Translations under genes and position numbers: made by a program
Notes under the pieces: generated by a model
The model's database searches: none
What the model was told of the DNA's origin: nothing
Seen by the model: the letters and a program-made list of their open reading frames with translations, nothing else
Shown: piece by piece, positions 1 to 30,417 of the stretch
Layout of the letters: each line of letters begins with the position of its first letter
How positions within the stretch are numbered: position 1 is the first letter of the stretch
Assembly: GCA_030595925.1 (NCBI GenBank)
Contig: JAUVLC010000021.1
Coordinates: 1 to 30,417 of the forward strand
Length of the DNA: 30,417 nt
Source: Clostridia bacterium
Lineage (GTDB): Bacteria; CBDUZB01; JAGLHV01
Reading direction: 5' to 3'

Positions 1-141
1 GTAGGAGAGCAAGTTAGATTTCAAAGTGAGGGAAATGCAATTACAGGAATAGTAATTAGAATTAATCGAAAAACAATTAGTGTAAAAACTAAAGAAGGCT
101 ACTGGAATATTGAGCCACAATTTATTACAAAGGTAAAATAA
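1..141 (+). CDS. 3' end of an unidentified gene
   Basis: An open frame runs from the window edge to a TAA and encodes 46 residues. The peptide has alternating hydrophobic positions with a glycine-rich turn and ends ...QFITKVK, which suggests a small beta-barrel (SH3/KOW-like) tail such as those closing some SprT-like or nucleic-acid-binding proteins. The start lies outside the window, so neither length nor main domain can be judged. Family assignment is a guess; the reading frame itself is clear. Confidence 0.5.
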   Translation, partial: VGEQVRFQSEGNAITGIVIRINRKTISVKTKEGYWNIEPQFITKVK

Positions 142-306
142 GGGAAGTTTTAAATAAGATATCCCAAAATCAAATACCTCAAAATAGGAGGGTATTACGC
201 TTAAAATATTACTTTGGAAGAATGGAAGGTGAGGGTACAGACAGGGGATTATCTCTTGACAACTTAATGCAGTATGTCCCCAAGACGTTCAAAAGCGATT
301 ACGAAT

Positions 307-600
307 TTATGGGTGTGGAGTGATTGCGGTGATGGTGATTTGGTTTTTATCCGGACCGTAAAACCAAAAAATCCTATAAGCAGCAGGTGTTGATTGTTCT
401 ACATAGGCTTCAAATATTTTTTCACCTTTTGGACCACTAAGAGAAGTAAATTGATGGGTATTAAGTCCCTGATGTCGGGGATTGGAAGATAAAAACTGGA
501 TTGTTTTAGTTACGGCTTTATATCTTTTATGTAGACTTTTATCTTTTTTGATATTTTTTAATTGGTTTTTAGCCGCGTCGGTTAAGAATATTTCAAACAT
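307..600 (-). CDS. RelE/ParE-type toxin
   Basis: This 97-residue basic protein has the shape of the RelE/ParE superfamily: an N-terminal strand (MFEIFLTDAAKNQL), two helices rich in Lys, then strands around 'FEAYVEQSTPAAYRIFWFYGP' and 'ITITAITPHP'. The Arg in AYRIFW falls where these toxins carry a conserved Arg on the central sheet. In the family, members cleave ribosome-bound mRNA (RelE) or poison gyrase (ParE); the sequence alone does not say which applies here. It lies 8 nt downstream of the antitoxin gene on the same strand, the usual antitoxin-first order, so both are probably transcribed from the promoter at 911-939. Confidence 0.75.
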   Translation of the reverse strand: MFEIFLTDAAKNQLKNIKKDKSLHKRYKAVTKTIQFLSSNPRHQGLNTHQFTSLSGPKGEKIFEAYVEQSTPAAYRIFWFYGPDKNQITITAITPHP

Positions 601-608
601 TTAGTATC

Positions 609-890
609 CTATAATGATTTAAGGTTGAGTTTTGAAATTTTACCTTCAGCAGCATCTTTTAATCCTGATTGGACTGCTTTAGAAGCTTGTTTGTTTTTGT
701 ATAACCAAAGTTCTGAGGCAGGAATTTCAACAATGGGTTGAATCAGGATTTCACCTGCTTTATTTTGGTATATACGGACTCGCTTGAAGTTTTTTAGGTA
801 TTTGCCAATACTAATTCTTTCGCGTTCGTCGATAGTTTTTGTTGCAAGTTCAGAAAAATCATCTGAAATATGAATTTTTTGGGTTTTCAT
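609..890 (-). CDS. Antitoxin partner of the RelE/ParE-type toxin
   Basis: This 93-residue protein precedes the toxin gene with an 8-nt gap. The middle (about residues 25-58, ISIGKYLKNFKRVRIYQNKA then EILIQPIVEIPASE) looks like a short swapped-strand DNA-binding or basic sheet region of AbrB/MazE style. The C-terminal third (about 58-93, KNKQASKAVQSGLKDAAEGK) is a helical tail that would wrap the toxin. Start choice is firm: a strong AGGAGG lies just upstream of the ATG on the minus strand. Its promoter contains an inverted repeat, fitting autorepression by the antitoxin/toxin complex. Exact antitoxin class is not certain. Confidence 0.7.
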   Translation of the reverse strand: MKTQKIHISDDFSELATKTIDERERISIGKYLKNFKRVRIYQNKAGEILIQPIVEIPASELWLYKNKQASKAVQSGLKDAAEGKISKLNLKSL

Positions 891-910
891 AATTTTTTAC
901 CTCCTTTATA

Positions 911-945
911 AAAATAGCATAAATCCCAAAAAATGTCAAGTGGGA
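911..945 (-). promoter_or_regulatory. Promoter and candidate operator of the toxin-antitoxin pair
   Basis: On the minus strand TTGACA (939-934) and TATTTT (916-911) are 17 bp apart, directly upstream of the AGGAGG of the antitoxin gene. The inverted repeat TCCCA (924-928) / TGGGA (941-945) flanks the -35 box and is a plausible binding site for the antitoxin. Sites are read directly from sequence; regulation is inferred. Confidence 0.5.
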
Positions 946-1143
946 ATTGCGTAAAATGGGAAAATAAAAAAAAGGGGGGACATCTTAATCTAGGAGAAAG
1001 GTGCAGATAGGGGGAAACATAGGAATCTGACTTATTTATTCTTCCAGAAAAAAAAGTATTTTTAATGACATTTTAACTATTTAACAACGTCCCCTATTCC
1101 CGTCCCCAAAACCAAATTTGATAAACTATTAAAAGAGAAACTG

Positions 1144-1428
1144 GTGAGCAGAGAGAAGTGGAAACAGATTGTTAACCGATTTCAAAAAGGGGAAGATAAA
1201 TCACTACCCAATATTATTACTGTCTTATACCAGGCAATAAAAATAGCGGAAGAGAAAATGGTGGAATCCTCGTTAAGAGGAGGTAAAGTAGATTTACTTA
1301 TTAACCCGCAAGTCGGACAAGTTAAATTTACGGAATTTAATCGTGCAGATGAATGTATTCGAGCCGGGGAGTTAGCAACTTTATCTAATTTATCCTTGAT
1401 AAAAGAAATTTGCCGGAAAAAAAACTAA
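1144..1428 (+). pseudogene. C-terminal fragment of a patatin-like phospholipase
   Basis: The 94-residue frame matches only the tail of NTE/RssA-type patatin-like phospholipases: a helix (NIITVLYQAIKIAEEKM), then VDLLINPQVGQVKFTEFNRADE and a C-terminal 'IRAGELAT' helix, the usual ending of these roughly 250-300 residue enzymes. The catalytic GXSXG serine and the DG(G/A) aspartate regions are absent upstream, where I find only short non-coding sequence containing a degraded copy of the motif AACGTCCCCTA. The nominal start is GTG without a good ribosome-binding site. I read it as a remnant, not a working enzyme. Confidence 0.6.
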
Positions 1429-1502
1429 ATTAAAAAAGGAGAAAAAATATAAAAGGGAACATAAAGGACGTAACGTTCCTTATTTGCCGGAGGTAAAAGA
1501 AA

Positions 1503-3185
1503 ATGAAAAAAATCGTTACAATTTTAACTGCTTTAATCCTAATAGGAATACCTTTTTATGTATGTCATGCGAAATTTGGAATAGGGCTTCCATCGGTAGT
1601 GAAGAAAAGAGTGGAGGATTTGGATAAGAAGGTTAAAGAGGAAAAAGAAGCAGAGAGGAATCATTCTCCTAATACCCCGGCGGAACCTACCCCGGCAAAT
1701 GGGGCAAAAGGATGTCCTATTACCCAGGATATAAGATGGAGTGGAGGGGATCCGGATGTAGGGGATAGTGTGGTGTACGATGTGTATTTTGGTGATTCAA
1801 TATCGCCTTCCCTTGTTTCTGCTGGTCAATTAGGAACAATCTATGATCCCGGAACGTTAAATAATAATACGGTTTATTACTGGAAAATTGTGGCAAGAGA
1901 CAACCATGGTGAATCAGCAATAGGAGAGGTATGGTCCTTTGAAACTGTAATTATCAGAAGCTGGAAGACGGCAGAACTGATTGAGACGGATGATGGAGCT
2001 GCTGCTAATCCTCGAGTTGCGATAGGGCAAGACGGAAATGCACTTGCTGTTTGGCATCAGCATAATAGTACATATAATATTTATGCTAATAGATATGTTT
2101 CCGGTTCGGGTTGGCAGACGGCAGAACTGGTTGAGACAGATAATTCAGGACATGCTGTTTCTCCTCAAGTTGCGATAGGGGGGGACAATAATGCCCTTGC
2201 TGTGTGGGGACAGTGGGATGGCACAAGGGAAAACATTTGGGCAAATAGATATATATCCGGTTTGGGTTGGCAGACGGCAGAACTGATTGAGACGGATGAT
2301 GAAGATGCTTTTGAGCCTCAAGTTGCGATAGGGCAGGACGGTAACGCCCTTGTTGTGTGGAGGCAGTGGGATGGCACTAGGTATAACATTTGGGCAAATA
2401 GATATATATCCGGTTCGGGTTGGCAGAAGACAGCAGAACTGATTGAGATGGATGATGGAAATGCTTCTTATTCTCAAGTTGCGATAGGGGGGGACAATAA
2501 TGCCCTTGCTGTGTGGGGACAGTGTGATGGCACAAGGTAAAACATTTGGGCTAATAGATATATATCCGGTTTGGGTTGGCAAACGGCAGAACTGATCGAG
2601 ATGGGTGATGGAGATGGTTCTGATCCTCAAGTTGCGATAGGACAAGCCGGTAGTGCCCTTGCTGTGTGGAGAGAGTGGGATGGCACAAGGATTAACATTT
2701 GGGCAAATAGATATATATCCGGTTCGGGTTGGCAGACGGCAGAACTGATTGAGATGAGTGATGGAAATGGTTCTGATCCTCAAGTTGCGATAGGAGGGGA
2801 CAATAATGCACTTGCTGTGTGGGGACAGTGGGATGGCATAAGGGATAACATTTGGGCAAATAGATATGTCTCTGGTTTGGGTTGGCAGATGGCAGAAATG
2901 ATCGAGATGGGTGATGGAAATGGTTCTGATCTTCAAGTTGCGATAGGAGGGGACAATAATGCCCTTGCTGTGTGGAGAAAGTCAGATGGCACAAAGTATA
3001 ACATTTGGGTAAATAGATATGTCTCCGGTTCTGGTTGGGGGACGGCAGAACTGATTGAGACGGATGATGGATATGCTTCTGATCCTCAAGTTGCTATAGG
3101 ACAAGACGGTAATGCACTTGTCGTGTGGGGACAATCAGATGGCATCAGAAACAATATTTGGGCCCGTAGATATGACGAGCAATAA
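1503..3185 (+). pseudogene. Secreted FN3 + eight-repeat propeller-like protein, broken by one in-frame stop
   Basis: The gene starts at an ATG after GGAGG with a clear signal peptide (residues 1-23, MKKIVTILTALILIGIPFYV). A charged Lys/Glu linker and a fibronectin type III-like domain follow (about 70-150, with DPDVGDSVVYDVYFG and YYWKIVARD). From residue 154 eight copies of a roughly 50-residue unit run to the end; the core of each unit is (T)AELIE...QVAIG.D.NALAVW..WDGT..NIWANRY.SG.GW, and 'QDGNAL' and 'GDNNAL' versions partly alternate. In unit 4 the codon before AACATTTGG, which is TAT, GAT, GAA or ATT in other copies, is TAA (2538-2540). Frame is unchanged on the other side, so a single substitution splits one reading frame of about 560 codons. 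It is probably an exported or surface beta-propeller, function unknown. The downstream half has no convincing own start. Confidence 0.75.
1962..3175 (+). repeat. Eight tandem ~150-bp coding repeats
   Basis: The DNA of the propeller-like gene is itself strongly repetitive. Segments such as TCAAGTTGCGATAGG and AACATTTGGGCAAATAGATA recur about every 150 bp with few changes, so recent unit duplication or gene conversion is likely. Such near-identity can also collapse or expand in assembly. Confidence 0.8.
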
Positions 3186-3279
3186 AAAGGATTACATCGC
3201 ATCAATAGAGTATCAACATGGGACTAACTTGACTAATTGTAGAAATGTTGTTATATCATTGATTGATTCATGCCAATAG

Positions 3280-3450
3280 CGAAAGCAAGAGCTGTTTGTG
3301 AATTTAGGAATAGATTGTCTTGGGTTGAGCGGAAGCAGGTTTGAAAAAGAATTGAAAGTGAGTTCAAGTGGAATAAGCAAATTATATCGAAGAGGAAAAG
3401 AAGTAACTAAAAACGAACCAGAAGTGATACAAAGAATAATTAGTTCCTAA
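3280..3450 (+). pseudogene. C-terminal fragment of a REP-type (Y1/HUH) transposase
   Basis: The frame after a TAG encodes 56 residues beginning RKQELFVNLGIDCLGLSG and containing ELKVSSSGISKLYRRGKE. This is a helix-turn-helix tail typical of the longer Y1 (HUH) transposases, where a DNA-binding domain follows the catalytic domain. No HUH motif survives upstream. The last codons (QRIISS, stop) fall inside the 42-bp segment that recurs inverted at 7641-7682, and the stop is followed at once by TACGCAACGTCCCCTA, presumably this transposase family's own end sequence. Confidence 0.6.
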
Positions 3451-3468
3451 AGTACGCAACGTCCCCTA
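3427..3468 (+). repeat. Left copy of a 42-bp inverted repeat flanking the 4.2-kb island
   Basis: This segment is repeated in inverted orientation at 7641-7682 with one mismatch (position 3430); 3431-3468 is identical over 38 bp. It covers the last codons of the transposase fragment plus the end motif TACGCAACGTCCCCTA. The two copies face each other around the riboswitch-controlled operon. Confidence 0.9.
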
Positions 3469-3612
3469 TGCTCAAGTTTGTACGGAACAAAGGCAGAAAA
3501 AAACACCTATCAAAGGGATAAAAATATATATTCCACCTGCAAAAAATCCACTTTGTTTTTTCTCCACCCCAAAAAGAAAGTTTTTCTGTTGACCCGGAAG
3601 AAAATTTACCCC

Positions 3613-3641
3613 TTGACAAACAAATAAAGGTGGGATACATT
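3613..3641 (+). promoter_or_regulatory. Promoter upstream of the riboswitch
   Basis: TTGACA (3613-3618) and TACATT (3636-3641) are separated by 17 bp, giving a start near 3648, just before the aptamer. This places aptamer, terminator and leader hairpin in the transcript of the following operon. Confidence 0.6.
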
Positions 3642-3661
3642 TGTTGATGTAACGAACATAA

Positions 3662-3757
3662 TAAATCCGAAAGGGCAAACCTTAAGAAATTAGGGGACGC
3701 AAAACTATGGGTCTGAAGGGGAAAAATTCCTGTGATCGCCGGGTTACCGAAGAGAAA
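3662..3757 (+). promoter_or_regulatory. GEMM-I (cyclic-di-GMP class I) riboswitch aptamer
   Basis: The segment carries the highly conserved GEMM-I signature in the right order. These are GGGCAAACC (3673-3681), a short stem with a GAAA tetraloop (3686-3689), GGGACGCAAA (3694-3703), a second stem whose loop region includes GGGTCTGAAGG, and the closing GGGTTACCGA (3741-3750). These blocks match the Vibrio cholerae Vc2 aptamer almost base for base. The GGG before CAAACC is intact; the G-to-A change there that shifts some Geobacter members toward cGAMP is not seen. The 3' strand GCCGGGTT (3738-3745) can pair with AACCGGC (3775-3781) in the 5' arm of the following terminator. Ligand binding would therefore be expected to favour termination (an OFF switch); that direction is inference. 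Confidence 0.9.
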
Positions 3758-3774
3758 AAATAAAAGCAAACAAT

Positions 3775-3820
3775 AACCGGCTTAGTTACCTAAAGACAGG
3801 TAGCAAGTCGGTTTTTTTAT
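3775..3820 (+). terminator. Riboswitch expression platform: intrinsic terminator
   Basis: A long imperfect stem (AACCGGCTTAGTTACCT against AGGTAGCAAGTCGGTT) is followed by TTTTTTTATTTT. It lies 18 nt after the aptamer and 52 nt before the GTG of the nuclease gene, the usual layout of a transcriptional riboswitch. Its 5' arm is complementary to the aptamer 3' strand. Confidence 0.85.
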
Positions 3821-3827
3821 TTTAAAA

Positions 3828-3858
3828 AACCTGTCCCACATACAAAGTGGGGCAGGTT
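3828..3858 (+). promoter_or_regulatory. Leader hairpin 1, next to the Shine-Dalgarno of the EVE-NucS gene
   Basis: A 12-bp stem (AACCTGTCCCAC / GTGGGGCAGGTT, one G-U) closes a 7-nt loop ATACAAA and is followed by AAGGAGGG and the GTG start. There is no T-run, so it is not a terminator. The loop, the adjacent CAC/GTG pairs and the CAGG..TTAA..GGAGGG context recur before the next gene (4778-4816). Confidence 0.75.
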
Positions 3859-3871
3859 AAGGAGGGCGAAA

Positions 3872-4777
3872 GTGAAGTATTGGGTAATTGCTCCTTATAG
3901 TTCTGAAAAATCAGAATTTGATAAAATTTGGGAATATGATGTAAAAAACGAAACAATTGCTATTGGATGGGGACAATTAGGGAATGTGTCAAAAATTAAT
4001 GAAGAGAAACTAAAAGCTAAAATAAAAGAAGTTTATCCTAAAAAAACCACTTCCCATACTTTTAATAGCATTTGGAAGTTTTATAATGAAGTTAGCCTCG
4101 GAGATGTTATTATTGCTCGAAAAGGCAGAAAGAAAATAATTGGCATAGGAGAAGTGACGAAAACAGCTTTTTATGATAAAAAAAAGGGAAAAGAAAGGTC
4201 ATTTAAAAAGGATAAACTTTTTCCAAATTTTATAAGTGTTAAATGGAAACAAAAAGGAGAAATTAATTTTGAAAACTTGGTCTTTTCTATGACTACTATT
4301 TATGAAATTCCAAAAGAGAAGTATAAGTTTTTAATAGAAGGGAAAAAACCCGGAGAGGGAGAACCAGAAAGTGAAGAGCAAAAAGAATTCATTTTAGAAA
4401 AATATCTTGAAGATTTTATTGTATCAAATTTCGATAGGATATTTAAAAATAAATTAAAGTTATATAAAGAGAAAGAGGGAAATGGTCAGCAGTATCCTAC
4501 GGATATTGGATATATCGATATTCTTGCAAAAGAACCGGCAACAAATTCCTATGTAGTAATAGAATTAAAAAAAGGTAGAGGGTCAGATAAAGTCGTGGGT
4601 CAAATCCTTAGATATATGGGATGGGTTATGGAAAATCTTGCCCAAAAAAAAGAAAAAGTTAAAGGGTTGATTATTTGTAGGAAAAAAGATGAAAAACTTG
4701 ATTTTGCTTTAAAACCAATACAAAACAATAATATTAAAGTAAAACTTTATAAAGTTGATTTTCAATTGATTGAATAA
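3872..4777 (+). CDS. EVE/PUA-like domain fused to NucS-type PD-(D/E)XK nuclease
   Basis: The protein has 301 residues. The N-terminal ~160 residues look like an EVE/PUA-type reader of modified bases: YWVIAPY at 3-9, IAIGWGQLGN, and GDVIIARKGRKKIIGIGEV near 77-95. A Pro/Glu-rich linker (about 157-170, KKPGEGEPESEEQ) leads to a C-terminal nuclease of the NucS/DUF91 type: LEDFIVSNFDRIF, then D216 (in GYIDILAKE), E231-L-K233 (VIELKKG) and QILRYMGWV, the expected D...E-x-K active site. EVE domains fused to nucleases are known in modification-dependent restriction, so cleavage of DNA carrying modified bases is a reasonable inference. GTG start follows GGAGGG. It is the first gene after the riboswitch and leader hairpin, 51 nt before the deaminase gene. 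Confidence 0.8.
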   Translation: MKYWVIAPYSSEKSEFDKIWEYDVKNETIAIGWGQLGNVSKINEEKLKAKIKEVYPKKTTSHTFNSIWKFYNEVSLGDVIIARKGRKKIIGIGEVTKTAFYDKKKGKERSFKKDKLFPNFISVKWKQKGEINFENLVFSMTTIYEIPKEKYKFLIEGKKPGEGEPESEEQKEFILEKYLEDFIVSNFDRIFKNKLKLYKEKEGNGQQYPTDIGYIDILAKEPATNSYVVIELKKGRGSDKVVGQILRYMGWVMENLAQKKEKVKGLIICRKKDEKLDFALKPIQNNNIKVKLYKVDFQLIE

Positions 4778-4816
4778 TTAACCAAATATTTCACCTACGA
4801 AGTGGGACAGGGTTAA
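4778..4816 (+). promoter_or_regulatory. Leader hairpin 2, next to the Shine-Dalgarno of the deaminase gene
   Basis: The outer stem TTAACC (4778-4783) / GGTTAA (4811-4816) and inner CAC (4792-4794) / GTG (4802-4804) close a 7-nt loop CTACGAA, related to ATACAAA in leader hairpin 1. The downstream sequence GGACAGGGTTAACGGAGGG parallels GGGCAGGTTAAGGAGGG of the first. The 5' arm has diverged more. It fills most of the 51-nt gap between the two genes. Confidence 0.6.
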
Positions 4817-4828
4817 CGGAGGGAAAAA

Positions 4829-7072
4829 ATGGGAAATAGGGATAATTCTGATATTATCGTCATAGGTCTTACCGGCCCGTTTGGTAGTGGTTGCACTACT
4901 TTTGCAAAATTTTTTGATAAGTCCCCAGATAAAGAAAAAGGAAAAATAAATTTCATAGATTATCTTAGAGCAAATGGTTATTTCCCAGGGGAAAATGGAA
5001 AAGAAAAGGAACTATTAGATAATAGAATATATGATTTTTATGAGTTGTTAGAAAAAGTAGATGATATTTTAAAGAGACCTCTTAACCGGATAACAGAAAT
5101 GGAACTTAAAATTATGTTACCGAGAATATTTAAGCAATTTGAGAATAAAGATAAAATTCTAAAGTTTGTAAAGAACGAAAGAAAAAAAAAGTACTCTGCG
5201 TTCTATGCAGATAAAGAAAATATAGAAGGCATAAAAGAACGCATTTTTTCCGGATTAAAAGTGTTATTGGAAGAAAGGGAAGTTTTAAATGCTTTGAGTG
5301 GCGAAACGAGTAAATTAGCAATGATTGTCGATAAGAGTAATCCTGAGAAGCACCGCTTTAAAAGAATCTCACTATCTGATATTATTATTTTTAAAACTTT
5401 ATTAAATGTGGATGAAAAAGAATTTGATGAAGGGGAAAATATTCAGAAAAGTGTTGAAGAGTATAATAAAAAAGTGAAAAGTATGGCTGAAGAAAAAGAT
5501 ATTAATATAGATAAGAAAATAAATGAAGATATTAAAGCGTGGTATAAAAATTTTTCAAAGGTTACTCAATTATCAAAAGAAGAATTAAAAAAGATAGAAG
5601 AATATCGAAAGTTAATGCAAGATTTTGGTGATAATATTAGAAAATGTGGAAATCCTTATGATTATAAAACTACTTACGAAAAGAAAAATGTAATTAGTGA
5701 GAAATTAGTAAGAGAAGATCAGGATACAAAATATGAATTAGTTAAAGAGGTTAAAAATCTAATCGAATTGCTTGGTAAAAAAGAGAATCATAAGGTTTTT
5801 ATCGTGGATGCTTTGAGAAATCCCCATGAGGTATTATATCTTAGAAAACACTTTCTGAATTTTTATTTAATATCGCTTTTTGCTCCCAACAAACTTAGAA
5901 AAGAGAGAATAGATAAAAAGGGGAAAGACTCTTTTAATAAAGATGATGAGAGAGATAGTGGTGAAGGTGTAAAAGGGGTTGAATTACTTTATAAACAAAA
6001 TGTGACTTTATGCAGTACGTTAGCAGATGTTGCTATAAATAATTATGTAGCGGAAGATGAAGGGGAAAATGAATATTTTACTAAGCCATTTCGTAGAAAA
6101 ATTGAAAAAGGTATTTATAGTCTGGATGATTTCAAAAGAAAAATTGTAAGATACTTTGCTCTTATGATAAATAAGGGATGCACAAAGCCTAATGATGATG
6201 AACAATTAATGAATCAAGCCTATGCTGTAGCAATGAAATCAAATTGTATAAGCAGACAGGTGGGAGCTGTGATTGTGGATGACGAGGGATATATAATTGG
6301 TGCTGGGTGGAATGACGTTGGAGAAGGACACATTAGTTGTGGATTAATTGAAATAAAAGATTTGCGAAAAGGCTTGGATGAATCTAATCCTATAGGGATA
6401 TTTCAAAAGTATTTAAAATATATTTTAAATAATAAGGTAGAAAAAAATAATACAGAGCAAGTTGAAGAATGGGAAGATTTATTAAAGAAGTTTTATACGG
6501 ATATTCATGAAGAACACTGTGTTTGTTTTAATGAATTAAGTTCTATGAAAAAATTTGAGAAAAAATTTGGAGAGAAATTTAATAAAGAAAAAGATAATAT
6601 AAAAAAAGAAGTAGATAAAACATATCCCGATAATTTAAATTTAGCAAAAGATATAAAAGAGATAATAGATAAAATAAATATTAACAAAATATATCAGAAA
6701 AAAATAGAACATTGTAGGGCCCTTCATGCAGAAGAAAATGCTATTTTGCAGAGTGCACGGAGAGGGGGAATGGGGTTGAAAGGGGCAAAAATTTATACTA
6801 CTACGTATCCATGTTCTTTATGTGCCCGAAAAATTTTACAAGTTGGAATAAGGGAAGTAATTTATGATGATTCATATCCTGACAAGTTATCGGAAATGTT
6901 TTTACAAGAGGGACAAAAAAGAGTTGACTTGAGACATTTTGAGGGGGTTAAACCATTGGGATATTTTAGATTGTTTAAGCCAGTTTATAACCAAAAAGAG
7001 TGGCAGGAATTAAAAATTAAGCACTTACTGGAAAAATATAGCTATAAGAGTAAAGAAGAAAAAAAGAGGTAA
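4829..7072 (+). CDS. dcdV: AvcD/DcdV-like antiphage P-loop + deoxycytidylate deaminase
   Basis: The protein has 747 residues. It begins with a P-loop nucleotide-kinase-like domain (Walker A GPFGSGCTT, residues 16-24) that runs through a long charged, coiled-coil-rich middle (about 100-300). A core near 300-360 (KVFIVDALRNPHEVLYL) fits a dNMP-kinase fold. From about 450 a zinc-dependent deaminase of the dCMP type follows (AYAVAMKSNCISRQVGAVIV), with an inserted ~130-residue segment and the catalytic HAE (H633, E635) and PCSLC (C662, C665). This order is that of DcdV/AvcD proteins, which destroy dCTP/dCMP pools on phage infection. In Vibrio an RNA (AvcI) holds AvcD inactive. Here the upstream gap is short but contains a structured leader. 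ATG follows GGAGGG. Antiviral function is inferred from family architecture. Confidence 0.85.
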   Translation: MGNRDNSDIIVIGLTGPFGSGCTTFAKFFDKSPDKEKGKINFIDYLRANGYFPGENGKEKELLDNRIYDFYELLEKVDDILKRPLNRITEMELKIMLPRIFKQFENKDKILKFVKNERKKKYSAFYADKENIEGIKERIFSGLKVLLEEREVLNALSGETSKLAMIVDKSNPEKHRFKRISLSDIIIFKTLLNVDEKEFDEGENIQKSVEEYNKKVKSMAEEKDINIDKKINEDIKAWYKNFSKVTQLSKEELKKIEEYRKLMQDFGDNIRKCGNPYDYKTTYEKKNVISEKLVREDQDTKYELVKEVKNLIELLGKKENHKVFIVDALRNPHEVLYLRKHFLNFYLISLFAPNKLRKERIDKKGKDSFNKDDERDSGEGVKGVELLYKQNVTLCSTLADVAINNYVAEDEGENEYFTKPFRRKIEKGIYSLDDFKRKIVRYFALMINKGCTKPNDDEQLMNQAYAVAMKSNCISRQVGAVIVDDEGYIIGAGWNDVGEGHISCGLIEIKDLRKGLDESNPIGIFQKYLKYILNNKVEKNNTEQVEEWEDLLKKFYTDIHEEHCVCFNELSSMKKFEKKFGEKFNKEKDNIKKEVDKTYPDNLNLAKDIKEIIDKININKIYQKKIEHCRALHAEENAILQSARRGGMGLKGAKIYTTTYPCSLCARKILQVGIREVIYDDSYPDKLSEMFLQEGQKRVDLRHFEGVKPLGYFRLFKPVYNQKEWQELKIKHLLEKYSYKSKEEKKR

Positions 7073-7078
7073 TTTATC

Positions 7079-7633
7079 ATGAAAAAAAAACCAAAAATAT
7101 ATGATTGCTATCCTTTATGGATTGTTATTTTTGCAAAGATTCTAATACTTTCGGGTTATGTTGCAGGAGCTTATATAATGTTTAGGTTAAGCCCAATTAT
7201 TGGGATTTTATATGTAGTGTATCTATTTTTTCTTGAGCGTTATTTTTTTAAATCAAAAGAGGATAAAAAAATAGCAGAATATAAAGAAGTAATCAAATTT
7301 AATCCCAATAATGCAAAAGCTCATTATAATCTTGGGGCGATTTATTACATAAAGGGTTTGTTGGATGAAGCGATAGAAGGGTTTAAGAAAGCGATAAGGA
7401 TAGAGCCGGATTTTGCGGAGGCTCATTGCGATCTTGGGGCAATTTATGGTAGGAAAGGTTTGGATGATAGAGCGATAGTAGAATTTAAAGAGGCACTCAG
7501 GATTAATCCTGATTATGTAGATGTGCGTCTTAATCTTGGGTTAGCTTACTACAAGAAAGGGTTGCCGGATGAAGCGATAAAGGAGTTTAAAGAGGTCATT
7601 AAGATGAAACCTGATGATGCGGATGCACATTGA
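7079..7633 (+). CDS. Membrane-anchored TPR protein, probably truncated
   Basis: The protein has 184 residues. Two hydrophobic segments at the N-terminus (about 13-36 and 38-56, LWIVIFAKILILSGYV and IIGILYVVYLFFLE) are followed by three full TPR units plus the start of a fourth (NAKAHYNLGAIYYIKG..., AEAHCDLGAIYGRKG..., VDVRLNLGLAYYKKG..., ending DDADAH). The gene starts 6 nt after the deaminase gene with GAGG in front, so it is translated from the same operon. The last residues are exactly where the next repeat would read AH-Y/x-NLG. The stop comes 8 nt before the right inverted repeat (7641), so the reading frame was probably cut by the element. It resembles the intact 595-residue TPR protein at 26167-27954. 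Role unknown; TPRs usually bind partner proteins. Confidence 0.75.
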   Translation: MKKKPKIYDCYPLWIVIFAKILILSGYVAGAYIMFRLSPIIGILYVVYLFFLERYFFKSKEDKKIAEYKEVIKFNPNNAKAHYNLGAIYYIKGLLDEAIEGFKKAIRIEPDFAEAHCDLGAIYGRKGLDDRAIVEFKEALRINPDYVDVRLNLGLAYYKKGLPDEAIKEFKEVIKMKPDDADAH

Positions 7634-7640
7634 GGGGGAA

Positions 7641-7682
7641 TAGGGGACGTTGCGTACTTTAGGAACTAATTATTCTTTTTAT
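7641..7682 (-). repeat. Right copy of the 42-bp inverted repeat flanking the island
   Basis: Reverse complement of 3427-3468 with one mismatch. On the minus strand it reads the same transposase tail codons (IKRIISS, stop) followed by TACGCAACGTCCCCTA. Beyond it no clear transposase similarity continues, so this copy is a short remnant. Confidence 0.9.
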
Positions 7683-7878
7683 GGACATCTTGGGGGACAA
7701 TACTCTAATAAAAGTCAATAGATAAAAACAACAAAAAAAGGAGTTTCCCAAGGTCAAACTAACCACAAAAATTTCACTCCCCTACAACCCAAAACTAACT
7801 ATTATTTTTACCAAGCCGAACCCTTAAAACCTCCAAAAATTTGAAATGTTGATTTTTATATCGGGGGAAATTTTTTTC

Positions 7879-7907
7879 TTGACAAAAAAAAATGTTTTTG
7901 CTATACT
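7879..7907 (+). promoter_or_regulatory. Promoter of rex
   Basis: A perfect TTGACA (7879-7884) and TATACT (7902-7907) are 17 bp apart. Transcription would begin within the Rex-type operator that follows. It is the best promoter seen before the hydrogenase genes and may serve rex and hydCBA together. Confidence 0.8.
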
Positions 7908-7925
7908 TTGTGAAAATAGTAACAA
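7908..7925 (+). promoter_or_regulatory. Rex operator
   Basis: TTGTGA-AAATAG-TAACAA is an 18-bp partial dyad of the form known for Rex boxes (TTGTKA N6 TMACAA). It begins at the base after the -10 box, so bound Rex would block initiation. NADH, which releases Rex, would then raise expression of rex and probably the NADH-linked hydrogenase downstream. Confidence 0.8.
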
Positions 7926-7938
7926 AGTAGGAGAATTG

Positions 7939-8616
7939 ATGGCTGATAAAATTTGTATTAAAAAAAAATGTTTTTCCCCCGATGTAATAAAAAGACTAAG
8001 TTTATACTTAAGAAATTTAAGAAAAATTAGGAAAGAAAACATTACTGTTATTTCTTCCGCTAAAATAATAGAATTTCTAAATGTCTCTGCCGAACAGTTC
8101 AGAAAGGACTTATCTTACTTTGGAGGATTTGGCAAGCGTGGTGTGGGATACAAAGTAGAAAAGTTAATTAAAGAAATAGAAGCAATTTTAGGGATAAATA
8201 AAAAATGGCCGATAGCGTTAATCGGTGCAGGAAAATTAGGGACTGCTCTTTTAAAATTTGAAGGGTTTTCTAAGTTGAATAGCAGAATTACCTGTGCTTT
8301 CGATAGTGATAAAGGTAAAATCGGAAAAATAATTAACGGTATAAAAATCGAGGATATTAAATCTTTAGGGAAAATAATAAAAGAAAAAGAAATTAAAATT
8401 GCCATAATAACAGCTCCCCCGGAAAAAGCACAGGGGATAGTAGATGAATTGGTTTGTTTAAAGATTAGAGGTATTTTAAATTTTGCGCCGGTTATTCTTA
8501 AAATACCTGATGGGATATTTATATCTAATGTAGATATGGCTTGTGAGTTGGAAAGTTTGCTTTTTTTTGTTAAGCATAAAGACGGGCTCGTAATGACGGA
8601 GACAAAAGCCCAATAA
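7939..8616 (+). CDS. rex: Redox-sensing transcriptional repressor Rex
   Basis: The protein has 225 residues from the ATG at 7939, which has GGAG 7 nt upstream; an in-frame ATG at 7846 lies upstream of the promoter and is not usable. N-terminal winged helix (about 10-80) has the typical 'VSAEQFRKDLSYFGGFGKRG' recognition region. The C-terminal Rossmann NADH-binding domain (about 85-210) has ALIGAGKLGTAL as the GxGxxG motif and AIITAPPEKAQ. Length fits the family (205-230). Rex represses fermentation and hydrogenase genes when NADH is low; its own operator and the adjacent hydCBA genes fit that role. Followed by a 170-bp gap holding a REP hairpin. Confidence 0.92.
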   Translation: MADKICIKKKCFSPDVIKRLSLYLRNLRKIRKENITVISSAKIIEFLNVSAEQFRKDLSYFGGFGKRGVGYKVEKLIKEIEAILGINKKWPIALIGAGKLGTALLKFEGFSKLNSRITCAFDSDKGKIGKIINGIKIEDIKSLGKIIKEKEIKIAIITAPPEKAQGIVDELVCLKIRGILNFAPVILKIPDGIFISNVDMACELESLLFFVKHKDGLVMTETKAQ

Positions 8617-8632
8617 ATTGGGAAACTACAAT

Positions 8633-8697
8633 AATTATAATACAGACTGTTTGCAGGAATGACAGATAAAATACGCAGGCTAAAGCCTGCGGCTACC
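8633..8697 (-). repeat. REP hairpin with partial outer arm
   Basis: REP at 8674-8697: hairpin CGCAGGC-TAAA-GCCTGCG followed by GCTACC, so the GTAG foot is on the minus strand. Upstream (8633-8668) a degraded arm (ATACAGACTGTTTGCAGGA, ATGACAG) matches the arms seen at 24151-24204 and 28893-28938. Lies between rex and hydC. Confidence 0.8.
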
Positions 8698-8785
8698 ACA
8701 TAAAATCTTAGTTAGGATACGGTTTGGTAAGAGTTTCAAATGAGGAGTATTTAAAAATTTATAAGCAAAAGGCGGAGGTATAAGA

Positions 8786-9235
8786 ATGGACAAAGATAAA
8801 CTTAACCAAATAATGGAAAAGTTCCAGGATAAACAGCAGGCATTACTTCCCTGTTTGCATTTTATTCAGGAGGAAGAAGGAAAAATAAGTGAAGAAGTAA
8901 TGAATTTTTTAGCTGAGAATTTAGGTGTTCCCCGGGTGGAAATTTATAGTGTAGTTACTTTTTACTCTATGTTTTCTCTGGAGAAACAAAATAAAAATGT
9001 GATCAGGGTTTGTGCTTCTTTATCCTGCTATCTCAACGGTACGGATAAAATTATTAATGCGTTAAAAGAAATTTTAGGAATAAAAATCGGAGAATCGACC
9101 CCGGATGGAAAGTTTACCTTAGAAGAAGTATCCTGTCTGGGATTGTGTGACCAGGCTCCGGCAATGATGGTTAATGATAAAGAATATGGGAATTTGACCG
9201 AGGATAAAGTGAAGGAGATTATTAAAAGTTATTAG
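8786..9235 (+). CDS. hydC: NADH-dependent [FeFe] hydrogenase, NuoE-like subunit HydC
   Basis: The protein has 149 residues and is the thioredoxin-like [2Fe-2S] subunit of trimeric hydrogenases and complex I (NuoE/HndA). Cluster ligands are visible as VCASLSCYLNG (C-x4-C) and VSCLGLCDQAP (C-x3-C). The N-terminal helical domain (about 1-75: LPCLHFIQEEEGKISEEV and VPRVEIYSVVTFYSMF) is standard. Length matches HydC/NuoE. GGAGG precedes the ATG. First of the three structural genes; it passes electrons between the NADH subunit HydB and the hydrogenase HydA in the cytoplasm. Confidence 0.92.
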   Translation: MDKDKLNQIMEKFQDKQQALLPCLHFIQEEEGKISEEVMNFLAENLGVPRVEIYSVVTFYSMFSLEKQNKNVIRVCASLSCYLNGTDKIINALKEILGIKIGESTPDGKFTLEEVSCLGLCDQAPAMMVNDKEYGNLTEDKVKEIIKSY

Positions 9236-9256
9236 TAAGAAAAATTATGGAGTAAA

Positions 9257-9290
9257 ATCCCCCTGGCCCCCTTTTTCAAAGGGGGGAGAA
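9257..9290. repeat. C-rich/G-rich hairpin between hydC and hydB
   Basis: CCCCCTTT / AAAGGGGG (9267-9274, 9278-9285) is a perfect 8-bp stem with a 3-nt loop. It has no T-run, so it is not a standard terminator. It may tune hydC versus hydB expression or protect a processed end; it resembles dispersed C-tract repeats seen in many environmental genomes. Confidence 0.6.
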
Positions 9291-9351
9291 TGAGGGTGCG
9301 GGCGGGCAGGCAGAATAAAATAAAAGATATAATTAGCGGAAGGAGAAAAAA

Positions 9352-10635
9352 ATGAAAGTAATTTTTAAAAACATAGAAAAAGAGGGTTACACCGGAAACA
9401 TTGAAGATTATGTTGCAGCAGAAGGGTATCAGTCTTTAAAAAAAGTAGTTACTATGGGACCGGAAGAAATTATTTCCGAATTAAAAACATCTAAGTTGGT
9501 AGGCAGGGGAGGAGCGGCTTTTCCGACAGGGCTGAAATGGGAATTTACTAAAAAAAGTCAGGGAAGTCCTAAATATGTAGTTTGTAATGCTGATGAAGGA
9601 GAGCCCGGGACTTTTAAGGACCGGCAGATTTTAGAGAAAGACCCGCATTTATTACTGGAAGGAATGATTATTTGTGGGTTTACTATAAAAGCTGAGACAG
9701 GATTTATTTATATCCGTGGAGAATATAAGCACGCTTACGAGGTATTAGAAAAAGCAATTAAGCAGGCAGAAGAAAAAAACTTTTTAGGAAATAATATTCT
9801 CGGCTCTGATTTTTCTTTTAAGATTAAACTTTATCGGGGTGCAGGGGCTTATGTTTGCGGTGAGGAAACAGCCCTTTTGGATTCCTTAGAGGGGAAAAAG
9901 GGACAGTCACGGGTAAAACCGCCGTTTCCTACTTTTGTGGGATTAAATAATAGTCCTACGGTTTTAAATAATGTAGAAACTTTTGCTAATATATCCGAAA
10001 TTATTTCAAAAGGGGGTAAAAGTTTTTCTCAAATAGGTTCTGCTGATTACCCCGGGACAAAATTGTATTGTCTTTCCGGGGATATTAATAAACCCGGAGT
10101 ATATGAACTTCCGATGAATATTACTTTAGGAGAGTTGATAGAAAATTATGGGGGAGGGGTTAAGGGAAAATTAAAGGCGGTCTTGCCGGGTGGAGTATCC
10201 AGTAGTTTATTAACGGATAAGGATTTAGATGTAACGATGGATTATTCCAGTGTGCAAAAGGCAGGTAGTATGTTAGGTTCGGGAGCGGTTATTGTTATTA
10301 ATCAGGAACGCTGTATGGTGGATATAGCTAAACGATGCAGTGAATTTTTTGATTATGAATCCTGCGGAAAATGTACCCCCTGCCGGGAAGGCACAAAACG
10401 GACACAGGAAATTTTAAATAATTTTGCTAATGGAAAAGGGGAATTAAGTAGTTTAGAGCTTTTGAAAGAATTGCAGGAAGTAATGTATGATACTTCGCGG
10501 TGTGGATTGGGACAGGCGGCACTTAATGTAGTAAGGTCTGCCCAGGAAAAATTTCCCGATGAGTTTGAAGAACATATTACCCAACAGAAATGTAAGCTTA
10601 ATGTTTGTTTAATGAATAAAGGAGGGAATGTTTAA
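9352..10635 (+). CDS. hydB: NADH-dependent [FeFe] hydrogenase, short NuoF-like subunit HydB
   Basis: The protein has 427 residues, the flavin/NADH subunit. The NADH-binding glycine-rich motif is LVGRGGAAFPTGLKWEFT (about 50-67). The FMN-binding region is NADEGEPGTFKDR (81-93) and GAYVCGEETALLDSLEG, and the [4Fe-4S] ligands are ESCGKCTPCREGT plus C in DTSRCGLG. Bifurcating HydB proteins (about 600 residues) add an N-terminal [2Fe-2S] domain and a C-terminal two-[4Fe-4S] ferredoxin domain. Both are missing here. The tail EEHITQQKCKLNVCLMN looks like the start of the linker to that lost ferredoxin domain. This short form is the one described for non-bifurcating NADH-dependent hydrogenases such as Syntrophomonas Hyd1. 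The gap to hydA is 2 nt, and the AAAGGAGG for hydA lies in the last hydB codons. Confidence 0.93.
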   Translation: MKVIFKNIEKEGYTGNIEDYVAAEGYQSLKKVVTMGPEEIISELKTSKLVGRGGAAFPTGLKWEFTKKSQGSPKYVVCNADEGEPGTFKDRQILEKDPHLLLEGMIICGFTIKAETGFIYIRGEYKHAYEVLEKAIKQAEEKNFLGNNILGSDFSFKIKLYRGAGAYVCGEETALLDSLEGKKGQSRVKPPFPTFVGLNNSPTVLNNVETFANISEIISKGGKSFSQIGSADYPGTKLYCLSGDINKPGVYELPMNITLGELIENYGGGVKGKLKAVLPGGVSSSLLTDKDLDVTMDYSSVQKAGSMLGSGAVIVINQERCMVDIAKRCSEFFDYESCGKCTPCREGTKRTQEILNNFANGKGELSSLELLKELQEVMYDTSRCGLGQAALNVVRSAQEKFPDEFEEHITQQKCKLNVCLMNKGGNV

Positions 10636-10637
10636 AA

Positions 10638-12374
10638 ATGTCTAATTTAATAAATTTAACTATTGACGGGCAGAAGGTTCAGGCAGTAAAAGATACGACT
10701 GTTTTTGAAGCGGCTAAAAAAATAAATATTAATATCCCTCATTTGTGTCAGCATGAGGCGTTGTCCATTTACGGTGCTTGCCGGGTTTGTATGGTGGAAA
10801 TTGAAGGAAGGCCGCGATTAGAACCTTCCTGTGCTGTTCCTGTTGAGGAAGGGATGAAGATAACAACTAATAATCAAAGAATCAGAAAATCGCGTAAAAT
10901 GATTGTGGAATTGTTATTGGCTAATCATCCTGAGGATTGTCTTACCTGCGATAGAAACCAGATCTGCGAATTGAGAAAGTTAGCTTATGATTTAGGTATA
11001 AGAAAATTAAGATTTGAAAAAGGAAGAAAGTATGATTATAAAGAAGATACTTCTTCTCCGGCGGTAATCAGAGACCCGAACAAATGTATCTTGTGCGGCC
11101 GTTGTATTAGAGTATGCAAAGAGATTCAGTCGGTAGGGGTAATTGATTTTGTTAACAGGGGAGGACGTACCCAGGTTTTGACTTTTTTTAATCAGGGATT
11201 GGATAATATTGAATGTACTAATTGCGGGCAGTGTATTCTTGCCTGTCCTACCGGGGCATTAAGGGAGAAAACAGTAGTAGATGAGGTTTGGGAAGCAATT
11301 GCTGACCCCAAAAAATTTGTAGTAATGCAGACGGCTCCGGCGGTAAGAGCCGCGATTGGAGAAGAGTTTGGTTTGCCGGCGGGAAGTTTGGTTACCGGGA
11401 AAATGGCAGCAGCTTTAAGAAGATTAGGTTTTGATAAGATATTTGATACACAGTTTACAGCGGATTTAACTATTGTGGAAGAAGCGAATGAATTGGTAGA
11501 AAGAATAACCAATGAAGGAACGTTGCCTTTGATTACTTCCTGCTCTCCGGGTTGGGTAAAATATATTGAACATTTTTTTCCTAAATGTTTAGGGCATGTA
11601 TCTACCTGTAAATCTCCTCAGCAGATGTTTGGGGCAATAGCTAAAACTTACTATGCGGAAAAAATAAATGTAAAGCCGGAAGATATGTATGTTGTTTCCA
11701 TTATGCCTTGTACAGCCAAGAAGTTTGAAGCAAATCGTCCGGAAATGAAAGATTCAGGGGTACAGGATGTTGATGCGGTATTAACTACACGCGAAGCTGC
11801 CAGGATGATTAAAGAGGCAGGAGTAGATTTTGTTAATTTGCCGGATGAGGATTTTGATAAACCGTTAGGAATATCAACCGGGGCGGCGGTAATCTTTGGT
11901 GCTACCGGGGGAGTAATGGAAGCTGCCTTGCGGACGGCATACGAGGTAGTGACCGGAAAAACGTTAGAAAAGGTAGAATTTGAGCAGGTACGGGGAATGG
12001 AATCGATTAAAAAAGCCAGTGTAGTTCTTAACGGCTTAGAAGTAAAAGTAGCCGTAGCTCATGGATTGTCCAATGCTAAATTTTTATTGGAAGAAATTGA
12101 GCAGGGCAAGTCTCCGTATCATTTTATTGAAGTAATGGCTTGTCCCGGAGGATGTTTGGGTGGTGGAGGACAGCCGATGCCTACTAATTTAGAGGTAAGA
12201 AAAGCGCGGGCAGTCAGTATATATCAGGAGGATGAAGGAAAAGCAATCAGAAAATCGCATGAAAATCCGGCTATTAAGGCTCTCTATGAGGAATTTTTAA
12301 AAAAGCCGTTAGGGGAAAAATCTCATCATCTTCTGCATACGCATTATACGGAAAGAGAGATTTATAAAAAATAA
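10638..12374 (+). CDS. hydA: [FeFe] hydrogenase catalytic subunit HydA
   Basis: The protein has 578 residues, the M3-type layout also found in CpI of Clostridium pasteurianum. Residues 1-75 hold a [2Fe-2S] domain (CQHEALSIYGACRVCMVEIEG and PSCAVPV). About 80-120 hold a His-ligated [4Fe-4S] cluster (HPEDCLTCDRNQICELR). About 140-215 hold two [4Fe-4S] clusters (CILCGRCIRVC and CTNCGQCILACPTG). The H-cluster domain follows: L1 TSCSPGWVKY (C302, S303), L2 MPCTAKKFE (C358), L3 EVMACPGGCLGGGGQP (C502, C506). Relative to CpI numbering the offset is a constant 3, and the second L1 cysteine is Ser. It reduces protons or oxidises H2 with electrons from HydB/HydC; cytoplasmic, no signal peptide. A terminator follows at 12465. 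Confidence 0.95.
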   Translation: MSNLINLTIDGQKVQAVKDTTVFEAAKKININIPHLCQHEALSIYGACRVCMVEIEGRPRLEPSCAVPVEEGMKITTNNQRIRKSRKMIVELLLANHPEDCLTCDRNQICELRKLAYDLGIRKLRFEKGRKYDYKEDTSSPAVIRDPNKCILCGRCIRVCKEIQSVGVIDFVNRGGRTQVLTFFNQGLDNIECTNCGQCILACPTGALREKTVVDEVWEAIADPKKFVVMQTAPAVRAAIGEEFGLPAGSLVTGKMAAALRRLGFDKIFDTQFTADLTIVEEANELVERITNEGTLPLITSCSPGWVKYIEHFFPKCLGHVSTCKSPQQMFGAIAKTYYAEKINVKPEDMYVVSIMPCTAKKFEANRPEMKDSGVQDVDAVLTTREAARMIKEAGVDFVNLPDEDFDKPLGISTGAAVIFGATGGVMEAALRTAYEVVTGKTLEKVEFEQVRGMESIKKASVVLNGLEVKVAVAHGLSNAKFLLEEIEQGKSPYHFIEVMACPGGCLGGGGQPMPTNLEVRKARAVSIYQEDEGKAIRKSHENPAIKALYEEFLKKPLGEKSHHLLHTHYTEREIYKK

Positions 12375-12464
12375 AAGCGGATTTTGTATAAAAGAAAAAA
12401 GTGATTCTGAGGAAAGGGCATATTCGTCTGAAACCAAGGGAAAAATAAAGTAAAAAAGATATTT

Positions 12465-12511
12465 TATCCCAACCTTTCAGACAGGATTTGTCGGGAAGGT
12501 TGGGATTTTTT
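12465..12511 (+). terminator. Intrinsic terminator after hydA
   Basis: Stem TCCCAACCTT / AAGGTTGGGA, extended by TC/GG and by GACA/TGTC near the loop, followed by TTTTT. It ends the hydCBA transcript and separates it from the regulator and maturase genes, with an AT-rich gap and repeats after it. Confidence 0.85.
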
Positions 12512-12549
12512 ACGAAAAAAATGACAAATAAAGTATACTAAAATACTGT

Positions 12550-12720
12550 TGTTGTCATTCTGGTGGACAGAATGTATCACAACTCAGATTTTTATGTGGT
12601 AGCCGCAGACTTTAGTCTGCGTTATCACCGGAGAAATTCCGCAGGCTAAAGCCTGCGTCTACCAAAAACGGGATTATGGCAAAGTTTGTTTGCAGGAAAG
12701 TCAAAGATTTTTGACATTAC
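12550..12720. repeat. REP inverted pair with outer arm and RAYT-element right end
   Basis: Outer arm GTCATTCTG...GTATCACAACTCAGA (12553-12589) leads to REP a (12598-12621, GGTAG foot, hairpin CGCAGAC-TTTA-GTCTGCG) and the inverted REP b (12640-12663). The locus closes with TTTTTGACATTAC (12708-12720), which is the right end of the intact RAYT element at 22103-22697. The TM1266-type gene starts 24 nt later. Confidence 0.8.
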
Positions 12721-12744
12721 TATATTTTGGGAGGAGAATAAAAA

Positions 12745-12996
12745 ATGGAAAAAAGATTAGGGTTTGTGGGAATAATAATAGAGGAAAGAGAGGATGTTGC
12801 CCCTATGGTGAATAAAGTTCTTTCGGAGTTTGGGGCAATTATTATTACCCGGACCGGGATTCCTTACCAGAAAAGGGATTGTTGTGTAATAACGTTAATT
12901 GTTGATGCTACTACCGATGAATTGGGGGCATTGACCGGAAAACTGGGTACTATCAAGGGAGTGTCGGTTAAATCAGCATTAGGTAAAAAGGAGTAA
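12745..12996 (+). CDS. TM1266-family iron-only hydrogenase system regulator
   Basis: The protein has 83 residues in a single ACT/NikR-C-like ferredoxin fold: EKRLGFVGIIIEERE, VNKVLSEFGAIIITRTGIPY, CCVITLIVDATTDELGALTGKLG. Small proteins of this TM1266 type occur next to hydF/hydG/hydE in many genomes and are annotated as putative hydrogenase-system regulators. Ligand and mode of action are unknown. GGGAGG precedes the ATG; hydF follows after about 100 nt. Confidence 0.85.
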   Translation: MEKRLGFVGIIIEEREDVAPMVNKVLSEFGAIIITRTGIPYQKRDCCVITLIVDATTDELGALTGKLGTIKGVSVKSALGKKE

Positions 12997-13033
12997 GACT
13001 CAAAGAGCTGCTCTTGTGAGAGAAAAACTTAAA

Positions 13034-13098
13034 AAGGAGGGTAGGGGCGACATGAACTTGTACTGAGCTTGTCGAATGTATGACGCCCGAAAGGCTTA
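13034..13098 (+). promoter_or_regulatory. hydF Shine-Dalgarno displaced by a hairpin insertion
   Basis: The strong AAGGAGGG (13034-13041) lies 57 nt before the hydF ATG. Between them is a hairpin with stem ends GGGCG / CGCCC and ACAT / ATGT, occupying 13044-13087. If folded, it leaves an effective spacing of about 12 nt. The similar hydG leader (CTTAAAAAAGAGGGTA) has its start 7 nt after the purine run. A weak AAAGG (13090-13094) right before the ATG is an alternative. Confidence 0.5.
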
Positions 13099-14337
13099 AT
13101 GGACAAAACACCTAAATCGTTAAGATTACAAATCGGTTTGTTTGGACGGACTAATGTGGGCAAGTCCAGTTTTCTTAATATGGTTGCCGGACAGGAAGTG
13201 GCCATAACCTCTACTGTTCCCGGAACGACTACGGATGTAGTAGAGAAAACAATGGAGCTGTTGCCTTTGGGACCGGTGGTTTTTTTAGATACCGCCGGGT
13301 TTAATGATTTGTCAACACTCGCCCAATTAAGAATGGAGAAAACAAAAAAAGTATTTAACCGGGCGGATGTTATTTTACTGGTAGTTGAAGCGAATATATG
13401 GAACGAATATGAAGAAGATATTTTAAGTCAGGCGGAGAAAAACAGAATACCGGTTATTATTGCAGTAAATAAGATTGACTTAAAGATTCCGGATAATGCA
13501 TTTATCGAGAGAATTAAAGAAAAAACAAAGAATTTTTTTCTTTGTTCCAGTACGGAATTAAAAAACAGAGATGATTATGTAGATGATTTAAAACGATGTT
13601 TAATGGAAACCTGTCCGGATGATTTTTTAAATCCTCCGGCTTTAATCGGGGATTTATTGCCTTCCGGCGGGTTAGCAATATTAATCGTTCCCATAGATTT
13701 AGAGGCACCCAAAGGAAGGATTATTTTGCCCCAGGTACAAACAATCAGGGATGCTTTAGATAACGATGCTGCTTGCTTAATTGTTAAAGAAAGGGAATAT
13801 GCTCACTTACTGGATAATTTAAAAAGTCCTCCGGATATTGTAGTCTGTGATTCCCAGGTGGTATTGAAAATGATGGCTGATACGCCTAAAAATATAAAAA
13901 GTACAACTTTTTCCATTCTTTTTGCCCGCTATAAATCCAGTTTAGTAGAGGCGGTAAGGAATGTTTTAGTTATCGATAATCTAAAACCGGGGGATAAAGT
14001 TTTAATTGCCGAAGCTTGCAGTCATCATCCTGTAGAGGATGATATCGGGCGGGTAAAAATTCCCCGCTGGTTAAGGCAATATGTGGGTGGTGATTTAAAG
14101 ATAGATACTTGTGCGGGAAGAGATTATCCGGATAATTTAAAGGATTATAAACTGATTATCCATTGCGGGGGGTGTATGCTTACCCGCAGGGAGGTTTTAG
14201 TTAGATTTCGGCAGGGCAAAGAAGGTAGTGTTCCCATAACTAATTATGGGGTTTGTATTTCTTTTTTGCAGGGAGTACTGGAACGGGCTCTTTCTCCTTT
14301 TCCGGCGGCTCTGGATGTTTTTAGAGAGGGAAAATAA
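13099..14337 (+). CDS. hydF: [FeFe] hydrogenase maturation GTPase HydF
   Basis: The protein has 412 residues. N-terminal Era/TrmE-like GTPase: G1 GRTNVGKSS (about 16-24), G2 region TSTVPGTTTDVV, G3 DTAGFND, G4 NKID. A dimerisation domain follows (about 180-270), and a C-terminal cluster domain with C307-x-H309 and H355-C-x2-C359 (HCGGC) matches the CxH...HCxxC ligands. HydF is the scaffold on which the 2Fe subcluster is built before transfer to HydA. The ATG at 13099 is the first possible start after an in-frame TGA (13081-13083) and gives the usual N-terminus. Its ribosome-binding site is unusual (see 13034-13098). Confidence 0.95.
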   Translation: MDKTPKSLRLQIGLFGRTNVGKSSFLNMVAGQEVAITSTVPGTTTDVVEKTMELLPLGPVVFLDTAGFNDLSTLAQLRMEKTKKVFNRADVILLVVEANIWNEYEEDILSQAEKNRIPVIIAVNKIDLKIPDNAFIERIKEKTKNFFLCSSTELKNRDDYVDDLKRCLMETCPDDFLNPPALIGDLLPSGGLAILIVPIDLEAPKGRIILPQVQTIRDALDNDAACLIVKEREYAHLLDNLKSPPDIVVCDSQVVLKMMADTPKNIKSTTFSILFARYKSSLVEAVRNVLVIDNLKPGDKVLIAEACSHHPVEDDIGRVKIPRWLRQYVGGDLKIDTCAGRDYPDNLKDYKLIIHCGGCMLTRREVLVRFRQGKEGSVPITNYGVCISFLQGVLERALSPFPAALDVFREGK

Positions 14338-14363
14338 GGTAATATAAATTTAATTTTTTGTTT

Positions 14364-14429
14364 GGTAGTCGCAGGCTTTAGCCTGCGTTCTTGACGGAGA
14401 AATTACGCAGGCTAAAGCCTGCGGCTACC
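14364..14429. repeat. REP inverted pair between hydF and hydG
   Basis: REP a 14364-14387 (GGTAG foot, CGCAGGC-TTTA-GCCTGCG) and inverted REP b 14406-14429 are separated by 18 nt, so the whole can fold as one long cruciform or hairpin. The gap of 184 bp between hydF and hydG holds this and an AT-rich leader. Confidence 0.9.
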
Positions 14430-14521
14430 TAAAGCTTGAAAAACCCAAAGGGTGAGCACTTGTCCGCCTGAGAAGGAAGTCCACCCCTACGCGAAAAAAA
14501 CTTAAAAAAGAGGGTAAAAAA

Positions 14522-16033
14522 ATGGAAAGAACATTAGATGATTATCAAGAGTGGATACGAAATAAAATAAAGAAAGATGAATATGAAAAATATTTAAATG
14601 AGGGTAAAGATTTTATTAATGAAGAAGAAATTGTGGAAAAATTACGAACGGAAAAAAAAGCCGATGGTAAAAAAGTAAGGGATATTTTACAAAAGTCATT
14701 AGCTGTTCAAATCTTAACCCCGGAAGAGACAGCAACTCTTTTAAATGTAGAGGATAAGGAATTGTGGCAGGAAATGCAGGATGTTGCCTCTAAGGTCAAG
14801 AAAAAAGTTTATGATAACCGTATCGTTACGTTTGCTCCTCTATATTTGAGTAATCTTTGTGTAAATAATTGCCTTTATTGTGCCTTTAGAAAAGACAATA
14901 CTATAGTAAAAAGAAGAAAGCTTAATTTGGAAGAGGTAAAAAAAGAAACCCAGGTATTAACCGGGGAAATAGGGCATAAACGATTGATTGTTGTTTATGG
15001 GGAACATCCCGAGACGGATGTAGATTATATGATGGAAAGCATTAAAGCTATTTATAGCGTTAAAGAAAAAACAAAAAGCGGCTGGGGACAAATCCGACGG
15101 GTGAATGTAAATGCCGCTCCTTTATCTATCGAAAAACTCAAAGAATTGAAAAAAGTAGGGCTGGGTACTTTTCAGGTGTTTCAGGAAACTTACCATCATC
15201 AGACTTACCGGAAAGTACATTCCCCGGGAACAATAAAAGGAGATTATAACTGGCGTCTTTATTGTATGCATCGGGCTATGGAGGCAGGAATAGATGATGT
15301 AGGGATTGGGGTTCTTTTTGGTTTATATGATTGGAGATTTGAAGCAATGGGTTTGTTGTATCATGCCCGGGAATTAGAAAAGAAGTTTGGGGTAGGACCG
15401 CATACCATTTCTTTTCCCCGGCTGGAGCCGGCGTCTAATACTCCCTTTAATCAACAGTCGGAATATAAGGTAAGTGATGACGATTTTAAAAAATTAATTA
15501 CAGTAATCAGATTGGCTGTCCCTTATACCGGAATGATTCTTACTGCCCGGGAGTCGGCCCAGGTAAGAAGGGAAGTACTGGATTTAGGATGTACTCAGAC
15601 GGATGCGTCTACCCGTATCGGAATTGGTGCATATAGTGACCGCTATACTACACAGGAAGGGGAAAGACAGCAGTTTATTCTGGGGGATACCAGGAGTTTG
15701 GATGAGGTAATTAGAGAATTAGCCGAAAGAGGCTATATTACTTCCTTTTGTACTGCCGGATATAGATGTGGGAGAACAGGGGATAAGATTATGAAGCTTT
15801 TAAGAACAGGGCAAGAAGGAAAATTTTGCAAATTAAATGCTGTTCTTACTTTTAGGGAATGGCTTGACGATTTTGCCAGTGAGGAAACCAAAATTTCCGG
15901 TGAGGTAATTATTAATAAAGAGATAGAAGAAATTAAGAAAAAGATACCGACTTTTTATCCTAAACTTATGGAGTATTATGAAAAGATTAAAAAAGGAGAG
16001 AGGGATCTTTATCTTTATCTGCCTGTGTCATAA
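14522..16033 (+). CDS. hydG: Radical SAM tyrosine lyase HydG
   Basis: The protein has 503 residues. Radical SAM cluster motif C113-x3-C117-x2-C120 (NLCVNNCLYCAF), then the TIM-barrel with GEHPETDVDYM and VNVNAAPLSIEKL, and the ThiH/BATS-type C-terminus. HydG splits tyrosine to make the CO and CN ligands of the H cluster. The C-terminal auxiliary-cluster segment reads C410-TAGYR-C416-GRTGDK...GKFC rather than the textbook CTACYR (C-x2-C). Gly replaces the second cysteine and a Cys lies three residues later. The stop codon lies in a 29-bp repeat shared with 29281-29309. GAGGG precedes the ATG. Confidence 0.93.
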   Translation: MERTLDDYQEWIRNKIKKDEYEKYLNEGKDFINEEEIVEKLRTEKKADGKKVRDILQKSLAVQILTPEETATLLNVEDKELWQEMQDVASKVKKKVYDNRIVTFAPLYLSNLCVNNCLYCAFRKDNTIVKRRKLNLEEVKKETQVLTGEIGHKRLIVVYGEHPETDVDYMMESIKAIYSVKEKTKSGWGQIRRVNVNAAPLSIEKLKELKKVGLGTFQVFQETYHHQTYRKVHSPGTIKGDYNWRLYCMHRAMEAGIDDVGIGVLFGLYDWRFEAMGLLYHARELEKKFGVGPHTISFPRLEPASNTPFNQQSEYKVSDDDFKKLITVIRLAVPYTGMILTARESAQVRREVLDLGCTQTDASTRIGIGAYSDRYTTQEGERQQFILGDTRSLDEVIRELAERGYITSFCTAGYRCGRTGDKIMKLLRTGQEGKFCKLNAVLTFREWLDDFASEETKISGEVIINKEIEEIKKKIPTFYPKLMEYYEKIKKGERDLYLYLPVS

Positions 16034-16054
16034 TCAATGTAGTTGCCCAATTTA
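16026..16054 (+). repeat. 29-bp repeat end that supplies the hydG stop
   Basis: This segment (TGTCATAATCAATG...CCCAATTTA) is a perfect inverted match to 29281-29309, the outer end of the MITE at 29128-29290. It starts inside the hydG coding region, overlaps the TCA-TAA end of the gene, and is followed by a remnant (GATTGGGCGG, 16077-16086). Confidence 0.8.
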
Positions 16055-16113
16055 CTTGTCTATCCTTAATTTGGATGATTGGGCGGAATGGATAATAATA
16101 TGATGTCTCATAA

Positions 16114-16244
16114 AGAGATTGTTGAAAAACGGTAGCCAACGGCTTTAGCCGGCGAATTTTTTTGCTGATTATTACTAAATATTACCACTTTTTCACGCAA
16201 ACTAAAGTTTGCGACTACCAAATTCGTATTTTTCAACAATTTCT
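16114..16244. mobile_element. 131-bp MITE with internal REP pair
   Basis: Terminal inverted repeats AGAGATTGTTGAAAAA (16114-16129) and TTTTTCAACAATTTCT (16229-16244), one mismatch. Inside are two diverged REP hairpins in inverted orientation (16131-16154 and 16196-16219) with GTAG feet. A second 131-bp copy lies inverted at 28966-29096. The right flank (to about 16322) carries the arm TTGTGACACAGTCTCC / AAGTGCGGAATGGCAGAATG common to several repeat loci here. The 16034-16368 gap otherwise holds no gene. Confidence 0.8.
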
Positions 16245-16368
16245 AAATGAGGCAACTACAATCGTTTTAAAAATCATAATTGTGACACAGTCTCCAAGTG
16301 CGGAATGGCAGAATGTGTTATTTTGCAGGACTCTTTATCTTTAAATTTTTTAAAAATAGGTGGGAAAA

Positions 16369-17295
16369 ATGAATGTTTTGGTTACCGGAGCTACCGGGTT
16401 TGTCGGTAGAAATTTAGTGCAGGAATTAGCTCAGCGTAGAGAATATAAAAATATATTTTGTCTGGTAAGGAATGAAAAGAAAGCCGCGAGATTGGAACCT
16501 TTTGAGGTGAAATTAATTTATGCTGATATTACCCGGAAAGATACTTTAGAAGAAATAAAAAAAGAAAAAATAGATGTTGTTTTTCACTGTGCCGGATATG
16601 TAGGGAATAAAATAAAGTTATTAGAGAAGATAAATGTTTTGGGTACGGAAAACATTTGCGAGTTATCCCGGCAGTTAAAAGTAGAAAGAATGGTTTATCT
16701 CAGTTCCATCGCGGTAGTAAGCGGGAATAAGCAGATTCCTTTAACCGAAGATTTACCTTATAAGGCAACGGGCCTTTACGGCCAATCAAAAATAGAAGCG
16801 GAAAAAAAAGTATTGGAATTTCGCCGAAATGGATTGAGGGTTGTAATCATAAGGCCCTGTATGATTTACGGGGAGGAAGAGCCGCATTTATTAAAATTTC
16901 TTTGTTTTTTATTAGAATATAAGTTGTTACCTTTAGTTGATGAAGGAAAAAGAAAACTACATCTGGTTTACATGAAAAACGTAATAGAACTGATGCTTTA
17001 TTCCCTTAGAAAAGAAGAGTTTTTAAAAGATACTTTTTTTATAGCGGACAATGAGGTTTTGAGTGTGAAAGAAATTTTCGATACGATAACTAATATAGCA
17101 GGGGTTTCTTCCGCCTGGAATGTTCCTGTGCTTCTAAAGCCGGTATTTTTAAATATTCCTTTTTTACGCAGGGGAATAAAGTTTTTTCTTAAAGATAGAA
17201 TATATAGTATAGAAAAAATTAAGTCTTTAGATTTTACTCCTTCTTATCCGGCAAAGTCCGGTTTCGAACAAAGTGTACGGTATTTTATAAAATGA
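16369..17295 (+). CDS. NAD-dependent epimerase/dehydratase (extended SDR)
   Basis: The protein has 308 residues from the ATG at 16369, chosen because AGGTGGG sits just upstream; a GTG at 16360 lies on top of that site. The Rossmann motif TGATGFVGRNLV is at the N-terminus, DITRKDTLEEI holds a conserved Asp, VFHCAGYVG marks strand 4, and YGQSKIEAEKK gives the catalytic Y-x3-K. Substrate unknown; family members act on sugar nucleotides, sterols or lipids. It overlaps hydE by 4 nt (ATGA) and sits between hydG and hydE, an unusual place for such an enzyme. A maturation role should not be assumed. Confidence 0.85.
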   Translation: MNVLVTGATGFVGRNLVQELAQRREYKNIFCLVRNEKKAARLEPFEVKLIYADITRKDTLEEIKKEKIDVVFHCAGYVGNKIKLLEKINVLGTENICELSRQLKVERMVYLSSIAVVSGNKQIPLTEDLPYKATGLYGQSKIEAEKKVLEFRRNGLRVVIIRPCMIYGEEEPHLLKFLCFLLEYKLLPLVDEGKRKLHLVYMKNVIELMLYSLRKEEFLKDTFFIADNEVLSVKEIFDTITNIAGVSSAWNVPVLLKPVFLNIPFLRRGIKFFLKDRIYSIEKIKSLDFTPSYPAKSGFEQSVRYFIK

Positions 17296-18260
17296 ATAAA
17301 AAAGAAATTCTGGAATATCTCAAAAGTCGTAAAATATCTCCTTTCCTGAACGAAGCGGATAAAATAAGAAAGTCATATTGTGGGGATGAGGTTTTTATTC
17401 GGGGGATTATTGAGTTTTCCAATGTTTGTGTGCGTAATTGTTTATATTGTGGCTTAAGAAGAGACAATAAAAAAATAAAACGTTATCGAATGCAGCCGGA
17501 GGAAATAATAGAGTGTGCCTTTAAAATAATAGAAAAAGGGATAAAAACAATAGTTCTACAATCAGGGGATGATTTTTATTATACCCGGGAAATGATTGGC
17601 GGGATTATCAGTAAGATTAAGAAAAAATACCCTTGGGTAGCCATTACTTTATCTATCGGGGAAAGGCCCTTAAAAGAATATAAAACCTTTAGAGATTACG
17701 GAGCGGACAGATATTTGCTTAAGACAGAGACGATGAACGCTAAACTTTATCAACGGTTACATCCGGGCCAGAGTTTATCTGCCCGATTAAAAATTTTGGA
17801 TTATTTGAAAAAGTTGGATTTTCAGGTGGGGGCGGGATGTATTGTCGGCCTTCCCGGACAGACACTGGATGATTTAGTCGAGGATATTTTATTTTTAAAA
17901 AAATCCCATTTTACTATGGCCGGAATAGGGCCTTTTATTCCGCAGGGAGAAACCCCTTTAAAAAATTTTCCTCAGGGAAAATTAAAATTAACCTTGAAAG
18001 TTCTGGCATTAGCCCGTATTGCAACTAAAAAGACTCACCTTCCGGCAACAACTGCTTTAGCTACAATTAATCCGCAAAAAGGGCTGGTATTAGGCCTAAG
18101 GGCAGGGTGTAATGTGATTATGCCTGATTTTACCCCGGGAAATTATAGGAAAAAATATGAAATTTATGACCATAAAGTAAAAGTCACATTAAGCAATGCG
18201 AAAAAAATAATTTTACAGGCGAAAAGAAAACTTTGTTTAAATAGAGGAGATGCTTTTTAA
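17292..18260 (+). CDS. hydE: [FeFe] hydrogenase maturation radical SAM protein HydE
   Basis: The protein has 322 residues. Radical SAM motif C46-x3-C50-x2-C53 (VCVRNCLYCGLRRDN) at the usual place for HydE, then QSGDDFYYT, LSIGERPLKEYK and the LLKTETMNAKLYQRLHPG stretch typical of HydE. It ends near GLRAGCNVIMPDFTPGNYR. HydE acts after HydG in forming the dithiomethylamine bridge of the H cluster. It overlaps the SDR gene by 4 nt, so the two are co-translated. Only the N-terminal cluster is clearly predicted; I see no second cluster motif, as is common in HydE. Confidence 0.93.
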   Translation: MNKKEILEYLKSRKISPFLNEADKIRKSYCGDEVFIRGIIEFSNVCVRNCLYCGLRRDNKKIKRYRMQPEEIIECAFKIIEKGIKTIVLQSGDDFYYTREMIGGIISKIKKKYPWVAITLSIGERPLKEYKTFRDYGADRYLLKTETMNAKLYQRLHPGQSLSARLKILDYLKKLDFQVGAGCIVGLPGQTLDDLVEDILFLKKSHFTMAGIGPFIPQGETPLKNFPQGKLKLTLKVLALARIATKKTHLPATTALATINPQKGLVLGLRAGCNVIMPDFTPGNYRKKYEIYDHKVKVTLSNAKKIILQAKRKLCLNRGDAF

Positions 18261-18319
18261 ATAGAGAATTATTTTTTTCTTGCCTTAAAAATGGATATAA
18301 AGTAAAATCGAAAAAGAAT

Positions 18320-18516
18320 TGAGAGAATTTGGTAGCCGCAGGCTTTAGCCTGCGTGGGGAAAGGAGACACAGATTACCTTTTAATTGTTATAATTGCTCG
18401 TTTGGTGGAGTATGAGTTTAAAAGATTCGTTGGATTTTGATTTAGAATAAATTATTATATAAAAACGTTCGCCTAAGGCGGACGACTACCGAAAAATAAA
18501 ACATTTTTTATATTAC
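18320..18516 (+). mobile_element. Internally deleted derivative of the RAYT element
   Basis: Left part (REP 18331-18354, then GACACAGATTACCTTTT) matches the beginning of the RAYT gene at 22120. The right part from about 18407 (TTCGTTGGATTTTGATTTAG, 18427-18446, then a diverged REP 18466-18490 and the end ACATTTTTTATATTAC) matches its last codons and right end. About 360 bp of the middle, including the HUH active site, is gone. It fills most of the hydE-phoH gap; the ATG of the PhoH gene follows 24 nt after its end. Confidence 0.8.
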
Positions 18517-18540
18517 TAAAAATAAAATAAGGAGAAAGTG

Positions 18541-19851
18541 ATGATAAAAAATTTTGTTCTGGATACAAATGTTTTACTTCATGATACTGATTGTATAAAC
18601 AGTTTTGCGGATAATAAGGTTACCGTTCCCATAGCAGTGATTGAGGAGTTGGATAAATTAAAAAGGTCTCCCGATGAAAGGGGAAGAAATGCCCGAATGA
18701 TTGCCCATAAAATAGATGATCTTCGTGTTAAGGGAAAATTAAATGAAGGGGTGCCCTTGGAAGAGGGCGGTGTTTTTAAAGTAGAGATTGATCCTTCCGG
18801 AGAGAAAATGTCTTATAAATCAAAAAATTTTTCCCCTGATACCCGTATTCTTCATACGGCCATGTCTTTGCAGGAAAAAGGGGAAAATGTCGTTTTTATT
18901 ACCAAGGATATAAATTTAAGGATAAGGGCGGAAGCAGTGGGCCTGACCGTTCAAAATTACGAAAAAGAGAAAGTTGATGTGGAGACCTTGTATTCCGGGT
19001 ATAGAACTATTAAAGTTGAAAAAGAAGTGATTGATCAATTTTTTAAAGATAAAAAAATTAAAGCGGATAAATTAGGCAAGTTTTCTCCTAATGAATTTGT
19101 TATCCTTAAAGACGGGCAAAATGATTCCCATTCAGCACTTTTAAGGTATGATCAAAAAAGCGGTTATTTTGTGTCGCTTGCTCATAAGAAAACGGTTCCC
19201 TGGGGAATAAAACCGTTAAACAAGGAGCAAAGATTTGCTCTGGAGTTGCTGTTAAGTGAGGAGATCAAATTAGTGACACTGGTGGGGGTTGCCGGTTCGG
19301 GAAAGACATTGCTTTCCATTGCCTGTGGATTACAGCAAACAATTGATAAACAAAGTTACCGCCGTTTACTTATTTGCCGTCCGATTATTCCCATGGGGAA
19401 AGACCTTGGTTTCTTGCCGGGCACCAAGGAGGAAAAATTACAGGAATGGATGGGAGCAATAAATGATAATTTGGATTTTCTTTTTGAAAGGAATAATCCT
19501 TCTTCCGGGGTTAAAAAAAGCAGTCAATATCTTTTTGATACAGGAAAAATTGAAATAGAAGCATTAACTTATCTGCGGGGGAGAACGTTGCCTCAGCAAT
19601 ATATCATTATTGATGATGCTCAAAATCTAACCCCCTTAGAAATAAAAACTATTGTTAGTCGGGCAGGAAAAGATACCAAAGTAGTATTAACCGGGGATCC
19701 TTATCAGATAGATAATCCCTACCTTGATATTGCCAGTAATGGATTGACTTATGTTGTAGAGAGATTTAAAGGGCAGGAATTATTCGGAAATGTAACCTTT
19801 GTTAAGAGCGAGAGAAGTGAATTAGCCGCTTTAGCTGCGGCATTACTGTAA
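18541..19851 (+). CDS. PIN-PhoH family RNA-processing ATPase
   Basis: The protein has 436 residues from the ATG at 18541 (GGAG upstream; a GTG just before it is less likely). N-terminal PIN nuclease domain (about 1-140) has FVLDTNVLLHD, PIAVIEELDKLKRS and DTRILHTA / VVFITKDINLRIRA, supplying the acidic metal-binding residues. The C-terminal PhoH domain (about 225-436) has Walker A GVAGSGKT, CRPIIPMGKDLGFLPG and the Walker B-like IIIDDAQN, and ends with TGDPYQIDNPY. This is the YlaK/PhoH2 arrangement, linked in the literature to RNA unwinding and cleavage, often beside or as a toxin-like module. No partner gene is seen here. Confidence 0.9.
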   Translation: MIKNFVLDTNVLLHDTDCINSFADNKVTVPIAVIEELDKLKRSPDERGRNARMIAHKIDDLRVKGKLNEGVPLEEGGVFKVEIDPSGEKMSYKSKNFSPDTRILHTAMSLQEKGENVVFITKDINLRIRAEAVGLTVQNYEKEKVDVETLYSGYRTIKVEKEVIDQFFKDKKIKADKLGKFSPNEFVILKDGQNDSHSALLRYDQKSGYFVSLAHKKTVPWGIKPLNKEQRFALELLLSEEIKLVTLVGVAGSGKTLLSIACGLQQTIDKQSYRRLLICRPIIPMGKDLGFLPGTKEEKLQEWMGAINDNLDFLFERNNPSSGVKKSSQYLFDTGKIEIEALTYLRGRTLPQQYIIIDDAQNLTPLEIKTIVSRAGKDTKVVLTGDPYQIDNPYLDIASNGLTYVVERFKGQELFGNVTFVKSERSELAALAAALL

Positions 19852-19859
19852 GGGGTAAA

Positions 19860-19897
19860 TTTCTTTATCATTAAAGAAAGGAAAAAATTTTCTTTAA
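19860..19897. terminator. Possible shared terminator between converging genes
   Basis: Two overlapping stems (TTTCTTTA / TAAAGAAA, 19860-19879; TTAAAGAAA / TTTCTTTAA, 19871-19897) lie between phoH (+) and the membrane-protein gene (-). Neither is followed by a clean T-run, so termination is only likely from position and symmetry. Confidence 0.35.
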
Positions 19898-20505
19898 GCA
19901 TTAGAATTGGAAGGATGAGGTATCACTAACAAAGGGAAAATAATATCACTGCTGCAGCATGGAATCCAGACGGCAAGAAACAAAAAGAAAAAAACAGTAG
20001 TATAAGAAATCCATCCCAAAGATCCGCCTATTGCCATTATAATGTGGAATAATGATGCCCAGGTACTTAACAAGACATGGCCAAAATGAGGTAATTTAGT
20101 AGTTGGTTTAAAATAGCTGAGAAAAATACCTAAAAAAGCCAGTGGATTTACTAAATACCATTTTTCAATAAAACCCAGATGTAAACCCCTGTTGGGCATT
20201 TGTAGTAAGGTTTCCCCTATATAAGGAATCAGACAATCACTCAAAGTGGCGATACCGATTGAACCTGAATATCCGATTAAAATCAAAATCCAAAGTTTCC
20301 TTTTTCCCTGTGTGTGTATTTTATACATTGATGCGGTAGCAAAAGCACTTAGGATTACATGCAGAGGATGTAGTAGATAAAAAATGGTATGAGATGTATT
20401 TTGGGAAATATTTTGACAGAGGAACATAATAATAATTCCGGTAGATGCTCCCATAAGGGTAAAAGGTGCGTGGTTTTTTAGTTCTTTAATGATTAATTTA
20501 AACAC
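19894..20505 (-). CDS. Hypothetical multi-spanning membrane protein, Fur-linked
   Basis: The protein has 203 residues with about five or six membrane segments (FTLMGASTGIIIMFLC, LLHPLHVILSAFATASMY, WILILIGYSGSIGIATL, PLAFLGIFLSYF, ASLFHIIMAIGGSLGWI, TTVFFFLFLAVWIPCC). Possible metal ligands occur as HPLHV, DCLIPY, H in GLHLGF and the CCSSD near the C-terminus. GTG start follows GAGG. It lies downstream of the Fur-family gene on the same strand with a 60-nt gap, so a metal-related role is possible but not shown. I do not recognise the family. Confidence 0.7.
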   Translation of the reverse strand: MFKLIIKELKNHAPFTLMGASTGIIIMFLCQNISQNTSHTIFYLLHPLHVILSAFATASMYKIHTQGKRKLWILILIGYSGSIGIATLSDCLIPYIGETLLQMPNRGLHLGFIEKWYLVNPLAFLGIFLSYFKPTTKLPHFGHVLLSTWASLFHIIMAIGGSLGWISYTTVFFFLFLAVWIPCCSSDIIFPLLVIPHPSNSNA

Positions 20506-20565
20506 TTTTTCCTCATTATTTATAAATAGAAATAAAGTTCAGTTAGAAAATAAAAAAACTGATAT

Positions 20566-20976
20566 TTATTGACAATTAGGACACAACCCTTCCAATTGTA
20601 AGGAATGGCTTAATATTTTAAATCCGTTTATTGTTTTTTGTTTGAAAAGATTACGATTAGAAAATTCTCCTACTTTTCCACATTTAATACAGATTATATG
20701 ATGATGATGCTGACTGTTTTTTGCTTTGCATAATCCATAATAAAGTTTTCGGTCCGGTCGTTGGATTTTTGTCAGTATCCCGCATTTTACGAAAGATTCT
20801 AAATTTCTGTAAATACTGGGTAAACCTACATGTTTAAACTTTTTCTTTAATCCATTCCGGACTGTTTCAGGGGTTAAAAAACGCTCTTTGCTCAGAAAAA
20901 AATCAATGATAGCCTTTCTCCTGGGAGTAAGCTTTAGTTTTTTCTTACGCAACATGGTTAAGTAAAGTTCTTTCAT
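20566..20976 (-). CDS. Fur-family metal-responsive regulator
   Basis: The protein has 136 residues. Winged-helix N-terminus with LTPRRKAIIDFFLSKERFLTPETV and GLPSIYRNLESFVKCGIL (about 15-70), then the HHHHIICIKCGKVGEF metal-binding region and a final GLCPNCQ. The two C-x2-C pairs (CIKC and CPNC) form the structural zinc site of Fur, Zur and PerR proteins; which metal or signal it senses cannot be told. Its promoter carries an AT-rich dyad (21026-21037) that could be its own operator, and it precedes a membrane protein gene on the same strand. Confidence 0.88.
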   Translation of the reverse strand: MKELYLTMLRKKKLKLTPRRKAIIDFFLSKERFLTPETVRNGLKKKFKHVGLPSIYRNLESFVKCGILTKIQRPDRKLYYGLCKAKNSQHHHHIICIKCGKVGEFSNRNLFKQKTINGFKILSHSLQLEGLCPNCQ

Positions 20977-21017
20977 TGTTATTCCCCAAATCCAAATAGA
21001 AACTATTTTCGTTTATG

Positions 21018-21046
21018 ACTTTACCAAATAATTATTTCTTTGTCAA
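21018..21046 (-). promoter_or_regulatory. Promoter and candidate operator of the fur-like gene
   Basis: On the minus strand TTGACA (21046-21041) and TAAAGT (21023-21018) are 17 bp apart. The spacer contains the perfect 12-bp palindrome AAATAATTATTT (21026-21037), similar in style to Fur/PerR boxes. Autoregulation is inferred. Confidence 0.5.
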
Positions 21047-21058
21047 CTTTAAAAATAC

Positions 21059-21088
21059 TTGATAAAGAGTAAGATGTTTTGCTATACT
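21059..21088 (+). promoter_or_regulatory. Promoter of the small-protein/nucleotidyltransferase module
   Basis: TTGATA (21059-21064) and TATACT (21083-21088) with an 18-bp spacer, 26 nt before the ATG at 21115. The homologous module at 28 kb has the same hexamers with a 17-bp spacer. Confidence 0.7.
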
Positions 21089-21114
21089 ATTTATGTAAAC
21101 TTAGGGGAAATCAA

Positions 21115-21330
21115 ATGAATAAAAAAAATAAATTATACGGGAAAAAATTTAGTTCCTTAAAAAAACTGGAAGAATCTTTTGTTGAACAGCAACTGTCTTT
21201 ATCTCCTGAAGAAAAATTATCGGTTGTGCAATATCTCAGAGAGCAATATTATAAGATTAAAGGGATTAAGCCCCAAAGAATAGATAAAACAATCACTTTT
21301 AAAGGCACAATGAAAAGGTTAAAGAAATGA
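21115..21330 (+). CDS. Small protein paired with a nucleotidyltransferase (antitoxin-like position)
   Basis: The protein has 71 residues from the ATG at 21115; an upstream frame start at 21079 overlaps the -10 box and is rejected. It is basic at both ends and has a central amphipathic motif LSPEEKLSVVQYLREQYYKIKGIKP. The same motif (LTPEERLDTLQYLREQFYKIR) is in the paralogue at 28043. Its stop overlaps the start of the nucleotidyltransferase gene by 4 nt (ATGA). Such tight small-protein/DUF6036-type pairs look like toxin-antitoxin modules, but function is not shown. Confidence 0.65.
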   Translation: MNKKNKLYGKKFSSLKKLEESFVEQQLSLSPEEKLSVVQYLREQYYKIKGIKPQRIDKTITFKGTMKRLKK

Positions 21331-21800
21331 GATTTGAAAATGATTTTGAAGATTTTGTAAAGGTTTTAAATACAAACGATGTTAAATACTGTATAATTGG
21401 CTGTATGGCAGCCGCTTTATATGGCCAACCAAGACATACTGGAGACATAGACATTCTTGTAGAGGTATCTTTAGAAAATAGTAGAAAAACACAAAAAGCA
21501 ATTACAGATTTTGGGATAGATACTTCTGAACTTGAACCGGAGTATTTCAACCAATCCGGTAATTTCTATCAAATTGGAGTGGAACCTGTTCAAATTCATA
21601 TAGCAACGCAAATAGACGGTGTAGATTTTAACGATGTTTGGAAAAACAAAAACAAATATAAGTATGGAAATGAACCGGCTTATTATATAAGTTTAGATGA
21701 CCTTATAAAGAACAAAGAAAGTCTTAACAGACCTAAAGACAAAGAAGACCTTATAATCTTAAAAAGAATTAAAGAAAAATCTCGTGGGAAGTTCTTTTGA
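21327..21800 (+). CDS. Nucleotidyltransferase-fold protein (AbiEii/DUF6036-like)
   Basis: The protein has 157 residues of the minimal nucleotidyltransferase superfamily: KYCIIGCMAAALYGQPRHTGDIDILVE (about 19-45), with the glycine motif, an R..TGD and the D-x-D metal pair, then YQIGVEPVQIHIATQIDGVDF and YYISLDDLIKNKESLNRPKDKEDL. This last block (LI..K....R.KD..D) is typical of AbiEii/DUF6036 proteins that can act as NTP-transferring toxins. It is translationally coupled to the small gene before it. A decayed copy is at 28251-28714. Confidence 0.75.
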   Translation: MRFENDFEDFVKVLNTNDVKYCIIGCMAAALYGQPRHTGDIDILVEVSLENSRKTQKAITDFGIDTSELEPEYFNQSGNFYQIGVEPVQIHIATQIDGVDFNDVWKNKNKYKYGNEPAYYISLDDLIKNKESLNRPKDKEDLIILKRIKEKSRGKFF

Positions 21801-22029
21801 CCTTTAGACAATATATAAATAAATAACAGCTTGCTTTCGCCGGTCAACTCGAATTTTTAGAAAGTTGTTAATTATTTCGAAGTGTCAAATTGGCATCTCC
21901 AATTTTGTGAGACAATCATAAAAACTTTTTAATCCCCAAAATACTCTAAGTTTTGAAAAAATATTTATCCCTGAGGATTCAAAGGCAGTTATTTTTTTAC
22001 CAGCCGAATTTTAAAATTATCAAAAAATC

Positions 22030-22058
22030 TTGTTACAAATTTTTAAATTTATTATACT
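22030..22058 (+). promoter_or_regulatory. Possible promoter upstream of the RAYT element
   Basis: TTGTTA (22030-22035) and TATACT (22053-22058) with a 17-bp spacer, 45 nt before the left end of the element. The preceding gap 21801-22029 shows no gene, only AT-rich sequence. Confidence 0.45.
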
Positions 22059-22102
22059 TATTTTAGAATATAGTTGTTTGGTAAAAGGCTTAAAATCCTA
22101 AG

Positions 22103-22697
22103 GTAGTGTCAAAAATAAAATGAAAAAAACTCAGAGTAATTGTGAAGATAGGGTAGCCGCAGACTTTAGTCTGCGTAAAGAAAGAAAACACAGATTACCT
22201 TTGAATATATACAAGGGTAAAGTAAAAGTTACTTTTACTTTCTGTATTGAAGGAAAAAAGATTTTGTTTGATGATAAAGCAATAGTTAATAAATTTTTAG
22301 AAATTCTGATAGAAATAAAGAATAAATGTAATTGTAAAAACTGGGTATATATATTTATGCCGGACCATGTACACCTGGTTATGGAAGGGAACTCAGAGGA
22401 AGCAGATTTATGGAAAATGGTAGTAAGATTTAAACAAAAAACAGGTTTTTGGTTATCAAAGAATAGAAAAGGGATACGATGGCAGAAGGATTTTTACGAC
22501 CATATTCACAGAAAAAACGAAGATTTACGAAAACATATAATCTATATTTTGGATAATTCCGTAAGAAAAGGTTTAATTGATAATTGGGAAGAATATGCGT
22601 TTAAAGGTTCGTTGGATTTTGATTTAGAAGAAATTATTACATAAAAACGCAGGCTAAAGCCTGCGGCTACCAAAAAATAAAATACTTTTGACATTAC
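22103..22697 (+). mobile_element. Intact RAYT/REP element (about 595 bp)
   Basis: The element runs from GTAGTGTCAAAA (22103-22114) to TTTTGACATTAC (22686-22697), which together form a roughly 12-bp imperfect terminal inverted repeat. Inside, REP a (22152-22175) and inverted REP b (22648-22671) flank the transposase body; each is GGTAG(C) plus hairpin CGCAGRC-TTTA-GYCTGCG. Related deletion copies at 18320-18516 and 29810-29952 and partial ends at 12708-12720 and 24283-24295 share the right end. This is probably the source element of the REP family in the window. Confidence 0.8.
22120..22644 (+). CDS. REP-associated tyrosine (HUH/Y1) transposase
   Basis: The protein has 174 residues in a Y1_Tnp fold: RLPLNIYKGKVKVTFTFC, IFMPDHVHLVMEG with the HUH pair H83 and H85, and WQKDFYDHIHR with the catalytic Tyr126, then HIIYILDNSVRKGLI. 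RAYTs cut and move single-stranded REP DNA through a 5' phosphotyrosine, recognising a GTAG tetranucleotide beside the hairpin; exactly such REPs flank the gene. It lacks the C-terminal helix-turn-helix of the other transposase remnant at 3280. The REP a hairpin lies within the first codons (RVAADFSLRKE), so the true start may be later or translation may begin inside the element end. No strong ribosome-binding site is seen. Confidence 0.88.
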   Translation: MKKTQSNCEDRVAADFSLRKERKHRLPLNIYKGKVKVTFTFCIEGKKILFDDKAIVNKFLEILIEIKNKCNCKNWVYIFMPDHVHLVMEGNSEEADLWKMVVRFKQKTGFWLSKNRKGIRWQKDFYDHIHRKNEDLRKHIIYILDNSVRKGLIDNWEEYAFKGSLDFDLEEIIT

Positions 22698-22724
22698 GAA
22701 TCTTAACTAAAAGGAGGTAAAAAA

Positions 22725-23210
22725 ATGGAAACATTGGTGGTTTTTTATTCAAGAGCGGGGAATACGAAAAAAATTGCAGAAAAGATTGCAAACAATTTAA
22801 ATGCGGATGTTGATGAAATTATTGATAAAAAAGACAGGAGTGGAATTAAAGGTTGCTTTAGCGGGCCGAAAGACATTCTTTTAAATAATGAGACTGAAAT
22901 AGAAAACAAAAAAAATCCGTTAGAATATGATCTGGTGGTTATTGGAACCCCGGTTTGGGTGGGGACAATAACTCCGGCAATAAAAACATATTTGTCTAAG
23001 AATAAATTTAATAGGGTGGTTTTCTTTTGTACTTATAATAATGGTGCCGGAAGAACATTTAAGGAAATGGAAAAATCAAGTAAAAAACCGGAAGCAGTGT
23101 TAGGAATAATGAAAAAAAGTATAGAAAAAGAGGAGACCAAGGAAAAAATCAGGATATTTGGTGATGATTTAGTTAAAAGATTTAATTTATTAACGGAGGA
23201 AAAGCCATGA
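22725..23210 (+). CDS. Flavodoxin-like protein
   Basis: The protein has 161 residues. The FMN phosphate-binding loop is at the N-terminus ([14 protein letters not shown], about 5-18), followed by [22 protein letters not shown] (about 71-92), [10 protein letters not shown] and a C-terminal helix. It is a single-domain flavodoxin-fold electron carrier or quinone reductase-type protein. AGGAGG precedes the ATG, and the gene overlaps the next (rubredoxin fusion) by 4 nt. The pair thus makes a small redox operon, probably used for handling O2, NO or other one-electron chemistry in an anaerobe. Confidence 0.85.
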
Positions 23211-23896
23211 ATTTATCTACATTATATAAGGTTAGTTATGGATTGTACATTGTTAGTTCAAAAAAAGAGAATAATATCAATGGACAAATTGCTAATACGG
23301 TATTTCAGACAACTTCAACTCCGCCTACATTGGCCGTTAGTATTAATAAAAAGAATTTAACTCACACCTTTATTCAGGAAAGCAAAATATTTACTGTTTC
23401 TATTCTTTCGCAAACAACGCCGATGACATTGATTGGAAATTTTGGTTTTAAATCAGGGCACAATATTGATAAGTTCAAAGATATAAATTATAAGTTAGGA
23501 ATAACAGGGGCTCCTGTAGTCTTAGAAAATGTTATCGGCTACCTGGAAGCAAAAGTTATTAATATGATGGATGTAGGAACGCATACTGTTTTTGTAGGTA
23601 ATATAATTGATGCGGAAAGCATTAGTGATGGTATTCCAATGACTTATGCTTATTATCATCAAATAAAAGGAGGGAAAGCTCCTCCGACAGCTCCAACTTA
23701 TATTAAAGAAGAAATTAAAAAGGAGGAAGGGAAAATGGAAAAATATAAATGTACTGTTTGTGGTTATATTTATGATCCCCAAAAAGGCGATCCGGATGCC
23801 GGAATAAAACAGGGAATTACTTTTGATGCTTTACCGAATGATTGGGTTTGTCCTGTTTGTGGTGCCGGAAAGGAAGCTTTTGTAAGAGAAAATTGA
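23207..23896 (+). CDS. High-molecular-weight rubredoxin (flavin reductase-like + rubredoxin)
   Basis: The protein has 229 residues. The N-terminal FMN-binding split-barrel of flavin reductase type (about 1-165: [75 protein letters not shown]) is joined by an '[14 protein letters not shown]' linker to a rubredoxin domain (about 178-229: [32 protein letters not shown]), with both C-x2-C iron motifs. This is the Hrb arrangement of acetogens, where Hrb takes electrons from NAD(P)H to flavodiiron proteins reducing O2 or NO. No flavodiiron gene is in the window. It overlaps the flavodoxin gene by 4 nt. Confidence 0.9.
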
Positions 23897-24032
23897 GGGA
23901 AAAGAGAAATGATGTCTCATCCTCCAAACTAACGGCGGACAGGTAAATAAGGCAATTACAATTGTTCCCAAAAGCAGTTATAGTACAATCTGGAAGCAGG
24001 AATATATTGATATTTTAAGAACATTTTAGATT

Positions 24033-24204
24033 CCGCATCAACAGACTGTGTCGCAATCCCTTTTTTGGTAGTCGCAGGCTTTAGCCTGCGGAAAAACTCC
24101 GACGATAACGCAGGCTTCCTCCATAGGCGGACAAGAAAGCCTGCGGCTACCACATGAAAATATGAGTTATGACACAGTCTACAAGTGCGGAATGACAGAA
24201 TAGA
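24033..24204. repeat. Composite repeat with REP core and long inverted arms
   Basis: REP a (24067-24090) and inverted REP b (24109-24151) are flanked by arms ATTCCGCA...AGACTGTGTCGCAAT (24030-24058) and GAGTTATGACACAGTCT / ACAAGTGCGGAATGACAGAA (24163-24202). In REP b the usual 4-nt loop is expanded to a 20-odd base insert (CTCCATAGGCGGACAAG). The right end motif of the RAYT element follows at 24283-24295, then ptsI starts 26 nt later. The gap 23897-24321 has no gene. Confidence 0.75.
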
Positions 24205-24321
24205 AACAGGTATGCAGAGTAAAAGAAGAGAGAAAACACTTATTTTAATATAAATGAAAAATTATAAAATAGATGTTAAACATTTTTGACATTAGTAAGG
24301 CATAAAAATGAGGAATAAATA

Positions 24322-26046
24322 ATGAAAGTACTTAAAGGTACAGCGGTATCATCGGGGTTGGTAGAAGGATTAGTTTGTTTATATTCAGACCAATCGGAAG
24401 AAACTGTTCCGCATTATACTATTAATAATAAGCAAATATCAAATGAAATTACCCGTTTGCAGGAGAGTTTCCGCAAAACGCAGGATAGCATGAAGGAAAT
24501 GATTAAAGCAGCGGAAAAAGTTTTTGATAAACAAGCGGTGGGAATATTTAATGCCCATCTAATGATACTTAAAGATAAAGAATTACTGAGGAAAATAATT
24601 ACTTTAATTAAAGAAAAAAAGATTAATGCCGAACATGCGGTTAATGATGTTTTTGAAATATATATAAGTTTATATAATAAGAAACAATTGCATTTTAAAG
24701 AATTAGCCCAGGATTTTTTGAATTTAAAAGAACGACTTTTGAGTTCTTTTAGTGGTCTTTCCGGCCATTTTGAATGTCCGGTAGGAGAAAGACAGCGTGT
24801 AGTTGTAGCCGCACAAAAGTTAACTCCCTATATGGTTCTTAATATTCCCCGCAAAAATGTTTTAGCTTTTATTACGCAGGAAGGTGGATACACCACCCAT
24901 GCTATGATTCTTGCCCGTTCTCTCGGTATACCGGTTGTATTTAATATAAATGTGAAAGAAAATATGCGATGTATGGATAGGGTAATTGTGGATGGGTTTT
25001 CCGGAAAAGTAATAGTGTCTCCTGATAAACGCACAGAAGAATATTATTTCCAAAAGATAGAAAAAATTAAAACCAGGGGGAAGGTTTGTGCCATAAAGAG
25101 CAATGTAGTTTCTAAAACCGCGAGTAATCTTAGAATTAAATTAAAATTAAATATAAGTACCCCGGGTGAATTGGAAATGATTAAAGATTTTAATCATGAT
25201 GGAATAGGGTTGTTAAGAACAGAGTTTCTTTTTTTGGAGCGAAATCATCCTCCTTCCCGGGAAGAACAATTTAATATGTATGAATTAATTTTGCAAAAGA
25301 CAGCAGATAAACCGGTAGTGGTGAGGTTGCTGGATATAGGTTCGGATAAATTACCGTTATTTATTAATCTTCCTCAACAGATAAATCCTGATTTGGAAAT
25401 AAAAGGAGCCAGGGCAGTAGAAATTTTTTACGATTTGTATCTTACTCAGGTTAAAGCAATATTAAGAGCGGCTAAAGGGAGAGATTTAAGAATCCTTTAT
25501 CCTATGATTACTGATGAAAGTGATATTATAACTTTTAAAAAACTTATTTCCCGGGCAAAAAAAGAATTAACCAAAGAAAAAAAAGCTTTTAATAAAAAAA
25601 TAACAGAAGGAATAATGATTGAGATTCCTTCGGCGGCTTTAAGAGCAGATGTTCTTTTGCCTATGGTGGATTTTGCCAATATTGGGTCCAATGACCTTTT
25701 GCAATATACCCTGGCTGCTTTTAGGGGTAATGCTCTGGTAGAAAAAAGGTATCATATTTTGCATCCGTCGTTAGTTAAATTGTTTGAAATTATCATCAAG
25801 GCAGGTAAAAAAGAAAAGAAAGAAATTTGTCTATGTGGGGAAATTAGTTCCTTTGAAGAATTTTATCCGTTATTTTTAAAGTTAGGATTGAGAAGTTTCA
25901 GCGTGGCCGCAGCGAAATTTCAACATATAAAATGTGAGCTTTTGCACCTCAATACCTCCGAAAAAACAGACCTGTTGAAAAAGGTTTATTCTGCCAAATC
26001 AAAACATGAATTAGATAGATTATTCCTAAAAACTTTTCCTAAATAA
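24322..26046 (+). CDS. ptsI: PTS enzyme I-like PEP-protein phosphotransferase
   Basis: The protein has 574 residues, normal for enzyme I. N-terminal HPr-binding helical and swivelling domains lead to the phospho-His loop GGYTTHAMILARSLGIP with H193 (His189 in E. coli). The C-terminal PEP domain has GIGLLRTEFLFLERNH, RLLDIGSDKLP, PSAALRADVLLP, DFANIGSNDLLQYTLA and the catalytic C505 in LCGE. In E. coli the next conserved parts read VDRGN and CGEMAGD; here they are AFRGN and CGEISSF, so some PEP/Mg site residues differ. No HPr or sugar EII gene lies nearby. It may work in a regulatory PTS or with an HPr elsewhere. No clear ribosome-binding site is seen before the ATG beyond a weak GAGGA. Confidence 0.88.
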   Translation: MKVLKGTAVSSGLVEGLVCLYSDQSEETVPHYTINNKQISNEITRLQESFRKTQDSMKEMIKAAEKVFDKQAVGIFNAHLMILKDKELLRKIITLIKEKKINAEHAVNDVFEIYISLYNKKQLHFKELAQDFLNLKERLLSSFSGLSGHFECPVGERQRVVVAAQKLTPYMVLNIPRKNVLAFITQEGGYTTHAMILARSLGIPVVFNINVKENMRCMDRVIVDGFSGKVIVSPDKRTEEYYFQKIEKIKTRGKVCAIKSNVVSKTASNLRIKLKLNISTPGELEMIKDFNHDGIGLLRTEFLFLERNHPPSREEQFNMYELILQKTADKPVVVRLLDIGSDKLPLFINLPQQINPDLEIKGARAVEIFYDLYLTQVKAILRAAKGRDLRILYPMITDESDIITFKKLISRAKKELTKEKKAFNKKITEGIMIEIPSAALRADVLLPMVDFANIGSNDLLQYTLAAFRGNALVEKRYHILHPSLVKLFEIIIKAGKKEKKEICLCGEISSFEEFYPLFLKLGLRSFSVAAAKFQHIKCELLHLNTSEKTDLLKKVYSAKSKHELDRLFLKTFPK

Positions 26047-26066
26047 TATTCATTTTTGGGATATAT

Positions 26067-26095
26067 TTGACAAAGACCCTTTTAAGTGCTAAATT
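26067..26095 (+). promoter_or_regulatory. Promoter of the TPR protein gene
   Basis: TTGACA (26067-26072) and TAAATT (26090-26095) with 17-bp spacing, about 70 nt before the ATG. Confidence 0.55.
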
Positions 26096-26166
26096 TTTAT
26101 CAAAGAAAGTAATCCTGTTCTGTCTATGAGGTGGGAGAGGGTTTTTATTATTATAGGAGATAAAAA

Positions 26167-27954
26167 ATGTCTTCCCGGAAGACCAGTTTCACAGAATATT
26201 TATTTATAATACTAGTAGTTGTTCTATGTCACAGATTTATTCATAATAATTTCGGGCCGGAAAAGACTACAAATTATAATAACGGGCTCAAAAAATCTGA
26301 AAAAACGGTTAAGACGGTTAAGGTTAATACCGGTACTGGTGGGGCTCAATATGATCTGGGAATTATTTATGGGAAAAGTGATTTATATGCGCAAACGATG
26401 AAAGATTTTCAAGAGATAAAAAAACTTAAAGCAATACTCAAAACAAATCCTGATGATGCGGATACTCATTATAATCTCGGGAAAGTTTATGCGAAGAGGG
26501 CCTTGCATGATAAGGCAATAAGAGAATACAAAGAAGTACTTAGAATAGAGCCGGAACATGTAGAAGCTAATTTAGGCCTTAAATTAGCTTCCTCCGGAGA
26601 AGATGCATTAAAAGAAGAAAAGTTAAAAATCGTAGCTGAAAAACCAGCTAATAAGAAAAAGAATAAAAAGTATATTATAACCCTGTCATTAGTTTTTATT
26701 GGGGTTGGTTTTTTTATCTTAAAAAAAATATTACATAAAAAAACAATGGAAGAATATAAAGAAATAATAAAAGCTAATCCGAATAATGCAAAAGCTCATC
26801 TGGGCTTGGGAATTATTTATAATGATAGAGATTTAAATGATCAGGCAGAGGAGGAATTTAAGAAAGCAATTAAAATAAATCCTGATTGTGGCGATGCTCA
26901 TTGTTATCTTGGAATTATTTATTATCAAAAAGGTGTGAATAAAGAAGGAATAAAGGAGTTTAAGGAATCCCTCAGGGTTGATCCGGATTATAATATAGAT
27001 GCTCATTATGGTCTTGCGGAATCTTATACGGAAGAGGGACTTTATGAACAGGCGATAAAAGAATATAAAAAGGCGATTAAGATTAATTCTGGTGTTGCAG
27101 ACATACATTACGGTCTTGGGCAAGTATATTATATGCAAGAGGATAAAAATCAGGCGATGAAAGAATATAAGGAAGCAGTTAGAATTGATACTAAAAATAT
27201 AGATTTTCGCTTAAATCTTGGAATGCGTTATATAGAGGAAGATTTGAATGATAATGCAGTGGAAGAATTTATCGAAGCAATTAAAATCAACCCTGATTGT
27301 GCGGATGCCCATCATTATCTTGGATTTCTTTATAAAAATAAGGGTTGGGATGAACAGGCAATAATAGAATATAAGGAATCAATTAGAATTGACCCTGATT
27401 GTGTGGAAGCACATTTGAATCTTGGAGAACTTTATGTAAAGAAAGGATTATTTGAACAAGCGTCAAAAGAATATAGGGAACTAGGCAGGATAGGTTCTGA
27501 TTATCCGGATGAACATTATTTTCTTGGAGTAGAATATAAGGAAAAAGGGATGAATGAGCAAGCAATAAAGGAATTTAAAAAAGCAATTGAGGTGGATCCC
27601 GAAAATGTAGATAGTTATCTTTATCTCGGGTTGGTTTATATGAATGAAGGGCAAAATGAGCAGGCGATAAAAAATTTTAAGAAAGCAATTGAAATTGACC
27701 CTGATAATGGGGCATCTTACTTTAATCTCGGATTTGTTTATGTGAAAAAAGGGTTATATTCCAAAGCGATAGAAAAAATTAAAATAGCAGTGGAAATGGA
27801 TCCGGAGGAGGAAGAATTTCATTATACTCTCGGGATGGCTTATCTTTACTCAGGTAAACGCTGGGACGCACTTGAGGAGTATAAGATATTGAAAGAATTA
27901 AACCAGGGAAAAGCAGATGTTTTTTTAAAGCAAATGCGTATTATGACAGCATGA
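26167..27954 (+). CDS. Large membrane-anchored TPR protein
   Basis: The protein has 595 residues. An N-terminal hydrophobic segment (about 10-26, YLFIILVVVLCHRFIH) is followed by a first TPR block (about 60-150), a second membrane segment (about 175-193, YIITLSLVFIGVGFF), then about ten further TPR units to the C-terminus (typical unit NPDCADAHHYLGFLYKNKGWDEQAIIEYKESIRID). TPRs are protein-binding scaffolds; no enzymatic domain is visible. The second block resembles the shortened TPR protein at 7079-7633, also membrane-anchored, so they are probably paralogues. AGGAGAT precedes the ATG. Role unknown; cell-envelope assembly is a guess. Confidence 0.85.
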   Translation: MSSRKTSFTEYLFIILVVVLCHRFIHNNFGPEKTTNYNNGLKKSEKTVKTVKVNTGTGGAQYDLGIIYGKSDLYAQTMKDFQEIKKLKAILKTNPDDADTHYNLGKVYAKRALHDKAIREYKEVLRIEPEHVEANLGLKLASSGEDALKEEKLKIVAEKPANKKKNKKYIITLSLVFIGVGFFILKKILHKKTMEEYKEIIKANPNNAKAHLGLGIIYNDRDLNDQAEEEFKKAIKINPDCGDAHCYLGIIYYQKGVNKEGIKEFKESLRVDPDYNIDAHYGLAESYTEEGLYEQAIKEYKKAIKINSGVADIHYGLGQVYYMQEDKNQAMKEYKEAVRIDTKNIDFRLNLGMRYIEEDLNDNAVEEFIEAIKINPDCADAHHYLGFLYKNKGWDEQAIIEYKESIRIDPDCVEAHLNLGELYVKKGLFEQASKEYRELGRIGSDYPDEHYFLGVEYKEKGMNEQAIKEFKKAIEVDPENVDSYLYLGLVYMNEGQNEQAIKNFKKAIEIDPDNGASYFNLGFVYVKKGLYSKAIEKIKIAVEMDPEEEEFHYTLGMAYLYSGKRWDALEEYKILKELNQGKADVFLKQMRIMTA

Positions 27955-27964
27955 TTGAAAATGC

Positions 27965-28002
27965 TTGATAAATTAATTCTATAATGTTATACTTTGGTAT
28001 AA
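27965..28002 (+). promoter_or_regulatory. Promoter and dyad of the second small-protein module
   Basis: TTGATA (27965-27970) and TATACT (27988-27993), 17-bp spacer. A perfect inverted repeat TTATAC-TTTG-GTATAA (27987-28002) overlies the -10 box, a good place for autoregulatory binding by the module's small protein. Confidence 0.6.
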
Positions 28003-28042
28003 TATAAAAGACCCAGAGGAGAATTTGTTTAACGGGAACAAA

Positions 28043-28273
28043 ATGAAAAAGAAAAAAGTAATTATAAATAAAGGTAATTCTTATAAAGAAGCAAAAGAAT
28101 TTCAAATTGAATATGAAATTTCTCTTACTCCGGAGGAAAGATTAGATACATTACAATATTTAAGAGAACAATTTTATAAAATCAGAAATATTAAACCGAA
28201 AAAAATGGATAAAAGTAAAGTTACTTTTATTAAAAAAACTGAGATAAAAAATGCGATTAGAGAAAGATTTTGA
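28043..28273 (+). CDS. Second copy of the small antitoxin-like protein
   Basis: The protein has 76 residues from the ATG at 28043; an upstream frame start at 28025 lacks a ribosome-binding site and adds poor sequence. It shares LTPEERLDTLQYLREQFYK and IKPKKMDK with the copy at 21115 and has a longer C-terminal tail. It overlaps the beginning of the nucleotidyltransferase pseudogene by 23 nt. It looks intact and may outlive its partner gene. Confidence 0.6.
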   Translation: MKKKKVIINKGNSYKEAKEFQIEYEISLTPEERLDTLQYLREQFYKIRNIKPKKMDKSKVTFIKKTEIKNAIRERF

Positions 28274-28714
28274 AAATTTTATAAAGGGATTAAATAAAAA
28301 TAAAGTTAAATATTGTATTGTTGGAGCATATGCTGTTGTATTTCACGGGTTAACGAGGTATACAGGAGATAGGGATATTTTTGTTGAGTCCACATTAGAA
28401 ATAGTATAAAAATCCAGCAAGCACTTATAGATTTTGAAGCCAGCATTTAGGGGCTTGAATCTAATTATTTTAGTAAAATAGGTAATTTTTTTCAAATAGG
28501 TGTTCCTCCTATTATGATTCATATATTAACAAAATTAGGGGACACAAGTTTTAATGAGGTCTGGAATAATAAAATTAAAACCAGATATGGTTCCCAGGAG
28601 ACATATTTTATTGGAATAAATGAACTTATAAAAGTGAAGCAACTGGCTAATCGGGCAATTGATAAAGAAGATCTGAAATATCTTTTAAGAGTTGTGCAGA
28701 AGAAACAAGATTAA
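28251..28714 (+). pseudogene. Decayed nucleotidyltransferase (copy of 21327-21800)
   Basis: The first frame (28251-28409) reads MRLEKDFENFIKGLNKNKVK, then YCIVGAYAVVFHGLTRYTGD and RDIFVE, clearly parallel to the intact copy. It ends in a stop at 28407-28409. Reading continues in another frame (about 28400 on, NSIKIQQALIDFEASI), is broken by a TAG near 28448, then resumes as YFSKIGNFFQIGVPPIMIH and ELIKVKQLANRAIDKEDL to 28714. One frameshift and one nonsense codon separate the parts. A late ATG at 28514 gives only the C-terminal 66 residues. Confidence 0.8.
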
Positions 28715-28892
28715 ATATATAGTAATTAAAGCATTTCTTTTTTTGTTTGAAAAAACATATTCCTTTCTACAAAAACTTTCTATAAAAAAACTATCCATGA
28801 TAACTAATTTTTCTATTGCAAGATTTAGATTTAATTTGGTATGCTAAATAATAGAGCATTAGATTAAGGTATTAAAGAGTTCTATAAAATAA

Positions 28893-28938
28893 CACATTCT
28901 GTCATTCCGCACTTGTAGATTGTGTCATAACTCTACTT
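28893..28938 (+). repeat. Copy of the long-arm repeat sequence
   Basis: ACACATTCTGTCATTCCGCA / CTTGTAGATTGTGTCATAACTC is close to the reverse complement of 24163-24202 and of 16280-16322. It lies 27 nt before the second 131-bp MITE. The stretch 28715-28892 is AT-rich with no gene. Confidence 0.75.
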
Positions 28939-28965
28939 TTTACAACAATTGTAGTTTCGACATTT

Positions 28966-29096
28966 AGAGATTGTTGAAAAAGACAAATTTTGTAGTCGCA
29001 AACTTTAGTTTGCGTGAAAACATGGTAATATTTGGTAATAATCAGCAAAAAAATTCGTCGGCTGAAGCCGTCGGCTACCGTTTTTCAACAATCTCT
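28966..29096. mobile_element. Second 131-bp MITE, inverted copy of 16114-16244
   Basis: Terminal repeats AGAGATTGTTGAAAAA (28966-28981) and TTTTTCAACAATCTCT (29081-29096) are perfect. The interior is the reverse complement of the 16.1-kb element with moderate divergence and includes two diverged REP hairpins (28992-29014 and 29056-29079). Same total length as the first copy. Confidence 0.85.
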
Positions 29097-29127
29097 TTAT
29101 GACACCTGTCGGAAAAGGTATTCATTA

Positions 29128-29290
29128 GCCCAATAAAGAGATTGTTGAAAAACTCCTTTAAGGTGTCGTTGAGAGGAGTGAAGCGACGAAGCAATCTTGT
29201 CGTTTTCGTCGAAGAATGAGATTGCCGCGCCCTTAAGGGCTTGCAAAGACAGAGACAAAAAAGCCTTTTTCAACAATCTCTAAATTGGGC
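29128..29290. mobile_element. MITE with the same ends but a different interior
   Basis: The core 29137-29281 (145 bp) has the same 16-bp ends as the 131-bp elements. The repeat extends outward to GCCCAAT (29128) / ATTGGGC (29290), giving about 25-bp ends. The interior (for example GTGAAGCGACGAAGCAATCT, and GAGATTGCCGCGCCC with CCCTTAAGGGC) is unrelated to the REP type and resembles widespread 'GAAGCAATCT' intergenic repeats. The right outer segment 29281-29309 matches 16026-16054. Confidence 0.8.
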
Positions 29291-29353
29291 AACTACATTG
29301 ATTATGACACCTTTTCAGAAGGCTAAAGGTATTAAAAAAAGGAGGTGAAAATA

Positions 29354-29830
29354 GTGAACGTAAAAAGAATTTTAATTTCCGGGGCAATTATATGGTTCGT
29401 CAATTCATTGTTTGGTTGGCTGACTTGTGGTTGGATTTTTAATTGGGTATATAGATTACCACCCAATATATGGAAAGACCCAATAACAATGATGAGTGTG
29501 GGAAATATGATTGGCATGAATTTATGTGGGATTATTATCGCAATGATATTTGCTATAGTCTATGCAGTTCTTTATAAAGGAATTCCGGGAAAAGGGGCAA
29601 GAAAGGGAATGACTTATGGATTACTTATGTGGTTAATAGGAGCATTTTCAGGGGTAATGTCAATGCCATTTTATATGACCATTGCTACAACAGTCGTGGT
29701 TTATTGGATAATCCAGGCCTTGATAATGAGTTTGATTAATGGTGCAATAGTGGGAACTATTTATGTGGAGAAACGGTTAGATAGTGGGGAAAAATATTTA
29801 GAGGGAGAGGTAATGTCAAAAATAAAATGA
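29354..29830 (+). CDS. Small multi-spanning membrane protein, unknown function
   Basis: The protein has 158 residues from the GTG at 29354, chosen because AAAAGGAGG lies 8 nt upstream. Four hydrophobic helices: ILISGAIIWFVNSLFGWLTC, MIGMNLCGIIIAMIFAIVYAVLY, GMTYGLLMWLIGAFSGVMS and TTVVVYWIIQALIMSLINGAIVG. A short GKGARKG loop lies between helices 2 and 3. The family is not recognised; it resembles small DUF-type integral membrane proteins. The last codons (VMSKIK, stop) lie in the left end of a RAYT-derived repeat (from 29810), so the natural C-terminus was probably altered by insertion. Confidence 0.75.
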   Translation: MNVKRILISGAIIWFVNSLFGWLTCGWIFNWVYRLPPNIWKDPITMMSVGNMIGMNLCGIIIAMIFAIVYAVLYKGIPGKGARKGMTYGLLMWLIGAFSGVMSMPFYMTIATTVVVYWIIQALIMSLINGAIVGTIYVEKRLDSGEKYLEGEVMSKIK

Positions 29831-29952
29831 TAAAGACTCAGAAAAATGTTATAAATAAAAAAGAATTTTTTCATAATGTGGGAAGGAATGACGATAATTG
29901 TGAAAATTTGCTAGCCTGCGGCTACCAAAAAATAAAACATTTTTGATATTAC
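29810..29952 (+). mobile_element. RAYT-derived MITE (143 bp)
   Basis: Left end GTAATGTCAAAAATAAAATG (29810-29829) matches 22103-22121; the following AAAGACTCAGA corresponds to AAAAACTCAGA of the intact copy. The right end has half a REP (29913-29926, AGCCTGCGGCTACC), then AAAAAATAAAACATTTTT and GATATTAC. The interior (29840-29905) is not transposase sequence. It overlaps the 3' end of the preceding membrane-protein gene. Confidence 0.8.
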
Positions 29953-30037
29953 TTTTATTGAAAATAAAAAATGGTCGGGAGAGGAAAAAATTTCACCATG
30001 TAGGTAAAAACAAATAAAAAAGGGATTAAGTTTTTGC

Positions 30038-30067
30038 TTGACAGATTAAAATCAGATAATTTACAAT
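30038..30067 (+). promoter_or_regulatory. Possible promoter without a visible gene
   Basis: TTGACA (30038-30043) and TACAAT (30062-30067) with an 18-bp spacer. The stretch 29953-30387 contains no convincing reading frame or RNA gene; it is AT-rich. The promoter may serve a gene beyond the window or an unseen small RNA. Confidence 0.4.
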
Positions 30068-30338
30068 ATATATCAATATTTTGAACTACAAAAATGTTTA
30101 CCATAAAAGGACTTAAATTTTTTATAAGTTATGATAAATAACTAAATTCTAAAAACCTACCGAAAAATTTTAATTGATATTTACTGTAGTTTTGAAAAAA
30201 AAATCAAATTGAGAAAATAGTTTTGTGATTACTCCAGTGTTTTCTGTGAGCCGATTTAAATTTAAAAATTTTTATTTAAAAGAGTTCATTTTACAGAAAG
30301 CTTTATTTAAAAAAAGAGAGTTTTGCAAAAAGCATACA

Positions 30339-30411
30339 TTCTGTCCTTCCTTATTTGCAGGCTGTGTTGTAATTCTGATTTTTATGTGGTAGCCGCAGGC
30401 TTTAGCCTGCG
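30339..30411 (+). repeat. REP hairpin with left arm at the window end
   Basis: Arm CATTCTGTCCTTCC...GCAGGCTGTGTTGTAATTCTG (30339-30377), then ATTTTTATGTGGTAG and hairpin CGCAGGC-TTTA-GCCTGCG (REP 30388-30411). The same arm-to-REP join occurs at 12550-12621. The inverted partner, if any, lies outside the window. Confidence 0.85.
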
Positions 30412-30417
30412 TTCTCG

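What the first reader, a model, noticed from the sequence alone, without database searches (positions are those of the whole stretch)
3613..7633. Riboswitch-controlled EVE-NucS nuclease + AvcD/DcdV-like deaminase operon
Seen: promoter, GEMM-I aptamer with all conserved blocks, a terminator whose 5' arm is complementary to the aptamer 3' strand, then three closely spaced genes. The proteins are an EVE/PUA-like + PD-(D/E)XK nuclease, a P-loop + dCMP-type deaminase with intact HAE/PCxxC, and a membrane TPR protein. Known: DcdV/AvcD proteins deplete deoxycytidine nucleotides during phage infection, EVE-nuclease fusions are associated with modified-DNA restriction, and GEMM-I RNAs bind cyclic-di-GMP (a variant binds cGAMP). 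Inference: a second-messenger riboswitch sets the level of a two-pronged antiphage operon (DNA cleavage plus nucleotide depletion). I know of no described defence operon wired this way. The pairing predicts ligand-dependent termination, i.e. defence is lowered when c-di-GMP is high.
Basis: partly seen in the sequence, partly recalled or inferred. Interest (0 to 1): 0.9.

Follow-up and report, generated by a model that had tools for sequence, protein, structure and literature searches.

The report
c-di-GMP riboswitch before antiphage operon
A genuine RNA sensor of the bacterial signal molecule cyclic-di-GMP sits directly before genes for a DNA-cutting enzyme and a nucleotide-destroying antiphage enzyme, suggesting that this bacterium adjusts virus defence to its lifestyle signal, probably through a leader copied from elsewhere in the genome.

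Summary
The leader has a sigma70-like promoter (3613-3641), a strong Rfam c-di-GMP-I aptamer (3664-3751, 75.4 bits against a gathering score of 35) and a terminator (3775-3813). It runs straight into an operon: a NucS-type PD-(D/E)XK nuclease (3872-4777), a divergent AvcD/DcdV-type dCTP deaminase (4829-7072) and a probably truncated membrane TPR protein (7079-7633). No described defence operon wired this way was found in the open literature held. The terminator's 5' arm can pair with the aptamer's 3' strand, so c-di-GMP is predicted to switch the operon OFF; this pairing is only moderately better than shuffled sequence.

Two paralogous leaders in the same genome, and an orthologue in a sister species, precede unrelated genes of unknown function. 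One lies beside a conjugative relaxase; the cassette's downstream edge also matches relaxase loci. DcdV relatives in three other genomes, and five further DcdV-type loci, lack the riboswitch. The wiring thus looks lineage-specific, best explained by defence cargo landing behind a duplicated c-di-GMP-responsive leader.

"EVE" is not established. Ligand binding, direction of control and antiphage activity are untested.

The parts
3427..3469 (+). REP-like repeat (3' end of a RAYT transposase remnant, AAAGTACGCAACGTCCCCTAT), left arm of a 43-bp inverted pair around the cassette
   Evidence: 98% complementary to 7640-7682; 11 copies of the core in the genome, one just after a RAYT C-terminus
3613..3641 (+). 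sigma70-like promoter TTGACA-N17-TACATT
   Evidence: 10/12; promoter module recurs at C48, C142, C143 and in G001
3664..3751 (+). c-di-GMP-I (GEMM-I) riboswitch aptamer, G at position 20, GAAA tetraloop
   Evidence: 75.4 bits, E 2.5e-13; for position 20
3732..3742 (+). aptamer 3' strand GUGAU-C-GCCGG, predicted antiterminator 5' half
   Evidence: RNAduplex -13.6 kcal/mol, 3.3% of shuffles as good; the GCCGG part appears in partial-transcript folds
3775..3819 (+). intrinsic terminator: hairpin 3775-3813 plus U-tract; its 5' arm (3777-3789) is the antiterminator 3' half
   Evidence: -20.5 kcal/mol, 7 U
3828..3858 (+). 12-bp hairpin just before the Shine-Dalgarno, shared with the C142/G001 leaders
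3859..3866 (+). Shine-Dalgarno AAGGAGGG of gene 1
   Evidence: sequence
3872..4777 (+). gene 1: PDC-S02 candidate defence nuclease, C-terminal NucS_C/YhcG_C PD-(D/E)XK domain (D216 in GYIDIL, E231-L-K233)
   Evidence: EVE only 14.2 bits
4829..7072 (+). gene 2: long AvcD/DcdV-type anti-phage dCTP deaminase, P-loop-like N-terminus, HAE (633-635) and PCxxC (661-665)
7079..7633 (+). gene 3: N-terminal membrane segment and TPR repeats, probably truncated at its 3' end
   Evidence: its stop codon lies 6 nt before the right repeat
7640..7682 (-). REP-like repeat, right arm of the inverted pair
7755..7838 (+). edge element (78-80% identity) shared with contigs C48 and C11; its core is also found on C143; C48 and C143 carry TrwC/MobF relaxase genes downstream

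Best explanation
A c-di-GMP-I riboswitch controls, by premature transcription termination, a two-enzyme defence operon (NucS-type nuclease plus AvcD/DcdV-type dCTP deaminase). Shown by computation: aptamer, terminator and operon. Predicted: without ligand the terminator's 5' arm pairs with the aptamer's 3' strand and RNA polymerase reads through; with c-di-GMP the aptamer folds, the terminator forms and the operon is OFF. Inferred: basal expression is set by lifestyle (high when c-di-GMP is low, for example in motile cells), while the deaminase depletes dCTP/dCMP during infection and the nuclease cuts invading DNA. Inferred history: the leader is a duplicated control module, and horizontally acquired defence genes settled behind this copy in a relaxase-associated region, inheriting c-di-GMP control.
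For: Rfam hit far above the gathering score. The window leader is 86% identical over 262 nt to a second leader and 77% over 257 nt to a third in the same genome; the third is conserved with its gene in a sister genome. Terminator lies wholly downstream of the aptamer with antiterminator pairing; in the C142 leader and its orthologue the terminator arm can instead pair with the conserved GGCAAACC core (-11.8 and -14.1 kcal/mol), which also predicts OFF. 18 GEMM-I aptamers in the genome, most before pilin-like, secreted or similar genes typical of c-di-GMP control, and 9 GGDEF genes. PADLOC and NCBIfam hits for both enzymes. DcdV relatives sit next to restriction or PDC-S02 genes in L020 and L021; a NucS-domain relative sits within a type I RM locus beside an Abi gene. 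11 of 12 c-di-GMP-I riboswitches tested in C. difficile were OFF switches (PMC3649979).
Against: Antiterminator pairing beats only 97% of shuffles. The DcdV relative in the sister genome and those in L021 and L022 have no GEMM-I nearby, and five further DcdV-type loci (L076-L079, L081) have none either, so the link is not conserved. The C142 and C48 leaders do not precede recognised defence genes. The deaminase falls below NCBIfam's curated cut-off (282 of 400 bits). No expression, binding or phage data.
Confidence: 0.6

Rival explanations
1. Chance neighbourhood: a duplicated leader, selected for other cargo, lies before the defence genes after a recent insertion; regulation by c-di-GMP occurs physically but is not adaptive and has no role in defence.
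For: Three leader copies with three unrelated cargoes; inverted REP-like copies and a shared relaxase-edge element around the cassette; no riboswitch at DcdV relatives elsewhere; TPR gene apparently truncated.
Against: Aptamer core, terminator, second hairpin, SD and ORFs are all intact, with about 50 nt between terminator and start codon; a leader with no benefit should decay.
Confidence: 0.25
2. ON switch: c-di-GMP raises expression, as predicted for other GEMM-I leaders of this genome in which the aptamer 3' strand is itself the terminator 5' arm.
For: Both architectures occur in this genome; in L004, L006, L011, L015 and L018 the terminator overlaps the aptamer.
Against: In the window the terminator is wholly downstream and does not use aptamer bases; no anti-antiterminator found.
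Confidence: 0.1
3. The structured leader RNA also acts as an AvcI-like RNA antitoxin (type III toxin-antitoxin) for the deaminase, with the terminator setting the RNA-to-mRNA ratio.
For: AvcI is a non-coding RNA encoded next to avcD that binds and inhibits AvcD (PMC10511110, PMC12409362); type III antitoxins are typically separated from the toxin gene by a terminator (PMC12373285); only 51 nt separate gene 1 from gene 2, too little for an AvcI of about 171 nt.
Against: The leader is a standard c-di-GMP-I aptamer shared with genes that encode no deaminase; no sequence link to AvcI was tested or is known.
Confidence: 0.05

Closest known systems
c-di-GMP-I (GEMM-I) riboswitch, Rfam RF01051, terminator-controlled OFF type as in Clostridioides difficile
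   Same: Aptamer, transcription-termination platform, several duplicated leaders in one genome (C. difficile: four regions 88-93% identical, and two in prophages; PMC3649979)
   Different: Targets described there are motility, exported, adhesion, prophage-lysis or unknown proteins; here the downstream genes are defence-type enzymes
AvcID / DcdV anti-phage dCTP/dCMP deaminase
   Same: Full-length relationship, P-loop-like domain plus zinc deaminase motifs, mobile-element or defence neighbourhood
   Different: 747 aa (model 437 aa) with a long insert; below the curated cut-off; no adjacent AvcI-like RNA; preceded by a nuclease gene and a riboswitch
PADLOC PDC-S02 candidate defence protein / NucS-domain endonucleases
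   Same: Matches PDC-S02 over residues 56-300; C-terminal nuclease about 44-45% identical to NucS-domain proteins on plasmids
   Different: Not an NucS orthologue (31 of 216 bits); N-terminal domain unassigned; co-encoded with DcdV, a pairing also seen in a sister genome but there with an Mrr-type nuclease
Vibrio cholerae VSP-I (CBASS DncV next to AvcID)
   Same: A cyclic-dinucleotide system and an AvcD-type deaminase in one neighbourhood (PMC12409362)
   Different: There the nucleotide belongs to CBASS signalling; here it would act on mRNA through a riboswitch, and the aptamer is of the c-di-GMP rather than the cGAMP type

Membership tests
c-di-GMP-I riboswitch (RF01051) | Covariance-model score above gathering threshold, full length | tested here: met
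   75.4 vs 35 bits, model 1-87
c-di-GMP-I riboswitch (RF01051) | G at position 20 (c-di-GMP rather than cGAMP specificity; numbering and rule from own knowledge) | tested here: met
   G before GCAAA
c-di-GMP-I riboswitch (RF01051) | Expression platform mutually exclusive with the folded aptamer | tested here: inconclusive
   Terminator clear; antiterminator -13.6 kcal/mol, 3.3% of shuffles as good
c-di-GMP-I riboswitch (RF01051) | Ligand binding | not testable with these tools
   needs in-line probing or ITC
AvcD/DcdV anti-phage dCTP deaminase | Full-length match to family models | tested here: met
   PADLOC dCTPase 1.4e-94; NF041025 2-435 of 437, 6.6e-84
AvcD/DcdV anti-phage dCTP deaminase | Score above NCBIfam's curated cut-off (400 bits) for the equivalog | tested here: not met
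   282 bits; so filed as a divergent relative, not as the equivalog
AvcD/DcdV anti-phage dCTP deaminase | Zinc deaminase motif H-A-E ... P-C-x-x-C | tested here: met
   H633-A-E, PCSLC 661-665; invariant HAE and PCxLC in four relatives
AvcD/DcdV anti-phage dCTP deaminase | Adjacent inhibitory RNA AvcI | tested here: not met
   Only 51 nt between gene 1 and gene 2, less than the ~171-nt minimal AvcI
EVE-domain modification-dependent nuclease | EVE domain above Pfam cut-off | tested here: not met
   14.2 bits vs 23, E 0.046, residues 71-113; structure model pLDDT 44
NucS/YhcG-type PD-(D/E)XK nuclease domain | Domain match with catalytic D...ExK | tested here: met
   YhcG_C 36.4 and NucS_C 30.6 bits, both over cut-off; D in GYIDIL, ELK

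The most novel reading that the evidence does not exclude
A mobile c-di-GMP-sensing leader acts as a portable control module that places newly acquired defence cargo under the lifestyle signal, switching costly nuclease and dNTP-depletion defence off when c-di-GMP is high (sessile or biofilm state) and on in low-c-di-GMP cells.
Probability: 0.35. Interest if true: 0.78.

Novelty: new variant of a known kind. Interest (0 to 1): 0.6.

Why it matters
Little is known about how defence systems are tuned before infection. A riboswitch that reads c-di-GMP directly would tie antiphage nucleotide depletion to the motile/sessile decision, a link that can be tested in vitro with the leader alone. A leader that recruits different cargo would also show how a new defence operon can acquire regulation at once.

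Tried and rejected
Structure prediction of gene 1 and gene 2 gave pLDDT 44 and 36 with few homologues, so no fold search was run. Sequence search of the PDB found no relative of gene 1. IMG/VR scans for both proteins, for the 311-aa protein behind the C142 leader and for the leader motif found nothing. The idea of a defence sub-regulon made of the three leaders was tested and not supported: the 311-aa and 216-aa proteins have no family above noise. The 43-bp inverted repeats were first read as transposon ends; the genome holds 11 copies of their core, one directly after a RAYT C-terminus, so they are ordinary REP-like elements and do not show that the cassette moved as a unit. 0 open-access papers combine c-di-GMP riboswitch, phage defense and deaminase. 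Other riboswitch-plus-defence searches gave papers none of which, by title, listed terms or the few I opened, describes a riboswitch-controlled defence operon; I did not read them all.
Full report
What is there. Rfam finds one RNA in the 30-kb window, a c-di-GMP-I aptamer at 3664-3751, 75.4 bits against a gathering score of 35, whole model matched. It carries G at the position that favours c-di-GMP over cGAMP (the rule is from my own knowledge). A sigma70-like promoter lies at 3613-3641, a terminator hairpin with seven U follows at 3775-3819, then a second hairpin, a strong Shine-Dalgarno and a GTG start at 3872. Gene gaps are 51 and 6 nt, with no convincing internal promoter or terminator, so one transcript is likely.

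The proteins. Gene 1 matches PADLOC's candidate defence family PDC-S02 (5e-44) and, in its C-terminal part, Pfam YhcG_C and NucS_C above their cut-offs, with D...ExK residues present. Plasmid relatives of this domain, 44-45% identical, are annotated as NucS-domain proteins, and the Acinetobacter one lies in a type I restriction locus next to an Abi gene. EVE is not established: 14.2 bits against a cut-off of 23, and the predicted structure was unusable. Gene 2 matches PADLOC's dCTPase (1.4e-94) and NCBIfam's anti-phage dCTP deaminase along its whole length, though below the curated cut-off (282 of 400 bits). The zinc motif is intact. The P-loop-like motif has Cys in place of the usual Lys, as in three relatives. 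Gene 3 is a membrane TPR protein that ends just before an interspersed repeat.

Defence context elsewhere. The nearest DcdV relatives lie beside restriction or candidate defence genes: in a sister genome (L020) followed by an Mrr-type PDC-S02 nuclease and a membrane TPR protein, and in a Spirochaetes MAG (L021) next to methyltransferases and a nicking-endonuclease-like protein. In a third MAG (L022) the upstream ORFs look like a restriction-type target-recognition region and a large NTPase, by eye only. The pairing DcdV + PDC-S02-type nuclease + TPR thus occurs twice, with different nuclease domains, which makes a joint role plausible but does not prove it.

The leader is a reused module. The genome has 18 GEMM-I aptamers above threshold, most before pilin-like, secreted or similar genes, and nine GGDEF genes. 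Three leaders form one family: the window's, one on contig C48 (86% over 262 nt) and one on contig C142 (77% over 257 nt, including the second hairpin and Shine-Dalgarno). The C142 leader and its 311-aa gene are conserved in the sister genome. The three cargoes are unrelated; the other two have no recognisable family, so I do not claim a defence regulon. The C48 copy lies upstream of a TrwC/MobF relaxase. A fourth contig, C143, has the promoter without the aptamer, followed by a lipoprotein, a restriction-endonuclease-like gene (my reading of the sequence; its PADLOC match is weak) and a relaxase fragment. An edge element after the window cassette (7755-7838) matches C48 and C11 at 78-80% identity; its 19-nt core occurs only five times in the genome, three of them on the two relaxase contigs. 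Together this suggests a relaxase-associated cargo site. The flanking 43-bp inverted repeats are ordinary REP-like copies.

Direction of control. In this genome GEMM-I terminators fall into two architectures. In some, the aptamer's own 3' strand is the terminator's 5' arm, which predicts ON. In the window the terminator is wholly downstream and its 5' arm can pair with the aptamer's 3' strand (-13.6 kcal/mol; 3.3% of shuffles as good). Folding growing transcripts shows part of this helix (the GCCGG/CCGGC pairs) before the terminator's 3' arm is complete. This predicts OFF with c-di-GMP, the behaviour of 11 of 12 c-di-GMP-I riboswitches in C. difficile (PMC3649979). In the C142 leader and its orthologue the terminator arm pairs with the aptamer core GGCAAACC instead, also OFF. 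The inference is reasonable but rests on modest energies.

How it probably works. Inferred: in low c-di-GMP the operon is read through and both enzymes are made; in high c-di-GMP it is shut. Known AvcD is itself held inactive by an RNA, AvcI, until a phage stops host transcription (PMC10511110). There is no room for an AvcI-sized RNA between genes 1 and 2, so post-translational control here is unknown.

How widespread. DcdV relatives in L020, L021 and L022, and five further DcdV-type loci (L076-L079, L081), have no GEMM-I hit. Only three genomes of the phylum are held. The link is therefore seen once. Elements are known; the combination was not found described in the open literature held, which lacks most subscription journals.

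Verdict. A real, well-formed c-di-GMP riboswitch in front of a defence-type operon, most likely produced by reuse of a duplicated leader. New wiring of known parts, testable in vitro, function unproven.

Noticed in passing
L011 (G000:C56:6807-6887), L045, L054, L057: GEMM-I aptamers of this genus with A instead of G at position 20, which would predict cGAMP rather than c-di-GMP sensing.
   Followed up: partly
G000 GEMM-I leaders L001-L018: One genome holds both predicted ON-type (terminator overlaps aptamer) and OFF-type (terminator downstream) GEMM-I leaders.
   Followed up: partly
L115 (G000:C143): Copy of the window promoter without the aptamer before a lipoprotein and a restriction-endonuclease-like gene, next to a broken TrwC relaxase.
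   Followed up: partly
L042 (G000:C48), reverse strand positions 1163-2637: Two 492-bp units 92% identical, each with a small 86-aa membrane protein gene, directly upstream of the riboswitch leader; looks like a cassette array.
   Followed up: no
window 1503-3185: Secreted-looking protein of 51-aa repeats split by a stop at about 2540; probably a pseudogene or sequencing error.
   Followed up: no
window 8660-30411: Many copies of a palindromic interspersed repeat GTAGCCGCAGGCTTTAGCCTGCG, and a 233-bp inverted pair 16105-16337 / 28873-29105.
   Followed up: no
window 7846-12374: Rex-type redox regulator followed by a [FeFe] hydrogenase operon.
   Followed up: no
L041:888-1823 and L116 (G001:C333): Unknown 311-aa protein behind a conserved GEMM-I leader; a relative is on a Synechocystis plasmid (37% identity).
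   Followed up: partly
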